Assembly: GCF_014174255.1 (NCBI RefSeq)
Contig: NZ_JABEQJ010000007.1
Coordinates: forward strand, 1 to 64,000
Direction of reading: 5' to 3'
Origin: Gluconacetobacter sacchari
GTDB lineage: Bacteria; Pseudomonadota; Alphaproteobacteria; Acetobacterales; Acetobacteraceae
DNA: 64,000 nucleotides
In this document: positions 1 through 64,000 of the stretch, one piece after another
Layout of the letters: each line of letters opens with the position of its first letter
Numbering within the stretch: the stretch's first letter is position 1
Translations under genes and position numbers: made by a program
The notes under the pieces: generated by a model
What the model saw: only the letters and a program-made list of their open reading frames with translations
What the model was told of the DNA's origin: nothing
Databases searched by the model: none

Positions 1-113
1 GACCGCCCGCATCTCAGGCCAAACCGCCCTCAGTGCAATCCGAAGTCTCGTCGATGGAACGTTCGTCGTCGCCTGATCAGCACCAAAAAAGCCAGCCCCG
101 TGAGCAGTTACGT
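1..113 (+). mobile_element. Possible end of an insertion sequence
   Basis: An open plus-strand frame enters from the left edge and stops with TGA at 74-76; its last residues are SLVDGTFVVA. About 37 bases later, read on the minus strand, a sequence starts GTAACTGCTCACGGGG, and the neighbouring MFS gene loses its expected C-terminus at exactly this place. This fits the 3' tail of a transposase plus a terminal repeat, and a GTAA end recalls IS66-type elements. The family is not identified and no second end is in the window, so this is inference. Confidence 0.3.
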
Positions 114-1270
114 ACCCAGGACCGCACGACCGGGACGCCGCCCGACAGCCAGCCGATCAGGAACGGCAGCAGCGTTCCGAACAGGACGACACCGCAGGCA
201 TAGCCGATCGCCAGGCCCCGGCCCCTCTGCGCGGCGGGAAACACCAGACCCATCTGCCCGTCGAGTGGGGCGAAATAGGATAGTCCCAGCAGGTTCAGGC
301 CGAGCGGCAGGACCAGCACCAGTCCGGGATGGCGCCCGACCGCGCAGGCCGCGCACAGCGAAAGGACAGCCACGAGCCCGCATCCGGCCAGGGAGGGCAC
401 GATGCGGCCGGTGCGGTCGAACCTGTTGGCCAGGCGCCAGCGCAGCGGGGTGAACGCCAGTTGCCCCACCACGCTGATCACGGAGGCATAGAGGGGGATG
501 TCGGCGGGGACATGCAGTTCGGACTGGGCGTAGGCCAGCATGGCCAGGCCGAAATAGGTGATCCCGGCGCCCAGCGCGACCATGCTGCCGACCGTGACGA
601 CGCGCAGGCAGAAACGCGCATCGGCCGGCGGAGCCGGCATGCCGCGCGCAGCCGGCCCGCGCGGGGGAGTGGGCTCGGCGCCCATTCTGGCGAGCAGCGC
701 GAGGATGCCCAGCAGCGTGCCGATTCCGAACGCGATGCGGAAGCCCGTTTCATCGGACGCGCCGGCGGGCAGGACCTGCCGGAGGCCGAACGTGACGGCC
801 AGCGCGCCGAGGGAGGCCAGGATCTGTCCGATGGCCTGCCAGCTTGCGGCGCGCGTGGCGTGGGCGGGGCGGCTTTCGATGAGGAACGCGGTCGCGCTGC
901 CGAACTCGCCGCCCATCGAGAGGCCCTGGCAGAAGCGGGCCAGCATGATGACGGCCGGCGCCAGCAGGCCGATCCGCGCGTAGCCGGGGACCGTGGCCAG
1001 GACGAAGGTGGCCGTGGTCATGATGACGATCGAAACCCGCAGGCTGCGCAGGCGCCCCTTTCGGTCGGCGTATCCTCCGAGGATCCATGCACCGACAGGG
1101 CGCGCGCAGCATGTCAGGCCGAAGGCGGCCAGCGCGGCCGTGGTCTGGGAGAAGCGGACGCCTGGCGGAAAGAACGTGCTGCCGATTTCGCGCGCGAAAT
1201 GCGCGTACATAATGAAATCGAAATATTCCAGGACATTGCCGCCGATGGATGCCAGGGTGGCGCGCCTCAT
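77..1270 (-). CDS. MFS transporter, metabolite:H+ symporter type, C-terminally truncated
   Basis: Inner-membrane secondary transporter of the MHS branch of the major facilitator superfamily, which moves organic acids or osmolytes with protons; the substrate is unknown. Family marks are GGYADRKGRLRSL after TM2 and QGLSMGGEFGSATAFLIES in the TM4 region. The chosen ATG gives 397 residues and overlaps the LysR stop as ATGA, so the two are probably translated together. The family is usually 420-440 residues with twelve helices. Here the sequence runs through helix 11 (ACGVVLFGTLLPFLIGWLSG) and then ends in an unrelated tail (VVRSWVRNCSRGWLFWC), so helix 12 is missing. The break coincides with a possible IS end, and the protein may be non-functional. 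Confidence 0.8.
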   Translation of the reverse strand: MRRATLASIGGNVLEYFDFIMYAHFAREIGSTFFPPGVRFSQTTAALAAFGLTCCARPVGAWILGGYADRKGRLRSLRVSIVIMTTATFVLATVPGYARIGLLAPAVIMLARFCQGLSMGGEFGSATAFLIESRPAHATRAASWQAIGQILASLGALAVTFGLRQVLPAGASDETGFRIAFGIGTLLGILALLARMGAEPTPPRGPAARGMPAPPADARFCLRVVTVGSMVALGAGITYFGLAMLAYAQSELHVPADIPLYASVISVVGQLAFTPLRWRLANRFDRTGRIVPSLAGCGLVAVLSLCAACAVGRHPGLVLVLPLGLNLLGLSYFAPLDGQMGLVFPAAQRGRGLAIGYACGVVLFGTLLPFLIGWLSGGVPVVRSWVRNCSRGWLFWC

Positions 1271-2193
1271 GCCAGCAGCTCCGTCTGCGCGCCGAGCGTG
1301 CGCAGGGCGAAACGGATGAACGACCGCAGCGCGGGCGCGTGATGCCGCTCGCGGTGATAGAGCAGATAGATCGGGCGCGACGGCAGCGTGGCGGTGGGCA
1401 GGACGGCGCGCAGGCGGCCGGTTTCGAGATCCGGGCCGACGAGGGTCGCGGGCAGCATGGCGATTCCGGCCCCTTCCAGCGCCGCGCGCCGGAGCGCCTG
1501 GGTTGAATTTGCCAGCGCGCGGCGGCGCATTTCCACGCATACCGGCCCGCGCGGCCCCTCGAAACGCCATTCCCGCCGCGCCCAGTGCCAGGGAGAACGT
1601 GCCGTGTAGGCGAAACACAGCCCGTCATGCGAGGCCAGTTGGCCGATGGTGCGGGGCTCTCCACGCCGGGCCAGGTAGGCGGGCGCGGCGCAGAGCACCA
1701 TGCGGTTGTCCGTCAGGCGCCGGGAGACGAGGTTCGACGGCTCGGGCTCTCCCAGGCGGATGGCGAGGTCGAATTTCTCCTCGACCAGATCGACGCTGCG
1801 CTCGGACAGGATCAGTTCCACCTCGACCTCCGGATGGGCGATCAGGAAGGCCGCGACGCAGGACGTGACGTTTTCGGACCCGTAGGTGACGGGAGCGGTG
1901 ATGCGCAGCGTGCCGCTGGGGATGGACTGGAGCGACTGGGCCATCTGCTCGGTCTCGGACACCAGCGCGAGGATGTGCAGGCATTTTTCGTAGTAGGCGG
2001 CCCCGAACGGGGTGAGGCTCTGCCGCCGGGTCGTCCGGCGCAGGAGACTGGCGCCCAGATGCTCCTCCAACTGGCGGACGTGATTGCCCACCATGGTCGT
2101 GGAGATGCCGCTGCGCTCGGCCGCCGCGGTCATGCTGCCCGTCTCGACCACCGCCACGAACACCGACATCGTCTGGAAAAAATTCATTTTCAA
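1267..2193 (-). CDS. LysR-family transcriptional regulator
   Basis: DNA-binding activator or repressor of 308 residues. A winged helix-turn-helix lies at about residues 3-62 (FVAVVETGSMTAAAERSGIS, then VGNHVRQLEEHLG), followed by a type 2 periplasmic-binding-like effector domain (about 90-300). It belongs to the subgroup beginning MxFFQTMSVFVAVVETGS. ATG codons at 2193 and 2187 are both possible. It overlaps the MFS carrier downstream and is divergent from the gamma-glutamyltransferase operon, so it may regulate either or both. The shared 110-bp gap contains the palindrome TTGCGCAA at 2245-2252. The effector cannot be told from sequence. Confidence 0.88.
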   Translation of the reverse strand: MKMNFFQTMSVFVAVVETGSMTAAAERSGISTTMVGNHVRQLEEHLGASLLRRTTRRQSLTPFGAAYYEKCLHILALVSETEQMAQSLQSIPSGTLRITAPVTYGSENVTSCVAAFLIAHPEVEVELILSERSVDLVEEKFDLAIRLGEPEPSNLVSRRLTDNRMVLCAAPAYLARRGEPRTIGQLASHDGLCFAYTARSPWHWARREWRFEGPRGPVCVEMRRRALANSTQALRRAALEGAGIAMLPATLVGPDLETGRLRAVLPTATLPSRPIYLLYHRERHHAPALRSFIRFALRTLGAQTELLA

Positions 2194-2303
2194 TCAGAGC
2201 TTCATAATCCTGCAATCGCAGAGGAGTTTATCTGGTCGATAAGATTGCGCAACATTCCTTTCAAGCATCGTTCCGCCCTTTTTGATGGAGCCTTCCATTT
2301 CTG

Positions 2304-4043
2304 ATGATCACCGCAGCTTCCGCCGCACGCCGTAGACGTTGCCTGCCTCTTGCCACGCTCATGACCTGCATCCTCGCGACGGGCTGCACGCTCGCCGATC
2401 GTCCGGCCGCCCCGCAGGCGCCGCCGGTCCATGCCACGCGGACCATGGCCGCCACGGCGAACCCCCGGGCGTCGCAGGCGGCGCTGACGATCCTGCGGCA
2501 GGGGGGCTCGGCCGTCGACGCGGCGATCGCGGCCCAGATGATGCTGGGCGTCGTCGAGCCGCAGGCCTCGGGCCTGGGCGGGGGCTCGGCCCTGCTGGTG
2601 TGGGACGGGGAGCATTCCCGCCTGCATTTCTATGACGGGCTGGCACTGGCCCCCGCCGATGTGCCGGCCGATTACGCCCATGATGCCGCCGGGCATGCCT
2701 GGCCGAAGGAGACGGTCCAGCGCAGCGGGCGCGTGGTGGGCGTGCCGGGCACGCTGCGCACCATGGCGCTGCTGCATCGCCGCTATGGCAGGTTGCCGTG
2801 GGACCGGCTGTTCCAGGATGCCATCGGCGCCGCGCGGGATGGTTTCGCGTTGTCGCCCTACCTGCATCTCGTGCTGACCGAACGGCCGGAACTGGCGAGG
2901 CTGCCGCAGTTCGCCGCCTATTTCGACGCGGCGGGCAAGCCGCTGGCGGTGGGAACGATGCTGAAGGACCCGGCCCTGGCCGCCACGCTCGCGCTGATCG
3001 CGCGGGAGGGGGATGCGCCGCTGTATGACGGCATCCTGGGCGAGCATCTGCGCCGGGCCGTGGACACCGGCCCGCTGCCGGGCCGTATCAGCCGGGCGGA
3101 CCTGTCGCGCTACCGCGTGCGCGAGCGGACGCCGCTGTGCATCACCGCGTTCGGCCGCCGGATCTGCTCGGCCGCGCCGCCCGTCGCCGGGGGGCTGTCG
3201 GTGCTCCAGCAACTGGCGATCCTCGATCGGGTCGGCATCGCGCGCTATCAGCCGGGCAGCGTCCAGGCCGCGCATTTCCTGCTGGAGGCGTCGCGACTGG
3301 CGGAGGCGGACCGGCGGCGTTACGCGGCCGACCCCGATTTCGTGCCCGTGCCGACCGACGTCCTGCTGGACCCTGCCTATCTGGATGCGCGGGCGCGGCT
3401 GATCGCGCCGGACCACGCCGCGGCGACGGTGCGGCCCGGCACGATCGACGGCCGGCAGGCGATGCGCCCGGCATCGGACCCGATGGCCCTGCCCGCGACC
3501 AGCCACATCGCGATCCGCGACGCGGCGGGCAACGCCGTGTCGTTCACCACCACGATCAATCTCAATTTCGGCAGCGACCTGGTTTCGGACGGGATGGTGC
3601 TGAACAACGCCATCACCAATTTCGCCACCCGGCCGCGGATCGACGGCCAGGTGCCCGCCAATGCCGCATCTCCCGGCAAGCGGCCGACCACCACCATGTC
3701 GCCGACCATCGTGTTCGGCCCCGACGGGCAGCCGGAAATCATCATCGGTGCCGGAGGGGGGGCGCGCATCATCGATTCCGTGGTGCAGACGCTGGTGGGC
3801 CGCCTTGCCTGGGGCATGAGCATCCGCGATGCGATCGACCAGCCGCGCATCGGCGCGCAGAACCACGCCGAGGAGCTGGAGCGCGGGTCGGCGGCCGAGA
3901 GGCTGGCCCCCATGCTGGAAGCCATGGGGCACAAGCCGAAGATCGACATCATGAACGCGGCCGTCCAGGCCGTGGTCGTGACGCCGCGCGGCCTGGAAGG
4001 GTGGGCGGACCCGCACAGGGACGGTGTCGCGATGGGGGACTAG
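2304..4043 (+). CDS. ggt: Gamma-glutamyltransferase, lipoprotein form
   Basis: Hydrolyses or transfers the gamma-glutamyl group of glutathione and related compounds outside the cytoplasm. The N-terminus is a lipoprotein signal with lipobox ATGC and lipidated Cys28, so the enzyme is probably anchored to a membrane facing the periplasm. Members are made as a precursor that cuts itself before a threonine; here that is Thr399 (ATSHIAI), which starts the small subunit. Other family marks are GGSAVDAAIAAQMMLGVVEP, GLGGGSALL and GKRPTTTMSPTIV with IGAGGG. Full length (579 residues). First gene of a three-gene set, 47 bp before a TonB-dependent receptor, which suggests scavenging of a gamma-glutamyl compound. 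Confidence 0.9.
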   Translation: MITAASAARRRRCLPLATLMTCILATGCTLADRPAAPQAPPVHATRTMAATANPRASQAALTILRQGGSAVDAAIAAQMMLGVVEPQASGLGGGSALLVWDGEHSRLHFYDGLALAPADVPADYAHDAAGHAWPKETVQRSGRVVGVPGTLRTMALLHRRYGRLPWDRLFQDAIGAARDGFALSPYLHLVLTERPELARLPQFAAYFDAAGKPLAVGTMLKDPALAATLALIAREGDAPLYDGILGEHLRRAVDTGPLPGRISRADLSRYRVRERTPLCITAFGRRICSAAPPVAGGLSVLQQLAILDRVGIARYQPGSVQAAHFLLEASRLAEADRRRYAADPDFVPVPTDVLLDPAYLDARARLIAPDHAAATVRPGTIDGRQAMRPASDPMALPATSHIAIRDAAGNAVSFTTTINLNFGSDLVSDGMVLNNAITNFATRPRIDGQVPANAASPGKRPTTTMSPTIVFGPDGQPEIIIGAGGGARIIDSVVQTLVGRLAWGMSIRDAIDQPRIGAQNHAEELERGSAAERLAPMLEAMGHKPKIDIMNAAVQAVVVTPRGLEGWADPHRDGVAMGD

Positions 4044-4090
4044 GACAGAGGATTTTTCAGGTTCGCGGAACAATCAGGGATTTGGACACC

Positions 4091-6979
4091 ATGCGCATGC
4101 GCTCGGCACGCTTTCTTCTGCTTTCATTTTCGGCGCTTGGGGGATTCGTGCCCCTGACGCTTTCGGCCCAGACACCAGCCCGGACGCCAGACCGGACCGC
4201 CCCCGCCGCCCGGGACCAGGGCGACCGCGCCCCCGCGCGCAAAATCGTGCGACAGGCAACGGCGACGCCGCGCGTGCTGCCCGGGATCAACGCCGCCGAG
4301 GCGCGCCCGGAGACGGTGCAGGTGACCGGCTCGTTTCTCGGCACGTCGAACAACGCGAACGCGAACCCGGTGCAGATCATTACCGCGCGGCAGATCCAGC
4401 AGACATCGGCCACGACGCTGGGCGACTATCTCCAGCGCCTGCCCTCGATCGGCTCGGCCGGCACCAGCAACGCGGAACCGGCGGCAGGGGCCGCCTGCAC
4501 CGACCTGCGCAATCTCGGCGGCAACCGGGTGCTGGTGCTGATCGACGGCAAGCGCACCGCGATCAACGGCAATAACGACTGCGTCGACCTGAATACCATT
4601 CCGGTCCAGCAGATCGCGAGCGTCGAGATCCTGAAGGATGGCGGATCCGAACTGTACGGCGCCGATGCCGTTTCGGGCGTCGTCAACATCAAGCTGCGCC
4701 ATGATTTGGGCGATGGCGGCCTGACCGCGCGCGGCGGCATCACCCCGTATGGCGACCGGCGGACGGGCGTGATCTCGGGTTACAAGGGATTCAATTTCGA
4801 CCATGGTCGCGGCAACGTCACGGTCTTTGGCCAGTACGACACGCAGGGCATGGTCTATGAGCCCACGCGCGCCTGGGCCGCCGACCCGCAGGTGACCAAT
4901 GCCCCTGCCGGGATCGCGCGCTTCGGCTCGTCGATCCTGCCCGAGACCCGCGTGACCGGCGGCGGGCTGAGCCTCGTCTCGAACAATGACGGCACGTTCC
5001 ACAAGCGGACGGCCGCGGATACCTACAATTTCGCGCAGGACAAGAGCCTGCTGGGGTATCTCCAGAATTCGTCGCTGTCGGGCGATGCCCATTATGACGT
5101 CAGCCCGCATCTCACGCTTTATTCCAACGTGCGCTACAGCCATCGCACCGCCTCGATCCTGAACGCGGCGGAGCCGGTGGAGGGCAGCATCGCGCCGTCC
5201 ACCCTGCCGGAAAGCCTGATCCTGCCGGCGGGCAGCCCCTATAACAGTTTCGGCCGCGACGTGTACCTGACCAGGCGCATGAACGAGTTCGGCCCGCGCG
5301 CCGACAATAACGCGAGCGATACCTATACCGTCATGGGCGGCGCGAAGGGCGAGATCGTCGCCGGATGGCAATACGATGCCTCGATGACCTATGGCTGGAA
5401 CCAGGATACGGACTCGATCCAGAATATCGGCAATTACCTGCATATCACGCAGGAACTCGGGATCCGTCAGCTCGACCCGTCCAGTGCGTCCAGCAAGGTG
5501 GTCTATGACCCGACGGTGTGTACCGGCCAGCCCGGATGCGTCTTGCAGAACCCGTTCATGCCGTGGTCGCAGCAGGCCGCGAATTATGCGAAATTCACCG
5601 AGAACAATCATTCCTCCTACCAGTTGCGCGACTTCAACCTGCGGCTCCACAACGACCATGTGGCGCATATGCCCTATCGCGACGGGGGGACGCTGGGGAT
5701 CGCGCTGGGCATGGAGCATCGCAGCGAGCAACTGAGCTACAGCCCGGACCCGATCCTGGCGTCGGGGGATTCGGCCGATAGCGGCTCGGCCTATACCGGC
5801 GGTGGGTTCAACGTGACGGAAGTCTATGGAGAGGCGAAACTCCAGCTTCTGCACAACGCCTTTCTGGCCCGGGACCTGACGGTCGATGCCCAGGGCCGCT
5901 GGTCGGACTACAACACGTTCGGCTCTACCCGGAACTGGAAGAGCAGCATCAACTGGGCGCCGGTGAGCGATATCCGCTTCCGCGCCACGCTGGGGACCTC
6001 GTATCGCCAGCCCAACGTGTACGAACTCTATGGCGGGCAGAGCTTCGGCTATGTGGCCGGCAACGATCCTTGCAGCCAGGTGTCGTCCTATGGCGCCTCG
6101 GCCGCCGCCGTGCAGGCCCGTTGCCTCTCGGAAGGGGTCGATCCGAAAACATTCGTCAGTACCAATGGCGGTTACGTGCCGACCATCAGCGGCGGCAATA
6201 CGCATCTGCGCCCCGAAACCGGAAAGACCTATACCGTCGGCGCCGTGGTCACGCCGCACTGGGTACCCGGCCTTTCGGCCTCGGTGGAATACTGGCACTA
6301 CACCATCAAGAACACGATCTCCTCGATCGGGTCGCAATATATCCTCGATCAATGCTATACCGGGGCGGGTTCCGCGTATTGCGGGTCCATCGCGCCGCGC
6401 TCGGCGTCGGGGCAACTGACGTCGGTCTATGCCCTGGACGAGAATCTGGGCGGCCTGCGGACCAGCGGCATCGATTTCGACCTCGACTACCGGCTGCGGC
6501 TGTCGTGGCGGGATACGCTGTCGCTTTCGAACAATTTCCAGCAACTGGTGAGCTATCTCGAACAATATGTGCCGGGGGGAGCCTGGTACAACTATGCGGG
6601 CAGGCTGTTCTACCAGGGCGGAATCGGCATGAACGCGGGCGGCCAGCCGCGCGTGCGCGATTATGCCACCGTGACCTGGCGGCATGATGCCTTCAGCCTG
6701 ACCTATATGATGACCTATACCGGCGGCATGGTCTGGAACAACGGCACCCGGGACCTTACACGCGCGACCGCCGGCCAGTACCAGACTCCGGGGATCTTCA
6801 TGCATGACATCACGCTGGGCTATCGCCTGAAACGCTGGAACTTCGAAGCGGGTATCAGCAATCTCCTGGATAAGAAGCCGCCCTTCGTGTTCGATTCCAT
6901 CTCGAACACCAATCGCGCGGTCTATGGCGCGCTGGAAGTCGGACGCTACATGTTCCTACAGGCGGGAGTGAATTTCTGA
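4091..6979 (+). CDS. TonB-dependent outer-membrane receptor
   Basis: Outer-membrane gated channel of 962 residues that would import a bulky substrate using TonB energy. A Sec signal peptide occupies about residues 1-26 (cleavage near LSA/QT). After a Pro/Ala/Arg-rich linker comes the plug domain with VQVTGSFLG, RVLVLIDGKRT and SVEILKDGGSELYGADAVSG, then a long beta-barrel ending in an aromatic residue (AGVNF). ATGs at 4091 and 4097 are both possible; the first was taken. The type resembles receptors for peptides, siderophores or vitamin-like compounds. The ligand is unknown. The neighbours (GGT upstream, a lipase-like lipoprotein overlapping downstream as TGATG) suggest that a compound is processed at the surface and then taken up. 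Confidence 0.9.
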   Translation: MRMRSARFLLLSFSALGGFVPLTLSAQTPARTPDRTAPAARDQGDRAPARKIVRQATATPRVLPGINAAEARPETVQVTGSFLGTSNNANANPVQIITARQIQQTSATTLGDYLQRLPSIGSAGTSNAEPAAGAACTDLRNLGGNRVLVLIDGKRTAINGNNDCVDLNTIPVQQIASVEILKDGGSELYGADAVSGVVNIKLRHDLGDGGLTARGGITPYGDRRTGVISGYKGFNFDHGRGNVTVFGQYDTQGMVYEPTRAWAADPQVTNAPAGIARFGSSILPETRVTGGGLSLVSNNDGTFHKRTAADTYNFAQDKSLLGYLQNSSLSGDAHYDVSPHLTLYSNVRYSHRTASILNAAEPVEGSIAPSTLPESLILPAGSPYNSFGRDVYLTRRMNEFGPRADNNASDTYTVMGGAKGEIVAGWQYDASMTYGWNQDTDSIQNIGNYLHITQELGIRQLDPSSASSKVVYDPTVCTGQPGCVLQNPFMPWSQQAANYAKFTENNHSSYQLRDFNLRLHNDHVAHMPYRDGGTLGIALGMEHRSEQLSYSPDPILASGDSADSGSAYTGGGFNVTEVYGEAKLQLLHNAFLARDLTVDAQGRWSDYNTFGSTRNWKSSINWAPVSDIRFRATLGTSYRQPNVYELYGGQSFGYVAGNDPCSQVSSYGASAAAVQARCLSEGVDPKTFVSTNGGYVPTISGGNTHLRPETGKTYTVGAVVTPHWVPGLSASVEYWHYTIKNTISSIGSQYILDQCYTGAGSAYCGSIAPRSASGQLTSVYALDENLGGLRTSGIDFDLDYRLRLSWRDTLSLSNNFQQLVSYLEQYVPGGAWYNYAGRLFYQGGIGMNAGGQPRVRDYATVTWRHDAFSLTYMMTYTGGMVWNNGTRDLTRATAGQYQTPGIFMHDITLGYRLKRWNFEAGISNLLDKKPPFVFDSISNTNRAVYGALEVGRYMFLQAGVNF

Positions 6980-8286
6980 TGATCGGTCGCCGCGCGCTGC
7001 TGGCCGCCCTGGCCGCGAGTTCCGTCCTGACGGCCTGTGCCGCCACCCCTGCCCCGCCGGTGCCGAAGGCCGTGCCGCCGGCCGACCGCCCGGATGGAGA
7101 TGGCGGGGTGAGCGCCTTCTACCAGCCTCCTGCGACCGTGCCCGCGGGGCCCGGGCACATGCTCCGCACCGAAGCCATCACCGGGGCGACGCTGCCGCCG
7201 GCCGCCGGCGGTGCGGAGCGGATTCTCTATACCTCGACCAGCGGCGTCGGTGCCGGGACGCAGACCGTCGTTTCCGGACAGATCATCCTGCCCAAAGGCA
7301 TGCCGCCCGCCGGGGGATGGCCGATCGTGTCGTGGGAGCATGGGACGACCGGCGTCGCCGATGTCTGCGCGCCGTCCTGGCGCGGCTATTTCTCGCGCGA
7401 CCGGGCCTATCTGGACCGGTGGCTGAGCGCGGGATTCGCCGTGGTGGCCAGCGACTACCAGGGACTGGGCACGCCCGGGCCGCACCCCTATCTGCTCTAC
7501 CGTCCCGAGGGATACAGCGCGCTGGATGCGCTGCGGGCCGCCCTGGCCCATGATCGCGGCCTGCTGTCCAACCGGATTATCCTGGTCGGGCAGTCGCAGG
7601 GCGGGGGCGCGGCCCTGGGGGCGGCGTGGCTGGCCCCGCGCTACGCCCCGGAGCTGCATATCCTGGGCACGGTGGCCACGGGCGTGGTGACCGCGTTCGG
7701 CATCGGGCCGCACCCCGCGCATCCGCCGGTGCCGCGCAGCACCACGGAATCCGCCACCATGTCGGCATCGTTTGCCATCCTGACGACCGAGGGGAGCGAA
7801 AAGAGCCTGCATCCCGGGACGGATGTCGACGCGGACCTGACGCCGCGCGGCCGCGACCTGGCGGTGCAGGCGCGACGGTCCTGCCTGGGGGACCTGTTCA
7901 AATACACCACGCGCGAAAAGCTGGGCGAGACGGAGGCCTTCGTGGGCGGGCACGCGCGCTTCGACCCCGAGCGGATCGCGGATTTCCGTATTCCCGATGC
8001 CCATCTGACGATGCCGGTCTTTGTCGGCACCGGGATGGCCGACGGCGAGGCCGGGGTCACGCAGCAATATAACGCCGTCGCCGCCATGTGCGACGCCGGC
8101 ACCAACGTCACCTGGAAGGAATATCCGGGACTGACGCATAACGGCGCGGTCAATGTCTCGGCCGGGGAGTCCGTGCCCTTCGCCCTGGCCCTGCTGCATG
8201 GCAAGCCGGTCCGGAGCAATTGCGCGACGATCCGCCCGCTGACGGCCGTCCAGGCGCCCGCGCCCGGTATCCGCTGGAACAACTAG
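6979..8286 (+). CDS. Secretory-lipase-family alpha/beta hydrolase, lipoprotein
   Basis: Predicted ester hydrolase of 435 residues. The signal peptide ends in a lipobox with Cys20 (VLTAC), so it should be membrane-anchored outside the cytoplasm. The fold is that of the LIP family of secreted lipases: nucleophile elbow GQSQG with Ser206, acid Asp355 (GTGMADGE) and His387 (GLTHNG), with EHGTTG and SDYQGLGTPGPHPYL earlier in the chain. The start codon overlaps the stop of the TonB receptor, so it is the third gene of the operon. The natural ester is unknown; a role in trimming the receptor's ligand is inference. Confidence 0.82.
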   Translation: MIGRRALLAALAASSVLTACAATPAPPVPKAVPPADRPDGDGGVSAFYQPPATVPAGPGHMLRTEAITGATLPPAAGGAERILYTSTSGVGAGTQTVVSGQIILPKGMPPAGGWPIVSWEHGTTGVADVCAPSWRGYFSRDRAYLDRWLSAGFAVVASDYQGLGTPGPHPYLLYRPEGYSALDALRAALAHDRGLLSNRIILVGQSQGGGAALGAAWLAPRYAPELHILGTVATGVVTAFGIGPHPAHPPVPRSTTESATMSASFAILTTEGSEKSLHPGTDVDADLTPRGRDLAVQARRSCLGDLFKYTTREKLGETEAFVGGHARFDPERIADFRIPDAHLTMPVFVGTGMADGEAGVTQQYNAVAAMCDAGTNVTWKEYPGLTHNGAVNVSAGESVPFALALLHGKPVRSNCATIRPLTAVQAPAPGIRWNN

Positions 8287-8316
8287 GACCGGATGGCCCC
8301 GGGGGGACTGGGGCAC

Positions 8317-8376
8317 GGTCGAGGCGGCCAGGCGTCCTTGATCGGCCTGTGCGGCCGATGCACGTCGCGGCCGGTC
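8317..8376. repeat. Left copy of a 60-bp imperfect direct repeat (SQR 3' end)
   Basis: It matches 11491-11550 in 56 of 60 positions. The right copy is the real end of the sulfide:quinone reductase gene (TGRDVHLPHRPIRDA, stop). This copy would read TGRDVHRPHRPIKDAW with TGG in place of the stop. The pair brackets the block of about 3.1 kb with the NmrA remnant, LysR, DUF4410 and AraC genes. Confidence 0.85.
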
Positions 8377-8381
8377 GGCGT

Positions 8382-8880
8382 TCAGCTATTTGCCCACCGG
8401 GTGGCGGCGTCCCTGGCGAATGCGGCATAGGAGCGTGGGGCGCGACCGAGCAGTTTCGTCAGGTGCGCGATGTCGCCTGCCGTCGCGACCGCGCCATCAC
8501 TCTGGTAGCGGGCGAACATCAGGCGCAGATCGAGCGCGTGCCAGGCCGGCAACATGGTCTTCATGCGGTGTTCCATCACGCCGAGATCGTCGCCGCCGTA
8601 GCGAATGGCCGAATGGCGCGGCCGAGCGCCGCGCTCCAGGTAGCGGCGATGGTTTCACCGGTCAGGCCGTCCGGGCCGACCAGCGCATAGGTCTCGCGGC
8701 CGAGGGGTGCCGCGGCCTGCTCCCGGCGAACCAGTTCGATCGCGGCGGCCTCGCCGATGTCGCGGATATCGACCATCGAGACGCCTTGGCGCCGATCGGC
8801 GCGCCGTATGCGCCGAATTTCAGCAGCGGGTCTTTCTGACGCAGGTCGTTCCGTTCCAATCGAGAATAGGAGACGGCATG
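8382..8880 (-). pseudogene. Remnant of an NmrA/NAD(P)-binding oxidoreductase
   Basis: The C-terminal half of an NmrA-like or atypical short-chain dehydrogenase protein can be read only by changing frame: a segment around LRQKDPLLKFGAYGAPIGA (near 8790-8850), then VDIRDIGEAAAIELVRREQAAAPLG...TYALVGPDGLTGETIAATW (8576-8776), then MEHRMKTMLPAWHALDLRLMF...APRSYAAFARDAA (8382-8579). The N-terminal Rossmann domain with its GxxGxxG motif is absent. In intact loci such genes often lie divergent from a LysR gene, exactly as here, so the regulator has probably outlived its target. Confidence 0.75.
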
Positions 8881-8901
8881 TTCGAGACGGCGCGTCTCAA
8901 A
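8881..8901. promoter_or_regulatory. Inverted repeat upstream of lysR, possible operator
   Basis: GAGACG at 8884-8889 and CGTCTC at 8893-8898 flank a GCG centre, with outer TT and AA that also pair. It lies 18 bp before the start of the LysR gene and at the former start of the divergent NmrA-like gene, the usual place for a LysR-type site. Confidence 0.5.
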
Positions 8902-8915
8902 ATCGGAACAGTGCG

Positions 8916-9812
8916 ATGAATCTCGAAGCCCTCTCCGACTTCAATCTGGTCGCTGCCCATGGCGGCTTCGGGCGCGCCAGCCGTGTGACCGGTCGGCCGA
9001 AGGCGACGCTGTCGCGTCGGATCGCCGAACTCGAACAGAGCCTCGGCGTCAGGCTGATCGAACGAGGATCCCGGAGCCTGCGACTGACCGACGAAGGGCG
9101 CGCGCTCCATGAGCGCACGGAGGGGCTGCTGTCGGAAATCGCGGAGGCAGGCGAGGCCGTCATCCTGGGGGCATCGACCCCGAGGGGCCGATTGCGGGTC
9201 AGCGCGCCGGTGGTCTTCGCCCATGTGGCACTTCCCCGGATCGCCGCCTGCTTCGCCGTCGCCTTTCCGGAGGTCCAGCTTGAGATCGTCGCCGAGGATC
9301 GCATGGTCGATCCGGTCGAAGACGGCTACGACCTGGTGATCCGCATCGACCCTTCGCCGGATGAAAAGCTTGTCGGCCGCCGTTTCCTCACCGATGAACG
9401 TTGGGTCGTGGCGCCGACGGACATGAAGCGGCCCATTCCGACGACGGACGGCGCGGCCTGTCCCGTCAGGGCCGTCCTGCTGAGTGCTGCGCCCTCGACC
9501 GCCGTCTGGCGCATGCGTTCCGGAACGGCCAGCGAGAGCGTCCTCGCGCCGAAACTGGTCATGCGCCTCTCGTCACTCCTGATGGTGCGCGATGCCGTGC
9601 TGGCGGGCGCGGGCGCGGCTCTGCTGCCGAAGCTTCTCGTCGCGGACGATGTCGAAGCGGGCCGGCTCGCCTGCTGGGGAACCCACGCCGGCCCGTCGGT
9701 TGAAATCTGGGCGCTGCAAAGTTCGCGCCGTCTTGTCGGCGCCAAGGTTCGTGCTTTCCTGGACATGGTCGAAAAGACGTTCCCGGAGAAGGTCTTCGTT
9801 TTACCGACCTGA
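8916..9812 (+). CDS. LysR-family transcriptional regulator
   Basis: Regulator of 298 residues with an N-terminal winged helix (LSDFNLVAAHGGFGRASRVTG, then RRIAELEQSLGVRL) and a C-terminal effector domain. The start was chosen at the ATG giving MNLEALSDF; an open frame extends upstream but runs through the operator-like palindrome. It faces the broken NmrA-like gene, its most likely former target. A hairpin with eight-base arms follows the stop. It lies inside the block bracketed by the SQR-end repeat, so it is probably acquired or rearranged DNA. Confidence 0.85.
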   Translation: MNLEALSDFNLVAAHGGFGRASRVTGRPKATLSRRIAELEQSLGVRLIERGSRSLRLTDEGRALHERTEGLLSEIAEAGEAVILGASTPRGRLRVSAPVVFAHVALPRIAACFAVAFPEVQLEIVAEDRMVDPVEDGYDLVIRIDPSPDEKLVGRRFLTDERWVVAPTDMKRPIPTTDGAACPVRAVLLSAAPSTAVWRMRSGTASESVLAPKLVMRLSSLLMVRDAVLAGAGAALLPKLLVADDVEAGRLACWGTHAGPSVEIWALQSSRRLVGAKVRAFLDMVEKTFPEKVFVLPT

Positions 9813-9835
9813 GCGAGGGCCGGAGCGTTGCTGCT

Positions 9836-9855
9836 GGCACCGGCATTCCGGTGCC
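9836..9855 (+). terminator. Hairpin after the LysR gene
   Basis: GGCACCGG, loop CATT, CCGGTGCC form a perfect 8-bp stem 23 bp after the LysR stop. There is no T run directly after it, so its strength as an intrinsic terminator is uncertain. Confidence 0.45.
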
Positions 9856-9892
9856 GCGGTTCGCGGGGGTCACGTTCCGATTGGTCGCATTT

Positions 9893-10597
9893 TTATATTC
9901 TGCTCCAGAATGACTGGGGTGGTCGGGGATACGGCCATTCCTGCTGGGAGAAGTACCGGGCAAGCTCGTCGTCAATGCGTGTCGTCGTCTGTTGTGCTTC
10001 CTGTCCCAAACCCTGTCGCAAGGTGCCCGGAATGCCCAGTACAGGCCCAATCATATGAACGGCGGTTCCCGCGGAGCCTGCTGCCGACGCAATGCCAAAG
10101 CCCGCGCCTGGCATGGCTCCGGTTGTGCTGGAGGTCGAAAACGTCAGTAATGTCGGCTTTTCCGCATGCGGGACTGAAAGCGTGGTGGACACGCGCAGCA
10201 ATGCTTTGCCCGCGCCATATCCAATCAAAAGACGTGCGATGGCACTCCCGCTCCGGACTTGAGTGATGACGCATTGCAGAGTCAGATCCGCCGCCTGCCC
10301 TGGCGGGACCACGGCCAGATTCCGCGCAGCCAGGAGATGTGTGAGATCCTGCGTGAGGTCGGCTTCGGCAATTTGCACATCGTGACTGTGTCCGGCGACC
10401 CGTTTAGCCTTTTTTGGCAGGGGACTGGTGTCCGACACGACGATCGAGATGCTGTGGGGGCGGGGCAGTCTGGCGGGCGGAGCCGTCATCGACTCGCTGA
10501 CCACGTGGGTTCCCGCACACCCTGCCAGCAGGGGCAGGCAAAGGAGGATGACCGAAAGACCGGGCGGGCAACGCGTGTGTGAAGGGTATTTGTCCAT
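9893..10597 (-). CDS. DUF4410-like lipoprotein
   Basis: Predicted lipoprotein of 234 residues. The start was set at the ATG giving MDKYPSHTRC, because this places a proper signal and lipobox (LPLLAGC) at the N-terminus; the longer open frame does not. The middle (ADLTLQCVITQVRSGSAIARLLIGYGAGKA) matches the pattern of DUF4410 proteins, which have no known biochemical role. A Gly/Ala-rich stretch follows (AMPGAGFGIASAAGSAG). It is divergent from an AraC-type regulator with only 70 bp between them, so it may be its target. Base composition here looks less G+C-rich than in the neighbours. Confidence 0.7.
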   Translation of the reverse strand: MDKYPSHTRCPPGLSVILLCLPLLAGCAGTHVVSESMTAPPARLPRPHSISIVVSDTSPLPKKAKRVAGHSHDVQIAEADLTQDLTHLLAARNLAVVPPGQAADLTLQCVITQVRSGSAIARLLIGYGAGKALLRVSTTLSVPHAEKPTLLTFSTSSTTGAMPGAGFGIASAAGSAGTAVHMIGPVLGIPGTLRQGLGQEAQQTTTRIDDELARYFSQQEWPYPRPPQSFWSRI

Positions 10598-10667
10598 AGG
10601 GCGACTATCGCCATTGACCGAAAGACCCGCTAACATTGCAAGGTCATAATTCGTTCGTTTTAGGCCA

Positions 10668-11447
10668 ATGACGTCCCAGTCAACCATGGAGAGCAGCGTG
10701 GATTGTCTGCCGGCCGACTGTGCGATTCTGGCCCAGATAGATCGCGGCCTCAGTGTGGCGAGTCCCATGCATAGTCATTCCCATGGGGAAATATACGTCA
10801 TTCAGAACGGGCATCTGCTGTCGACTTCCGCCGATGCGCGCTGGCTTATTCCTGCTGGTCAAGCCTATTGGGTGCCCGCGGGAACATTGCACGGGGGATC
10901 ACTGTCCAACGTGTCCGGCATCCGGATACATGTTTCCGCTGATATGACGAAAGAATTCTTCCCCGAAGCGGCTGTTGTATTTAACGCAACGCCATTGATT
11001 CTTGCGTTGATGGAGCGCTGGGGCGAGGAAGCCGAGCATGGATTGCCGAAGCGAATGCTCGACAGTCACAGGCTCGCGGTGCTGCTCGACGAAATGGCAC
11101 GCAGCATTGCGCAGCCTGTTATTTTGCCTATTCCGACGCATCAAGTGATGCGCCAGGTCATGTCGGACTGGTCGATGGAATGCGATGAGCGCGCCAGTCT
11201 TGACGAACTGGCCAGCCGCTGCCGCATGTCACGACGGACATTCACCCGTCACTTCCGGGAAGAAACCGGTCTTTCGCCGGGAGTCTGGATGCAGACCGCG
11301 CGTCTTTTGCGTGGTTACAGCCTGATGGCATCCGGTGCCTCGGTCACGGAGACGGCATTTATGCTTGGCTACGACAGCGCGACCAGCTTCTTCAATCTCT
11401 GTCGTCGTTTTACCGGTATGAATCCCAGCGATTTCGCTCGAAAATGA
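10668..11447 (+). CDS. AraC-family regulator with cupin sensor domain
   Basis: Regulator of 259 residues. The N-terminal half is a cupin-like ligand domain (SHSHGEIYVIQNGHL, then PAGQAYWVPAGTLHGG, with several His that could bind a metal or ligand). The C-terminal half (about 160-259) has the two helix-turn-helix units of the family: SLDELASRCRMSRRTFTRHF and SVTETAFMLGYDSATSFFNL. ATG at 10668 is taken; ATG at 10686 is also possible. It is divergent from the DUF4410 lipoprotein and lies inside the bracketed accessory block. The inducer is unknown. Confidence 0.88.
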   Translation: MTSQSTMESSVDCLPADCAILAQIDRGLSVASPMHSHSHGEIYVIQNGHLLSTSADARWLIPAGQAYWVPAGTLHGGSLSNVSGIRIHVSADMTKEFFPEAAVVFNATPLILALMERWGEEAEHGLPKRMLDSHRLAVLLDEMARSIAQPVILPIPTHQVMRQVMSDWSMECDERASLDELASRCRMSRRTFTRHFREETGLSPGVWMQTARLLRGYSLMASGASVTETAFMLGYDSATSFFNLCRRFTGMNPSDFARK

Positions 11448-11490
11448 TTGATCGTGATTCCTTGATGGGCGCTGATCGAAGGGAGCCGCG

Positions 11491-11550
11491 GGTCGAGGCG
11501 GTCAGGCGTCCCTGATCGGTCTGTGCGGCAGATGCACGTCGCGGCCGGTC
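11491..11550. repeat. Right copy of the 60-bp direct repeat (true SQR 3' end)
   Basis: Partner of 8317-8376 with four mismatches. It covers the last codons, the stop and the first bases after the sulfide:quinone reductase gene. Confidence 0.85.
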
Positions 11551-12758
11551 AGCATCATGTTCCAGTAGAGTTGCGGGAAAACCCTGGTCTTGAGGATCCA
11601 GGCGAAACGGCTGGGCTTGCGCTGGTCGTAGTGGAAGCTGGGAGCCGGCACGCCGCCATAGAGAAATTCCGCCAGCACCACCCGCCCGTACGACACCGTC
11701 AGCGGGCAGGCGCCGTAGCCGTCATACGCCGCCGCCAGCGGGCGACCGTCCAGCGAGGCCAGCAGGTTGTCGACCACCACCGGCGCCTGGGCGCGGGCGG
11801 CGGCGGCCGTCTTGGCGTTGCTGGTGCCGATGACGTCGCCCAGGCCGAACACGGTTTCGAAACGCGCGTGGCGCAGGGTCGCGGCATCGACGTCCAGCCA
11901 GCCGGCCTCGTTGACCAGCGGGCTGGACTTGATGAAATCGGGGGCGCTCTGCGGCGGGGTGACATGCAGCATGTCGAACGCGCGCGTGACCGTGCTGCTG
12001 CTGCCGTCGGGCGCGGTGACGGCGAAGGTGGCCACGCGCTTCGGCCCGTCGACCGCCACCAGATTATGCCGCAGATGCAGGTCGATGCCGTAATAATCGA
12101 TGGCATCCTGAAGCGGCGGCACGAAATACTTTACGCCGAACAGCGCGTCGCCCGCCACGTCGAATTCGACCTTCATGCGGCTGAGCACGCCTTCGCGCCG
12201 CCAGTGGTCGGACGCCAGATAGGCGATCTTCTGCGGGGCGCCTGCGCATTTGATGGGCATCGGCGGCTGGGTGAACAGCGCCGTGCCGCCCTTGAGCGAC
12301 TGGATGCAGGACCAGGTATATTCCACCGTGTCGCGCGCGTAATTGCTGCATACGCCGTTGCGGCCCAGCGTCTCGGTCAGGCCGTCGATCCTGCCCCAGT
12401 CCAGTTGCAGGCCGGGGCAGACCACCAGGCGGCGATAGCCGATCTGCCGGCCGTCGGCGAGGGTGACGAGATTGTTCTCCGGCGTGAAGGACCGGACGGC
12501 CGCCCGCAGCCAGCGGACCCCCTTGGGGATCAGCCCGCCTTCCTGCCGCAGCGTATCCTTGAGGGCCATGACACCGGCGCCCACCAGCGTCCAGCCGGGC
12601 TGGTAGGCGTGGGTGGTGGCGGGGTCGATGACCGCGATCGACAGATTGGGCCGGGCGCGCCGCAACCGCGCCGCGACCGTCAGCCCCGCGGCCCCGCCGC
12701 CGACGATGACGACGGTGAAGCGGTCGCTATCCGGAATGTCGGTCTGGGTCGGGGCCAT
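11502..12758 (-). CDS. Sulfide:quinone oxidoreductase
   Basis: Membrane-attached flavoprotein that oxidises sulfide to sulfane sulfur and passes electrons to ubiquinone. The sequence has 418 residues. An FAD-binding GGGAAG motif is at 20-25, and cysteines at 137 (GVCSNYA) and 171 (IKCAGAPQK) fit the redox cysteines of the mitochondrial-like SQR type. A C-terminal amphipathic region (PSRFAWILKTRVFPQLYWNMM) suits membrane attachment. It is monocistronic in appearance, with the small DUF3297 gene 97 bp upstream on the same strand. Its last codons are duplicated about 3.2 kb away. A related FAD/NAD(P) dehydrogenase cannot be fully excluded, but the cysteine pattern favours SQR. Confidence 0.85.
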   Translation of the reverse strand: MAPTQTDIPDSDRFTVVIVGGGAAGLTVAARLRRARPNLSIAVIDPATTHAYQPGWTLVGAGVMALKDTLRQEGGLIPKGVRWLRAAVRSFTPENNLVTLADGRQIGYRRLVVCPGLQLDWGRIDGLTETLGRNGVCSNYARDTVEYTWSCIQSLKGGTALFTQPPMPIKCAGAPQKIAYLASDHWRREGVLSRMKVEFDVAGDALFGVKYFVPPLQDAIDYYGIDLHLRHNLVAVDGPKRVATFAVTAPDGSSSTVTRAFDMLHVTPPQSAPDFIKSSPLVNEAGWLDVDAATLRHARFETVFGLGDVIGTSNAKTAAAARAQAPVVVDNLLASLDGRPLAAAYDGYGACPLTVSYGRVVLAEFLYGGVPAPSFHYDQRKPSRFAWILKTRVFPQLYWNMMLTGRDVHLPHRPIRDA

Positions 12759-12855
12759 GGGCGTCTCTCCTTACGCTGGTATCCGTAACGGAGGCCGATC
12801 CTAGTCGCCCATGCCGCAAAGTCGTAAGCGAATTCCGGGAGGCTGCCCGGCGGGC

Positions 12856-13098
12856 CTACGCCTGGTCCTTGAACCAGACCTCGACCGGGCCCTGGAGCTT
12901 GATGGTCATGGGGTTGCCGCGCCGGTCCGTCGTGCGGCCGACCGCGAGCCGCACCCAGCCCTCGCTGATGCAATATTCCTCGACGTTCGTCTTCTCGACC
13001 CCCTTGAAGCGCACGCCGATTCCACGTTCCAGCAGGGCGGCATCGTGGAACGGGCTTTCGGCGTTGGCGCACAGGCGATCGGGCGGCGTATCACTCAT
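12856..13098 (-). CDS. DUF3297 family protein
   Basis: Small soluble protein of 80 residues, the usual size of the family. It starts MSDTPPDRLCANAESPFHD; the longer open frame upstream lacks family-like sequence. The conserved part contains GIGVRFKGVEKTNVEEYCISEGWVR and the end VEVWFKD. The function is unknown. It stands alone between the SQR gene and a divergent efflux pump. Confidence 0.82.
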   Translation of the reverse strand: MSDTPPDRLCANAESPFHDAALLERGIGVRFKGVEKTNVEEYCISEGWVRLAVGRTTDRRGNPMTIKLQGPVEVWFKDQA

Positions 13099-13293
13099 CG
13101 GGAGGGACCTTTGCTGGGGATTCGAGTGTTGAGACAGCGGTGGTGACATAGCGGGTCCGGGCGGCCAATCCAACCGCCCGCGCGCGTCTGCCATGTGTCC
13201 GCGCGGCCTCACGCGTGCCGAATGCAATGGACATGCGGCGCGGAAACCGTGACATACGGTCCCGCTTGTCATTCGGGTTCATGGCGCAATTCC

Positions 13294-14565
13294 ATGTCGG
13301 CTTCCGGTTCCACCTCTCCTTTCTCGGCCCCGCCTTCCCGCATCGCCTATCGGCATCGCATTCCCGTCGGTTCGCTGCCCGCGTGGCTGGTGATCCTGCT
13401 GGGGCTGGTGACGGCGATCGGGCCATTGGCGACCGACATGTACCTGCCGGCCTTTCCGGCGGTCGATCGCGAACTGGGCGGCGGCCCGGGCTCAGCGCAG
13501 ATCACGCTGGCGGCATGGTTCGCCGGGCTGGCGGTCGGGCAGTTCTCGCAGGGGCCGCTGTCGGACCGGCTGGGCCGGCGCGTGCCGCTGCTGGGCGGGC
13601 TGACCCTGTTCAGCATCGCCTCGGCCGGATGCGCGCTGTCGGCCGATTATCACATGTTCTGCGTCTGGCGCTTCCTGGCGGCGCTGGGCGGGTCGTCCGG
13701 CGTCGTGGTGCCGCGCGCCATCGTGCGCGATATCGCGACCGGCGCCCAGGGCGCGCGGATCATGGCGCAACTGACCCTGGTGTTCGGCCTGATGCCGATC
13801 CTGGCCCCCAGCCTGGGCAGCCTGGTGCTGTCGGTCGGGCACTGGCGCTGGATCTTCTGGTTCGCGACGCTCTATGGCGTGCTGGGGGTGGGGGCCATCG
13901 CCTGGACCCTGCCGGACACCCTGCCGCGCGAGCGGCGGATCGCGCTGTCGGTCTCGACCGTGCTGTGGCGCTATGTCGGGATCGCGCGGGAGCCGATGTT
14001 CCTGTCGGCCGCGCTGCTGCTCGGGTTTTCGGCCTTCGTGATGTTTGCCTACCTGGCCAGCGCCCCGATCCTGTTCGAGCAGGTCCTGTCCTTCACGCCG
14101 CGGCAGTTCGGCGTGTTCTTCGGCATCAATGCCGCCATGTTCATCGCGGGCGCGCAGATCAATGGCCGGCTGGTCCACCGGATCGCGCCGCATGTGCTGA
14201 TGCAGCGCGGCGTGGTGGCGATCACGCTGTCGGCCGGGCTGTTTCTGAGCCTGTCCGTCGCCGGCGTCGCCGGGCCGGGCCACCCGATGCTGGTCTGCGC
14301 CATGATCGGGCTGGTCACCGGGTCACTGGGCTTCGTCAATCCCAATGCCACGGTCCTGGCCTTTACCCGGCACGGGCACCATGCCGGCAGCGCCTCGGCC
14401 CTGCTGGGCACCCTGCAATTCACCATCGGGTCGCTGAGCGGCGTGCTGCTGGGCTACCTGCCGCTGACCAGCGCCGTGCCGGTGGCCGCCACGATGGCGG
14501 GCGGCATCGTGGGCATGCTGACATGCATGCTGTGGCACCGGCGGCATGCCCTGGCCGCAGAGTAG
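13294..14565 (+). CDS. Bcr/CflA-type multidrug efflux MFS transporter
   Basis: Drug:proton antiporter of the DHA1 group in the inner membrane. The ATG at 13294 gives 423 residues starting MSASGSTSPFS; the first helix (LPAWLVILLGLVTAIGPLATDMYLPAFP) carries the family motif D-MYLPA-P. The loop after TM2 has GPLSDRLGRRVPLLGG, and TM5 includes PILAPSLGS. Twelve hydrophobic segments can be followed, and the length is normal. It is divergent from DUF3297 and converges on ugd with a 15-bp gap. The substrate cannot be told from sequence. Confidence 0.88.
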   Translation: MSASGSTSPFSAPPSRIAYRHRIPVGSLPAWLVILLGLVTAIGPLATDMYLPAFPAVDRELGGGPGSAQITLAAWFAGLAVGQFSQGPLSDRLGRRVPLLGGLTLFSIASAGCALSADYHMFCVWRFLAALGGSSGVVVPRAIVRDIATGAQGARIMAQLTLVFGLMPILAPSLGSLVLSVGHWRWIFWFATLYGVLGVGAIAWTLPDTLPRERRIALSVSTVLWRYVGIAREPMFLSAALLLGFSAFVMFAYLASAPILFEQVLSFTPRQFGVFFGINAAMFIAGAQINGRLVHRIAPHVLMQRGVVAITLSAGLFLSLSVAGVAGPGHPMLVCAMIGLVTGSLGFVNPNATVLAFTRHGHHAGSASALLGTLQFTIGSLSGVLLGYLPLTSAVPVAATMAGGIVGMLTCMLWHRRHALAAE

Positions 14566-14580
14566 CGGCGACGTGCCGGA

Positions 14581-15906
14581 TCAGGGGCGCCCGAGCGACT
14601 GGTAGGCAAAGCCCGCCGCCTTCATCGCGGCGGGGTCGAAGATATTGCGCAGGTCGACGACGACCCGGCCCCGCATCGTCGCCGCCAGTTGCGTTGGCGG
14701 CAGGGCGCGGAATTCGTTCCATTCGGTCAGCACCAGCAGCACGTCGGCATCCTGCGCCGCGTCGAGGGCGCTGTCGCAATAGGTCAGGCCCGGCGGCAGC
14801 AGCGGCCGGGCGACCGGCATGCCGACCGGATCGAACGCGCGGATCTGCGCGCCCTGTTCGGCCAGCCGCACCAGGATGGGAATCGACGGGGCCTCGCGCA
14901 TGTCATCGGTTTCGGGCTTGAAGGTCAGGCCCAGCACGGCGACCCGCTTGCCGCGCACCGATCCGCCGCAGGCGGCGGCGATGCGGCCGGCCATGGCGAT
15001 CTTGCGGGCGTCGTTCACCGCCACCGTCGCCTCGATCAGGCGGGTCGGCGCCCCGGCTTCCTGCGCGATGCGAGTCAGGGCCAGCGTGTCCTTGGGGAAG
15101 CACGACCCGCCATAGCCCGGACCGGGATGGAGGAATTTGCGGCCGATCCGGCCGTCCAGCCCCATGCCGCGCGCCAGGTCGTGGACATCGGCGCCCACCC
15201 GGTCGCACAGATCGGCCATTTCGTTGATGAACGAGATCTTCATCGCCAGGAACGAATTGGACGCATATTTGGTCAGTTCGGCGGTTTCCAGCTTCACGAA
15301 CAGGACCGGCGCCTCGATCAGCGACAGGGGACGGTAGAGCGCGCCCAGCACGCCGCGCGTGCGCGCGCCGCCGTCGGGCGCGTTCTCGTCCACACCCACG
15401 ATCACCCGGTCGGGCCGCATGAAATCGCCGATCGCGCTGCCCTCGCGCAGGAATTCGGGATTGGAGGCGACATCGAAATCGAGATCCGGCCGCTCTTCGC
15501 GCACGATTTCGGCGATGCGGCGGCTGGTGCCGACGGGAACGGTCGATTTGGTGACGATCACGGCATGGCCGCCCATGGCCCGGGCGATCTGGCGGGCGGC
15601 CTGATGCACGTAAGTGAGGTCGGCCTGGCCGTCGCCATTGCGCGGCGGCGTGCCGACGGCGATGAAGATCGCCTCGGCCCCCGTGACGGCCTCGGCGATA
15701 TCGGCGCCGAAGGACAGGCGGCCCGCCCGGCTATTGTCGGCCACCAGCGTATCCAGCCCGGGCTCGTAGATCGGGATCCGGCCGTCACGCAGGGCGGCCA
15801 GGCGATCCGGATCGATTTCCACCACCGCGACATCGTTGCCGAATTCGGCGAAACAGGCGGCCGAAACCAGGCCGACATAGCCGCCGCCGATCATTGCAAT
15901 GCGCAC
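14581..15906 (-). CDS. ugd: UDP-glucose 6-dehydrogenase
   Basis: Oxidises UDP-glucose to UDP-glucuronate with two NAD+, supplying precursors for exopolysaccharide and lipopolysaccharide in the cytoplasm. It is full length (441 residues). The NAD-binding motif is IGGGYVGLVSA at the N-terminus, the catalytic Cys269 lies in GYGGSCFPKD, and the C-terminal UDP-binding domain includes GLTFKPETDDMREAPS and LVLTEWNEFR. It is convergent with the efflux pump, and its own promoter region, 5' of 15906, also holds the sRNA-like locus on the other strand. No other sugar-nucleotide genes are beside it. Confidence 0.93.
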   Translation of the reverse strand: MRIAMIGGGYVGLVSAACFAEFGNDVAVVEIDPDRLAALRDGRIPIYEPGLDTLVADNSRAGRLSFGADIAEAVTGAEAIFIAVGTPPRNGDGQADLTYVHQAARQIARAMGGHAVIVTKSTVPVGTSRRIAEIVREERPDLDFDVASNPEFLREGSAIGDFMRPDRVIVGVDENAPDGGARTRGVLGALYRPLSLIEAPVLFVKLETAELTKYASNSFLAMKISFINEMADLCDRVGADVHDLARGMGLDGRIGRKFLHPGPGYGGSCFPKDTLALTRIAQEAGAPTRLIEATVAVNDARKIAMAGRIAAACGGSVRGKRVAVLGLTFKPETDDMREAPSIPILVRLAEQGAQIRAFDPVGMPVARPLLPPGLTYCDSALDAAQDADVLLVLTEWNEFRALPPTQLAATMRGRVVVDLRNIFDPAAMKAAGFAYQSLGRP

Positions 15907-16054
15907 CGGTCATCCTCCTGTGGATCGCACTTCCCCTACGGCGCGGGAATATGGCGCCTCGACCGGCTTTTGGCCAGCTTGCCGCATGGCAGGGCAGCGT
16001 CGCGGAGATATATTGCATTGCACAATTTTCTTGACTCCGCGTGTCCTCACGATC

Positions 16055-16141
16055 ATGAGAGAAGGTGAAGCAGCGCTGGTCGCGCTTCATGGACGTTTCC
16101 TCCCTAGACTACGGCGGCGCGCTTCGGTGCGCCGTTTTTTT
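16055..16141 (+). ncRNA. Candidate small RNA with anti-Shine-Dalgarno motif
   Basis: No protein frame explains this stretch between ugd and mlaE. It folds as a first hairpin (TGAA 16066-16069 with TTCA 16086-16089, GCGC with GCGC, loop TGGTC), then a single-stranded CCTCCC at 16099-16104 complementary to ribosome binding sites, then a strong terminator. A TTGACT at 16031-16036 could be a -35 element; the matching -10 is weak. This layout is that of trans-acting RNAs with C/U-rich anti-SD motifs known in alphaproteobacteria. It could instead be an attenuator-like leader. Confidence 0.45.
16115..16141 (+). terminator. Intrinsic terminator upstream of mlaE
   Basis: CGGCGCGC, loop TTCG, GTGCGCCG (one G-U pair) is followed by seven T. 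This is the clearest Rho-independent terminator in the window. The nearest upstream coding gene on the strand is the efflux pump, beyond the whole oppositely oriented ugd gene, which is why an RNA gene is suspected. Confidence 0.8.
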
Positions 16142-16213
16142 GCCTATGGCATGGGGGCCGGCTTTTCGGACGCCCTCTTTGACGCGAGGGGCCTGGCGCG
16201 CTACGGCAGGGGG

Positions 16214-16270
16214 ATGATGGATCCATTTGCCGCTGTTGTCCGGCCGGCCAGCCGGTTACGCCACGCGTGA
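16214..16270 (+). CDS. Possible 18-residue leader peptide coupled to mlaE
   Basis: An ATG preceded by CAGGGGG at 16207-16213 opens a frame MMDPFAAVVRPASRLRHA whose stop overlaps the GTG start of mlaE as GTGA. The mlaE start has no good ribosome binding site of its own, so translation of this short frame could deliver ribosomes to it. There is no protein evidence, and it may be chance. Confidence 0.25.
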   Translation: MMDPFAAVVRPASRLRHA

Positions 16271-17052
16271 ACGCCGTACTCGATTTCATCGCGGCGCTCG
16301 GGCGGGCCGCCCTGAACCTGGTGCGGACCGCCGGCGCCTTGACCCTGTTTGCCATCGCGGCCGTGTCGCACCTGGTCCGGCCACCCTTCTACTGGCGGAT
16401 CTTCCTCGGCGCGCTGGTCGAGATCGGCTTCTTCTCGCTGCCCGTGGTGGCGCTGACCGCCCTGTTCTCGGGCGGGGTGATCGCGCTGCAATCCTATACC
16501 GGCTTTGCCCAGTACCACGCCCAGGGCGCCATCGCCGGCATCGTCGTGCTGGCCGTGACCCGCGAACTGGGGCCGGTGATGGCCGGGCTGATGGTGGCCG
16601 GACGGGTGGGAGCGGCGATGGCCGCCGAAATCGGCACCATGCGCGTGACCGACCAGATCGACGCCCTGACGACCCTGTCGACCAACCCGATGAAATATCT
16701 GGTCACGCCGCGCCTGCTGGCCGGCACGATCGCCCTGCCCTGCCTGGTGCTGGTGGCGGACCTGCTGGGGGTGCTGGGCGGGTTCATCGTGTCGGTCGTC
16801 AAGCTGGATTTCTCGGCGCCGGCCTATATCGCGGCCACCTTCGGCGCGGTGAAGACGATAGACGTGACCGTGGGCCTGGCCAAGGCGGCGGTATTCGGCT
16901 TCCTGATCACGCTGATGGGCTGCTACCATGGCTATACCAGCCGGGGCGGCGCCCAGGGCGTCGGGTCGGCCACCACCGCCGCCGTCGTCGCGGCGTCGAT
17001 CCTGCTGCTGGCGTCCGACTACCTCCTGACCGACGTGTTCTTCTCGCAATGA
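16267..17052 (+). CDS. mlaE: ABC transporter permease, MlaE family
   Basis: Inner-membrane permease of a phospholipid (Mla) or related lipid transport ABC system that helps keep outer-membrane asymmetry. It has 261 residues with about five hydrophobic helices and the family core ALTALFSGGVIALQSYTGF, TRELGPVMAGLMVAGRVGAAMAAEIGTM and TLSTNPMKYLVTPRL. The GTG start was chosen as the longest start keeping the family N-terminus. The stop overlaps the ATPase gene as ATGA. MlaD, MlaC and MlaB partners are not adjacent, so they must be elsewhere. Confidence 0.9.
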   Translation: MNAVLDFIAALGRAALNLVRTAGALTLFAIAAVSHLVRPPFYWRIFLGALVEIGFFSLPVVALTALFSGGVIALQSYTGFAQYHAQGAIAGIVVLAVTRELGPVMAGLMVAGRVGAAMAAEIGTMRVTDQIDALTTLSTNPMKYLVTPRLLAGTIALPCLVLVADLLGVLGGFIVSVVKLDFSAPAYIAATFGAVKTIDVTVGLAKAAVFGFLITLMGCYHGYTSRGGAQGVGSATTAAVVAASILLLASDYLLTDVFFSQ

Positions 17053-17843
17053 CGCAACAAACCACGCCCAGGATCCGCATTCGGGGCCTGCGCAAGGCCT
17101 TCGGTCCCAAGATCGTTCTCGACGGGATCGACCTGGATGTCATGCCCGGGACCTCGATGGTCATCATCGGCGGGTCGGGCAGCGGCAAGTCCGTCCTGCT
17201 GCGCTGCATCCTGGGGCTGATCCCGCCCGATGCCGGCACGATCGAGATCGATGGCGTCGATCTGCTGTCCCTGCCCGCCCGGCGGCGGGAGGCCGCGCGC
17301 GAGACGATCGGCATGCTGTTCCAGAACGGGGCGCTGTTCGACAGTCTCAGCGTGTGGGAAAATGTCGCCTTCGGCCTGCTGGCCGCCGGGCGGAAGCACG
17401 GCAGGCGCCCCAGCCGGGCCGAGGCCCGCGCCCAGGCCGGCCGGGTGCTGGAGCAGGTGGGGCTGGACCCGTCGGTCGGCGCGCTGTCGCCGGCCGAACT
17501 GTCGGGCGGCATGCAGAAGCGCGTGGGCCTGGCCCGCGCCATTGCCGGCCAGCCCGATATCCTGTTCTTCGACGAGCCGACCACCGGGCTGGACCCGATC
17601 ATGGGGGCGGTGATCGACGGGCTGATCGTCGATTGCGTGCGTCGGCTGGGATCGACCGCGATCGCGATCACGCACGACATGGCCTCGGCCCAGCGTATCG
17701 GCGACCAGGCGGCGATGCTCTACAAGGGCAAGCTGATCTGGCAGGGGCCGGCGACGTCGCTGCTGGACAGCGGCAATCCCATGGTCGACCAGTTTACCCA
17801 TGGGCGGCGCGAAGGGCCGATCCGCATGGAGTTGCGGCAGTGA
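17049..17843 (+). CDS. mlaF: ABC transporter ATP-binding protein, MlaF family
   Basis: Cytoplasmic ATPase of the Mla-type lipid transporter, partner of the permease encoded just before it. It has 264 residues, with Walker A GGSGSGKSV (about 39-47), Q-loop LFQNGALFD typical of MlaF, signature LSGGMQKRVGLARA, Walker B ILFFDEPTTGLDP and H-loop AITHDMASA. The start overlaps the mlaE stop. An upstream open frame in this phase overlaps mlaE and is not part of the gene. radA follows 64 bp later. Confidence 0.92.
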   Translation: MTQQTTPRIRIRGLRKAFGPKIVLDGIDLDVMPGTSMVIIGGSGSGKSVLLRCILGLIPPDAGTIEIDGVDLLSLPARRREAARETIGMLFQNGALFDSLSVWENVAFGLLAAGRKHGRRPSRAEARAQAGRVLEQVGLDPSVGALSPAELSGGMQKRVGLARAIAGQPDILFFDEPTTGLDPIMGAVIDGLIVDCVRRLGSTAIAITHDMASAQRIGDQAAMLYKGKLIWQGPATSLLDSGNPMVDQFTHGRREGPIRMELRQ

Positions 17844-17907
17844 CGGACGCCGTTTCCCGCTTTCTTCCTTCAGCAGGGAACAGACGCCCCCGCCTTTCGG
17901 AGTGACC

Positions 17908-19311
17908 GTGGCCCGTCGTCCTTCCGTCCATTATGTCTGCCAGTCCTGTGGCGCCGTCTTTCCCAAATGGGCGGGGCGCTGCGAAAGCTGCGGCGCGTGG
18001 AACAGCATCGTCGAGGAAGCTGTGGAACCCGCCGCCGGCGGGGGCGCCGCGCCGCGCCGCGGCCGGGGGGCGAAAGTCGCGTTCGTCAGCCTGTCCGGCA
18101 CCGCCGAGCCGCCGCCGCGCATCGGCACGCGGATGGCCGAGCTGGATCGCGTGCTGGGCGGGGGGCTGGTGCCGGCCTCCGTCGTGCTGGTGGGCGGGGA
18201 CCCGGGCATCGGCAAATCGACGCTGCTGTTGCAGGCCGCCTGCGCGCTGGCGGCCACCGGCCGGCGGGTGAAATATATCTCGGGCGAGGAAGCGGTGGAC
18301 CAGATCCGCCTGCGCGCGCGCCGGCTGGGGCTGGATGCGCCGGGGCTTGAGATCGCCGCCGCGATCAACGTCACCGACATTGCCGGCACGCTGGAGAGCG
18401 AGGCCGACGTGGCGCTGGTCGTCATCGATTCGATCCAGACCATGTGGCTGGAATCGGTCGAGAGCGCGCCCGGCACCGTCAGCCAGGTGCGCGCCACGGC
18501 GTTCGAGCTGATCCGGCTGGCCAAGCAGCGGGGGTTCAGCCTGATCCTGGTCGGGCATGTGACCAAGGAGGGTGCGCTGGCCGGCCCGCGCGTGCTGGAA
18601 CACATGGTCGACGCGGTGATGTATTTCGAAGGCGATCGCGGCCACCAGTTCCGCATCCTGCGGGCCGCCAAGAACCGGTTCGGCGCGACCGACGAGATCG
18701 GCGTCTTTGCCATGACCGACCAGGGGCTGGTCGAAGTGCCCAACCCGTCCGCCCTGTTCCTGGCCGAACGGCGGGGACATATCGCCGGATCGGCGGTGTT
18801 CGCCGGGATCGAGGGCACGCGGCCGGTGCTGCTGGAAGTGCAGGCGCTGCTGTCGCCCAAATCGGGCGATTCCGCGCCGCGCCGCGCCGTGGTGGGCTGG
18901 GACCCCTCGCGCCTGAACATGCTGCTGGCGGTGCTGGAGGCGCGGTGCGGGCTGAAGCTGCACGGCATGGACGTGCATCTGAACATCGCGGGGGGCCTGC
19001 GCGTGCTGGAACCGGCGGCCGACCTGGCGGTGGCGGCGGCGCTGGTCTCGGCCGCCACCGGCAAGCCCACCCATGCCGGTGCCGTCTATTTCGGCGAGAT
19101 CGGCCTGTCGGGGGAAATCCGTCAGGTGGCCCAGGTCGATGCCCGGCTGAAGGAGGCCCGGAAACTGGGTTTCGATGCCGCCTTCCTGCCCCGGCGCATC
19201 GCGCGCGGCAATACCAGGCTGGTCGCGCCCGATGGGCTGCACCTGAATGAAATCGGCCATCTGGGCGACCTGGTGGCGCTGTTCGGCGGTGCGGACGGCG
19301 AAGAGACATGA
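17908..19311 (+). CDS. radA: DNA repair protein RadA
   Basis: RecA-like branch-migration ATPase that processes recombination intermediates. With the GTG at 17908 (CGGAG five bases upstream) the protein has 467 residues: a C4 zinc finger (Cys11, 14, 25, 28), Walker A GGDPGIGKST at 96-105, the RadA-specific KNRFG motif (RAAKNRFGATDE) and a C-terminal Lon-protease-like domain (GLKLHGMDVHLNIAGGLRV, GEIGLSGEIR). A GTG at 17902 is also possible. The stop overlaps the next gene as ATGA. SOS-type control is not visible upstream. Confidence 0.95.
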   Translation: MARRPSVHYVCQSCGAVFPKWAGRCESCGAWNSIVEEAVEPAAGGGAAPRRGRGAKVAFVSLSGTAEPPPRIGTRMAELDRVLGGGLVPASVVLVGGDPGIGKSTLLLQAACALAATGRRVKYISGEEAVDQIRLRARRLGLDAPGLEIAAAINVTDIAGTLESEADVALVVIDSIQTMWLESVESAPGTVSQVRATAFELIRLAKQRGFSLILVGHVTKEGALAGPRVLEHMVDAVMYFEGDRGHQFRILRAAKNRFGATDEIGVFAMTDQGLVEVPNPSALFLAERRGHIAGSAVFAGIEGTRPVLLEVQALLSPKSGDSAPRRAVVGWDPSRLNMLLAVLEARCGLKLHGMDVHLNIAGGLRVLEPAADLAVAAALVSAATGKPTHAGAVYFGEIGLSGEIRQVAQVDARLKEARKLGFDAAFLPRRIARGNTRLVAPDGLHLNEIGHLGDLVALFGGADGEET

Positions 19312-19907
19312 ACTCGGGCGGCCTGGTGATGCTGGCCGAGCCCGCCCGGCTGGAACGGGACATCCGCAAGAGCCTGTTCCTGGCGCGGGCCGCGCCGGTG
19401 GCGACCCCCGCCGAAGCGCTGGCCTTTGTCCGCGCCGTGTCGGACCCGGAGGCCACGCATAATTGCTGGGCCTATCGCATCGGACAGGCGTATCGCAGCG
19501 ACGATGACGGCGAACCCGGCGGCACGGCCGGCCGGCCGATCCTGCAAGTGATCGACGGGCAGGGGTTCGACATGACCGTCGTGGTGGTCACGCGCTGGTT
19601 CGGCGGCATCAAGCTGGGCGCGGGGGGGCTGGTTCGGGCCTATGGCGGCACGGCGGCGGAATGCCTGCGCCTGGCGCCGCGCGTGCCGATCGTCCGGCGG
19701 ACGCGCCTGGCCTTTCATTGCGGGTTCGGCGACCTGGCGCTGGTGCGGGCGCGCCTGCCGTTGCTGGATGCGGTGGTGGAGGAGGAAGCGTTCGACTCCG
19801 AGGGCGCCAGGCTGGTGATCGCGGTGCCCGAGGACGACGCCGCCCAGGTGACGGCCCGGATTGCCGACCTGACCCGGGGGCAGTCGGTCCCCCGGGCAGA
19901 GGAGTGA
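19308..19907 (+). CDS. IMPACT/YigZ family protein
   Basis: Protein of 199 residues of the UPF0029/YigZ family, related to the eukaryotic translation regulator IMPACT. The bacterial role is not settled. The N-terminal domain has the family core ATHNCWAYRIG, DDDGEPGGTAGRPIL and VVVTRWFGGIKLGAGGLVRAYGG; a smaller ferredoxin-like domain follows. The length is normal. The start overlaps the radA stop by four bases, so the two are co-translated. Confidence 0.88.
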   Translation: MNSGGLVMLAEPARLERDIRKSLFLARAAPVATPAEALAFVRAVSDPEATHNCWAYRIGQAYRSDDDGEPGGTAGRPILQVIDGQGFDMTVVVVTRWFGGIKLGAGGLVRAYGGTAAECLRLAPRVPIVRRTRLAFHCGFGDLALVRARLPLLDAVVEEEAFDSEGARLVIAVPEDDAAQVTARIADLTRGQSVPRAEE

Positions 19908-19932
19908 GGCCGGCGAGCGGATCCCGGGCGAA

Positions 19933-20823
19933 TCAGGATGGCCCTGTCCGCGAAGGGGAACGCGCACCGCCCAGCCGGACGAACGTGATGAGATTGCCTG
20001 CCAGGACCAGCCCCACCCCCAGCGTCATGCCCGATGTCCACCGCGTGCCCTCGAACAGGATCGAGATCAGCAGCGCCACGACCGGGGACAGGATGGTGGT
20101 GTAGGCCGCACGATCGGCGCCGATGCGGTGAACGAGATGCAGATAGGCCAGGAAGGCGACGACCGACCCGGGCAGCGCGAGATAGAGCAGGGCCGCGATC
20201 CAGGCGGGATCGGTCGAGCCGGCCAGGGATTCGCCGCGGATCGCCTGGGAGAGCCCCAGCACCAGGCAGCCCCAGAGCATGCCGCGAAAGACCGCGTTGG
20301 GCAGGTCCACCCCCGCCATCGCCACCCGGCGCGACAGGATGTTGCCACAGGAGAACAGGAAGGTGCCCGTCATCGCCAGGACGGCGCCGGTATGGGAAAT
20401 TCCGCCCACGCCGCCCAGCCCGGTCAGGCACGCGACGCCGCAGATCGCGATACAGCCGCCGGCGATGCCGCGCGCGCTGGGGCGTAGGCGGAAGAACAGC
20501 CACTGGTTGAGCGTGTTGAACAGGGTCGCCAGACTGAAGATCACCGAGACGGTGCCGCTGGCCAGCATCGTCTCGGACCGGTAGATCGCCAGGAAATTGC
20601 ACGAGAACATGCAGGCCCCCATCGGAGCCAGCCATAGATGGGTTCGCCATGGGACCGGGCGCAGCCGGCCGGACAGGCACAGCCACAGGCCCATGGCCGC
20701 CGCCGCGATCAGGAATCGCCAGAAGATCGCGGCGCCCGGCATGGTAACGCCGACCTGCACATGGATGGCGAACCAGGTCGTGCCCCAGATCACGACGACG
20801 CATAGAAACAGCAGGCCGAGCAT
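19933..20823 (-). CDS. EamA/DMT-family transporter
   Basis: Inner-membrane permease of the drug/metabolite transporter superfamily with ten helices in two EamA repeats. The ATG giving MLGLLFLCVVVIWGTTWFAI places the first helix at the N-terminus, and the protein has 296 residues. Motifs include WGTTWFAIHVQV in helix 1 and PGSVVAFLAYLHLVHRIGADRAAYTTILSPVVA in the second repeat. Many members export amino acids or metabolites; the substrate here is unknown. It lies 14 bp downstream of the GGDEF/EAL gene on the same strand. Confidence 0.87.
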   Translation of the reverse strand: MLGLLFLCVVVIWGTTWFAIHVQVGVTMPGAAIFWRFLIAAAAMGLWLCLSGRLRPVPWRTHLWLAPMGACMFSCNFLAIYRSETMLASGTVSVIFSLATLFNTLNQWLFFRLRPSARGIAGGCIAICGVACLTGLGGVGGISHTGAVLAMTGTFLFSCGNILSRRVAMAGVDLPNAVFRGMLWGCLVLGLSQAIRGESLAGSTDPAWIAALLYLALPGSVVAFLAYLHLVHRIGADRAAYTTILSPVVALLISILFEGTRWTSGMTLGVGLVLAGNLITFVRLGGARSPSRTGPS

Positions 20824-20837
20824 GGTTTTCAACGGTT

Positions 20838-22829
20838 TCAGCCGGCCGGCAGGAGCCCCGGCAATGTGCCGGGCTGATTGATCCCGTCGAGAAAGGGCCG
20901 GATCTGCTCCGGCGGACAGGGCCGGCTGATGAGAAAGCCCTGGACTTCGGAACAATTGACCCCCTTGAGGTAATCGAACTGTTCCTGCGTTTCCACGCCC
21001 TCGGCGGTCGCGACGACGTTCAGGCTGCCGCACAGGCTGGTGATCGCCCGGACGATCGCGGCGCCGTCGCCATTGCCTTCATGCAGGTCGTTGATGAAGC
21101 TGCGATCGATCTTGATCCGCGTGAACGGCAGGCTGTGCAGGAAGCTGAGCGACGAATAGCCGGTGCCGAAATCGTCCAGCGCGATCTGCACCCCCTTTTC
21201 GCGCAGGCGCGTCAGGACCAGGGCGGCCCGGGGCACGTCGTCGATCATCGCGGTTTCGGTAATTTCCAGTTCGAGCCGCGAAGGCGGGCATCCGGTGCGT
21301 TGCAGCGCCGTCTCCACATTGTCGACCAGGCCGTCATGGCGGAACTGCGCCGCCGAGACGTTGATCGAGACCATGATGTCGTCCGGCCATTCCATCGCCT
21401 GCCGGCATGCCGTCTCCAGCGTCCAGGCGCCGATTTCGTGCATCAGGCCCATCCGTTCGGCCACCGGGATGAAATCGGCGGGCGGGATCAGGCCCTGTTG
21501 CGGATGCAGCCAGCGGATCAGGGTCTCGACCCCGACGATGCGTCCGCTCCTGACGTTCAGGAACGGCTGGTAGTACAGGACGAATTCCTCGTTCGCCAGC
21601 GCCCGGTGCAGGTCGCGCTCCAGGTCCATGCGCCGCCGGCGCAACGTGTCGAGTTCCGGATCGTAGAAACAGATCCCGTCGTCGCTGCCGCCCTTGGCGC
21701 AATGGAGCGCGACGTCGGCCTTTGCCATCAGCGTCTCGCGATCCTCTCCGTCGGTCGCGAAGCGCACGACCCCGATCGCGACACCCACCGTCACCTCGTT
21801 GCGGAGGACCGACATGGGCCGGGACAGGACGCTGCGCAACATGCGGGCGAACCGGCGGATCGCGGGCTCGCCGCGTTCGGAACGGACGATCAGCGCGAAT
21901 TTGTTGCCGCGGATATGCGCGGCGACATCGCCGCCCCCCACGGCGCGCCGGACCCGCAATGCGGCGATCCGCAGCAATTCGTCGCCCGCCGCGTGGCCCA
22001 TCGAATCATTGACGCGCTTGAAGCCGAACAGGTCGAAATAGAGCATCGCGAACGGTTCGGACGCCTCGCACAGCGCGCCCAACTGACGTTGCAGGCCCTG
22101 GCGGTTGGCGAGGCCGGTCAGATCGTCATGCTGTTCGAGAAAACGCGCGCGATTTTCCAGGCGCCGCAGATCGGTGACGTCCCGGCACAGCAGCAGGAAC
22201 CGTCCGTCCTGCAACGCGACCCAGGACAGGGCCACCATGCGCCCCAGCCGCAGGGTTTCGGCCGACCAGCCTTCGGGCACGAGGGGCCATGCCGGCTCGC
22301 GCACGCTCCAGGCCGTGCCGGTCAGCGCTGTCAGCATCGTTCCGGCGGCGACGCCCGGTTTCAGGAGGTTCTCGGCCAGTCCGGCCAGCGCATCGAAGCG
22401 CGCATTGTGATGCGACAGGCCCAGACCGGCGTCGAACAGCGCGATGCCGTCGGGCACGGCGTCCAGTGTCGCGCGCAGGGATGATTCCGCCTGCGCCCCC
22501 GGATGGTCCCGCGAGATCGCGACCGTTACCGGCAGGTCGGCATCGCGTCCCGCGCCGGAAAGGGCGTGGCGGCGGACGCGGACGCAGAGATGCAGGCCGT
22601 CATGACGGACGAATACGCCCGCATGCCCGTCGGACGCGTGCGCATCGTTGGCCGGCGCATGCGGAAAGACGAGGAACAGGTCGGCGAAGGGCCGGCCGAT
22701 GACATCGTCCGCGCCGTGGCCGGTCAGCCGCTCGGCGTCCCGGGCCCAGGCGGTGACACGTTCGGACGGATCGAGAAGGCAGACGAAATGCTCAGACACG
22801 CGCGTGCATCCCGCAAGCCGGGACGGCAC
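20838..22829 (-). CDS. PAS-GGDEF-EAL protein, probable c-di-GMP phosphodiesterase
   Basis: Cytoplasmic signalling protein of 663 residues: two PAS-like regions (about 10-75 and 120-210), GGDEF domain (about 235-395) and EAL domain (about 405-650). The GGDEF signature is replaced by RGNKF at 307-311, so cyclase activity is not expected. The EAL domain looks able to act: E435 in ETLIRW, LEITETAM, DDFGTGYSSL, KIDRSF and TAEGVET are all present. It should therefore break down c-di-GMP, the activator of cellulose synthesis in this bacterial group. It has no membrane segments and no sensor ligand that can be named. Confidence 0.9.
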   Translation of the reverse strand: MPSRLAGCTRVSEHFVCLLDPSERVTAWARDAERLTGHGADDVIGRPFADLFLVFPHAPANDAHASDGHAGVFVRHDGLHLCVRVRRHALSGAGRDADLPVTVAISRDHPGAQAESSLRATLDAVPDGIALFDAGLGLSHHNARFDALAGLAENLLKPGVAAGTMLTALTGTAWSVREPAWPLVPEGWSAETLRLGRMVALSWVALQDGRFLLLCRDVTDLRRLENRARFLEQHDDLTGLANRQGLQRQLGALCEASEPFAMLYFDLFGFKRVNDSMGHAAGDELLRIAALRVRRAVGGGDVAAHIRGNKFALIVRSERGEPAIRRFARMLRSVLSRPMSVLRNEVTVGVAIGVVRFATDGEDRETLMAKADVALHCAKGGSDDGICFYDPELDTLRRRRMDLERDLHRALANEEFVLYYQPFLNVRSGRIVGVETLIRWLHPQQGLIPPADFIPVAERMGLMHEIGAWTLETACRQAMEWPDDIMVSINVSAAQFRHDGLVDNVETALQRTGCPPSRLELEITETAMIDDVPRAALVLTRLREKGVQIALDDFGTGYSSLSFLHSLPFTRIKIDRSFINDLHEGNGDGAAIVRAITSLCGSLNVVATAEGVETQEQFDYLKGVNCSEVQGFLISRPCPPEQIRPFLDGINQPGTLPGLLPAG

Positions 22830-23004
22830 GATCGCGGCCGGCCATTTCCGTCAGGCCTCTGTCGGGAAACAATGAAAAAACCCTAATCGTCTATGCATGT
22901 GCAATGCCTTCCGCACCATGTCGCGGCAGTCAAGTCCCGTAAGCAACACCGAAAAAGTATTAAGAAAAAGTACCCTTGACCCTTCGATCCGCAAGGGAAA
23001 TGCG

Positions 23005-23895
23005 CTAATCTCCGAATACGACCGTTTTGTTGCCGTTCAGGATCACCCGGTCGTCCAGATGGCAGCGCACGGCGCGCGACAGCACGCGCCGTTCGATGTC
23101 CCGCCCCTTCCGCACCAGGTCGTCGGGCGTGTCATTGTGGCTGACGCGTTCGACATCCTGTTCGATGATCGGGCCTTCATCGAGGTCGGCCGTGACGTAA
23201 TGGGCCGTGGCGCCGATCAGCTTCACCCCGCGCGCATGGGCCTGATGGTAGGGGCGCGCGCCCTTGAAGCCCGGCAGGAAGGAATGGTGGATATTGATGC
23301 ACTGGCCCGCCAGCCGCGCGGACAGGGAATCCGACAGCACCTGCATGTAGCGCGCCAGTACGACCAGTTCCGAATTGGTCTGCTGCACCAGGCTCCACAG
23401 CCGTTCTTCCTGTTCCGCCTTGTTGTCGCGCGTGACCGGCAGATAGTGGAAAGGAATGTCCCCCATGTCGATATGGGCGTAGGTCTCGCGCGGGTGATTG
23501 GCGACGATCGCGGTCGGATTCATCGGCAGTTCGCCGATCCGCCAGCGATAGAGCAGGTCGACCAGGCAATGGTCGAATTTCGAGACCATCAGCAGGACCC
23601 TGCGGCGCAGCGCGCGGTCATGCAGCGTCCAGCTCATGCGGAAGCGCGACGCCACGGCATCCAGCCGCGCCCGCAGCCATTCGGTCCGCTCGGTATCGGG
23701 CCGCCCGGTGAAGACGACCCGCATGAAGAACACGCCGGTTTCGGTATCGTCGAATTGCTGGGCTTCGAGGATGTTGCCGTCGGCCTCATATAACGTGGTG
23801 GCGATCGCCGCCACGATGCCGGGCCGGTTGGGGCAGGACAATGTCAGCGTCCACGTTGCCGGGCCTCGCCCCCCATGATCCGTCATGTCGGACAA
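23005..23895 (-). CDS. purU: Formyltetrahydrofolate deformylase
   Basis: Splits 10-formyl-tetrahydrofolate to formate and tetrahydrofolate, balancing one-carbon pools for purine and glycine metabolism. It has 296 residues: an N-terminal ACT domain ([27 protein letters not shown]) and a C-terminal formyl transferase domain with NHPRE, the catalytic [19 protein letters not shown] and [17 protein letters not shown]. ATGs at 23895 and 23886 (MTDHG) are both possible. It stands alone; the 175-bp gap to the GGDEF/EAL start shows no clear terminator. Confidence 0.95.
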
Positions 23896-23955
23896 TCCAC
23901 GAACGCACGCTCCGAAAAACTCATGCCCACCACAATAGGCGCCGGCTGTCGGAAC

Positions 23956-24219
23956 TCAAGCCCCCCGGGTGGGCTCCGCCGGGGGGCGTACCGCCTTCCA
24001 CGCGGCATCGAGCGCGTCGGCCATCGTGTCGAACGGAGCACTCCAGCGCGCCTCGGGACACGTAGCACCGCCCGCATCGCCGATCGCGGCCCGCCAGCGC
24101 GGCGCGTGCGTGTGGCCGGGCACGCGTTCGAGGCGCACGACCCGGTCGTCGGGAATGCGCGACAGCAGGCGGGCCAGACGGCGTTCCGGCGTCATGGGCG
24201 TGGCGTAATTATGAGACAT
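23956..24219 (-). CDS. Small hypothetical protein
   Basis: 87 residues starting MSHNYATPMTPERRL, with GGAG about ten bases upstream of the ATG. It is soluble, rich in Arg, Ala and Pro, with no recognised domain. The C-terminal part (APFDTMADALDAAWKAVRPP) looks like a short amphipathic helix region. It lies just upstream of purU on the same strand, 60 bp away, and is divergent from the DUF2721 gene. It is listed because frame use and ribosome binding site look real. Confidence 0.55.
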   Translation of the reverse strand: MSHNYATPMTPERRLARLLSRIPDDRVVRLERVPGHTHAPRWRAAIGDAGGATCPEARWSAPFDTMADALDAAWKAVRPPAEPTRGA

Positions 24220-24330
24220 CGGCCTCGATCTCCTGTCATGAAGGCTTGTCGGCGGGCGTCCGAACGGCTTCAACACGCATTATTCCCGACGATCCGCGCA
24301 GAATGACGCGCAGAATGAAAAGGAACCTTC

Positions 24331-24819
24331 GTGTCCCCCTTCCCCGGACTCCTGCCCGACGAAGCGGTCGACAGTGTCGCCCACCTGATCCAGACCGCGC
24401 TGACCCCGATCTTCATGCTCTCGGGGATCGGCACCCTGCTGAACCTGTTCAATACCCGCCTGGCCCGGGTATCGGACCATATCGAGAAGGCGAACGAAAC
24501 ACTGGAGACCACCCAGGAGAAAGCAAAACGCCACTATCTGCACCAGCATATCCGACATCTGCACCGGCGCACCCTGCTGCTGGACGCGTCGATCCTGCTG
24601 GGCGCGGTCGGCGGGGCGTCGACCTGCGGCGCGGCGTTCGTGCTGTTTCTGGGCAGCCTGCGGGATTCCTCGGTGGCGTCGTGGCTGGTGGTGATGTTCG
24701 GCCTGGCGCTGGCCTGCACCGTCGGCGCGCTGGCCACCTTCCTGTGCGACAGCCTGCTTGCCTGGCACGGATTGCGCGTGACTACATCCTGGGCACGATC
24801 GGTACGGCCGAACGGCTGA
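24331..24819 (+). CDS. DUF2721 family membrane protein
   Basis: 162 residues, GTG start with AAAAGGAA upstream. An N-terminal hydrophobic helix (ALTPIFMLSGIGTLLNLFNTRLARVSD) carries the family core, then a charged coiled region with several His (QHIRHLHRRTLLLD), then two membrane helices (about 85-112 and 118-145). Function unknown; such proteins usually stand alone. After the stop, an A+T-richer gap begins with a palindrome (ACCCCGCGGGGT inside CGATCG arms near 24823-24848) that could end transcription. Confidence 0.85.
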   Translation: MSPFPGLLPDEAVDSVAHLIQTALTPIFMLSGIGTLLNLFNTRLARVSDHIEKANETLETTQEKAKRHYLHQHIRHLHRRTLLLDASILLGAVGGASTCGAAFVLFLGSLRDSSVASWLVVMFGLALACTVGALATFLCDSLLAWHGLRVTTSWARSVRPNG

Positions 24820-25138
24820 ACGATCGACCCCGCGGGGTGCCGATCGTCTCATTACAAATATGAAAGGCCATAAAATGGGCATTATGCCTGTTTTGTAGCC
24901 ATTTTTTGCCAGACCCAGGTCGCCCACGGGCGCTCCGCACAAAAAATCGTCAGGAATCACCGGTTTCGTTTTTTCGATGCGGTGAAATAAACAGGGCGCT
25001 GTTTACAAATTGAACAGACTATTCAGCCCGTGGTTACTATGCGTTTTTCAAGCATCTGGTCTCATGTTCTTTTGCATTGCGAGAAACCGAATTTCGGTGT
25101 TGGTTCCGCCCCGACGCCAACTCATAGGATTTTGGATA
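24820..25138. other. Intergenic stretch without a recognised gene
   Basis: It holds the CGATCG/ACCCCGCGGGGT palindrome at its left end and then unusually A+T-rich sequence for this genome (TTTTTTCGATGCGGTGAAAT and similar). No conserved protein frame was seen. It could carry the promoter of the small frame that follows. Confidence 0.4.
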
Positions 25139-25270
25139 ATGCTTATTCAGGAAATCGGTAACCTTGTCGCCAGCTCGATGAACGTCGTGACGTTCCTGCC
25201 GCTGATCGGGTTCCTGCCGGCCGTTGCCGCGCTGATGCTTGCCACCGCCGTCGCCGACCGCATCGCTTGA
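25139..25270 (+). CDS. Possible small membrane protein
   Basis: A 43-residue frame, MLIQEIGNLVASSMNV then VTFLPLIGFLPAVAALMLA, forms one hydrophobic helix. AGGA lies 11-14 bases before the ATG. An open frame continues upstream to 25010, but that part is low in typical codons. A CCTGCC/GGCAGG hairpin follows 14 bp after the stop. No homologue is recognised; it could be a chance hydrophobic frame. Confidence 0.3.
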   Translation: MLIQEIGNLVASSMNVVTFLPLIGFLPAVAALMLATAVADRIA

Positions 25271-25283
25271 TGCGGCGGCTTTG

Positions 25284-25301
25284 GCCTGCCTGATGGCAGG
25301 C
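25284..25301 (+). terminator. Hairpin between the small frame and the binding-protein gene
   Basis: GCCTGCC, loop TGAT, GGCAGGC. It lacks a T run, but sits between convergent frames and could act on both. Confidence 0.35.
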
Positions 25302-25377
25302 ACGGGATCCGGCATCGGCCGGATCGGGATGGCCGTGCCATCCACCCGGCGCCCTTTTCGGCGCCAGACCGCGAGGC

Positions 25378-26334
25378 CTACGGCGTGCCGTCGGTCGGGT
25401 CGACCGCGTAGGCGGACAGGTCCAGCGTGCGATGCACCACGCCCTGGGCGCGCAGGAACGCCATGAACGTCCGATAGCGTCGCGCATCGAGCCGCGCCGG
25501 CTGCTTGCATACCCGTGGCAGCGTCGCCGTCCAGGCGGCACGGTTCAGTTCCGTGTCCAGTTCCGGGTGATCGTGTATCGCCTGAGCCAGGATCTCGGCA
25601 GGGTGGTTCAGCAGGGTGTTGGTGCCTTCCTCCAGCGCCTGCATGAACCGGACGATCTTCGCATCGTGGGCATGGTCGCGCGGGGCGAGGAAAATCAGCT
25701 CGTCATTCAGCGGAACGCCATGTTCCTCGGGATAGAAGGCGACCGGGTCGAACCCTTTCTGGCGCAGGTCGATCAGTTCGTAGGTCCGCGTCGCCCCGAT
25801 CACCGCATCGACCGCATGCGACATCAAAGCCTGTTCGAGCTGGAAATTGACGTTGACCTGCCGCACATCGGACAGCGACAGGCCGACCGAGCCCAGCATC
25901 GCGGCCAGTACGGCGTCATCGACCCCGGCCATCGAGATGCCGATCGTCCTGCCCTTGAGATCCTTCAGCGATGTCAGTCCCGGCGCCGCGATCAGCGTAT
26001 CCAGCGGGGTGTCGATCAGCGTGCCGACCCGGACCAGCGGGATGCCCTGGTCGGCCAGCATGCCGAGCTGGGTTTCGTAGGAAATCGCCAGGTCGGCCTG
26101 GCCCGCCGCCACCAGGCGCGCCGGCGATCCGGGGTCGGACGGTGCGATCAGGCGGACCCGCACCCCGTGCCGGCGGAAGGCGCCGCTGTAATCGGCCGCC
26201 AGCAGGGCCGCGTGATCGGCGTTGAGGAACCAGTCGAGGATCACCGTCACCGTTTCCGGCGCCTCGGCCCGGGCCGCCGGCGGGCCGAGGAGCAGGAACG
26301 CCATGAGGACCAGCAGGCGCGGCAGGATGGTCAT
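25378..26334 (-). CDS. ABC transporter substrate-binding protein, ThiY/NMT1-like
   Basis: Periplasmic binding protein of 318 residues with a Sec signal peptide (cleavage near ARA/EA, residue 23) and the NMT1/THI5-like fold: VTVILDWFLNADHAALLAADYSGAFRRHG, GQADLAISYETQLGMLADQGIPLV and LKGRTIGISMAGVDD. The family binds hydroxymethylpyrimidine-type thiamine precursors or sulfonates; the WFLNADHA segment favours the ThiY group. No permease or ATPase gene is adjacent, so its transporter must be encoded elsewhere or the gene is an orphan. It lies 49 bp downstream of a glycosyltransferase on the same strand. Confidence 0.8.
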   Translation of the reverse strand: MTILPRLLVLMAFLLLGPPAARAEAPETVTVILDWFLNADHAALLAADYSGAFRRHGVRVRLIAPSDPGSPARLVAAGQADLAISYETQLGMLADQGIPLVRVGTLIDTPLDTLIAAPGLTSLKDLKGRTIGISMAGVDDAVLAAMLGSVGLSLSDVRQVNVNFQLEQALMSHAVDAVIGATRTYELIDLRQKGFDPVAFYPEEHGVPLNDELIFLAPRDHAHDAKIVRFMQALEEGTNTLLNHPAEILAQAIHDHPELDTELNRAAWTATLPRVCKQPARLDARRYRTFMAFLRAQGVVHRTLDLSAYAVDPTDGTP

Positions 26335-26383
26335 GTGTGCTCTCTCTCTCTTCTTTCCTTTTCAAGAAAGAACAGGCTTTGCC

Positions 26384-28042
26384 TCACGGGGGCGTCGGGC
26401 CGAACAGACCGATATCTAGATGCTTGCCTGTCGAATAATTCAACCCGGCCACCCGGCCGAATTCGATGACGTCCAGCCCATCGGCGCGCAGGCGCGCGCG
26501 GAAGGCGGGCTCGTCCTTTCGATCCACCAATGCCAGGCCGCAGGCGCGATTGTCACGCAGCACGTCGGCCGCCTGGCTGGGTCCGACCAGGACGGTATTC
26601 TGACCCACCAGGAAGACCAGGCTGGGCTCGGAGAATGAGGGGGAGACGACCAGCGTGTCGGGGCAGGGGCGGTAATCATCGACCAGTGCCGCCAGGCGCG
26701 GGCTGAGCCAGAGCGTCTTGAGGGCGGGAATCACGGTCATGAACAGGCCGACATGAATGATGACCGCCGCCGCCACCGCCGACAGGGCGGCGCGCAGCAC
26801 CCGGCGGCGCAGCAGAAGCCAGCAGGCGACCGCCAGAAGCGGCAGCGCGCCCACCGGCACCAGCAGCGAGGCCGGCACCATTTCATGCTCCAGCCGCCAC
26901 AGCAGCACGGGACCGGCCACGGACAAGACGATCCCGACTGCCAGCCACAGCGCGCCATACAGCGCCAGCGCCGCCCGGGCAACCCGCGATGCCGGCCAGT
27001 GCCAGCGATCGGGCGCCGCCATGATCGCCGCCGCCGTGAGCAGGGCGATCGCGGGATAGGTCGGCAGCACATAGTGCGGCAGTTTGGTCGCGATGGCTTC
27101 GAACACCAGCCAGTGGGGCACGATCCAGCACAGCAGGAAGCGCACCGGCGGCGCATGACGCCGTGCCCATATGAAAGGCAGCGCCATCACCGCGAACAGC
27201 GATCCGGGCCAGAAGGCCAGCAGGAAGACCGCCAGATGATAGCCCGGCGGCAGGCCGTGCGCCTGCTGCCCGCTGGCGACCTTGCCGAGGAAATTGGTGC
27301 CCACGGCGCGCGAGAAGAAATCGCCATGGCTGACCACGCCGATCGCGATGCACCAGGGCAGGACGATCGCCAGCATCACCAGCCAGCCCCAGGCCGGCCG
27401 CAACCGGCGCCACCAGTCGATGCGCCGCTCCACCAGCGCCAGGGCCAGCGGCGTGCCGAAGCCGGGGATCAGCACCACCGGGCCCTTCAGCATCAGGCCC
27501 GCGCCGAGCGCCACCCAATAGAGCAGGGCGGCGGAGACGGGGGTGGGCTGGCCCTTTTCACGATCGAGATAGGCCCGCAGCAGGCCGGTTTCGGCCAGCA
27601 GTACCGTCAGCAGCAGGGTGCTGTCGATGGTGGCCATGCGGCCTTCCGCCGTCAGCAGGACCGAGACCGCCAGCAGGGCCGCCGCGAGCAATCCGCTGGC
27701 CGGGCCGAACAGCGTGGCGCCGATCCATGCCGTCAGCACCACCGATGCCGTGGCCGCCAGCAGCGACGGCACGCGATAGGCCCACGGCGCGCGGCGTTGC
27801 AGCGTGCCGGTGGCGGCCACCGACGCGGCCTCCAGCCAGTAGATGCCGGCCGGTTGCAGATAGCGCGGCTGGTCCTGGAAGCGGACATCGACGAAATCGC
27901 CGCTGCGCAGCATCTGCGCGCTGGCTTCCATGTAACGGGGCTCGTCCCGGTCCAAAGGCGGGAGGCTGGCCCGGCCGGGCAGCAGGAGCATGAAGACGCC
28001 CAGCGCGAGCAGAAGATAATGGCGCACGGTCAGCCGTGTCAT
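26384..28042 (-). CDS. Glycosyltransferase family 39 / ArnT-like membrane protein
   Basis: Polytopic inner-membrane protein of 552 residues with about a dozen helices. The first periplasmic loop has PPLDRDEPRYMEASAQML, the acidic motif of GT-C transferases such as ArnT that move a sugar from a polyprenyl phosphate to lipid A or protein. FQDQPRYLQPAGIYWLEA and HYVLPTYPAIALLTAA are further family marks. It is paired with an upstream GT2 enzyme that could make the polyprenyl-linked donor. The sugar is unknown. Confidence 0.85.
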   Translation of the reverse strand: MTRLTVRHYLLLALGVFMLLLPGRASLPPLDRDEPRYMEASAQMLRSGDFVDVRFQDQPRYLQPAGIYWLEAASVAATGTLQRRAPWAYRVPSLLAATASVVLTAWIGATLFGPASGLLAAALLAVSVLLTAEGRMATIDSTLLLTVLLAETGLLRAYLDREKGQPTPVSAALLYWVALGAGLMLKGPVVLIPGFGTPLALALVERRIDWWRRLRPAWGWLVMLAIVLPWCIAIGVVSHGDFFSRAVGTNFLGKVASGQQAHGLPPGYHLAVFLLAFWPGSLFAVMALPFIWARRHAPPVRFLLCWIVPHWLVFEAIATKLPHYVLPTYPAIALLTAAAIMAAPDRWHWPASRVARAALALYGALWLAVGIVLSVAGPVLLWRLEHEMVPASLLVPVGALPLLAVACWLLLRRRVLRAALSAVAAAVIIHVGLFMTVIPALKTLWLSPRLAALVDDYRPCPDTLVVSPSFSEPSLVFLVGQNTVLVGPSQAADVLRDNRACGLALVDRKDEPAFRARLRADGLDVIEFGRVAGLNYSTGKHLDIGLFGPTPP

Positions 28043-28106
28043 CCGGCACGTCTCCTCGGGAGGGATCGGGATGGGAAACCGCCGCCCGTGGGCTGCGAAA
28101 AGCCTC

Positions 28107-28835
28107 TTACCGTTCGATGACCCTGCGCGGCAACCGGGTACGGTTGATCAGCCACATCACACCCAGCAGATCACGGATCCCGACCAGGGCGCGGTTCAGA
28201 TTGGTATATTTCGACGCGCCGTGCAGCCGGTTGCGGTGCCGGACCGGCTGGCACAGCAGCGGCGCGCCGTAATGGCCGAGCAACGCCGGCAGAAAGCGAT
28301 GCACGCCCTCGAACTGCGGCAGGCGCATGAAATCCGCCCGCTGGAACAATTTCATCGGCGCGCCGGTATCGGGGCAGCCGTCGCGCAGCAGGCGGCGGCG
28401 CAGCCCATTGGCCAGCCGCGTCGCCACGCGCCGCGACAAGGTATCACGCCGCCGCAGCCGGACGCCGACCACCAGCGGCGCCGGACCCTGGGCGTTCAGC
28501 GCCATGTCCAGCATACCGACGATTTCCATCGGATCGTCCTGGCCGTCGCCGTCGATGGTGGCGATCCAGCGTCCGTGCGCGGCTTCGACACCGACACGCA
28601 ATGCCGCGGATTTGCCGCGTCGGCGATCGAGGCTGAGGATGCGCACGTCCGGCAGGATGCCCTCGGCCCGGGCGGCGAGCAGGGCATCGACCGTACCGTC
28701 GGTACTGCCGTCATCGATGAAGAGGATTTCGCACGGGGGCAGCGCGCGGACGGCCTGGGCGAGTTCCACGCATACGGGGCGAATGTTCTCCGCCTCGTTC
28801 AGCACCGCCACCACGATGGAGAGGATCGGTTCCAA
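28107..28835 (-). CDS. Glycosyltransferase family 2, polyprenyl-phosphate type
   Basis: Cytoplasmic enzyme expected to add a sugar to a polyprenyl phosphate. It has 242 residues if started at the TTG four bases after the atpF stop; an open frame runs further upstream but overlaps atpF in another phase. Motifs are LSIVVAVLNEAENI, FIDDGSTDGT, TIDGDGQDDP (the DxD-type metal site) and the acceptor-side DTGAPMKLFQR. It lacks the usual two C-terminal helices of ArnC-type enzymes; a short hydrophobic tail remains. It sits between the Fo-ATPase operon and the GT39 gene, so all may be one transcript. Confidence 0.82.
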   Translation of the reverse strand: MEPILSIVVAVLNEAENIRPVCVELAQAVRALPPCEILFIDDGSTDGTVDALLAARAEGILPDVRILSLDRRRGKSAALRVGVEAAHGRWIATIDGDGQDDPMEIVGMLDMALNAQGPAPLVVGVRLRRRDTLSRRVATRLANGLRRRLLRDGCPDTGAPMKLFQRADFMRLPQFEGVHRFLPALLGHYGAPLLCQPVRHRNRLHGASKYTNLNRALVGIRDLLGVMWLINRTRLPRRVIER

Positions 28836-28839
28836 ACGC

Positions 28840-29334
28840 TCAGGCGGCGCGATGGGACAGGGCGGACGGCAGGTCCGCGACCACACGATCGACGATCTGC
28901 TGGCCCGATTCGGCCGGGAGGGCCACGGCCAGCGCGTCCCGCGTGGCCTGGACCGCGACGTCGATCGCGATCTGGCGGACCTCACGCACCGCGCTCCGCT
29001 CGGACGCGGCGATGCGGTCGCGGGCCATCTGCTCGCGCCGGGCGGCAATGGCCTCGGCCTCGCGCTTCGCGTCCTCGGCGATGCGGCCGGCCTCGGCCAG
29101 CGAATGCTCGACCAGGGCGCGGGCCTCGGCCAGCGCCGCCTCACGCTCGCGCGTGGCGTCTTCGAGCATCTGCTCGGCCTCGCGACGCAGGCGCGCGGCC
29201 TCGTCGAGGTCCGCGCGGATACGCTCGGCCCGCGCGTCGAGGGCGGTGACCAGCGGTGCCCAGATCTTCCTGCCGAACAGAATGAAGAAAAGGAAGAAGG
29301 CGACGGCCGACCAGAAACGGGGTTCGTGCAGCAT
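28840..29334 (-). CDS. atpF: F-type ATP synthase subunit b
   Basis: Peripheral stalk of the ATP synthase, 164 residues: one N-terminal membrane helix (FWSAVAFFLFFILFGRKIWAPL), then a long charged coiled coil rich in Ala, Glu and Arg that binds F1. It is fifth in the order I-B-E-F'-F, the standard alphaproteobacterial Fo set; F1 genes are not in this window. Confidence 0.93.
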   Translation of the reverse strand: MLHEPRFWSAVAFFLFFILFGRKIWAPLVTALDARAERIRADLDEAARLRREAEQMLEDATREREAALAEARALVEHSLAEAGRIAEDAKREAEAIAARREQMARDRIAASERSAVREVRQIAIDVAVQATRDALAVALPAESGQQIVDRVVADLPSALSHRAA

Positions 29335-29366
29335 GGTCTTGAACCTGTTCCTTTATTGTGTCGCGA

Positions 29367-29978
29367 TCAGAAGCCGCGCGCCGTGGCGGCGTGGTCCACC
29401 GTCCGGGCGACCGTTTCAGCGGGCACCGATGCGCCGGTGACCTGCCGGACCAGCGCCTGCGCCGTTTCGTCCGCGATCTGGCGCAGCGACCCCAGGGCCG
29501 CCGTCCTCGCCGCCGAGACGCGTTGTTCCGCCTCGTGAATCTCGGTCGCCAGGCGGGCGTTCATCTCCTGCGTCTGCCGCAGGGCGGCGAGGCGCGCATC
29601 CTCGATCACCTTGTCGACATTCGCCTGTGCCTCGGCCATCGCGGAGCGACGGGCCTGGTGCAGTTCATCCACCGCGCTGTCGGCCTCGGCCTTCGCGCGG
29701 TTGGCGATGTCCAGATCATTGCCGATCGTCTGCCGGCGGCTGGTCAGCACCGATTCGACCTTCGGCAGCGCCGACCGGCTGAGCAGCAGGTACAGCACCA
29801 GGAAGATCACGGCGCCCCAGACCACCTGGCCGATGACCAGGGGATTGGCGAAATCGAGCTGCGGCATGCCCACGGCCCGCGCACCCGGCGCGGCCATCAC
29901 CATCACGGGCAAGGCCAGCGCGAGCGGCGTCAGGAAAGACGCCACCCGGCGGATGTTTGAGGCCGCGGAACGTGCCAC
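29367..29978 (-). CDS. atpG: F-type ATP synthase subunit b'
   Basis: Second peripheral-stalk subunit, found together with b in alphaproteobacteria. It has 203 residues with an N-terminal hydrophobic stretch that looks like a signal or extra helix (RRVASFLTPLALALPVMVMAAP), a membrane helix (VIGQVVWGAVIFLVLYLLLS) and a coiled coil. It lies 14 bp after atpE and 32 bp before atpF. The gene symbol varies between annotation schemes (atpG, atpX, atpF2). Confidence 0.92.
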   Translation of the reverse strand: MARSAASNIRRVASFLTPLALALPVMVMAAPGARAVGMPQLDFANPLVIGQVVWGAVIFLVLYLLLSRSALPKVESVLTSRRQTIGNDLDIANRAKAEADSAVDELHQARRSAMAEAQANVDKVIEDARLAALRQTQEMNARLATEIHEAEQRVSAARTAALGSLRQIADETAQALVRQVTGASVPAETVARTVDHAATARGF

Positions 29979-29992
29979 GTCGGTCTCCGGTC

Positions 29993-30217
29993 TCAGACGA
30001 ACAGGATCAGGAAGGCGATCAGCAGGGCATACAGGGCCACGGCTTCCGTCAGCGCGAAGCCGAGCATGCCCAGGCCGAACACGTGCGGACGCGCGGCGGG
30101 GTTGCGGGCGATGCTGCTGACCAGCGTGGAGAAGATGTTACCCAGGCCGATGCCGACGCCGGCGAGGGCGATAACGGCGATACCGGCACCAATTTCCCGG
30201 GCTGCAGCGATGTCCAT
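29993..30217 (-). CDS. atpE: F-type ATP synthase subunit c
   Basis: Proton-carrying ring subunit, 74 residues and two helices. The loop has ARNPAARP, and Glu58 in [15 protein letters not shown] is the proton-binding carboxylate. The first helix is Gly-rich ([10 protein letters not shown]). The length is usual for alphaproteobacteria. Confidence 0.96.
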
Positions 30218-30273
30218 AGCGAGGCTTTCCTTGTTTGGTTCAGGCGTTCAAAAGGGCTGGGGCGGCGCCGCGG

Positions 30274-31023
30274 TCAGTGCGCGACCGCCTCCCGCAGGTA
30301 GATGCAGGTGAGGATCGCGAAGACATAGGCTTGCAACGCACCCACCAGCAATTCGAGCGCCATCAGCGCGACATTGATGACCACGGGACCGACGGCGAGC
30401 ACGTCGCCGATCAGCCCCAGCCCGGCCAGCATGATCGTGAAGGCAGCGAACATTTCCAGCATCACGTGGCCGGCCACCATGTTGGCGAACAGACGGATCG
30501 ACAGGCTCACGGGACGGGAGAGGAACGAGAGGATTTCGATCGGCACCAGCAGGGGCGCCAGCGCGGCCGGCGCGCCGGCGGGCATGAAATGCGCGAAGAA
30601 TTTCGCGCCCTGCACCTTGAGCGAGACGATCACCGACAGCACGAACACCATCAGCGCCAGCGCGACGGTGACGGCGACATGGCTGGTGAAGGCGAAGGAA
30701 AAGGGCAGCAGGCCCAGATAATTGCCGGCCAGGATGAAGAAGAACAGCGTGAAGACGAACGGGAAGAACGCGCGCCCTTCGGGACCGATCGTGTCCACGG
30801 CCATATCATGGATGAAATCGTAGCAGATTTCGGCGGCCGCTTGCAGACGGCCCGGCACCACGGCCCGGGGACGCATGCCGACATAGAGGAACGCCAGCAC
30901 CGCGACCGATGCGACGATCATCATAAGGGGCGACTGACTGAAACGCAGCGCCTCGCCCAGGCCACCCAGAACGGGATGGAGCTCGAACTGACCCAATGCG
31001 TCGATGGTGGATCCGGCCGCCAA
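30274..31023 (-). CDS. atpB: F-type ATP synthase subunit a
   Basis: Membrane subunit forming the proton half-channels. The start is taken at the TTG (AAGTTGGCGGCCGG) with GGGAAG upstream, giving 249 residues; no ATG stands near the expected N-terminus. Helices include AFFPFVFTLFFFILAGNYLGLLP, and the essential Arg lies in SLSIRLFANMVAGHVML. Second gene of the Fo operon, 13 bp after atpI. Confidence 0.93.
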   Translation of the reverse strand: MAAGSTIDALGQFELHPVLGGLGEALRFSQSPLMMIVASVAVLAFLYVGMRPRAVVPGRLQAAAEICYDFIHDMAVDTIGPEGRAFFPFVFTLFFFILAGNYLGLLPFSFAFTSHVAVTVALALMVFVLSVIVSLKVQGAKFFAHFMPAGAPAALAPLLVPIEILSFLSRPVSLSIRLFANMVAGHVMLEMFAAFTIMLAGLGLIGDVLAVGPVVINVALMALELLVGALQAYVFAILTCIYLREAVAH

Positions 31024-31036
31024 CTTCGTCTTCCCT

Positions 31037-31378
31037 TTACCGATCCGGTCCCGCCTGCGGGTCCGGCTTGTCCTCCAGGGCGTCCTGCGGCCTGACCAGA
31101 CGCCAGACATTCAGTACGCCCGCGGCCCCGCCCAGCAACGAAAACAGGATCAGGAACAGCGGGCGACAGCCCAGCCAGCGATCCAGCCCCCACCCCATCG
31201 CGACCCCGACCACCAGGCCAGCCACCATTTCGGTGCCGGCCCGCAGAACGGTGCCCACGGTGGTCATGTCGCCACCTTGCCCTGTCGCCTGGGCTGCCAG
31301 GTCCGGATTGTTCCGATCCATGGCCTGCTTCAGGCGCCTGTCGAAGGCGTGACGGGAGCTGTCCGTTTCCTTACCCAA
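31037..31378 (-). CDS. atpI: ATP synthase accessory protein AtpI
   Basis: Small membrane protein (113 residues) that heads many ATP synthase operons and is thought to help ring assembly or Mg2+ uptake. TTG start with a perfect GGAGG eight bases upstream. Two helices are visible (MVAGLVVGVAMGWGLDRWLG and LFLILFSLLGGAAGVLNVWRL) after a charged N-terminus. First gene of the Fo operon. Confidence 0.9.
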   Translation of the reverse strand: MGKETDSSRHAFDRRLKQAMDRNNPDLAAQATGQGGDMTTVGTVLRAGTEMVAGLVVGVAMGWGLDRWLGCRPLFLILFSLLGGAAGVLNVWRLVRPQDALEDKPDPQAGPDR

Positions 31379-31407
31379 TTTTTACACCTCCAGGCGGGTG
31401 CAGGCGC

Positions 31408-31436
31408 TAGCTAACGACGCGGCAGAAACCTGTCAA
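31408..31436 (-). promoter_or_regulatory. Probable promoter of the Fo-ATPase operon
   Basis: On the minus strand TTGACA (31436-31431) is followed by a 17-base spacer and TAGCTA (31413-31408), just upstream of the atpI ribosome binding site. The -35 is perfect; the -10 is poor. Confidence 0.5.
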
Positions 31437-31591
31437 GCAAACGCTTTTGTTTCAGGACACGGAAAAGAGGCGCCCTTCCTCCATCACGGGCGGAAGGGGT
31501 AATAGTTCCCGGCATGCACGCCCCCCAGGGGACGAAGCAGCCTATATTAATGCATTATTTGAATATCAACCATACGACTGTTGCATGAAAC

Positions 31592-32308
31592 CTACGGGTG
31601 GGCGCTGCCGCCCGGGATATCGTCATAGGCCGCGCTGCCGGGAAACGGGCCGGCCTGGGGCGCCGCCGCCGGGGCAACGCGGATGATCTGTCCGAGCGAC
31701 GGACCGATTTCGCGCGCGTCGATCGCGGTGCCCAGCGCGCTGGTGCTGCCATTGCCGACCGCGTGCAGGGCGTGGCCCGGCTGGAGCCAGGCGGTCAGCC
31801 GCGTCGCCTCGGACGGCGTGAGATGGACCGTGGTGTAATCCTGCATCACCGCGCCCACCAGCCGGCCATGCAGGCTGTAGAGCGGTGCGCGCACGGTGCC
31901 GTCCACCACGATATCGGGCCCGGAGGTGGCGACCGGCAACCGGGCCGAGATCGTCTCGGCATCCTCGAGCGCGCGGCCGCGCTGGTCTTCGATCTCGTAG
32001 GCGCGGACGATCGGCAGGGAACGCCCGCGCAGGCCGCGCGCCGAGATCCTTTCGCCCGGCTTGACCAGGCCGGCCACCGCCAGCCCCAGCTCGTGCGAGC
32101 ACAGGACCTGGGTACCGTCGGTCAAGATCACGCCGTCGATATCGCCGCCCGGGGTCGGCAGGTAATGCGCCACCGTGCCGGTCACCACCGGCAGGGGCGA
32201 GAGGTCATAGGGCGAAACCGCCTGGCTGGCCGCCATCGCCGGGCCGGCGATCAGGACTGACAGGCCGGCCGTCGCCGGCAGAAGGGAGGAACGCCGCGAA
32301 TTCGCCAT
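31592..32308 (-). CDS. Secreted protein of unknown function
   Basis: 238 residues with a Sec signal peptide (LLPATAGLSVLIAGPAMAAS, cleavage near residue 27). The rest is a soluble exported domain with two similar-looking beta-rich parts (SPLPVVTGTVAHYLPTPGGDIDGVILTDGTQVL and SGPDIVVDGTVRAPLYSLHGRLVGAVMQDYTTVHL), each suggesting an OB-like strand pattern. No enzyme motif is seen. It stands alone between purH and the Fo operon, and is probably a lineage-specific periplasmic protein. Confidence 0.7.
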   Translation of the reverse strand: MANSRRSSLLPATAGLSVLIAGPAMAASQAVSPYDLSPLPVVTGTVAHYLPTPGGDIDGVILTDGTQVLCSHELGLAVAGLVKPGERISARGLRGRSLPIVRAYEIEDQRGRALEDAETISARLPVATSGPDIVVDGTVRAPLYSLHGRLVGAVMQDYTTVHLTPSEATRLTAWLQPGHALHAVGNGSTSALGTAIDAREIGPSLGQIIRVAPAAAPQAGPFPGSAAYDDIPGGSAHP

Positions 32309-32419
32309 GCCTGTGCTCGTTTCTGCCTGATCGTCTTCGTCAATCGTCCCGGAACGGTTTCGCCGGGCGGGATAGTCAAATCGATCCCGCCCGGCGCGGC
32401 AATCCCCGGAAAAGGAGGA

Positions 32420-33997
32420 TCAGTGCCGGAAGTGGCGCATGGCTGTGAAGACCATGGCGATGCCCGCGCGGTCGGCGGCGGCGATCACCTCGTCGTCGCG
32501 GATCGAACCGCCGGGCTGGATCACCGCCGTCGCGCCCGCCGCGATCGCCGCTTCCAGCCCGTCGGCAAACGGGAAGAAGGCATCGGACGCCACGACGCTG
32601 CCCTCCGTCAGGGGCCGGTCCAGGCCCGCGGCGCGCGCGGCGTCCGCCCCCTTGATCGCGGCGATGCGCGCGGAATCAACCCGGCTCATCTGCCCCGCGC
32701 CGATCCCGACCGTGGCCTGGCCCCTGGCGTAGATGATGGCGTTGGATTTCACGTGCTTGCACACGCGGAAGGCGAAGATCAGGTCCGCCATCTCGGCCTC
32801 GGTCGGGATGCGCCGGGTCACCACCTTGAGATCGGCGGGAACGATGCGGCCATTGTCGCGCGTCTGGGCCAGGAAGCCGCCGGCGACCGAGCGGACGACC
32901 ACCCCGCCCGCGGCCGGGTCGGGCAGCGCGCCGGTCAGCAGCAGGCGCAGGTTCTTCTTGCGGGCCAGGATCTCGCGGGCCTCGTCCGTCGCGTCGGGCG
33001 CCACGATCACCTCGGTGAAGATCGCGGCGATCCGCGCCGCGGCCTCGGCGTCCAGTGTCCGGTTCAGCGCGACGATGCCGCCGAAGGCCGAGACCGGATC
33101 GCAGCGCAGCGCCATGTCCCATGCCGTCGACAGGCTGTCGGCGGTCGCGATCCCGCACGGGTTGGCATGCTTGACGATCACCACCGCCGGCGCGTCGAAT
33201 TCCGCCACCGCCTCGAACGCCGCGTCGGTGTCGTTGAGATTGTTGTAGGACAGCGCCTTGCCCTGGATCTGCCGCGCGGTGGCCACGCCGGGCCGGGTGC
33301 TGCCGTCGGCGTAGAAGGCGGCCTGCTGGTGCGGGTTTTCGCCATAGCGCAGGCTTTCGCGGCGCTGGCCCGCCACCGTCAGGCGCTCGGGCAGCGCGTC
33401 GCCGCGCCGGGCGGCGAACCACGCCGCGATCGCCGCGTCATAAGCCGCGGTGCGGGCATAGGCCGCCCCCGCCAGCGCGCGCCGCGCGTCCAGCGTGGTG
33501 CCGCCTTCGGACAGCGCCGCGATGATGGCGCCATACTGCGTGGGATCGGTCAGCACCACGACGTGGTCATGGTTCTTGGATGCCGCGCGGATCAGTGCCG
33601 GGCCGCCGATATCGATATTCTCGATACAGTCCTCGGCCCCCGCGCCGGAGGCCACCGTGGCCTCGAACGGGTAGAGGTTCACCGCCACCAGGTCGATCGG
33701 CGCGATGCCGTGCCTTTCCATCTGCGCGACATGGGCCGGCAGGTCGCGGCGGCCCAGGATGCCGCCATGGATCTGCGGCACCAGCGTCTTGACCCGGCCG
33801 TCGAGGATTTCGGGAAAGCCGGTATGGTCCGAGACCTCGGTCACCGGCACCCCGGCCTCACGCAACGCGCGGGCCGATCCGCCGGTCGAGAGGATCTCGG
33901 CACCATGGGCCACCAGAGCGCGGGCGAGGTCGAGCAACCCCGTCTTGTCGGAAACGGAAATCAGGGCACGGCGGACCGGCACGGGCGTCTGGGTCAT
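32420..33997 (-). CDS. purH: Bifunctional AICAR transformylase / IMP cyclohydrolase
   Basis: Catalyses the last two steps of purine synthesis to IMP. It has 525 residues: an N-terminal MGS-like cyclohydrolase domain ([47 protein letters not shown]) and a C-terminal transformylase domain with [12 protein letters not shown] and [14 protein letters not shown]. It is full length with normal motifs. A dispersed repeat fills the gap to the next gene upstream. Confidence 0.97.
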
Positions 33998-34102
33998 CGC
34001 GGGGGCGACCTTTCACGATTGGGCAGGCAGGAAAGCCCGCGTCCTTAGTCCAACCCGGGCGGGAGGGGCAACAGAGCCGTGTCTTCGGCGGGAGGGTCTT
34101 CT

Positions 34103-34232
34103 GTTCTTTTTTGAAAAAAAGAACCAAAAAACTTTGATTCGGTCAGGAGTTTTTCGCTGGGAACATACGAGGCCCCTGAACGGATAAAAGTCTTTTTGCT
34201 TCTTTTTCTTCAGAAGAAGAAGAGACCTTTCC
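34103..34232. repeat. Dispersed intergenic repeat, copy A
   Basis: About 130 bp, closely matching 47914-48042. It starts with a GTTCTTTTTT/AAAAAAGAAC palindrome, continues with ACTTTGATT(C/T)GGTC, and ends with a CTTCTTTTTCTTC/GAAGAAGAAG hairpin. The right end overlaps the last codons and the stop of the pabC-like gene. Each end could act as a terminator. Confidence 0.85.
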
Positions 34233-35007
34233 GCACCGCCTCGATCAGATCTTCCACTATCGGCAAAGGCGCGCCATCCAGGCTGGCGACCGGACGCGCC
34301 GACAGGCTGTTGACCAGAATCAGACCATCGGACAGGTCGTACGGCGTCAGCGACGCCTCCTCGACCAGGCCGGCCGCCAGCAGCACGGCCCGGGCGATGC
34401 CGGGGAGCGCGCCGTCGCCGACCGGCGGCGTTACCAGATGCCCGTCCCGCGCGGCCAGCACGGTGCTGACGGTGCTTTCGGCCAGCCGGCCGGCGCCGTT
34501 CAGCAGCAACGCGTCATCGGCGCCGCGCTGCTCGGCCTCCAGCCGGGCCAGGATGTTCGGCAGGTAGTTCAGGCTCTTGATCCGCGACAGGGGTGAGTCC
34601 GCGTCGCGCCGGATCCGGGTGCTGACGATCAGGCGCGCGGGGCCCGGCGCGGGGGCGGGCGGGAAGGGCGTGATCAGGAGCGTGGGGTGCGGCCGGGCGG
34701 GCGGCAGGAGGCCGCGCGGACCGGTGCCGCGCGTCAGGGTCAGGCGCAGGCCGCCCTCGTTCAGCATGTTCCCGCGCAGCACCTGATGCAGGGCGTCCTC
34801 GATCATGTCCAGATCGGGTTCGGGAAAAAACAGGGTCGCCGCGCCGGCCCGCAGCCGGTCGAGATGGCGGGGGAGGTGGGCGATATGGCCGGCCGAGACG
34901 CGCATCGTCTCGAAGAGCCCATCCCCCAGCGTCAGGCCGCGATCGGCGGGATCGATCCGCGCCTGGTCCCGCGCAACCAGTTGGTCGTCAAGCCACAGGA
35001 CCGTCAT
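34210..35007 (-). CDS. pabC: Aminotransferase class IV, aminodeoxychorismate lyase-like
   Basis: PLP enzyme that releases pyruvate from aminodeoxychorismate to give p-aminobenzoate for folate. The ATG giving MTVLWLDDQLVARDQARIDP overlaps the pabB stop as ATGA; the longer open frame upstream is a shadow of pabB. It has 265 residues. Motifs: DRGLTLGDGLFETMR, the PLP lysine in SRIKSLNYLPNILAR, and NGAGRLAESTVSTV. The last residues (GLFFF) and the stop are encoded by a dispersed intergenic repeat. Branched-chain or D-amino-acid transaminase activity cannot be excluded, but the pabB partner decides. Confidence 0.88.
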   Translation of the reverse strand: MTVLWLDDQLVARDQARIDPADRGLTLGDGLFETMRVSAGHIAHLPRHLDRLRAGAATLFFPEPDLDMIEDALHQVLRGNMLNEGGLRLTLTRGTGPRGLLPPARPHPTLLITPFPPAPAPGPARLIVSTRIRRDADSPLSRIKSLNYLPNILARLEAEQRGADDALLLNGAGRLAESTVSTVLAARDGHLVTPPVGDGALPGIARAVLLAAGLVEEASLTPYDLSDGLILVNSLSARPVASLDGAPLPIVEDLIEAVRKGLFFF

Positions 35008-36392
35008 GGCGCCGCCTCGGGGCGGTCGCCGAACAGGGCCAGCAGGGGAGCGATCTTGAGGCACATTTCGGCGTATTCCCGCTGGGGGTCCGACAGGATC
35101 GTGATCCCGCCGCCCGCCGCCGCCACGATCGTATCGGCGGTCGTGGCCAGGGCGCGGATGACGACTGAACTGTCCATGGTGCCGTCGGTTCCGATGCGGA
35201 AGACGATCCCGCAATAGGGGCCGCGACCCGATGCCTCCAGTTCGTCGATGATCCGCATGGCCTGGTGCTTGGGCGCGCCCGTGACCGATCCGGGCGGCAG
35301 GGAGGCATGGAGCAGATCGATGGCGTCCCGTCCGGGCGCCAGCGTGGCCGCGACCTCGGAGACCAGGTGGTGGACATGGGCGAAGGTTTCGACCGACAGC
35401 AATTCGGGGACGTTGACGCTGCCGATCCGTGCCACGCGGCCGAGATCGTTGCGCATCAGGTCCACGATCATCAGGTTTTCCGCCCGCTCCTTGTCGTCCG
35501 CCGCCAGTTCCGCTCGGAGGCGGTCGTCCTGTCCCGGCGTGGTGCCGCGCGGGCGTGTCCCCTTGATCGGCCGGGTGCGGGCCACCCGGTCGCGGTCCAG
35601 ATGCACGAACCGTTCGGGCGAGGCCGACAGCAGGCCGAACCCGCCGCAGGCCAGCCACGCGCCGAACGGCGCCGCCGAGGCGCGGCGCAGGGCGCGATAG
35701 ATGTCGCAGTCGGCCAGGCCCGGCGGCCGGCGGGCAAGGTGGCGGCCGGTGATGTTGACCTGAAAGATCGCGCCGGACGCGATCCGCTCCACCGCCGCCG
35801 CCACGGCGGCGGCATAATGGGCTGGCGACAGGTCGGGCGTGAACGTCGCGCGCGGCAACGCGGGCGGCGGCGGAGCCGGGGGCATGGCGCCCCATTCGGT
35901 GCGGAAGGCGGCGAACAGCGGCGCGGGGTCGGGACGGATCGTGGCCAGATGGACCTGGCGCCGCACACGGTCGAACAGCATCGCGTGGTCGTACAGCGCC
36001 GCCGACAGGTCGGGCCGGGCCGGATCGGATTCGTGGCGGGTGGCGATCGCCTCGGCCCATTGTCCCACGGCGTAGCCGGCCAGGCCGATCACCCCGCCGG
36101 CGAACGGCCAGGGGCCGGTATCCGCCACCGGAGCCAGGGCCAGCAGGTCGCGCAGCGCCGCCAGCGGATCGGTGCCGGCGAGGGGCACGCCATCACGGCG
36201 GCAGGTTCCACCGCGCCACTCCAGCACGTGGAGGGGACGGCGGCACAGGATGGCCCAGCGCGCGCGGGGGCCGGGCGCGCCGCCGCTGTCCAGGCAGGCC
36301 AGCCAGGGTTCGTCCCGCCAGGCCCACAACAGGTCGTCCGGATCGCGCCAGGGCAGGTCCATGGTGCGGACGGTGCCGGCTGGCCGGGCCAT
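35004..36392 (-). CDS. pabB: Aminodeoxychorismate synthase component I
   Basis: Chorismate-using enzyme of folate synthesis; together with a glutamine amidotransferase (not adjacent) it makes aminodeoxychorismate. The ATG at 36392 (MARPAGTVRTMDLPW, 462 residues) lies five bases after the upstream stop; ATG at 36362 is an alternative. Motifs: FQVNITGRH, PIKGTRPRG, ENLMIVDLMRNDLGRV, LPPGSVTGAPK and GPYCGIVF. The PIKGT signature separates PabB from TrpE-like enzymes. It is translationally coupled to pabC. Confidence 0.92.
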   Translation of the reverse strand: MARPAGTVRTMDLPWRDPDDLLWAWRDEPWLACLDSGGAPGPRARWAILCRRPLHVLEWRGGTCRRDGVPLAGTDPLAALRDLLALAPVADTGPWPFAGGVIGLAGYAVGQWAEAIATRHESDPARPDLSAALYDHAMLFDRVRRQVHLATIRPDPAPLFAAFRTEWGAMPPAPPPPALPRATFTPDLSPAHYAAAVAAAVERIASGAIFQVNITGRHLARRPPGLADCDIYRALRRASAAPFGAWLACGGFGLLSASPERFVHLDRDRVARTRPIKGTRPRGTTPGQDDRLRAELAADDKERAENLMIVDLMRNDLGRVARIGSVNVPELLSVETFAHVHHLVSEVAATLAPGRDAIDLLHASLPPGSVTGAPKHQAMRIIDELEASGRGPYCGIVFRIGTDGTMDSSVVIRALATTADTIVAAAGGGITILSDPQREYAEMCLKIAPLLALFGDRPEAAP

Positions 36393-36397
36393 CGCCG

Positions 36398-38248
36398 TCA
36401 GGCTCCGGCAGCGAAATCGTCGATCAGGCGGGTCACCTCGACCACGTCCGAGGCTTCCATCACCCGATGGGCCAGACGGCGGCAGTCTTCGAAGGACAGG
36501 GCGCGCACCGCGCGCTTGACCCGGGGCACGGCGGAGGCGGTCATCGAGAACGAGCGTAGGCCCAGACCGACCAGCAGCGGAACCACGCGCGGGTCGCCCG
36601 CGATCTCGCCGCACAGCGAGATCGGGCGGTATTGCCGCAGCGCGGCCTCGGTCGCGGCCTGGATCAGGCGCAGCACCGCCGGATGGAGCGGGTGATAGAG
36701 CGATGCCACATCGGCCGAGGCCCGGTCCACGGCAAGCGTGTACATCGTCAGGTCGTTGGTGCCGATGGCCAGGAATTCGGCCTCCTGCGCCAGCGCGTCA
36801 CCCATGATGGCGGCGGCCGGGGTTTCGACCATGATGCCCAGCGGCGGCAATGTGTCGCCCAGCGGCACCCCCTTGCGGCGCAGCCTGCGGGCCACGCGAT
36901 GATAGAGGTCGCGGGCCTCGCGCAGTTCGAGCACGGTCGTGACCATGGGCAGCATGACCCGCACCGGTCCGGCGACGGAAGCCTTGAGGATCGCGGCGAA
37001 CTGGGTTTCCAGCACGGTGGGGTAGCGCAGCAGCAGGCGCAGCCCGCGCATGCCCAGCGCGGGGTTGATGGTGTCGCCTTCCTGGTTCAGCCCGGCGCGC
37101 TCCAGCGCATCGCTGTGCTTCTCGCCGCCCCAGTCGACGACGCGGATCGTGGTGCTGTCACCGGCCATGGTGCCGATGATCTCGGCGTAGATCGCGGCCT
37201 GCCGGTCTTCGTCCGGCATGGTCATGGCATTCATGAACAGGAATTCGGTGCGGAGCAGGCCGATGCCCGAGGCGCCGGACTGCGCGATCAGCGGCAGTTC
37301 GGCCGGCAGTTCCAGATTGGCCTGCAATTGCAGTTTCTCGCCGCTGGACAGGCGGGCGGGCAGGCGGCGCAGGCGGCCCAGCGCCTGGCGTTCGCGCGCG
37401 TGCTCGGCCACGCCGCGCCGGGCGACCGCCAATGTGTCTTCGGTCGGGTCGATCACGACCTGGCCGGTCGTGCCGTCCACCACCATGGTCGCGCCGTCAC
37501 GCGCGCTGGCGGTCAACCTGTGGGCGGCCAATACCGTGGGGATGCCCAGCGCGCGCAGCATGATGGCGGTGTGGCCGGTCGACCCGCCCTCTTCGGTCGC
37601 GACCGCGACGATGCGCGAGGGATCGATCAGCGCCGCGTCGGCGGGACGCAGTTGCTCGGCCACCAGCACCGTGCCCGCGGGCACCGCGCTGAAGGACCGG
37701 AACGGCGCACGGCCCAGATTGCGCAGCAGGCGCTGGCCGATTTCGCGAAATTCGCCGGCGCGGCGCTGCGCGGTGGCGGTATCCTCGCCGCCGGCCCCCG
37801 CGGCATCGCGCAGCAGGGCCTGCGCCAGGCTTTCGGTTTCTTCACGCACGGCGAGTTCGGCCGTGCGGCCGCCCCGGGTGATCCGGTCGTGAATCCCGCG
37901 TTGCAGGCGCGACGGGCCGAGCATCCGACGATAGACTTCGAGCAGCGAGCCGATTTCGATCTGACCATCTTCCGGCAGGATGGCCAGCCGGTCGCGCAGC
38001 CTTTCGATCTGGCGCACCGATCGTTCGATCGCCTCGGCCAGCCGCGCCCGTTCATGGTCCGGATCGTCGGCGCGGGCCGTGGGGTCGATATCCGGCGTGG
38101 GACTTTCCAGCACCAGCATCGCCGGACCGATGGCGACACCGCCGACCGTCGCATCGCCCATCAGGCGGATTTCGGGGGGAGCTGCGGAACGGGCCGGGCG
38201 CCGTCGGCGGCGGGGGGGAACCGGCTCCGGACGATCAGTCGTCTTCAT
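36398..38248 (-). CDS. ptsI: Phosphoenolpyruvate-protein phosphotransferase (enzyme I)
   Basis: Cytoplasmic kinase that moves phosphate from PEP to HPr. It has 616 residues with an unusual Arg/Pro-rich N-terminal extension (about 1-27). The phosphorylated His226 lies in EEGGSTGHTAIMLRALGIP; the PEP-binding barrel has GIGLLRTEFLFM, GMRGLRLLLRYP, the Asn/Asp site AIGTNDLTMYTLAVDR and the catalytic Cys in ISLCGEIAGDP. There is no GAF domain, so it is EI-type rather than EI-Ntr by architecture. It overlaps the HPr gene by 14 bp. No sugar permease is near, so the chain is probably regulatory. Confidence 0.93.
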   Translation of the reverse strand: MKTTDRPEPVPPRRRRRPARSAAPPEIRLMGDATVGGVAIGPAMLVLESPTPDIDPTARADDPDHERARLAEAIERSVRQIERLRDRLAILPEDGQIEIGSLLEVYRRMLGPSRLQRGIHDRITRGGRTAELAVREETESLAQALLRDAAGAGGEDTATAQRRAGEFREIGQRLLRNLGRAPFRSFSAVPAGTVLVAEQLRPADAALIDPSRIVAVATEEGGSTGHTAIMLRALGIPTVLAAHRLTASARDGATMVVDGTTGQVVIDPTEDTLAVARRGVAEHARERQALGRLRRLPARLSSGEKLQLQANLELPAELPLIAQSGASGIGLLRTEFLFMNAMTMPDEDRQAAIYAEIIGTMAGDSTTIRVVDWGGEKHSDALERAGLNQEGDTINPALGMRGLRLLLRYPTVLETQFAAILKASVAGPVRVMLPMVTTVLELREARDLYHRVARRLRRKGVPLGDTLPPLGIMVETPAAAIMGDALAQEAEFLAIGTNDLTMYTLAVDRASADVASLYHPLHPAVLRLIQAATEAALRQYRPISLCGEIAGDPRVVPLLVGLGLRSFSMTASAVPRVKRAVRALSFEDCRRLAHRVMEASDVVEVTRLIDDFAAGA

Positions 38249-38555
38249 GGAAGCCAGCCTCGATCAGGACCACCAGGGCCTCGATCGCCGCATGGGCATC
38301 CCATCCGGTGGCCATCAGCGTCACGGATTCTCCGCGACCGGCCCCCAGCATCATCAGCCCCATGATCGAACGCGCCGATACCGTCTGATCGGCACGCCGG
38401 ACTTCGACATTGGCATCGAATTGTTCCGCCACCGTCACCAGGCGGGCCGCCGCGCGGGCATGCAGGCCCCGGCGATTGACCATCGTGACCGTTACGGACA
38501 GGACATCGGGGTCCTGCGGATCGAGCCCGCCGGGGGACGTGCCGGTGCCGGACAC
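38235..38555 (-). CDS. ptsH: HPr phosphocarrier protein
   Basis: Small phosphate relay of the PTS, 106 residues including an N-terminal extension of about 17. His32 in NRRGLHARAAA is the phosphate acceptor from EI. Ser63 in SARSIMGLMML stands 31 residues later, where HPr kinase acts, and an hprK gene lies downstream in the same cluster region. It overlaps ptsI and follows the EIIA gene by six bases. Confidence 0.94.
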   Translation of the reverse strand: MSGTGTSPGGLDPQDPDVLSVTVTMVNRRGLHARAAARLVTVAEQFDANVEVRRADQTVSARSIMGLMMLGAGRGESVTLMATGWDAHAAIEALVVLIEAGFHEDD

Positions 38556-38561
38556 GCGCCG

Positions 38562-39017
38562 TCAGCCGACCGCTGCCGCCCGCTGCTCGCCCAGCAGGCA
38601 ACTGCGGGCGCCGCCCAGACATTGCCGCGGCAGGTGCGAGGCGGTGGAGATGTATTTGCGACCGGCGCCCTCGGCCAGGTCGGCGCATTCTTCCAGCGTA
38701 TGGGCATTGCGGATCTGGGCCAGCTTGACCAGCATCGGCACGTTCACGCCGGCCAGGACCTCGACCCGCGCGTTTTCCATCATGGAGATGGCCAGGTTCG
38801 ACGGCGTGCTGCCGAACATGTCGGTCAGCAGCAGGACGCCGTCGCCCGTATCGACGCCGGCAATCACCTGTTCCAGGTCCACGCGTCTCAGCACCGGGTC
38901 GTCCCCAGCCTCGACATTCAGCGTTGCGAGTTGTTCCTGCGGTCCGACCACATGCTCCATCGCGCGCCTGAGTGTCTCGCCCAACGCGCCGTGGGTAACG
39001 AGGACCATTCCGATCAT
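38562..39017 (-). CDS. PTS EIIA component, mannose family
   Basis: Phosphate acceptor domain of 151 residues starting MIGMVLVTHGALG, with His9 as the expected phosphorylation site and LLLTDMFGSTPSN as a family mark. The ATG overlaps the rapZ stop as ATGA. There are no IIB, IIC or IID partners, as in alphaproteobacterial clusters where this protein has a regulatory role with HPr and HprK. The C-terminal tail after residue 125 is longer than usual. Confidence 0.9.
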   Translation of the reverse strand: MIGMVLVTHGALGETLRRAMEHVVGPQEQLATLNVEAGDDPVLRRVDLEQVIAGVDTGDGVLLLTDMFGSTPSNLAISMMENARVEVLAGVNVPMLVKLAQIRNAHTLEECADLAEGAGRKYISTASHLPRQCLGGARSCLLGEQRAAAVG

Positions 39018-40141
39018 GAAGAATATCGCCCTTCCACGACGTCCGTAACAGGCTCCCTTGGCCGGCTGGCCCATCGCCAGCGATATCTGCCTTGCCGCGC
39101 CAGTTCCCGATGCATGACGATAACCGACCATGCACCTTGTCCGTCCGTCCCGTCCGAATGGACATCGGACGGCTCCGGAGCGATGTCAATATGCGACATC
39201 TTTCCTGGCCTGTCGCATGTTCCCGCGCATTCCGCAAGACGCTCGGCCAGGGCCTCGACCAGCGTGACCGAGCGGTGCCGGCCGCCGGAGCAGCCGATGG
39301 CGATGGTGGCGTATTTCTTGCCCTCGCGCACGAAGCGGGGCAGCACCAACCCCAGCATGCCGCTGATCCGCTCCAGGAAGCGGGGATAGTCCGGGTCGGC
39401 GGCGACATAGTCCGCGACCTCGGGGTCCAGGCCGGTTCTGGCCGCCAGGTCCGGGACGTAATAGGGATTGCGCAGGAAGCGGGCGTCGAACACCATGTCG
39501 GCCTCGCGCGGCAGGCCGGCGGGAAAGGCGAAGGACATCAGCGCCACGGTCAATCCGCCGCCGGAGCGGTCGCTACGGGGGGCGAACCGGGTCTCGATCA
39601 CCTGCCGCAGCTCCGGGGGGGGCAGGTCCGAGGTGTCGACGACCATGTCGGCGGCCGCCCGCAAGCGGGCCGTCAGGTCGATTTCCGCCTCGATCCCGTC
39701 CTTGACCGCGCCGCGCATCGCCAGCGGATGACGGCGACGGGTGGCGGTATAACGCCGCAGCAGCACGCTTTCCTCGGCGGTTGCGTAGATCAGTTCGGCC
39801 TGGAGGTCTGGATTGACGCGCAGGCGCCCCAGCGCGGCCAGGACCGCCGCCGCGTCGAACCCCCGGGTGCGCGAGTCCACGCCGATCGCCACCGGCTGTT
39901 CCGCGCGGGTCACGATTTCGTCCAGCATGCCCAGCGGCGGATTGTCGATCACCTCGTATCCCAGATCTTCCAAGATACGCAGGATCGACGATTTTCCCGC
40001 ACCGGACAGGCCGGTGACCAGCAGGATCCGGCGCGGCGCCGGTACTCCGTCGAGTGAAGAATCCGTCACGGGAAATCCTGGCTGAACAAAAGGCCGGACA
40101 CCTTCGGGCATCGGGGCGGCCTGCGTGTCGGGCGGGCCCAC
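39014..40141 (-). CDS. rapZ: RNase adapter protein RapZ
   Basis: Nucleotide-binding protein of the RapZ/YvcJ family; in enterobacteria it guides RNase E to the GlmZ small RNA and so controls amino-sugar supply. It has 375 residues: Walker A GLSGAGKS at 44-51, DNPPLGML, SFAFPAGLPREADMVFDARFLRNPYYVPDL, and the C-terminal IGCSGGRHRSVTLVEALA. An extension of about 60 residues follows the normal end. An internal start at MPEG (residue 11) is possible. It lies between hprK and the EIIA gene, the usual alphaproteobacterial order. Confidence 0.93.
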   Translation of the reverse strand: MGPPDTQAAPMPEGVRPFVQPGFPVTDSSLDGVPAPRRILLVTGLSGAGKSSILRILEDLGYEVIDNPPLGMLDEIVTRAEQPVAIGVDSRTRGFDAAAVLAALGRLRVNPDLQAELIYATAEESVLLRRYTATRRRHPLAMRGAVKDGIEAEIDLTARLRAAADMVVDTSDLPPPELRQVIETRFAPRSDRSGGGLTVALMSFAFPAGLPREADMVFDARFLRNPYYVPDLAARTGLDPEVADYVAADPDYPRFLERISGMLGLVLPRFVREGKKYATIAIGCSGGRHRSVTLVEALAERLAECAGTCDRPGKMSHIDIAPEPSDVHSDGTDGQGAWSVIVMHRELARQGRYRWRWASRPREPVTDVVEGRYSS

Positions 40142-40199
40142 AATACCGTCCCCCGCATATGGGGCACTGAAAGAGCCGAAATGGGAAGAGGCGTATGGA

Positions 40200-40652
40200 T
40201 TACAATTGCTCGAAGGTTAAAATCTTGCAACGACCGGCCAGAGCGTCAAGGGCCAGGTTGACCCGCGCCACGGCCGAGGGCAATGCCGGGTCCAGCCGGA
40301 TTTCCGGCAGGCCGGTCAGCGGGTCGTGCGCCGGGACCGGCAGGCGGTCGGGCCTGTCTTCCGGCCTGACCAGACGCGCGACCAGGACCGCGCGGGCCGC
40401 CGCCACGAAGGGCAGGCGGGCGATGCCGAGTCCGCGGACCTCGATCAACCCGGCCAGCGCGGGGGGTGCCGAGGCCTGGTCGCCCGCCAGATCGACACGA
40501 TCGTCGGCCACCAGATCATAGCCCGCGTCCACCAGGCGCAGCAGCAGGTCCGACTTGCCGATGCCCGACGGGCCGAGCAGCAGGACCCCCCGCCCGTCGC
40601 GCGCCGCGCAACTCGCATGGACCTGAACCTTTGGTGGGCGTAACCGTTCCAT
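40200..40652 (-). CDS. hprK: HPr kinase/phosphorylase, short alphaproteobacterial form
   Basis: Phosphorylates HPr on serine. It has 150 residues and consists only of the C-terminal kinase domain, as is usual in alphaproteobacteria. Walker A GPSGIGKS is at 27-34, His12 lies in VQVHASC, and LIEVRGLGIARLPF carries the HprK signature. In related bacteria the gene often follows a two-component system; here nothing like that is upstream. It is divergent from a RidA-like gene. Confidence 0.92.
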   Translation of the reverse strand: MERLRPPKVQVHASCAARDGRGVLLLGPSGIGKSDLLLRLVDAGYDLVADDRVDLAGDQASAPPALAGLIEVRGLGIARLPFVAAARAVLVARLVRPEDRPDRLPVPAHDPLTGLPEIRLDPALPSAVARVNLALDALAGRCKILTFEQL

Positions 40653-40745
40653 ATCCGTTTCAGTGCGCCCCAGGGTTGAAATTTACCGTAAACTGAATAT
40701 GACGTTTTCGTTATTTTATGTCCGACTTGGGAGAGCGCGCACGGC

Positions 40746-41069
40746 ATGACGGACCAGGAGATCCATGTGCGGCACCTGATCGGCATCGATCCACGAACCG
40801 AGGCGGAGCCGCCCGGTCTGATGGAACAATGCCGGCTGGCTCTGGACCGTGGCGCCCGTGCCCTGGCGCGCGACGGCTACCGGCTGGAGGATGTGACGCG
40901 AATCATCTTCCTGCTGCGCGATACCGACGGGTTTCCGTCCTGCTTTCCGCTGCTGCGCGAGGCGTTCGGAGCGGGCCGGCCCGGAACCACCCTGCGGCTT
41001 GTCACGGGATTCGACACGCCCGGAGCCCAGATCGAGATCGAACTCGTGGTCGACCCCCGGCAGGGCTGA
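40746..41069 (+). CDS. RidA/YjgF-family-like protein
   Basis: 107 residues with the chorismate-mutase-like fold pattern of the Rid family: EQCRLALDRGARALARDGYRLEDVTRIIFLLRDTDGF, then LLREAFGAGRPGTTLRLVTG and a final beta strand with IEIELVV. RidA itself breaks down reactive enamines made by PLP enzymes with a conserved Arg. The N-terminal part is shorter and less typical than RidA, so it may belong to a side family. It is divergent from hprK and convergent with UPF0262. Confidence 0.75.
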   Translation: MTDQEIHVRHLIGIDPRTEAEPPGLMEQCRLALDRGARALARDGYRLEDVTRIIFLLRDTDGFPSCFPLLREAFGAGRPGTTLRLVTGFDTPGAQIEIELVVDPRQG

Positions 41070-41119
41070 GTCTGGGAGCCGGGTGAAACCGACAGGCCAG
41101 AACATGTCCGGGCAGGCCC

Positions 41120-41632
41120 CTAGCGCCGCTGCTGGAGAATGCTGGCGAGCGTGAAGAGGCGGCGGGCGGTTTCGTCGTCCATGTCGATCTTGTCGCGCAG
41201 ACGTTCGACCATCAGCGCCGCGCCGTCATTATGCAGGCCGCGCCGCCCCATATCGATCGCGCGGACGCGCATCGTGTTGCCCTCGCGCACCGCCTCGTCA
41301 AAACTGTCGACCAGCAGGACGTAATCCTTGATCAGGCGGCGGAACGGCGTCAGCGAGATCCGGTAGATGCGCAACGGCCGGTCATGCGCGTCGCGCACAT
41401 CGAAGACCAGCCCGTTGGTCTGAACCGACAGATGCAGGATGAACGGGCCGGCCAGCCCCTCGGGCACGAAGCGGGCCGTCTGTTGCAGGTCGGCGATCGC
41501 CTGGCTGACGTCGTTCTGTCGCGCCCGGCTGTTGGTCAGCGCGTTCTCGATATCTTCGAGCACGACGCGCGCCAGTAGAGTGGGGCCGGTCGTTCCGCCG
41601 TCTTGCGCCGGGTTGTCGTGTAATGGATTCAC
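41120..41632 (-). CDS. UPF0262 family protein
   Basis: Conserved alphaproteobacterial protein of unknown function, 170 residues, GTG start preceded by a G run. Recognisable core: LARVVLEDIENALTNSRARQNDVSQAIADL, HLSVQTNGLVFDVRD and LTPFRRLIKDYVLLVDSFDEAVREG. Members often sit near hisD or nearby regulatory genes. No membrane segment or enzyme motif. Confidence 0.9.
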   Translation of the reverse strand: MNPLHDNPAQDGGTTGPTLLARVVLEDIENALTNSRARQNDVSQAIADLQQTARFVPEGLAGPFILHLSVQTNGLVFDVRDAHDRPLRIYRISLTPFRRLIKDYVLLVDSFDEAVREGNTMRVRAIDMGRRGLHNDGAALMVERLRDKIDMDDETARRLFTLASILQQRR

Positions 41633-41890
41633 TGCCCCCCCCCTTCGTCCTGTCCCGCCTTGCTCCCGTAGCGGGACTCCGTGTCACGCCATGGTATATC
41701 GGGCGTGTCCCCGGCACGAGGGGATTGCAAGACAACGCTCCGATCGTCGTCCGGCTTCCGGACCGGGCCGTTTCAGATTTCAATCACAAGTGAGTGAGAC
41801 CGAATCCGGAGGGGAAAAAAGGGTGCGAAACCGCATGCCCGGTTCGACAGCGAGCATTCCCGAGGTCGAACCGGGTACGATTGCGGCCGG

Positions 41891-42325
41891 TCAGAGCAGC
41901 GATTGCGACCGGCTGAGCACCATGTTGCAGACTTTCTGCGTCACCTGCTGCTTGATACCCTGCCCCGCCGAAGCGAGCGAGAAGCTCTTGCCGTTCCCGA
42001 CGTCCAGCAGACCACGCTGCCCGGCCTGGTAGGCGCTGTCGCCCTGGCCGCTGATCCCAGCCTTCTGCCCCAATGCGCTCATGACCGGCGAAGCGGTGCT
42101 GGCGCCCAGGAAATTGTTCTGCACGCAATAGCCCAGCAGCCCGACCAGATTGCTGGATCCGGCGGAGGAAACCGAGGGCAAGCCCATCGCGCCCCCCATC
42201 AGGCCCTGCCCCATGTCCGACATGCCGGGCATCGAGGGCATCTGGGCGCGTGCGGAGCGTGACCCGGAAAGCGAGGCCGCAGCCATCACGGCCGCAAACG
42301 ACAAGGCAACGAAATGATTATTCAC
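41891..42325 (-). CDS. DUF2501 family exported protein
   Basis: About 144 residues. The GTG at 42325 is preferred because AGGATGAG sits at a proper distance; the ATG at 42334 lies directly on that site. A Sec signal peptide (ALSFAAVMAAASLSGSRSARA) leads to a Met/Gly/Ser-rich segment and then the DUF2501 core with VGLLGYCVQNNFLG and the two Cys at LLGYC and KVCNMVL. Periplasmic, function unknown. Confidence 0.85.
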   Translation of the reverse strand: MNNHFVALSFAAVMAAASLSGSRSARAQMPSMPGMSDMGQGLMGGAMGLPSVSSAGSSNLVGLLGYCVQNNFLGASTASPVMSALGQKAGISGQGDSAYQAGQRGLLDVGNGKSFSLASAGQGIKQQVTQKVCNMVLSRSQSLL

Positions 42326-42427
42326 GCATCTCATCCTTTTTTTCGCTCTCCGTCACGCATAACCTGTGGATGTGGCCAGAATATGAATGAAGACGCCGAA
42401 ACAGGCGAATAAAATCCACCCGGCCGG

Positions 42428-42736
42428 TCAGAATCCCGCATTGGCGGCCAAGGTATAATAAAGCTGGCGGACCAGCGGCGTGAGCAGGTACTGGATCAGC
42501 AGCAGCAGCACCAGCGGACTGAAATCCATATTGCCGGTGACGGGCAGGATACGGCGGATCGGCCGCAGTGCGGGTTCGGTCAGCCGATCCAGGAACCGGC
42601 CGATCGACCAGACGATCTGGTTGCGGGTATCCAGGACACCGAATGCGTACAAAAAGCTGAACACGCAGGAAAGGATGACCACCCATGTATAAAGCCTGAT
42701 GATATTGAACAGCAGGCCGAAGATAAGCGTGAGCAA
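42428..42736 (-). CDS. YggT family membrane protein
   Basis: 102 residues if started at the TTG at 42736 with GTAGGGA upstream; the open frame runs further but the extra part does not fit the family. Two helices: LIFGLLFNIIRLYTWVVILSCVFSFL and the C-terminal LVLLLLIQYLLTPLVRQLYYTL, with the conserved RLTEPALRPIRRILP between. YggT proteins are linked to osmotic or ion homeostasis and to cell-envelope growth. It is monocistronic, with the DUF2501 gene downstream on the same strand. Confidence 0.87.
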   Translation of the reverse strand: MLTLIFGLLFNIIRLYTWVVILSCVFSFLYAFGVLDTRNQIVWSIGRFLDRLTEPALRPIRRILPVTGNMDFSPLVLLLLIQYLLTPLVRQLYYTLAANAGF

Positions 42737-42863
42737 CGTGATGATCCCTACGTTGGACGGGCCGCAAGTGTATCGAAGCCTTTCGGCGCATACAACACTG
42801 GCCGGGGCCAATCATGCTTGACAAACATCCAGCACCCGCTATTTATCCACCCCGTCGGGCAGT

Positions 42864-42939
42864 GGGGCTGTAGCTCAGTTGGGAGAGCGCCTCGTTCGCA
42901 ATGAGGAGGTCAGGGGTTCGATTCCCCTCAGCTCCACCA
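42864..42939 (+). tRNA. tRNA-Ala(CGC)
   Basis: A 76-nt cloverleaf with acceptor GGGGCTG/CAGCTCC including the G3-U70 pair of alanine tRNAs, anticodon loop TTCGCAA (anticodon CGC, codon GCG), GGTTCGATTCC T-arm and encoded CCA. Confidence 0.96.
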
Positions 42940-43012
42940 CTTGCCTTGATATTTCCTTGATTTTTATGATGAACATACTCCGGTTCGTCGGATGTCCGGT
43001 GCGGGATGACGT

Positions 43013-43681
43013 TTATCCTGCCTCGTCGGCCGGTATCAGCAGTTCCGGCCCGTTCTGCCTTGCATTATTGACCCGGGGCCCGACCCGCCAGGCCCTTACC
43101 GTGTCGTCCGGTGCCGGGGCCAGCAATCCTTCCGCTATCGCGGGCGGGGCGCTGAACCATGTATCGCGATCCTGTTCGGCGATGATGACGGGCATCCGGT
43201 CGTGAATGGGGCGGGTTGCCGCGTTGGCCTGCGTGGTGACGATGGCGAAGCTGCGCAGGATGTCGCCTTCATATTCCCAGGATTCCCAGATTGCGGCCAG
43301 CGCCAGCGGTTTGCCGTCGCATCGGGCGAATGCCCAGGGCTGCCTGGGGGATGGGCCGGATTGCCATTCGTAATAGGCCGTTGCCGGTACCAGGCAGCGA
43401 CGCGAGCGAAAGGCGGCGCGGAACATGCCGGAGGTGGCGACGGTTTCCGCCCTTGCGTTGATCGGCTGCCGGCCCATGTCATGCGCCCAGTTGGGGACCA
43501 GCCCCCATAACAGCAGATCCAGCCGGAGATCGAGGCTGACCGGGTGGCGGCGCACCACCGCCGCCGGCTGGCGAGGCGCGATGTTCCATGAGGGCAGCCA
43601 GTCGGGCGCGGAGCCGACGGCGATATGGAAGGCCTGCCGCATGCGCTCCAGCGACAGGCTATTGGCGAAGCGCCCGCACAT
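43013..43681 (-). CDS. SOS-response-associated peptidase (SRAP/YedK)
   Basis: Forms a covalent link with abasic sites in single-stranded DNA and so shields them; the bacterial counterpart of human HMCES. It has 222 residues. Cys2 (MCGRF) is the linking residue after Met removal; INARAET and [12 protein letters not shown] shape the DNA site, and the His in IHDRMPVI completes it. It lies three bases upstream of nothing conserved: the next gene (aldose epimerase) ends just before its start on the same strand. Confidence 0.94.
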
Positions 43682-43684
43682 CGT

Positions 43685-44569
43685 TCAGTCGGATGGGGAC
43701 GCCGGGTCGAGCGTGACCGACCAGGAGCCGTGCCAGTCCTCGCCCGGGTCGATATGCAGCAGGCCGGGCTTGTTCGTAAAATCGCCGGAAAAGCCTTGGG
43801 GTGTCGTAAAGCCGTACCAGGGTTCGATGCACAGGAAATCCGCGCCCGGCCTGGTCCACAGGCCCAGTTCGCGAAAGCCTTCCCATGCCACCGTCACGCC
43901 GGTGCCGTCCGGTGCGTGAAAACGCACGCTGCGGCTGGCCGGCGCATCCATGATCACGGCGTCGTCGATGAACAGATCGTCGGACAGGGCCAATGTCCGT
44001 CCGGTGATCGGTGTGGGAAAAAACTGGGGCTGGAGCTGGCCACCGGCAATCCGCCGGATCGGCGCGGGTTCGGGCCGTTCGAAAGTCAGCACATGGTCCT
44101 GCTTCGCCACGCCCTGTCGCTGCGGCCAGGCAAAGGCCGGGTGCGCGCCCAGCGAGGCTGGCAAGATCCGCGTCGGGTCGGGATTATGCAGGTGGTAGCG
44201 CACATGCAGCGTATCGCCTTCGGCCTGATAATCCAGCGCCAGGACGAAGCGGAACGGAAAAATCGTGTGGCTTTCTGAATCGTCCGTCAGGACCAGCGTG
44301 CATCCGTCCGCGCGGCGATCCTGCCATGCGAAGGCCCGGTCACGTGCGAAACCGTGCTGGGTCATGTGAAAGGGCCGGCCATCGATCCAGGCGGTGTCGT
44401 CCGGCAGGCGGCCGACGATGGGAAACAGCACCGGCGAGCGCCGGGGCCAAGCCGGCAAACCGGTCCACAGACGCTCCTGCCCCGCCGCGTCGGTCAGCGA
44501 CTGCAATTCCGCGCCGTGTCCGGCAACGCTTGCCGTGATCCGGCCTGAGCCGAAGACATGATCCGTCAT
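43685..44569 (-). CDS. Aldose 1-epimerase family protein
   Basis: Galactose-mutarotase-like fold, 294 residues: SPVLFPIVGRLPDD, HGFARDRAF (catalytic-type His), LGAHPAFAWP (second His) and the Glu-bearing IEPWYGFTTPQGF. It belongs to the LacX-like branch whose sugar is not defined. It lies three bases before the SRAP coding region on the same strand. Cytoplasmic. Confidence 0.87.
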   Translation of the reverse strand: MTDHVFGSGRITASVAGHGAELQSLTDAAGQERLWTGLPAWPRRSPVLFPIVGRLPDDTAWIDGRPFHMTQHGFARDRAFAWQDRRADGCTLVLTDDSESHTIFPFRFVLALDYQAEGDTLHVRYHLHNPDPTRILPASLGAHPAFAWPQRQGVAKQDHVLTFERPEPAPIRRIAGGQLQPQFFPTPITGRTLALSDDLFIDDAVIMDAPASRSVRFHAPDGTGVTVAWEGFRELGLWTRPGADFLCIEPWYGFTTPQGFSGDFTNKPGLLHIDPGEDWHGSWSVTLDPASPSD

Positions 44570-44605
44570 TGCATTCTCCCCTGTGCCAACACATTTTTTT
44601 TAAAA

Positions 44606-45055
44606 TCAGAACGGACGGACAATCACCATGATCACCGCAACCGCCATCAGGATGGTCGGAATTTCATTTGCCGCGCGATAGAAATTTTCCGGCCGGGTGT
44701 TCCTGTCCTCGGCGAAGTCGCGCCGCCAGCGGGCGCATGCGCCGTGAAAGCCGGCCAGACCCAGCACGGAGACAAGTTTGAGATACCACCAGCCGGCATG
44801 CCAATCGACGGTGCCGGGTGTCAGCGCCAGCAGAATGCCGAACAGGACTGTACTGATCATGGCGGGATTCATGATCTGGCGCAGCAATTTGCGCTCCATC
44901 ACCTGGAACCGCGCGCTCTCGGCGGAACCGGGCCGGGTCTGGCAGTGATAGACGAACAGGCGCGGCAGGTAGAACATGCCCGACATCCACGCGATCAGCG
45001 ACATCACGTGCAGCGCCTTGAACCAGGCCAGCCAGGGCAGGAATCCGGTGATCAA
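44606..45055 (-). CDS. hemJ: Protoporphyrinogen IX oxidase, HemJ type
   Basis: Membrane heme protein that carries out the penultimate step of heme synthesis in many alphaproteobacteria. The TTG start overlaps the upstream stop as TTGA and gives 149 residues. Four helices are visible; the conserved His16 lies in WFKALHVMSLIAWMSGMFYLPRLFVYH, with GWWYLKLVSVLGLAGFHG later. It is the last gene of a hemE-HAD-hemJ unit transcribed away from the putative origin. Confidence 0.9.
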   Translation of the reverse strand: MITGFLPWLAWFKALHVMSLIAWMSGMFYLPRLFVYHCQTRPGSAESARFQVMERKLLRQIMNPAMISTVLFGILLALTPGTVDWHAGWWYLKLVSVLGLAGFHGACARWRRDFAEDRNTRPENFYRAANEIPTILMAVAVIMVIVRPF

Positions 45056-45771
45056 GGCCGCCCCCCATACTCTGCCTGGGCTGCCTGGATGCGCTCCAGG
45101 AACGGGGCGAATTCCGACAGGTGCCCGATCCGGAACAGGCCCGGCCAGTCCGGCGCCGGCAGATCGAGCGGGCGCAGCAGCACGCAGGCCATGCCGGCGG
45201 CCCGCGCGGCGCTGGCGCCGGTGTCGGTATCTTCCAGCACGATGCATTCGTCCGCCGGCACGCCTTCGGTTTCCGCCGCGTGGAGATAGACGGCCGGATC
45301 GGGCTTCGGCTTGCCCATGTCACGGGCCGAATGGACCCGGTCGGCCACGAACCGGTCCAGGCCGGTGCGGGCGAATTTCACGTCCATCTCGGCGATCGAG
45401 GAATTGGAGCCGACCCGCATCGGCAGGTCGAGCCCGATCACCGCCGTCAGCATGTCGTGCGCCCCGTCGATGACGCGCGCCTCCTCCCGCATCAGATCGA
45501 CCAGCTTGTATTGCACGATCGTCGCCCAGTCGTCGGGCAGCTTGCGGCCGGTCTGTGCCTCCGCCTCGGTCTTGATGCGGGTCAGGGCGCGTCCGGCCAG
45601 GTGCCGCACCGCCTCCTCGTCATCGTATTCCAGGCCGATCTGGCGCAGTTCCCGTGCCACCAGCCGACAGGACGGTCCCTCGCTGTCGATCAGCACGCCG
45701 TCGCAATCGAAAATCACCAGGCGGAGACACCCATCCGGACGAACGGCCTTGGGGAGTGCTGCGGGATTCAT
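45052..45771 (-). CDS. HAD-superfamily hydrolase
   Basis: Phosphatase or phosphomutase-like protein of 239 residues. The ATG overlaps the hemE stop as ATGA. Motif I VIFDCDGVLIDSE with Asp22 and Asp24, motif II GSNSS, motif III Lys in MGKPKPDPAVYL and motif IV VLEDTDTG. The cap domain is alpha-helical (beta-phosphoglucomutase-like). The substrate is not predictable; the heme-operon position may be incidental. Confidence 0.88.
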   Translation of the reverse strand: MNPAALPKAVRPDGCLRLVIFDCDGVLIDSEGPSCRLVARELRQIGLEYDDEEAVRHLAGRALTRIKTEAEAQTGRKLPDDWATIVQYKLVDLMREEARVIDGAHDMLTAVIGLDLPMRVGSNSSIAEMDVKFARTGLDRFVADRVHSARDMGKPKPDPAVYLHAAETEGVPADECIVLEDTDTGASAARAAGMACVLLRPLDLPAPDWPGLFRIGHLSEFAPFLERIQAAQAEYGGRP

Positions 45772-46835
45772 TGCCCGATCTCCCGGACCGTCTTGACCAG
45801 TTCGCCGACATGGTCGGGTGGCGTGGCCGGCACCACGCCGTGGCCGAGATTGAAGACATGCGGCCGGCCTTTCATCGCGTCGCGAATGGCGCGTGCTTCC
45901 TGCCTCATCGTGTCGCCGCCCGCCAGCAGCAGCAACGGGTCGAGATTGCCCTGGACCGTCACATTGCCGGGCAGCAGATGGCTCATGGCCGTCATGTCGG
46001 CGCCGGTATCCAGCGCGAGGACCCGCACGCCGGTCTCGCGCGCATACTCCGTCGCCATCACGCCGGCCAGGCGCGGGAAGCCGATCACCGGCACCCCTGG
46101 CCGACGGGCATGGATTTCCTGCACGATGGCGCGGGTCGGTGCGATGACGTGACGGCGGAACTGACTGGGCGGCAGCAGGCCCGACCAACTGTCGAACAGC
46201 ATCACCGCCTCGGCCCCCGCATCGATCTGCGCCACCAGCATCGCGGCCGTGGTTTCGGTCAGGCGAGCCATCAGGCGGTCGAACAGCAGCGGATCGGCAT
46301 AGGCCATGCCGCGCGTCGCCTCGAATTCCCGCGATCCATGGCCTTCGACCATGTAGCACGCCACCGTGAACGGCGCGCCGGCGAAGCCCAGCAGCGTGGT
46401 GCGGCCGCCCTGCGCCGCGCCGATCGTCTCCGGCCCGTCCAGGATGGCGCGCAGGCGGGTCAGTGTTTCCATCACCGGCGCCGTGGCCTCGGGCACCCGC
46501 CGGGGATCCAGGCGATCGAGATCGGCCTGGCTACGGATCGGCCCCAGTACCGGCCCGGTGCCGTTCACGAATTCCAGCGACTGGCCCATCGCCCACGGCA
46601 GGATCAGGATGTCGGAGAACAGGATCGCCCCGTCCATGGCGTAGCGTCGGATCGGTTGCAGGGTGATCTCGGTCGCCAGATCGGGTGTCATGCACCGGGT
46701 GATGAAATCCGCCTGATCGCGCAGGGCCCTGAATTCCGGCAGGTAGCGACCGGCCTGGCGCATCAGCCAGAGCGGCGGCGGCCAGACGGCCTCGCCCTGG
46801 AGGACCCGCAGGAGGGGTTTGCCTGTATCCGTCAT
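45768..46835 (-). CDS. hemE: Uroporphyrinogen decarboxylase
   Basis: Removes four carboxyl groups from uroporphyrinogen III to give coproporphyrinogen III. It has 355 residues, with the signature PPLWLMRQAGRYLPEFRALR at the N-terminus (Arg residues bind the substrate) and GFAGAPFTVACYMVEG. It is normal in length. First gene of hemE-HAD-hemJ. In several alphaproteobacteria, including Caulobacter and Rickettsia, this gene borders the chromosomal origin. Confidence 0.96.
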   Translation of the reverse strand: MTDTGKPLLRVLQGEAVWPPPLWLMRQAGRYLPEFRALRDQADFITRCMTPDLATEITLQPIRRYAMDGAILFSDILILPWAMGQSLEFVNGTGPVLGPIRSQADLDRLDPRRVPEATAPVMETLTRLRAILDGPETIGAAQGGRTTLLGFAGAPFTVACYMVEGHGSREFEATRGMAYADPLLFDRLMARLTETTAAMLVAQIDAGAEAVMLFDSWSGLLPPSQFRRHVIAPTRAIVQEIHARRPGVPVIGFPRLAGVMATEYARETGVRVLALDTGADMTAMSHLLPGNVTVQGNLDPLLLLAGGDTMRQEARAIRDAMKGRPHVFNLGHGVVPATPPDHVGELVKTVREIGQ

Positions 46836-47266
46836 CGCCTGTCCGCCGTCAGATCGTTCATCGCGGGACTATCCCGTACTTTCGTCGTGGATGACAGGAC
46901 CGGCCGACAAGGTCCGGTACGCCGTCACCAGATTTCGGGACCAACCTCTAAACATGAAATAAGAAGAAAGAAATGCTGAGGGGGTAGATAGGGCCTGTGG
47001 ATGACGGGGTACCCGCATTTCCAAAAACGTACCCCGTCTTTCCCACAGGGTGTACAGTTTCATTCACACCCGGATTCATGCGGTTAGGCGAGTTATCCCG
47101 AAGATGCCGACATGGGGCTGTGTACAACCCACCGTGTCGGTGCCTGTGAGGGTTGTCCACGGTACTCGGTACGATCAAGAAGCGTATGGAGTACTATCCC
47201 CATGTACCCCAGTACTCGTTCGGCCCGATCACAGGGTTTCTTTTTTTCAGTACGGAGAGCCAGCGC
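46836..47266. other. oriC: Probable chromosomal replication origin (oriC)
   Basis: A 431-bp gap between divergent hemE and maf. DnaA-box-like 9-mers (consensus TTATNCACA) with one mismatch are at 46996-47004, 47060-47068 and 47119-47127; weaker ones are at 46886-46894, 47039-47047, 47093-47101 and 47153-47161. An A+T-rich, A-biased patch at 46945-46980 and a T-rich one at 47238-47249 could unwind. GTAC occurs twelve times here and twice more in early maf. An inverted repeat ACGGGGTAC/GTACCCCGT lies at 47004-47037. Neighbours agree with the hemE-linked origin of alphaproteobacteria. There is no functional proof. Confidence 0.7.
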
Positions 47267-47905
47267 ATGAGCGACTCGTCATTAGTACTAATCGCGACTC
47301 TTCTACAGGCCGAGTCGCCCCGGATAGTACTTGCCAGCCAGTCGGCGACCCGGCGCAACCTGCTGGAACAGGCGGGACTCCGCGTCGAAACCCGGCCGGC
47401 CCGCATCGACGAGGCGATGGTGCGGGAGTCGGCATTCGCCGAGGGCCGGTCGGCTGGCGAGTGCGCGCTGCTGCTTGCCGAACTCAAGGCGCGGCGTGTT
47501 TTGGAGCCCGATTGCGTGGTGATCGGTGCCGACCAGATCCTGGAATGCGATGGGGCGTGGTTCGAAAAACCCGTCGATCGCGCGGGGGCGCGGGCCCAGT
47601 TGCTGGACCTGCGCGGGCGGGAGCACAGTCTGCACTGCGCGGTGGTGGTGATGCGCGGCGGGCAGGTGATCTGGCGGCACGTCGCCCGGCCGGAACTGAC
47701 CATGCGGCGATTTTCCGAATCGTTTCTCGATGCCTATCTGGATGTGGAAGGCGATGCCGTTCTGTCTTCGGTCGGGGCCTATCGGCTGGAAGGGCCGGGT
47801 ATTCACCTGTTCGAACGGGTGACGGGCGAGCATGCCGCCATTCTTGGCTTGCCCATGCTGTCGCTGTTGGGGTTCCTGCGTCAGCATGGGGTGGTCGGGG
47901 CGTAG
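47267..47905 (+). CDS. maf: Maf-like nucleotide pyrophosphatase
   Basis: House-cleaning enzyme that hydrolyses non-canonical or modified nucleoside triphosphates. The ATG at 47267 has GGAGAG upstream and gives 212 residues; an open frame extends 38 codons further into the origin-like region but is not family-like. Motifs: IVLASQSATRRNLLEQAG, the catalytic CVVIGADQILECDG, and SSVGAYRLEGPGIHLFERVTGEHAAILGLP. It is divergent from hemE. A dispersed repeat follows nine bases after the stop. Confidence 0.93.
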   Translation: MSDSSLVLIATLLQAESPRIVLASQSATRRNLLEQAGLRVETRPARIDEAMVRESAFAEGRSAGECALLLAELKARRVLEPDCVVIGADQILECDGAWFEKPVDRAGARAQLLDLRGREHSLHCAVVVMRGGQVIWRHVARPELTMRRFSESFLDAYLDVEGDAVLSSVGAYRLEGPGIHLFERVTGEHAAILGLPMLSLLGFLRQHGVVGA

Positions 47906-47913
47906 GGATTTCC

Positions 47914-48042
47914 GTTCTTTTTTGAAAAAAAGAACCAAAAACTTTGATTTGGTCGGGAGCTTTGTGCCTGGGGCAGATGATGTTCCTGAATGAATGAAAG
48001 TCTTTTTGCTTCTTTTTCTTCAGAAAAAGAAGGGACCTTTCC
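47914..48042. repeat. Dispersed intergenic repeat, copy B
   Basis: It matches 34103-34232. The left palindrome GTTCTTTTTT/AAAAAAGAAC and the right hairpin CTTCTTTTTCT, TC, AGAAAAAGAAG are both present, the latter perfect here. It lies between maf and tRNA-Ala(GGC) and could terminate transcription from both sides. Confidence 0.85.
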
Positions 48043-48153
48043 CGACGTGGCAGTGGTGGGAAAAATATCCCCGGCCAGGGCTTGCCAAGGAAACGGGGCG
48101 CGGCTATACCCCGCCCACCCGCACGTCGCCAAGACGGCGCGGGCCGGTTGGAC

Positions 48154-48229
48154 GGGGCCATAGCTCAGTTGGGAGAGCGCCTGAATGGCATTCAGGAGGT
48201 CGTCGGTTCGATTCCGATTGGCTCCACCA
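48154..48229 (+). tRNA. tRNA-Ala(GGC), integration target
   Basis: A 76-nt cloverleaf with acceptor GGGGCCA/TGGCTCC including G3-U70, anticodon loop ATGGCAT (anticodon GGC, codon GCC) and encoded CCA. Its last 52 bases are repeated perfectly at 60116-60167, so the element to the right is integrated in this gene and restores its 3' end. Confidence 0.96.
48178..48229 (+). repeat. attL: 52-bp core repeat
   Basis: The 3' part of tRNA-Ala(GGC) from the anticodon stem to CCA, identical to 60116-60167. Confidence 0.95.
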
Positions 48230-48286
48230 GTCCCAACCTACAAATTTCCAAAATCAGCAGGTTGGCGAACAGGTGCGGTTGGGTCC

Positions 48287-48306
48287 TCCGGACTCAATCC
48301 GGACTC
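48287..48306 (+). promoter_or_regulatory. Left arm-type site: two CCGGACTC octamers
   Basis: T, then CCGGACTC, AAT, CCGGACTC: a 20-bp unit occurring identically at 59972-59991 and in the same direction. The two copies lie 57 and 124 bases from the core repeats on the element side, where tyrosine integrases bind their arm sites. Confidence 0.6.
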
Positions 48307-48568
48307 TTTCGCTGCCGTTTGAGTGGGCGGGCCTCCCCCAGGCTATTCACGACCCGCCCCCAAAAAAAGTTCTCAGAATTTCGCGGCGAAACATGAAGTG
48401 GGGGAACACGGTCCACATCGATAGGGGGCTCAGGTTTCGACCCCCCTACCCCTGGTCAAGCGCTGTGGCGGTGCTCGCAATGCAACGTGAAGCTATGCAC
48501 TTATGGCATGGCAATCGGTGGATCTTCCTTCACGATGCCTTGGCTTCTTTCCACCCATGCCCAAAAAA

Positions 48569-48678
48569 GGTGTTCCGGGTGTTCTAGGTGTTCCAACCCT
48601 TATTTATTATTATTTATCATATGGTTATAAGGAACACCTTTCTGAAAGAAGCTGGAACACCATTCCCAAAGGTGTTCC
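48569..48678. repeat. Left iteron module, GGTGTTCC type
   Basis: Three tandem 9-bp units begin at 48569, 48578 and 48587 (GGTGTTCCG, GGTGTTCTA, GGTGTTCCA). An A+T-rich stretch (48595-48630) follows, then inverted GGAACACC at 48631 and 48654 and a direct GGTGTTCC at 48671. The rest of 48230-48885 holds no convincing gene. Confidence 0.8.
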
Positions 48679-48885
48679 AGCGGTAGAGCATGAATTGGCG
48701 GTTTTCCGCCATTATCGGCGAGAGATCAGTGGTTGGTCATGCCTCCGAGCGGGCGACTATCAGCCTGTCAGGCCGTCCGATAGACATGCAAACGTTGCAT
48801 GTCTCGGCGTCTGTCGCTGTCCGCCTGCACCCATATTGGGTTCGAAATCCGGGAAAAAACCTTGTGCCGCCCGCAGCACCCGCGC

Positions 48886-49440
48886 TCAGTCGGCTGCGCC
48901 TTCCAGGACACGATAGACACTGGCCCGGCCAATGCCGAGCTGTCGGGCTATCTCGGATGCCCCAACGCCCTGACCGTGGAGCGAACGCACGCGCTCGACA
49001 TCGATCGATGCCTTACGGCCTTTATAGACGCCCCGTTCCTTGGCGGCGGCTATACCCTCAAGCTGCCGTTCGCGGCGGAGATTCGTCTCGAACTCGGCGA
49101 ACACACCCAGCATGTCGAGAAACGCCTTGCCGGCGGAGGTCGTGGTATCCACCGGCTGTTCGGTGCAGCGCAGGGCCGCCCCCTTCGTGCGCAGCTCAAT
49201 GACGATAGCTTGTAAATCAGCGATCGAGCGCGCCAGGCGGTCGATTCTCGTCACGACCAACGTGTCACCCTCGCGGATGAAGTCGAGCAGGATACGAAGC
49301 TCGGTCCGCCCTTTGGTCGAGGTGCCAGATGCTTTCTCAGACCGGATCGTCGTGCAGCCGGCGGCGGCGAGCGCGTCGTGCTGGATGGCAAGGTCCTGAT
49401 CGGTGGTCGAGACCCGCGCATATCCATATGTTGTGCTCAT
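48886..49440 (-). CDS. Serine recombinase, resolvase/invertase family
   Basis: Site-specific recombinase of 184 residues: catalytic Ser11 in YGYARVSTTDQDL, Arg residues in DTLVVTRIDRLARSIADL, the dimer helix region (GKAFLDMLGVFAEFETNLRRERQLEGI) and a C-terminal helix-turn-helix (GASEIARQLGIGRASVYRVL). It is the size of Tn3-type resolvases. A multi-part res-like site lies just upstream. In a self-replicating element such an enzyme would resolve dimers or help replication products separate. No transposase is present beside it. Confidence 0.93.
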   Translation of the reverse strand: MSTTYGYARVSTTDQDLAIQHDALAAAGCTTIRSEKASGTSTKGRTELRILLDFIREGDTLVVTRIDRLARSIADLQAIVIELRTKGAALRCTEQPVDTTTSAGKAFLDMLGVFAEFETNLRRERQLEGIAAAKERGVYKGRKASIDVERVRSLHGQGVGASEIARQLGIGRASVYRVLEGAAD

Positions 49441-49452
49441 GATCGCCTCGAA

Positions 49453-49582
49453 TGTCTCATTAGGGTTAAGACATTCCTGTTATGGCGTCTTATATGGTGA
49501 AACACAACCCTAATGAGACAGGAAAATCCTCACGTTTCGAAATGCTATGAGACGCCTCGTTGAGGTATACTCAAATAAGACA
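49453..49582. promoter_or_regulatory. Putative res site of the serine recombinase
   Basis: Six related half-sites of the form TGTCTYAT or its complement lie in 130 bp: 49453-49460, AGACATT at 49469-49475, CGTCTTAT 49486-49493, AATGAGACA ending 49520, ATGAGACG 49547-49554 and ATAAGACA 49575-49582. They form three inverted pairs with unequal centres, as in Tn3-type res sites. In addition a perfect 15-bp inverted repeat joins 49453-49467 with 49506-49520. Confidence 0.65.
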
Positions 49583-49634
49583 GTCTAAAGCCATGCGTTC
49601 AGAGCATGGCGATGACGGTAGAGCGGTGGCCGAT

Positions 49635-51542
49635 CTACCGATCCCCCTCATCAGATCCAAGAATGGCTGCCGCCACCTCATAGGCCCGCACCTTCTTGTG
49701 TCCAGGTGGCGAGATCAGGGCCGCCATCTTGCCGTCCCGACCGGGCAGCAGAAATCCGCGTTCAACCAGGACGGCCTTGGCACTCCGTTGGTTCAGCCCT
49801 GATAGGGCTTCGGCCATGCCTTCGCTCAGCAGGAAGAAGCGCCAGGTGGACCGTTCATCGGCTTCCTTGATCCATCGCTTCCAGCCAGCGCGATTCTGCG
49901 TACGGAACCTCTCGCCTGGCGGCAGGTCCGAAGCCTCGACCTGTTGCCCCTCCGGCTTGTCGTTATCGACCCAACGCTCGAACCGGGCCTCTCCATGTTT
50001 CGAGATGAAGTCGCGGAGCTGCTGCACCGCCTGTTCTTCTTCGCGCCGGCCGGCGGTACCGCGTTCGGTCAACCAGGCCGTGAAGCACAAGCCGGCCATG
50101 ACGCCGGGCACGTCGTCCTCCCACCCAGTCAGGCCGAATTGGGTGGCCAGCTCACCGCCGACCGCGACCATAGCAAATCGGGCAGCTACGCTACGCACCT
50201 GTCCGGATGCCGCCGGATAGTCCTTCAGCCAGCTTTCGGCCAAATCTGCGATGCGCGCGCGCAGGCGGAGGCGCAATTCGTCCTCGCTCTCCCGTGTCAT
50301 CGTATCTGTGAGCTGGCGCAGGAAGGCCCGTAGCGGCGCGCCGTAAGTCCGGCCGGTGGCGGCCCGGAGATAGCGGGCGAAGGCGTCGGGCGTGTCCTCA
50401 TGATGCAGGTATTCGAACAGGCCCATGCCCTCTCCGGCATCCGCCGGTAGGTCGGCAAACCGCACCTCCTGACCGGCCTTGGTCGTCTTACCCGCCTCGC
50501 GGTTCAGATCCGACAGGCCCAGTTCACCCGTGGAGAGGAACAGAATACGAAACCGGGCCACGTTCCGCGCCCCGCCGGTTCGGGTCGATCGTGCCTTTCC
50601 CTGCCCGTTCGATAACAGATAGGCGATCTCCCCCGCCTCGCGCGGATCGAGCTGCCCCATTTCGTCCAGGGGGAGCAGCACGTCGCATGATGCAAGGGCG
50701 GTGCTTTCGATGCCGTTCGAGGTCGAGCGCCAGGACCGAATATAACCGCCAGCTCCATTCTGACCCGTGCCGCCGCAGACGGACGCGGCGACCCGGAGCG
50801 CCGTGCTCTTACCGACCCGGCTGTCACCCTTGAACGAAATCCCACCGCCTTCCTCGCCCAGAAGCCCGAGCAACGGCGCCGCGAAGGCGCAGGACGCGGC
50901 GAACACCAGGCGCGAGTTCTTCGCGCACATGGCGCCGATCTCCCTACGCCAGTCTTCGACCGTGCCTGCCACTCCGAACAACGACGCTTCCCGATCCGTC
51001 GTTTGCAAGACGACACGTTCGCCCGCTTCGCCGATCGTCTCATCCGGCAGGACGAAGGCGGACCGCCCGCCAAAGGTGTGCCAGCCAATCCGCGTCACGC
51101 TCCGCGCCCGGTCCATGCTGGTCAGGCTCGACAACCATTCGAGGAAAGCAGCCTTTGCCGCCGTGCCGGCGCCCAGCGTCAGGCCGCCATCAGCCAGCCG
51201 GCTCCTGATCTCATTGCCGTCGCCCGCAAAGAGCGCACGTGGAAATGCCTCATCATGGCGCTTGCCGTCCCGGTCATGCCAGGCGAGCAGCAGGCCCCAA
51301 TTCTGGCCTTCTTCGTCCCGAGACTCCGCCAGGACATCGACCGGCCCGCAGATGAAGACCAGTTCCTTATCGCCTTTGCGCCGCCAAATCCCGCTGTCCA
51401 GGTAACGGAACCGCCGGTCTTCGCTCTCCGGTGCCGCCGCACCCGATGCTGTCGCCTGCTCCGGCCGGAACTGGACCACCTTGCCGTTCTCGATGCCGTC
51501 GCGCACGGCCTTGCGGCCGCCTTTGCCCTTACCTTCGCTCAT
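49635..51542 (-). CDS. DUF927 domain ATPase, helicase-like
   Basis: 635 residues. The DUF927 region (about 45-340) has GWHTFGGRSAFVLPDETIG and a Walker A motif FKGDSRVGKSTALRVAASVCGG (P-loop GDSRVGKS), followed by a Walker-B-like CDVLLPLDEMGQLDPREAGEIAYLL. DUF927 proteins are found beside Toprim primases in integrated elements and are thought to be replicative helicases. The C-terminal third has no known domain and could bind DNA such as the iterons. The start overlaps the primase stop as ATGA. Last gene of the element's main operon. Confidence 0.85.
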   Translation of the reverse strand: MSEGKGKGGRKAVRDGIENGKVVQFRPEQATASGAAAPESEDRRFRYLDSGIWRRKGDKELVFICGPVDVLAESRDEEGQNWGLLLAWHDRDGKRHDEAFPRALFAGDGNEIRSRLADGGLTLGAGTAAKAAFLEWLSSLTSMDRARSVTRIGWHTFGGRSAFVLPDETIGEAGERVVLQTTDREASLFGVAGTVEDWRREIGAMCAKNSRLVFAASCAFAAPLLGLLGEEGGGISFKGDSRVGKSTALRVAASVCGGTGQNGAGGYIRSWRSTSNGIESTALASCDVLLPLDEMGQLDPREAGEIAYLLSNGQGKARSTRTGGARNVARFRILFLSTGELGLSDLNREAGKTTKAGQEVRFADLPADAGEGMGLFEYLHHEDTPDAFARYLRAATGRTYGAPLRAFLRQLTDTMTRESEDELRLRLRARIADLAESWLKDYPAASGQVRSVAARFAMVAVGGELATQFGLTGWEDDVPGVMAGLCFTAWLTERGTAGRREEEQAVQQLRDFISKHGEARFERWVDNDKPEGQQVEASDLPPGERFRTQNRAGWKRWIKEADERSTWRFFLLSEGMAEALSGLNQRSAKAVLVERGFLLPGRDGKMAALISPPGHKKVRAYEVAAAILGSDEGDR

Positions 51543-52573
51543 ATGGTCTCATCTTGCAGGACATCGTTCCAGTCCCGCCCTTCTGTTTCGGGCATAGCGA
51601 GGCGCACGGCGCGCCCCTGGGACAGGAACCATTGGCAGGCGGTATCGAGCGCCCGCCGTGCGGCAGGATTGCCAGAATCATTGTCGGCGGCGAGGATCAC
51701 CGTGCCGATGGCGGCCGGTAGCTGGACCCGCGCCATGTTCGCCAGGGAAACCGCGCACAAAACCCGCCGCTCCGGGCAGGCCACCGCCACCGACAAAGCG
51801 GTTTCGATCCCCTCCGCCAGCACCACCGTCTCGCCAGCCGGAGACGCTGCCAGCGGCTTACCTGATGCGCCACGCCATAGACGGATGCAGCCGCCGGCAT
51901 AGGAACCGAGCGTCATCTTGGCGTCCCGCAGCGGTGCTTTGCCCCAGCCGCCGGATGGCAGCGGTGCCAACCAGGTGCGATGAACAGCCACCATGGCGCC
52001 ATCGGGCGCGCAGATCGCCGCGACCATTGCCGGCCACGCCCGGCGGCTTTCGCCATTCCAGAGATCGGGATGAAAGCGCAATGCCCCCGGCGCGCGGCCG
52101 AGTTCAGCCAGATCGACGCCCCGGCCGGCCAGATACGCGGCCACCGGCGAACCGGCCTTGACCGGCATCCCGGCCAGCCAGAGCTTACGGGCCGCGCCCC
52201 GCCGGGCCTGGGCATCCGCGTCGGTTTCGGTGGGGCGCGCCGCCGGCGGTGGGCGGCGCACTGTCGGGGCCGCCGGATTATCGTCCAGCCCCAGCCACCG
52301 CGTGGCCCAGCGCATCGCCTCCCGCCGATCGCCGGCGTAGAGGACGGCCGCGACCAGATCGAGAGCATCGCCCCGTTCACCCGAACTGAAATCCGCCCAT
52401 ACACCGGATCGTGTCCCGCCCAGGTGGACGGCGAGCGATTGCCCGCGTTCACCCGCCAGCGATCCGCACCGCCATTCTGTCCCGTCACGCCGGCCGTTCG
52501 GTAACAGCTCGCGCACCAGCGTGGGTGCCCGTTCGGCCAGCAGGCGGGCAAGAGTGGCGGCGCTGTGCCTCAT
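51539..52573 (-). CDS. Toprim-domain primase-like protein
   Basis: 344 residues. The N-terminal part (about 20-80) resembles the CHC2-type DNA-binding domain of phage primases without clear zinc ligands (ERGQSLAVHLGGTRSGVWADFSSGERGDALDLVA). The C-terminal Toprim domain has the Glu of VVLAEGIETALSVA and the Asp pair in ILAADNDSGNPAA. Similar proteins prime replication in P4-like and plasmid-like elements. It overlaps both neighbours by four bases, so primase and helicase-like ATPase are made together. Confidence 0.85.
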   Translation of the reverse strand: MRHSAATLARLLAERAPTLVRELLPNGRRDGTEWRCGSLAGERGQSLAVHLGGTRSGVWADFSSGERGDALDLVAAVLYAGDRREAMRWATRWLGLDDNPAAPTVRRPPPAARPTETDADAQARRGAARKLWLAGMPVKAGSPVAAYLAGRGVDLAELGRAPGALRFHPDLWNGESRRAWPAMVAAICAPDGAMVAVHRTWLAPLPSGGWGKAPLRDAKMTLGSYAGGCIRLWRGASGKPLAASPAGETVVLAEGIETALSVAVACPERRVLCAVSLANMARVQLPAAIGTVILAADNDSGNPAARRALDTACQWFLSQGRAVRLAMPETEGRDWNDVLQDETI

Positions 52574-53139
52574 GATGCCAGGGCCTCACGAAGGCGGATG
52601 ACGGGAGTATTTTGGTCTTCCCATTCGACGGTGGCATGGCCTGCAAGCACAGCGCCGGCGGCCATATCGAACGTGGTTGCGCCGTGCATGATCGCTGACC
52701 AGTCATGGCGATCCACCCAGTCGAGGATGGGACGAAGCACGCTTTCCGCCTCGATGGCGGCACGGAACGACGTAAGGACCGGCTCCATGAAGACATGCCG
52801 CGTGTCTGCCGGGATACCTCCCTTGTTCACAAGGAACGTATTGTAGAACGCCCAAGCCTGATCCAGGGGAGACCACAAATCATGTCGCGTGGAGAGGAGT
52901 GATACAGAAGAGCGCGTTATCCATGGGCGGCCTGCCCATCCCATCCACGCAATATCACTTTCGACATGAAACCTTCCCATGCTGAATTCACTGATTGAGC
53001 AAAGGAAGTTCTCGGTTGGTTCCCAATTTTTGCCTTCAAACCAAATGGTTCCATCACCCTGATCGAGCAGCCTCAATTCGGTGACATCCACATTGGGAAA
53101 TCCCGTTGTCACCATAGGGAGAGATGAATGGCCCGTCAT
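52570..53139 (-). CDS. Unknown protein of the replication operon (189 residues)
   Basis: Start at the ATG giving MTGHSSLPMVTTGFPNVDVT, overlapping the upstream stop as ATGA; its own stop overlaps the primase start the same way. It is soluble, Trp-rich in the first half (GTIWFEGKNWEPTENFLCSI, DIAWMGWAGRPWITRSS), with a C-terminal Ala-rich region. No domain is recognised. Base composition is lower in G+C than its neighbours. Co-translation with primase and helicase suggests a part in replication or its control. Confidence 0.75.
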   Translation of the reverse strand: MTGHSSLPMVTTGFPNVDVTELRLLDQGDGTIWFEGKNWEPTENFLCSISEFSMGRFHVESDIAWMGWAGRPWITRSSVSLLSTRHDLWSPLDQAWAFYNTFLVNKGGIPADTRHVFMEPVLTSFRAAIEAESVLRPILDWVDRHDWSAIMHGATTFDMAAGAVLAGHATVEWEDQNTPVIRLREALAS

Positions 53140-53768
53140 GCCGCGATCCTCCGCATTTCGCGCTGGATCGCGCCCATGGTCAGGCCCGAGAGACCGGCGA
53201 CCAATGTTCTGACCGCCCTGTCCCGGCCTTCCGCTGTTTCGACCAGCACGGGCCAGTTCAGTTCCTCCAGCCATAGATCGAGCCGACATGGCAGCGGTTC
53301 GTCCCGGAAGGCTGTCAGATCGGCCGCAATCCCGCGGTGGGAGGGCCGCAGATCGTGCAGCACGATCCGGCCGACCTGTTCAATAGTCGCCGCCTCCGGT
53401 GGTTGCCGGAACGCCACCCGCAGCGCCGCCAGGGCGCTCGAGAGCGGGCGGCGCACCAGACCCTTGAGCGCCACCATATAAGCGGCACCGCTGCCGGTTA
53501 CCGCCGCTTTGCCCAGGCGATCGAGGCCGGCGACGGTATCCAGGAAGGCCGCGACCGGTTCGGACCAGAGCCAGAGCATATTGAGGTCGAAGGAGTGCAG
53601 GCTGAGCGGCAGACTATGCCGCCGCAGCGCCCGGTCCGGCATCGCCGCCGGGTCGGCGAGCAGGTCGCGCATAACCCGGACAGCCCTGCCGAGCAGGGAG
53701 GCATCGAAGGATGATGCGTCCATGTCGCAATGAGGCGCCGGGCCTGTCGTGAGCGCCACCGCCATCAT
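53136..53768 (-). CDS. Unknown protein of the replication operon (210 residues)
   Basis: Mostly alpha-helical, with Leu- and Arg-rich segments (LLGRAVRVMRDLLADP, ALRRHSLPLSLHSFDLNMLWLW, GLVRRPLSSALAALRVAF). No motif is recognised. It overlaps the AlpA-like gene at its start and the 189-residue gene at its end, both by four bases. The fixed overlaps make it part of the replication unit; its job is not known. Confidence 0.75.
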   Translation of the reverse strand: MMAVALTTGPAPHCDMDASSFDASLLGRAVRVMRDLLADPAAMPDRALRRHSLPLSLHSFDLNMLWLWSEPVAAFLDTVAGLDRLGKAAVTGSGAAYMVALKGLVRRPLSSALAALRVAFRQPPEAATIEQVGRIVLHDLRPSHRGIAADLTAFRDEPLPCRLDLWLEELNWPVLVETAEGRDRAVRTLVAGLSGLTMGAIQREMRRIAA

Positions 53769-54040
53769 TGCCCACCGCCGATGCGACGCACCGTCGCTTC
53801 GCTGGTCGAGCGCACGGACCGGCTGGCGATCCAGCTTTGCAAATCCGCCACCGCATAACCAATCCGGCGATCGGACAGGCGCACGAAGGGCGGTCCGGAA
53901 CCATCCAGCCTTTTTCCCTGCAATGTGCGGGGCGCCATATTCAGCATCGCGGCGGCTTCCCCTTCCGAGACGACGAGGCGCACCGGGGCTGCCGTCGATC
54001 GGGTTTCAACAACCGAGTTCGTGTGATCCACGATCATCAT
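53765..54040 (-). CDS. AlpA-like helix-turn-helix protein
   Basis: 91 residues with an AlpA/excisionase-type winged helix: VVSEGEAAAMLNMAPRTLQGKRLDGSGPPFVRLSDRRIGYAVADLQSWIASR. Such proteins activate or help integrase in P4-type elements and often control the following operon. It is the first gene of the overlapping set leading to primase and helicase. The gap before it (54041-54127) has TATCGGCGG-like repeats near the end of the neighbouring gene that might be binding sites. Confidence 0.85.
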   Translation of the reverse strand: MMIVDHTNSVVETRSTAAPVRLVVSEGEAAAMLNMAPRTLQGKRLDGSGPPFVRLSDRRIGYAVADLQSWIASRSVRSTSEATVRRIGGGQ

Positions 54041-54127
54041 CCGTTCTGAGCATTTGCGGACGCGGGATGCGCCCGAACGATGCCAAGATGTGCGGGTGGG
54101 CCGCCCTATGTCAGCCGATATGGCCGA

Positions 54128-54877
54128 TTATGATTTTTCGGTATTATCGGCGGATATATCGGCGGCCACTTCGTGAAGGATCGCCCGGATCTGGCTATCA
54201 CTGAGTGTGAACCCCTCCCCCTCGAGCCTTTCCGCTAACTCCCTTTCTCGATCGGCAAGAGTATCCCCAGGATCCTGGTGGAAGCCTGCCCCATGATGCA
54301 GGAGCATCTCATGTGCAATTTCTCTTGCTCGCGTGCCCGCATGCGATCGGGGCCGCCCACGCTTCGCCTGTGACACTGCTACGACTGCTGCCGTCGCTTT
54401 TCCTTGGTTATTACTGGCGGTGGGGGTAGCACCGATGCGCGAGCGTTCCATCTCCGCACTGGTCGTGGAAATCCTGATGTTTCTGACGATCACCTTGCCG
54501 TCACGAACCGCGTCATCACCCCATGCGAACAGTTCGGCATATGTCCACATCTCTGCCGGCAGCGCGACGGGCACCAGATGATTGCCCCCGCCTTCCGGAA
54601 AGCCCGTCGCGACCAGCTCGCCCGCTGCCAGTTTGTCCCGCAGGCGGCGGTTCAACTCCGCACGGAGCCGGTCCGCCTCGATCCGTAGCTTCGGCGTGTA
54701 GGCAGTGACGATAGGGAGCGCAATAAACCCCCGTTCTTCCAGGGACAGCAGCCGTTCGACCATCTCGCGGTCCCCGAATGCGCGCTCCGCGTCATCGACG
54801 GATAGAGGGCCACTCCGGGCTTTCTCATGCAGTTCCGTCAGTCGCGCCGAGAGGGGCGGCGTTTCGTCTTCATCCAT
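54128..54877 (-). CDS. Unknown charged protein of the element (249 residues)
   Basis: Starts MDEDETPPLSARLTELHEK; the open frame upstream looks unlike coding sequence. The first half is a helical region with LRIEADRLRAELNRRLRDKL, then a compact part (HLVPVALPAEMWTYAELFAWGDDAVRDGKVIVRNIRIS), then a basic segment QAKRGRPRSHAGTRAREIAHEML and an acidic tail with FTLSDSQIRAIL. The GRPR stretch recalls AT-hook-like DNA contacts. No family is recognised; a DNA-binding role is a guess. Confidence 0.7.
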   Translation of the reverse strand: MDEDETPPLSARLTELHEKARSGPLSVDDAERAFGDREMVERLLSLEERGFIALPIVTAYTPKLRIEADRLRAELNRRLRDKLAAGELVATGFPEGGGNHLVPVALPAEMWTYAELFAWGDDAVRDGKVIVRNIRISTTSAEMERSRIGATPTASNNQGKATAAVVAVSQAKRGRPRSHAGTRAREIAHEMLLHHGAGFHQDPGDTLADRERELAERLEGEGFTLSDSQIRAILHEVAADISADNTEKS

Positions 54878-55070
54878 TTCCGCCCCACGACGGCCGCCCC
54901 CACGTATGATCGGGTGCGGCGCGGCGGGCCAGTCGTGGGGTCCCGGCGTTCGGCGGCCAAACCTAGCCGCGCCGGCGCTGAGCATCGCGCCGCTGGACAG
55001 CCGCCGCAAGCACAAAGACGGAACATCGCCGGCATGGCGGTGGGGGCGCATCAGATCGTCGGGGCGGCAA

Positions 55071-55301
55071 TCATCTGTCCGCTGCCATGTCATTGATGAT
55101 GGCGCAGCGTTGTTCAATCTGATGGCCGGCCCACGATACCGCGCAGCCCAGTGCGGAGAAATCGGCTTCGCTGGGTGAGCCGATCGTCTGCGCTGCCGCG
55201 TTTCCTGCCCACCGCAGGAGGGTGGCGAGGCTGGACAGATCATTGCTCACGCGCTCGATATTCTCGATGTGCTGAGCTGAATAGACGAACTTCCGCTTCA
55301 T
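55071..55301 (-). CDS. Small unknown protein (76 residues)
   Basis: MKRKFVYSAQHIENIERVSN and onward; helical, soluble, no known motif. The ATG overlaps the upstream gene's stop as ATGA, so it belongs to the same transcript starting at 55974. A 193-bp gap separates it from the 249-residue gene. Confidence 0.7.
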   Translation of the reverse strand: MKRKFVYSAQHIENIERVSNDLSSLATLLRWAGNAAAQTIGSPSEADFSALGCAVSWAGHQIEQRCAIINDMAADR

Positions 55302-55807
55302 GAGCCGACCTCCATTCGCAGCAGGTCGGCGCAGAGGGACCAGGCCAGAGATTTCTGCACATCAATATCGGACGGCGGTTCGGAGGGCGGCATCATGGTT
55401 CCGTCCCGCCTGGTCCATTTCCTTTCGTCAATTTCGCGCATCAGGACGCGGGCTTTGGCTTGCAGACCGGACAGGCCATGTGCTGGCAGGTTGGCAACCC
55501 GTTCGGCATGCGCCCATATCCGGTCAATGGTCGCCTCCTGGTCCGCCATGAGCGCCGGCGGTGGGATCACCATACGGGTGGCCGGGTGGGTTTCCGAAGC
55601 CAGATAGGCGGCGAAATATCCCGCTGCCTCGGCCACCAGCATATCATCCGACCCCGCCGGGGCAGGCCGGGCAGATGCAGGCCTGAGCGGCCCGACAGCG
55701 GTGGCGACGGAGGCAATGCACCCCGACATGAGGTGCCGGCGGGACGGCACGATTGCGCCCAGGCCGGTCCTCGGGCGATGGCGGCCATCGTGGTGGAGGG
55801 CGGTCAT
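55298..55807 (-). CDS. Unknown protein with possible Tat-type signal (169 residues)
   Basis: The N-terminus has VPSRRHLMSGCIASVATAVGPL, a twin-arginine followed by a modest hydrophobic stretch, which could be an export signal, though the hydrophobic core is short. The rest is helical and soluble (MADQEATIDRIWAHAERVANLP, SLAWSLCADLLRMEVG). No domain is recognised. It overlaps both neighbours by four bases. Confidence 0.68.
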   Translation of the reverse strand: MTALHHDGRHRPRTGLGAIVPSRRHLMSGCIASVATAVGPLRPASARPAPAGSDDMLVAEAAGYFAAYLASETHPATRMVIPPPALMADQEATIDRIWAHAERVANLPAHGLSGLQAKARVLMREIDERKWTRRDGTMMPPSEPPSDIDVQKSLAWSLCADLLRMEVGS

Positions 55808-55974
55808 CGCACTGTCTCCACCGCATAGGCATGGCCGGAGGCCACGGGATCGGAGGTGCCCAGGCCGACGACGGCCAGGGCGATCAAGAAGGGAACGATC
55901 AGCGCCACCAGGATATGGGCGCGTGGCTCCGCTGCCCGCGTGGACGCGGGTGTGCTATGGGCGTTCTCAGCCAT
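55804..55974 (-). CDS. Single-helix membrane protein (56 residues)
   Basis: A short gene: MAENAHSTPASTRAAEPRA, then one membrane helix (HILVALIVPFLIALAVVGLG) and a short tail. GAGG lies seven bases before the ATG, and the stop overlaps the next start as ATGA, which supports a real gene. It heads the leftward operon of the element and faces the XRE regulator across two palindromic operators. Function unknown. Confidence 0.65.
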   Translation of the reverse strand: MAENAHSTPASTRAAEPRAHILVALIVPFLIALAVVGLGTSDPVASGHAYAVETVR

Positions 55975-56062
55975 TGCCGAACCTCAGCTTCGGTTGTGGT
56001 CAGGCTGGCTTCGGTGTTGGCGCACCGCTGTCAGCCGCTTTTGATTGGCAAAATGCCCAACC

Positions 56063-56110
56063 TCAATTAGGGTGATTGATCTAGGTTGTCACGTCAATCA
56101 AAAAGATTGA
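56063..56110. promoter_or_regulatory. Two 17-bp palindromic operators for the XRE regulator
   Basis: TCAATTAGGGTGATTGA at 56063-56079 and TCAATCAAAAAGATTGA at 56094-56110 share TCAAT-N7-ATTGA and are 31 bp apart, about three helical turns. They occupy the gap between the leftward operon (start 55974) and the XRE/MazF-type genes, so one regulator could control both. Confidence 0.65.
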
Positions 56111-56115
56111 GGCTT

Positions 56116-56418
56116 GTGGAGATAACAACAGCACAATGCCGTGGCGCTCGCGCCATGCTCGGCATTAGCCAAACGGAACTCGCCGCAGCGGCCGCTGTTT
56201 CGCGGCAGACGGTGGTGGATTTTGAGCGTGGCGCACGTACGCCCTATCCGAACAATCTGACAGCCATTCGTGCGGCCCTTGAAGCCGCCGGCGTCGAATT
56301 CATCCCGGAAAACGGAGGTGGAGCGGGTGTAAGGCTGAAGAGGGGCGCGTACACTGTCCAGGCGGCGCCCGGCGGGAGCGATCCTGACGATTTGAAGGCC
56401 GGGAAGGCAGAAGTTTAG
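56116..56418 (+). CDS. XRE-family helix-turn-helix protein, probable antitoxin/repressor
   Basis: About 100 residues from the GTG at 56116; a TTG at 56086 is the limit of the frame but would put the second operator inside the gene. The helix-turn-helix is TTAQCRGARAMLGISQTELAAAAAVSRQTVVDFERGARTPYPNNLTAIRAALE; the C-terminal part (VRLKRGAYTVQ) may bind the toxin. It is followed four bases later by a MazF/PemK-like gene, so it is read as the antitoxin and autorepressor. It could also act as the immunity-type regulator of the element. Confidence 0.85.
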   Translation: MEITTAQCRGARAMLGISQTELAAAAAVSRQTVVDFERGARTPYPNNLTAIRAALEAAGVEFIPENGGGAGVRLKRGAYTVQAAPGGSDPDDLKAGKAEV

Positions 56419-56422
56419 GCAT

Positions 56423-56851
56423 ATGGCGGTCGAGAAGGCACCTAACCTCGGGCAAATTGTCCTGTGTGATTTCAGCGCGGGTTTCAAAGAGCCAGAAATG
56501 GTGAAGCGCCGCCCGGTGGTTGTCATCAGCCCCCCGATATCCTGGCGCCCGGGCTTATGCACCGTCGTTGCCCTCAGCACCACGCCCCCCGATCCGGCCC
56601 GCCCCTATCATTGTCGGCTGGTGCTCGATCCGCTTCCGCCCAGCCCTTGGGATAGCCCGGAAGTATGGGTGAAGGCCGACCTTATCATGACCGTGGGGTT
56701 TCACCGGCTGGATTTGATCCGGTGCGGACGCAATCCAGCCAGCGGGAAAAGGCAGTATTATACGAAATGCCTTTCGAAAGAGCAGCTTGCAACCGTCAGG
56801 AAATGTGTCCTGCATGGGCTGGGGCTTTTCGGATTGACAAAGCACCTTTGA
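56423..56851 (+). CDS. PemK/MazF-family toxin-like protein
   Basis: 142 residues with the MazF-type barrel pattern: GQIVLCDFSAGFKEPEMVKRRPVVVISPP at the N-terminus, then CTVVALSTTPP, and VKADLIMTVGFHRLDLIRC. MazF-family toxins are mRNA interferases that stall translation. The chain is longer than classical MazF (about 110). It is translated right after the XRE protein, the order of many type II pairs, and would favour retention of the element. Catalytic Arg (KRRP) and the Ser/Thr strand are present; activity is inferred. Confidence 0.82.
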   Translation: MAVEKAPNLGQIVLCDFSAGFKEPEMVKRRPVVVISPPISWRPGLCTVVALSTTPPDPARPYHCRLVLDPLPPSPWDSPEVWVKADLIMTVGFHRLDLIRCGRNPASGKRQYYTKCLSKEQLATVRKCVLHGLGLFGLTKHL

Positions 56852-56966
56852 CGCACAAATAAACCATTGTGCGCTGCTCTCCAGCCGCAAGGCGGATCAG
56901 CATCTAAGACCCCGTAAGGGGCCGCTGTACAACCGGGTCATAACAAGCCTATGTGCAGCGCGGAGC

Positions 56967-56993
56967 AAGGGCCGGCCCTCGGGTCGGCCCTTT
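56967..56993 (+). terminator. Hairpin downstream of the MazF-like gene
   Basis: AAGGGCCG at 56967-56974 pairs with CGGCCCTT at 56985-56992, with TTTG after. It lies between the rightward toxin gene and the leftward YdaS-like gene and may serve both. Confidence 0.55.
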
Positions 56994-57108
56994 GTCGTCT
57001 CTGGCACCTCCATGCTGAAATGGGATGCGACCCTGTTTCAACTATCTGGAATTTCCGGAGAGTTCAGACCGAGGGCGCGCAGGCCCAAGGCGGACTGAAG
57101 GGCGAAGA

Positions 57109-57747
57109 TCATCCATCCGACGGGTGATGCGATGACGGCGCGATGGGAACATGGTCCAGAAAGGCCGCAGGAAGGCCGGAGCGGGCCATGGCGCGGTTCT
57201 GCGCTACCCGGCGTTCGTTTGCGCGTGCAACCCCTTCCTGCGCCGTCTGTAGCCGGCTGGTGAGGTGTTCGATGGCGTCCTGCCGCATATCCAGCATTTC
57301 GGGCCGCCAGATCGTGCGTTCGCGGGCCAGACAGGCTTCGGCTTCCAGCAGCTCGGCCGCGATCCGGTCCCGTTCGGCTTCGGCGTCCAGGCATGCTTGC
57401 TCTGCCCGCGCCAGGACCGTTCGTGCGGCGTGGACGATCCGCCAGGCGAGCAGGAGTTCCAGCAGCGTCGTGGTCTCGCCAGCGGCCAGACGGGCCAGAT
57501 TGAGGTCGGGCCGCAGGATACCGGGCGGCACGCCCAGCATGGCCGCCACCGTCTCGACATGCCGACGCGGGACACGCTTCCACTCACTGACTGACTGGGG
57601 CGTGATGGCACCACAGGCCGCCGCGATTTGGCTGATGTCCCCCCACCGCCGGAAGATCGGATACCCCATCATCAGGCGCCACGGCGCTTCGGGGCCACGT
57701 TGCCTAGGGGGATTCGGAGGCGCTGACTGGCGGGCTGCGCTGGACAT
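57109..57747 (-). CDS. YdaS-like helix-turn-helix protein with coiled coil
   Basis: Up to 212 residues; the family-like part starts at MMGYPIFRRWGDISQIAAACG (57672), so that ATG may be the true start. The N-terminal helix-turn-helix (ISQIAAACGAITPQSVSEWKRVPRRHVETVAAMLGV) matches Cro/YdaS-type prophage regulators. A long charged helix follows (ARAEQACLDAEAERDRIAAELLEAEACLARER...), likely a coiled coil. It is probably a regulator of the element; its partner is unknown. Confidence 0.7.
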   Translation of the reverse strand: MSSAARQSAPPNPPRQRGPEAPWRLMMGYPIFRRWGDISQIAAACGAITPQSVSEWKRVPRRHVETVAAMLGVPPGILRPDLNLARLAAGETTTLLELLLAWRIVHAARTVLARAEQACLDAEAERDRIAAELLEAEACLARERTIWRPEMLDMRQDAIEHLTSRLQTAQEGVARANERRVAQNRAMARSGLPAAFLDHVPIAPSSHHPSDG

Positions 57748-57830
57748 GAGCCCGTTGTCGCAAACCCGAGGCGCGGTGGTGCATGGCCATCGGTGGTGGG
57801 CAGGGCGTTATTCAGGAGCGGGGCCAACAC

Positions 57831-57855
57831 AACCTGTAAGAAAGCCTTACAGGTT
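57831..57855. repeat. Perfect inverted repeat at the broken toxin end
   Basis: AACCTGTAAG and CTTACAGGTT with a five-base centre. The right arm covers the stop codon of the PIN remnant. It may be a terminator or the scar of the rearrangement that cut the toxin. Confidence 0.6.
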
Positions 57856-57918
57856 CGGCAGGGGCGGCTCCCGCTCAGGGTAAAGGACACAGGCATCCAG
57901 CAGGGCGACGAAGGCCAT
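57847..57918 (-). pseudogene. N-terminal fragment of a PIN-domain toxin
   Basis: The 23-codon frame MAFVALLDACVLYP then EREPPLPNL starts five bases after the upstream antitoxin stop. The first 14 residues match the start of PIN (VapC-like) nucleases, including the first catalytic Asp in LLDACVLYP. The other acidic residues and the rest of the roughly 190-residue domain are missing, and unrelated sequence follows. It is a decayed toxin. Confidence 0.7.
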
Positions 57919-57923
57919 GTGGC

Positions 57924-58388
57924 TCAGTAACCCATGCCGAGTTCCTGAGCCTCCGCAGCCAGCGCATCCATGGCGTCATCCGAGGTCGTGTTGCGGGCTT
58001 CCATGTAGGCCAGGAGGTCCTGCAACTGGATGCGGCGGTGCGTCCCGACCTTCTTGAAGGGCAGTTTGTCCTGTTCCAGCAGGCTGACCAGATAGGGACG
58101 CGACACATTCAGCAGGTCCGCCGCCTGTTGGGTTGTCAGCTCGGCATGCCGGGGCATGACCGCGACCGACCGTCCTTCGGCGAGTTGGGCCATCATGTCC
58201 GTCAGAAGCCGGACGGCGGCTGCCGGCAGGACGAAGGTCTGCCGTTCACCCGTATCCGCCTGGGCATCCACCTGAACGCAACCATTGCCGCTGAGCTTGG
58301 CCAGGGCGCGACTGGCTTCCTGCGCCGCCAGGCGGTCGGCATCCGACACAAATCCGGGCTCTACAGCCTTCAGCATAGACATCGCCAT
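57924..58388 (-). CDS. Excisionase-type helix-turn-helix antitoxin
   Basis: 154 residues. The C-terminal half is a MerR/excisionase-like winged helix (LTTQQAADLLNVSRPYLVSLLEQDKLPFKKVGTHRRIQLQDLLAYME), the N-terminal half a helical domain (LPAAAVRLLTDMMAQLAEGRSVAVMP). Proteins of this build are antitoxins paired with a downstream PIN toxin; here that toxin is only a 23-codon stub, so the antitoxin is left alone. It could have been kept as an integrase helper (Xis-like), since the integrase is the next gene upstream. Confidence 0.82.
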   Translation of the reverse strand: MAMSMLKAVEPGFVSDADRLAAQEASRALAKLSGNGCVQVDAQADTGERQTFVLPAAAVRLLTDMMAQLAEGRSVAVMPRHAELTTQQAADLLNVSRPYLVSLLEQDKLPFKKVGTHRRIQLQDLLAYMEARNTTSDDAMDALAAEAQELGMGY

Positions 58389-58488
58389 GGTTCATCCCCT
58401 CCGGCCTCATGTATGGGTCAAATTGGCCTAAACGCAATAAACGAAAGAGCGATGAAGGATAGCGTTTCATCACCCGTCGCTGCCCAGG

Positions 58489-59796
58489 TCATGGCCGCAA
58501 CGGCACCACATTGTCGGCCGTGCCACTGGCGGTTCCCGCCGATACGGCCAGCACATGCCGCGCCCAGCTATCCAGCGCCGCCGCCCGCTCGGCTTCGAAT
58601 TCGTGACGCTGGTAGACCGCCGCCACGCCCTTGATGGCTCCACCCACATGGTTCAGCACGCGATCGGCGACATGGTGACCGATCCCCAGGCGCGCCATGA
58701 CCGTCACCCCGGTCCGCCGCAAGTCATGCAACCGCCAATCCGGCCCTGGCGTGGGCTGGGCTTCTTTTCCCGCTGGGGTGTCCTCTGCTGCCGCCATCGC
58801 CTTTTGCAGCCGCACCTTGGCTTTGGAGAAGCCACTGATGGGCGTCCGGCCATTCGTGGTGAAGACATAGGGTGACAGAGAGCCGGTCTTCGGATCGGTC
58901 TGCCTGGGCAGGTCAGCAAGGACACGCCGGGCGGCTTCCGAGAGATGGACGATATGCGCCCGACCGTTCTTCGCCCGCGCGGCCGGCAACGTCCAGGTGG
59001 TCAGGTCAGGGTCCAGTTCGGCCCAGGTCATGGCTGCCACTTCGTCGCGGCGTTGCAGCGTCAGGGTCAGCAGGTGGACGAATGGGCCGAACGGGTAAGG
59101 CAGCCGGCCGGCGGCATTCCACAATGTCGCCAACTCCAGGTCCGTCAGCACGCGGTCGCGTGAAACCTCTTCGCCTTCCACGATCACGCTGGCGAAGACG
59201 TTGGCCGACACGAACTGCCGCTTCTGCGCCCAGGTGAACATGGCGCGCCCGTAGGCATGGAGCCGGCGAGCCATGATTGGGTGAGCTGACGCGATGTCAT
59301 CCAGGCGCGCTTGGATTTCCCCCGTGGCGATTGAGCGGGCGGGGCGATTCTTCATGACAGCGAAGGCCGATAGCAGCCTGTCCGGCGCATCCTTGCGGTA
59401 GGAGGCGCTCTTCTCGCGTAGGGCCCCATCCCGCCATCGTTCGACCAATACCCGGAAGGTCAGGGCGTCGGCGGCGGTCTCAGCCTTCTGGCGCACTCGC
59501 TCTTCCTTTGCGGCCAGGGCGAGGGCCTTTCTTTCCCCAGCTGGATCGCCCCCTTCCCTCGCCCGGCCACGCGCGGCCTCGGCCATCTTCCGGGCCTGGG
59601 GCGGTGTCAATTCGCCGTATGGACCCAGGACCATGCGCCTGACGCGCCCGGCGAACCGATATTGGAACAGGATGACCTTTGATCCTGTCTCGGTCACCCG
59701 GACCGCGAACCCAGGCAGCGAATCGTCCATGAACATGGCGTCCCGCTTCCCCGGCGGGCAGGCCAAGGCGTCGATTTCCCGTTTTGTCAGCTTCAT
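58489..59796 (-). CDS. int: P4-type tyrosine integrase
   Basis: Inserts and excises the element at tRNA-Ala. The ATG giving MKLTKREIDAL fits the family N-terminus and yields 435 residues: DUF4102 arm-binding domain (about 1-90, LTKREIDALACPPGKRDAMFMDDSLPGFAVRV), central core-binding domain and C-terminal catalytic domain with Arg250 (LQRRDEVAAM), His357 and Arg360 (HDLRRTGVT), His in LNHVGG and the nucleophile Tyr395 (AVYQRHEFE). All catalytic residues are present, so it should be active. It lies next to attR and is transcribed inward, its upstream region carrying iterons and the right arm site. Confidence 0.96.
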   Translation of the reverse strand: MKLTKREIDALACPPGKRDAMFMDDSLPGFAVRVTETGSKVILFQYRFAGRVRRMVLGPYGELTPPQARKMAEAARGRAREGGDPAGERKALALAAKEERVRQKAETAADALTFRVLVERWRDGALREKSASYRKDAPDRLLSAFAVMKNRPARSIATGEIQARLDDIASAHPIMARRLHAYGRAMFTWAQKRQFVSANVFASVIVEGEEVSRDRVLTDLELATLWNAAGRLPYPFGPFVHLLTLTLQRRDEVAAMTWAELDPDLTTWTLPAARAKNGRAHIVHLSEAARRVLADLPRQTDPKTGSLSPYVFTTNGRTPISGFSKAKVRLQKAMAAAEDTPAGKEAQPTPGPDWRLHDLRRTGVTVMARLGIGHHVADRVLNHVGGAIKGVAAVYQRHEFEAERAAALDSWARHVLAVSAGTASGTADNVVPLRP

Positions 59797-59806
59797 GCGA
59801 CCGCCC

Positions 59807-59934
59807 GGAACACCTTGGAACACCTTTCAAAACCAAAGGTGTTCCGGTGTTCCTTGGAAAAAACACAATAAATACAATATATTACTATGTGTGGAACACC
59901 TAGAACACCTAGAACACCTATATTTAAGTGTTCC
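59807..59934. repeat. Right iteron module, GGAACACC type
   Basis: GGAACACC at 59807 and 59817, direct GGTGTTCC at 59838 and 59846, an A+T-rich stretch (59854-59892), then three tandem 9-bp units at 59893, 59902 and 59911 (GGAACACCT, AGAACACCT, AGAACACCT) and a final GTGTTCC at 59928. Read on the opposite strand it has the same order as the left module. It overlaps the integrase promoter region. Confidence 0.8.
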
Positions 59935-59971
59935 CCATATTCATTCATACGAGGGGCCTCCGCGTCGGTTT

Positions 59972-59991
59972 TCCGGACTCAATCCGGACTC
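59972..59991 (+). promoter_or_regulatory. Right arm-type site: two CCGGACTC octamers
   Basis: Identical 20-bp unit to 48287-48306, same direction, 124 bases inside attR. Confidence 0.6.
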
Positions 59992-60115
59992 ATTTGAAAG
60001 CGTAATCCCGGCGATTCGTTGCATCTGGTTGCGTGAACCACCTTGGCAACCCATTGTTTAACCTGTTGTTACTGCGCCTCTTTGCGGCTGACTGCATCTT
60101 AGCAGTATTTCGGGA

Positions 60116-60167
60116 CGCCTGAATGGCATTCAGGAGGTCGTCGGTTCGATTCCGATTGGCTCCACCA
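60116..60167 (+). repeat. attR: 52-bp core repeat
   Basis: Perfect copy of the 3' 52 bases of tRNA-Ala(GGC). The 5' part of a tRNA is absent, so this is not a second gene. Confidence 0.95.
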
Positions 60168-60198
60168 ATCCTTCCGGCCCTTTTTTCCAGACAATCCT

Positions 60199-62754
60199 TC
60201 AGCGTGTCCTGCCTTGCAGCGGTTGCAGCGCGCGGTGCCAGACCAGCATCGCGCAGAGCGTCGTGGTTACCAGGGTTCCGGCCATCATGCTCCCTACCGC
60301 GGTCCAGTCCGCCGTCCATGGCAGGTGCAGGATCCGGCGCGTGACCAGCCAGGCGGCCGTGCTGCCCAGCAGGATGGCCGAGAGGCCGGCCGTCAGTCCC
60401 AGCAATGTGAATTCGATCAGCCAGATCGTGCGGATCTGGCGTGGGCCGGCCCCCACCGCCTGAAGAATGGCGGCGTTGGCGACCCGCTGTCGCCAGCCGG
60501 CGGCCAGGGTAGCCGCCAGGACCAGCGCGCCGGATGCCAGGATGATCGAGGCGGCGACGCTGAGCGCCGTGGCGATCTGCCCGGCCAGCGCGGCCAGGCG
60601 GGCCAGTACGTCGGCGACCCGGATGCCGGTGACGCCCGGCAGCGCGTCCGTGATGGCAGCCAGTGTCGCCGCGTCCTGATCGGCGCGGCCGTCGGTGGCC
60701 AGGGTGGCGACGAAGGTGTGGGGGGCGTGCGAGAGCAGGCCTGGCGAGGCGACGAACGCGAAATTGAGTTGGAGCGATCGCCACGCGACGGTGCGCAGGT
60801 TTGCGACCCGGACATCGATCGCGCGGCCCAGTACGTTCAGCCGGACGGTCGAGCCGACATGCACGCCCCAGCCCTGGGCCAGCCCGGCATCCAGCGACAG
60901 CAGGGGTGGCCCGCTATAATCGGACGGCCACCATGTGCCTTCGGCCAGTTTTGTGCCGGGCGGCGGCGTGCCCGCCACGGTGAGCCCGTGATCGCCGCGC
61001 AATGCCCAGCGGGTCTGCGGCGTGGCATCGACCTGTTCGGCCGGTACGCCGTTGACCGCGACGACGCGCGTGCGCATCGAAGGCAGTTGCTGGACCGCCC
61101 GAACCGATGGCTGGGCGCGCGCCAGAGTGTCGAACCGGGCCAGGTCGCCGGGCTGGATATCGATGAAATAGAAGGCGGGGGCGTCATGCGGCATCTGGTC
61201 GCGCAATTGCGCCATCATGGCGCCCTCGGTCAGCAGGATGGCCGCCATGGCGGACAGTCCGGCGCCCAGTGCCGTCACCATGTGCGTGGCGTTTGCCTGG
61301 CGATGGGCCAGGAGGGCCAGGGCGAGCCTCGGTACGCCGCGCGCCGTATCCAGCCTGGCCAGCAGCACCGATACGCCCTGGCGCAGTATCGTTCCTGCCA
61401 GGACCAGGATGGCGACGGCCGTCAGGACGACGGCCAGGAAACCCGCTGCGAAGGGCAGGCTGTCCGCCAGTTGGACGGTCAGGGCACCCGCCAGGATCAC
61501 GCACGGGATCAGGACCGCGCCGACGCGCGGCGAGCGTATGTGGACCGACCCCCGCCGGGCCTGATCGCGGAACAGCGAGGCCGGGCTGGTTGCGCAGGCC
61601 CGCGCTAGCGGCAGGACCACCGAGAGCAGGGCGACCAGCACGCCGAACAGGCCGGCCGTCAGCACGGGTGGAAGGGGCGGCATCGCATGCGTCTCGATCG
61701 GTAGCAATCCGCCGAGCATCCGTGCGGCCAGCGGCGGGAGAAGCAGGGCCGCGACCATGCCGGCGGCGATGCCGAGGCCGCACAGGGCGGCGATCTGGAG
61801 ACCGAATATACGCCGGATCAATGGCCCCGGGGCCCCCAGGCAACGCAGGATGGCGATGGTCCGCCCCCGTCCGTCCAGCCAGGAGGTGACGCCGGTCGAA
61901 ACGCCCAGGCCCCCCAGCAGCAGGGCGCTCAATCCGATCAATGACAGGAACCGGGCCATCTGGTCCACGGTGCGGGTCAAGGCGGGGGCCGCGTCGGCTT
62001 CGCCGCGGATATGCCAGCCCTGATCGGGGAAGCGGGCGGCGATCGCGGCGGCCAGAGCGTGGGCCCTTGCCGGACGGTCGGTTGCCCGGCCGCCCAGCGC
62101 CAGGCGGAGCGCGTGGGTGACCAGTGCCCCCGGCTGCATCAATCCTGCCTGGTCCAGGGCCGATCGGGTGATCATGACCGTGGGGGCGAGCATCACCGTG
62201 GCCGCGCCGTCCGGGGTGCGGTCCAGGCTGCCCGCCAGGCGGAACCGAGCGGTGCCGATCCGCAGGATTGTTCCGGTCGTGAGGCCCAGCCGGTCGATGA
62301 CCAGCGGGTCGGCCAGCAGGGCGGGGATGCCATTATCAGGCGCCAGGGCGCGATCCAGCGGTGCCTGGGGGGTGATGGCGAGCGTTCCGACCAGCGGATA
62401 GGCGTCATCGACCGCCGAAAGCTCGACCAGCATCCGGCTGTCTTCCCTGCCCGCGCCGCGCGGGGCGTAGAGCATCGAGCGCATGCGCGCCACGCGCGAG
62501 ACGCGGGCGCCGTGGACGGTCGCGAAATCGGCCAGTTCGGGCGGCAGCGGGTCACTACTTTCGATCGACAGGTCACCGCCCAGCAGGGTGCGCTGTTCGC
62601 CGGCGATGCCGTCGCGGATCATGTCGCGCAGGCTGCCGACCGTGCCGATCGTGGCTACCCCCAGCGCCAGGCAGGCCAGTACGACGCGCATGCCGCCGAT
62701 CCCGCCGCGCAGGTCGCGCCAGGCCAGCCGGGCGGCCAGGCGCCACCGGGTCAC
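60199..62754 (-). CDS. FtsX-like ABC transporter permease, YbbP type
   Basis: Large inner-membrane permease of 851 residues with the two-fold FtsX/MacB layout: helix near 20-45, a long periplasmic domain, helix clusters around 265-420 and 430-510, a second periplasmic domain and C-terminal helices (about 725-840). The arrangement ybbP-ybbA-tesA is widely conserved; the complex is thought to export or extract a lipid or hydrophobic compound. The ATG overlaps the ATPase gene by four bases. The gene ends 31 bp from the element's attR, so its 3' flank was changed by the insertion, not its coding part. Confidence 0.9.
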   Translation of the reverse strand: MTRWRLAARLAWRDLRGGIGGMRVVLACLALGVATIGTVGSLRDMIRDGIAGEQRTLLGGDLSIESSDPLPPELADFATVHGARVSRVARMRSMLYAPRGAGREDSRMLVELSAVDDAYPLVGTLAITPQAPLDRALAPDNGIPALLADPLVIDRLGLTTGTILRIGTARFRLAGSLDRTPDGAATVMLAPTVMITRSALDQAGLMQPGALVTHALRLALGGRATDRPARAHALAAAIAARFPDQGWHIRGEADAAPALTRTVDQMARFLSLIGLSALLLGGLGVSTGVTSWLDGRGRTIAILRCLGAPGPLIRRIFGLQIAALCGLGIAAGMVAALLLPPLAARMLGGLLPIETHAMPPLPPVLTAGLFGVLVALLSVVLPLARACATSPASLFRDQARRGSVHIRSPRVGAVLIPCVILAGALTVQLADSLPFAAGFLAVVLTAVAILVLAGTILRQGVSVLLARLDTARGVPRLALALLAHRQANATHMVTALGAGLSAMAAILLTEGAMMAQLRDQMPHDAPAFYFIDIQPGDLARFDTLARAQPSVRAVQQLPSMRTRVVAVNGVPAEQVDATPQTRWALRGDHGLTVAGTPPPGTKLAEGTWWPSDYSGPPLLSLDAGLAQGWGVHVGSTVRLNVLGRAIDVRVANLRTVAWRSLQLNFAFVASPGLLSHAPHTFVATLATDGRADQDAATLAAITDALPGVTGIRVADVLARLAALAGQIATALSVAASIILASGALVLAATLAAGWRQRVANAAILQAVGAGPRQIRTIWLIEFTLLGLTAGLSAILLGSTAAWLVTRRILHLPWTADWTAVGSMMAGTLVTTTLCAMLVWHRALQPLQGRTR

Positions 62755-63512
62755 GATGCGGGCTCCCGCACCGGGAGGTCGGCCACGACGCGCCCGTCAT
62801 CGACCCGCAGGCGGCGGTGGCACCGCGCGGCGAGGGCCGGGTCGTGGGTGATCAATATGAGCGTGGTGTTATAGCGCCGTTGCAGGCTGAACAGCAGGTC
62901 CATCACCGTGGCGCCCGTGCGGCTGTCCAGATTGCCCGTCGGTTCGTCGGCCAGCAGCAGGCGTGGCCGGGTAACGAAGGCGCGGGCCAGCGCCACGCGC
63001 TGTTGCTCGCCGCCCGAGAGTTCACCCGGCAGATGGTCAAGCCGGTGTGCCAGGCCCACCGCGTCGAGCGCCGCGCGGGCGGCGGTCGCGCCGTCGGGCC
63101 GGCAGGCCAGTTCCAGCGGCACCAGCACGTTTTCCAGCGCCGTCATGGTGGGAATGAGTTGGAACGACTGGAAGACGATGCCCATCGTCTGGCGCCGGAA
63201 CCGTGCCAGGGCGTCCTCGCCGAGGTCGCCCAGCGTGGTGCCTGCGATGCGGATCATGCCGCGCGTCGGGCGTTCCAGCCCCGCCAGCAGCATCAGCAGC
63301 GATGTTTTGCCGGATCCGGACGGGCCGATCACCCCCAGGGCCTCGCCCTCGGCCACGCGCAGGCTGACATCGTGCAGGATCGTCAGTGCCCCGTGCCCGG
63401 CCGCGCCGTCCCGCCGTGGATTGACCGCATTGGCACGGGCCGGCACTGTCAGCCATAGGTCCTGTGCCTCGACCAGCGTCGTCCGTCCATCGGGGAGCCC
63501 GTCGCCGTCCAT
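62751..63512 (-). CDS. ABC transporter ATP-binding protein, YbbA type
   Basis: LolD/MacB-type ATPase of 253 residues with GGAAGG upstream of the ATG. Walker [11 protein letters not shown]-loop [23 protein letters not shown], signature [14 protein letters not shown], Walker [12 protein letters not shown] and H-loop LITHDPALA. It has an N-terminal extension of about 45 residues. Energy partner of the following permease. Confidence 0.92.
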
Positions 63513-63576
63513 GCGTTTTCCTTCCCGCCGGGTATGGTCCTGCCTGCACGCTACACGGTGTGGGGATAGGGCCCGA

Positions 63577-64000
63577 ATGATTTTTCCACTTCTGCTGGCC
63601 TGTCTGTGGGCCGTCTTCGCGCCATCCGTTTTCGCGGCCGATCGGCCGGTGCGGATTCTGGCGCTGGGTGATTCCCTGACCGCCGGATATGGGCTGGCGC
63701 ATGCGGACGGATTCGTGCCGCGCCTTCAGGCGGCATTGGATGCGCGTGGCGATGCGATCACCATCCTCGATGGCGGCGTTTCAGGCGATACCAGCACCGA
63801 TGCGCTGGCGCGGCTGGACTGGGCCCTGGGCGACAAGCCCGACGCGGTGATCGTGGAACTGGGCGGCAATGACGGGTTGCGCGGGCTGGACCCGGCACGG
63901 ATGGAACAGAACCTGACGGCGATTCTCGACCGGTTGCGGCAGGCCCATCTGCCGGTGCTGCTGTCGGGAATGTATGCGCCGCCCAATATGGGCGCGGGTT
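63577..64000 (+). CDS. Arylesterase / acyl-CoA thioesterase TesA-like (partial)
   Basis: GDSL-family esterase running off the right edge. A signal peptide ([20 protein letters not shown]) is followed by block [15 protein letters not shown] with the nucleophile Ser, [16 protein letters not shown] with the block II Gly, and the block III Asn in [11 protein letters not shown]. The C-terminal Asp-His block is outside the window. It is divergent from ybbA, the common TesA-YbbAP layout. Periplasmic. Confidence 0.93.

Follow-up and report, generated by a model that had tools for sequence, protein, structure and literature searches.

The DNA analysed here (the window, 64,000 nucleotides) contains a mobile element of ~12 kb, integrated in Gluconacetobacter sacchari at a tRNA-Ala(GGC) gene. 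The att sites are a 56-bp direct repeat, 98% identical, with attL at 48178-48233 and attR at 60116-60171 (both + strand), the repeat falling within the 3' part of the tRNA gene at 48154-48229. The assignment is based on the repeat, the tRNA call and the empty site in relatives. When the right flank of the element was used as a query against 14 genomes of the same genus, it was matched in 13, the element's own genome counted. In 11 of the 12 other matched genomes the tRNA-Ala gene is intact and both flanks lie at most ~0.9 kb from each other, abutting directly in two of them (L277 and L279); the sole exception (L282) has only a 3' fragment of the tRNA at the site.

From the left end, the element encodes a small serine resolvase of 184 aa (48886-49440, - strand; Pfam Resolvase), a DUF927 protein that is a candidate AAA+ initiator helicase (49635-51542, -; PF06048, E 9.8e-93), a primase-like protein with DUF7146 and Toprim_3 domains (51539-52573, -; Pfam, and DNA primase in PHROGs), an HTH_17 protein (53765-54040, -; Pfam match below cut-off), an HTH_3 protein with a PemK-like toxin, forming a putative toxin-antitoxin pair (56086-56851, +; Pfam), a second HTH_17 protein (57924-58388, -; Pfam, with PHROG matches to HTH and, weakly, to excisionase/regulator) and a tyrosine integrase with an arm-binding domain (58489-59796, -; Arm-DNA-bind_3 and Phage_integrase within 58489-59793). 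The int start codon is likely the ATG at 59796; the closest iteron of the right module (59807) lies 11 bp away. The DUF927 protein matches the solved structures of an SCC helicase (5dgk, E 3.2e-8) and a pathogenicity island protein (8tch, E 7.7e-5); an AlphaFold model made from a 7-sequence alignment had a mean pLDDT of 51.8 and was too poor to use. Phage structural or packaging families (terminase, capsid) were absent from the ten of 14 element ORFs scanned against PHROGs. The element is probably a satellite- or IME-like replicon in tRNA-Ala.

Two further sets of repeats accompany the recombinase genes. Two TCCGGACTC units 11 bp apart at 48287-48306 (+) recur in the same orientation at 59972-59991 (+), and these are candidate integrase arm sites at the left and right ends. 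Repeats of the TGTCTTAT/TGTCTCAT type lie between the resolvase and DUF927 genes and look like the resolvase's own candidate res site.

Anatomy of the terminal modules

The motif GGTGTTCY has 15 exact matches in the 64 kb, against 2.58 expected and a maximum of seven in 100 shuffles, and 13 of the 15 fall in 48569-48678 and 59807-59918, two inverted terminal modules. The left module begins with a tandem triple at 48569, 48578 and 48587 with 9-bp spacing (48569-48594, +), followed by an A+T-rich core that is a candidate unwinding site (48595-48630) and by inner iterons at 48631 (-), 48654 (-) and 48671 (+), together spanning 48631-48678. The right module mirrors this, with its triple at 59893, 59902 and 59911 (59893-59918, -) inverted relative to the left one, a core at 59854-59892 and inner iterons at 59807 (-), 59817 (-), 59838 (+) and 59846 (+), spanning 59807-59853; an extra iteron with one mismatch, AGTGTTCC, lies outside the right triple (59927-59934, +). 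The exact matches thus bear out the first-pass annotation, which had reported a tandem triple, an A+T-rich core and inverted copies at each end, with the right module inverse to the left; the arms at 48563-48595 and 59892-59924 are 88% complementary.

The A+T content of the cores is 0.83 (left) and 0.79 (right), against 0.37 for the element overall, and within the element the starts of 36-nt segments with an A+T content of at least 0.75 are confined to 48582-48608 and 59847-59867, that is, to the cores. A tandem iteron pair with at most one mismatch has four matches in the 4.83-Mb genome, all inside the two triples (one match for a reversed-pattern control). The same octamer might have proved frequent elsewhere in the chromosome, but tandem octamers are absent outside the two triples. 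The resolvase gene separates the rep-side triple from the DUF927 stop codon, a distance of at least ~0.96 kb. In the integrated state the triples are 11.3 kb apart; in the predicted circle they face each other around attP at 588 bp, close to the ~570 bp first proposed.

Modules at other DUF927 loci

To place these modules in a wider family, 57 DUF927 loci were chosen by PF06048 alone, iterons being ignored in the choice, and were searched for a half-module, defined as a tandem triple, a core and inverted copies. A half-module lies near 43 of the 57 DUF927 genes (two of these, L256 and L263, look spurious, being GC-rich coding motifs), as against 8 of 171 locus shuffles, and none was found at the other 14 loci. 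Terminal modules are also present in close relatives, an outcome in favour of the first-pass proposal. By the automatic rule, modules occur on both strands at 23 of the 57 loci, including L273, which looks spurious for the same reason; opposite partners were read by hand for ten loci that the rule scores as single (L224, L232, L235, L240, L247, L250, L251, L268, L271 and L272). ATCACA-type iterons upstream of int in L253 and L256 were spotted by eye, having been passed over by the automatic rule.

Orientation is inverted in 29 of the 30 loci with exactly two modules called, and no locus among the 57 has two modules on one strand only. Thus, the halves seem to work as a pair. The iteron sequence varies among elements yet agrees at both ends of one element in 21 of 24 elements; the mean iteron match score is 6.2 within the 24 pairs and 2.2 between them, and none of 20,000 permutations scored as high. 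Direct-site offsets within half-modules peak near 73, 94 and 115 bp, a spacing of roughly two helical turns. Chance repeats as the source of the modules are ruled out by the iteron counts, the genome scan and the locus shuffles.

Elements with DUF927 were found in 49 of 249 genomes of the Acetobacteraceae, the family of the source organism. The repeat count in the 630 bp directly after DUF927 exceeds that of every control window at 32 of 91 loci, the locus of this element not being among them. An exact iteron triple occurs in 117 genome stretches, with a DUF927 gene in the retrieved piece of seven, so the iteron pattern alone is unspecific. Of 37 matches listed for the family pattern, nine are an unrelated conserved string containing GGTGATGC. 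The half-module provides an iteron-independent signature for locating the origins of DUF927 elements. In the DUF927 tree, arrangement labels were assigned by hand and 30 of 84 rows are unlabelled; L181 was left out, being a copy of L196, and proteins of more than 700 aa were reduced to their last 700 residues.

Spacing of the two halves

The facing, att-spanning placement of the halves is found again in relatives integrated at other tRNA genes. Eight tRNA-anchored elements have int beside a module, and in six of these the arc through att, excluding the att repeat, is 510-669 bp (the 510-bp arc is that of L230, which has two left modules and is measured from the outer one), with 1078 and 1870 bp in the other two. 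The interior arc of the eight is 6.6-17.1 kb, and the six hold their narrow range across att while the interior varies 2.4-fold. Close apposition is not a rule of the family, since the halves of L226, L227, L232, L236, L250 and L251 are 3.1-5.2 kb apart even as circles, and in L238 the shorter arc falls inside the element. In many DUF927 elements both halves are joined beside the helicase gene, ~140-260 bp apart, and in pZ1323 they are separated by 2.0 kb.

Facing half-module pairs also occur on three DUF927 plasmids, pMNOD05 (1.9 kb, circular), pSR-7 (98 bp, circular) and pCECT9189-4 (83 bp), the last of which carries a protelomerase gene. No other Rep was found in all 20 features of pMNOD05, in 38 of the 43 features of pSR-7 or in nine pMNOD05 proteins scanned against Pfam, and the GC skew of five plasmids gave no informative pattern. 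The Azotobacter locus L199 was dropped as a natural facing pair, its modules both sitting in a large inverted duplication. Viral contigs gave no DUF927 match to a single query sequence and 129 matches to an alignment query, of which the best 80 were kept. The viral contig L205/L053 was rejected as an excised form, the ~470 bp between its modules being filled by a 211-aa ORF, and counts only as a facing pair. Two further contigs bear terminal repeats of 127 bp and were taken as closed circles; the modules of L349 form a joined pair and L334 gave no module, so that no excised split element was found.

Relationship to known origins

Satellite P4 has two separated cis sites, ori1 and crr, that share one octamer, with looping between ori and crr. 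The first-pass annotation had likened the modules to this pair, and by anatomy alone the element does have two separated iteron sites with a common octamer. However, P4 alpha is described as a primase-helicase fusion (PMC7145576), whereas the Toprim primase and the DUF927 helicase of the element are the products of separate ORFs, and its sites flank attP.

The closest published parallel found is the PICI/SaPI origin. The C-terminus of SaPI Rep is described as recognising iterons that follow closely downstream of rep (PMC7581432), and PICI origins as always having an AT-rich region between two sets of iterons, with the pri-rep-ori segment able to drive plasmid replication (PMC6092414). The element carries an integrase, a primase and a DUF927-type rep together in a compact unit, as PICIs do, and shares with the PICI/SaPI accounts a DUF927-type Rep (that of SaPIBov1), a separate primase, iterons around an A+T-rich core and an origin 3' of rep (PMC6092414, PMC7581432). 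In contrast to the contiguous origin immediately 3' of rep, its two iteron sets are non-contiguous, one triple lying on the rep side beyond the resolvase gene and the second 11.3 kb off, next to int, with attP between them.

The SCC helicase Cch is also described as containing DUF927, and 5dgk is the best solved relative of the element's protein. Unlike SCC, which uses large serine Ccr recombinases, the element uses a tyrosine integrase and a tRNA target; the recombinases recognised in it are this integrase and the 184-aa resolvase, with no large serine ccr. The origin described for SCC belongs to Cch2, a protein without DUF927, and consists of a single site downstream of cch2. Like the element, pMNOD05 and pSR-7 have inverted half-modules that face each other, and one of the two directly follows DUF927, but these are plasmids with other iteron sequences. 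The element, too, combines two inverted half-modules that have a common iteron with a DUF927 gene.

A candidate origin around attP and its alternatives

The silence of an integrated element's own origin in the chromosome is usually ascribed to repressors. An origin cut in two by integration would, if true, be a structural answer to the same need. Comparison establishes the anatomy, pairing and inverted orientation of the modules, the matched iterons at both ends, the placement of the halves on either side of attP in relatives and the facing pair on DUF927 plasmids. From these sequence comparisons, the reading of the modules as a bipartite origin that would be served by the DUF927 initiator is well supported.

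In the proposed mechanism, a DUF927 helicase of the SaPIBov1 Rep or SCC Cch type and the Toprim primase would start replication at two iteron half-origins, one beyond the DUF927-resolvase genes and the second immediately 5' of int, on either side of attP. The DUF927 protein would bind the iterons, each A+T-rich core would melt and load one helicase, and the two halves would act jointly. Excision, by bringing the halves to 588 bp, would make initiation efficient or possible, and integration would keep the element quiet. The proposal as a whole is reasonably probable. The stricter version, in which attP is embedded in a bipartite origin that integration splits and inactivates and excision reactivates, so that recombination is itself the replication switch and a repressor is unneeded, is put forward tentatively, its chances being a little short of even. 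Of the original suggestion of a two-part origin assembled only after excision, the origin is strongly supported by the DUF927 association, which extends to plasmids and satellites, the conserved geometry and the matched element-specific iterons; assembly on excision alone is consistent with this subfamily, but many elements have joined halves and others have halves 3.1-5.2 kb apart in the circle. Moreover, the triples are outermost in joined elements and innermost in the excised circle, so excision does not exactly restore the PICI geometry.

A two-site origin might also work at any distance through protein looping, or each end might carry an independent origin. Excision would then have no bearing on origin function, and the placement of the modules at the ends would reflect where non-coding DNA lies. 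The wide range of separations, from ~140-260 bp in joined pairs through 2.0 kb in pZ1323 to 3.1-5.2 kb in six circles, favours such an arrangement, as does the possession by each end of a core with iterons on both sides. Set against this are the nearly invariant inversion of two-module loci (29 of 30, with none of the 57 having two on one strand only) and the 510-669 bp kept across att in six of the eight int-adjacent elements despite the 2.4-fold interior variation, and looping or independent origins are on the whole unlikely.

The right module may instead be mainly an operator through which the DUF927 or an HTH protein controls int, coupling integration or excision to replication, with the left module as the sole origin. 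In this subfamily the int-side module is directly upstream of int, the gap to the likely start codon being 11 bp in the present element, and it adjoins the int match in L173, L174, L181 and L184. However, the int match of L175, L192, L236 and L241 sits outside the module and turns its 3' end to it, and the module orientation is unchanged; the right module also has the core and spacing of the left. Control of int in place of origin function is thus quite improbable, although an operator role is compatible with the bipartite origin rather than exclusive of it.

In this element, as in L173, L174, L222 and L224, both ends carry direct repeats of the TCCGGACTC type, at distances of 53-75 bp and 121-132 bp from att, and these are better candidates than the iteron modules for integrase arm sites. 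The modules do sit close to att and to both recombinase genes, but their identity as integrase arm sites or resolvase res sites is rejected as extremely improbable, given these separate repeats, the other repeats next to the resolvase gene, the matching of iterons within elements and the similar modules that adjoin DUF927 genes where integrases are dissimilar or undetected.

The element and its terminal modules

The element is flanked by 56-bp repeat copies (48178-48233 and 60116-60171) in tRNA-Ala(GGC). Of 12 other genomes of the genus that match its right flank, 11 have the empty site, with an intact tRNA-Ala and the flanks no more than about 0.9 kb apart; in the twelfth (comparison locus L282, genome G277) the right flank is preceded by a tRNA 3' fragment only, which suggests a different insertion there. 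Besides DUF927 (49635-51542, minus strand), its genes encode two recombinases, a serine resolvase and a tyrosine integrase that has an arm-binding domain, together with a Toprim/DUF7146 primase, HTH_17 proteins, an HTH_3/PemK pair and several unknowns. The DUF927 protein, the candidate initiator helicase, matches the solved structures of an SCC helicase (5dgk) and a pathogenicity island protein (8tch). According to passages in PMC7581432 (also PMC5862659, PMC10061031), SCC Cch contains DUF927 and is kin to SaPIBov1 Rep, and SaPI Rep uses its C-terminal domain to recognise iterons that lie immediately downstream of its own gene.

The terminal repeats described in the first-pass annotation are present in all their parts. 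Each module (left, 48569-48678; right, 59807-59918) has three tandem GGTGTTCY units at 9-bp spacing, then a core, then inner copies in either direction, and the right module is the mirror image of the left. There are 15 exact matches to GGTGTTCY in the 64-kb window against 2.58 expected, 13 of them inside the two modules. The cores are 83% and 79% A+T, compared with 37% for the whole element, and are the only places within it where a 36-nt window reaches 75%. The rarity of the octamer elsewhere in the chromosome, on which that annotation had made its reading depend, was borne out: in the 4.83-Mb genome, tandem octamers (at most one mismatch) are confined to the two triples.

Half-modules and DUF927 genes

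PF06048 was found at 57 places in 49 of 249 genomes of the host family, Acetobacteraceae. By an iteron-blind rule (a tandem triple followed by an inverted copy at 30-100 and by a direct copy at 55-130), 43 of these 57 loci have a half-module, at least three of which look spurious, compared with 8 of 171 when these loci were shuffled by a first-order Markov model. The rule finds none in the other 14, five of which are on stretches shorter than 8 kb. Modules on both strands were called automatically at 23 of the 57 loci (one probably spurious) and at ten more by manual reading of cluster maps; two modules on one strand only were seen at none of the 57. Exactly two modules are present in 30 of 100 loci examined, a set that takes in the duplicate region L181/L196, the L199 inverted duplication and L273, and they are oppositely oriented in 29, the exception (L213) being a coding repeat. 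Among the best 80 of 129 viral DUF927 loci, many of them near-identical, a half-module is present in 68, and the strict rule gives modules on both strands in 18. In a cruder test, repeats were counted in the 630 bp immediately following DUF927 and in other windows of the same stretch; at 32 of 91 loci the downstream window exceeds all the controls. The element in the window itself does not pass this test because its module lies past the resolvase gene.

The exact GGTGTTCY triple occurs in 21 viral and at least 117 genome stretches. Within the pieces retrieved, a DUF927 gene was detected in one of these viral stretches and in seven of the 117 genome stretches listed, so the triple is not diagnostic by itself. 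In 397 family genomes, the window's own included, the triple pattern (up to two mismatches) matched 37 places in 24 genomes, nine of these places being one unrelated string.

Iteron sequences vary by element (GGTGTTCC, GGTGTGAC, GTGTAACC, TGGCAACG, TGTGCCCC and others). An independent iteron call was obtained at both ends in 24 of 30 elements tested, one side lacking it in six. In these 24 the two-end motif match averages 6.2 within elements and 2.2 between them, none of 20,000 permutations being as high, and the score is at least 5 in 21. Direct-site offsets cluster at 71-75 and 81-84, at 94-97 and 102-105, and at 115, in steps of about 21 bp. A shared iteron and such an offset pattern would be the trace expected of one protein complex bound to both ends.

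The window's own genome also carries a second, distant DUF927 gene (L272, G000:C2:99392-100201) with its own joined iteron pair of different sequence, GAGACCTA, so that a single cell seems to hold two different types of origin.

Joined, facing and split arrangements

In joined elements the halves lie within about 140-260 bp just past DUF927 (for example L176, L180, L190, L248 and Legionella fallonii plasmid III), like the PICI origin, which the Fig. 2 legend and accompanying text of PMC6092414 describe as an AT-rich region flanked by two iteron sets. Facing pairs, with triples innermost, are separated by 98 bp on pSR-7, 83 bp on pCECT9189-4, about 470 bp on viral L205 and 1.9 kb, spanning the record start, on pMNOD05. 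The pCECT9189-4 pair (L220, 6339-6634) is on a plasmid record that also has a protelomerase gene and DUF927. Both ends of L297 (IMG/VR 3300036715_003087, 8058 bp) are an inverted repeat containing a DUF927-type half-module; this contig is either a linear replicon whose ends bear origins or the product of an assembly that broke within a palindromic facing pair.

For split elements, att was sought outside both halves at 23 loci. On the other side, 18 show an att-type repeat at the 3' end of a tRNA (in eight of them the repeat is short, about 15-18 bp), L255 shows a weaker repeat but no tRNA, and four show none. The arc through att is shorter than that through the element in 17 of the 18, the exception being L238. 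In eight split elements, the window's included, int is directly beside one module; their arcs through att, without the att repeat, are 510 (L230), 532 (window), 569, 652, 655, 669, 1078 and 1870 bp, with interior arcs of 6.6-17.1 kb. The L230 figure is measured from the outer of two left half-modules, at 770 and 2420, which lie 1.65 kb apart in one element, perhaps because one insertion at this tRNA-Ala is nested in, or in tandem with, another. In the remaining split elements the arc through att is 1.6-5.2 kb long, and in L175, L192, L232 and L236 it contains an int match.

In a tree of 84 DUF927 proteins, all ten split elements with int beside a module belong to a single 23-row group (SH-aLRT 99), together with two joined and eleven unlabelled elements. 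Joined and split elements are intermixed over the tree, starred branches forcing at least 11 changes of the joined label; therefore the halves have probably shifted apart or together several times, with the inversion kept throughout. Triples are outermost in joined elements and innermost in facing pairs, including the predicted circle; either arrangement is an inverted pair from which two opposite forks could arise, yet the geometry differs.

A putative origin divided by attP

On the favoured reading, DUF927 would bind the iterons and each triple would load one helicase ring at its adjacent core, with the origin constituted by both halves together. In the window's subfamily attP lies in the spacer between them, so that integration places the halves 11 kb apart and excision would bring them to within 588 bp. 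The halves may need such proximity to work. They might instead cooperate at a distance by looping, for which the main argument is the 3.1-5.2 kb between halves in other split elements. An action on int is a further possible role of the right module, which lies 11 bp from the likely start codon of that gene. That the modules are integrase arm sites can be rejected, since a separate direct repeat, consisting of a pair of TCCGGACTC units 11 bp apart, is present near att at both element ends in the same orientation, and GGTGTTC-type modules also occur in elements with an integrase dissimilar to the window's (the query) or none detected. In L173, L174, L222 and L224, the distance between att and the counterparts of the TCCGGACTC-type repeat is 53-75 bp at one side and 121-132 bp at the other. 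These repeats are the likelier arm-site candidates.

No description of an origin divided by attP was recognised in titles and abstracts of open-licence literature on DUF927, iterons, attP and bipartite or split origins; this is a weak sign of novelty because the coverage is open-licence only.

Other features

Between the resolvase and DUF927 genes (49441-49634), and downstream of DUF927 in L174 and L222, are TGTCTTAT/TGTCTCAT-type repeats, perhaps a res site. At 56086-56851, on the other strand from the genes for resolvase, DUF927, primase and integrase, an HTH_3 protein precedes a PemK-like toxin; the two are likely a toxin-antitoxin pair with a stabilising role. In an E. coli satellite-like island (L218, 11014-18204), TOPRIM and DUF927 are fused in a single gene and an iteron cluster directly follows this helicase gene; the island also carries a phage polarity suppression gene and, as cargo, a retron St85.
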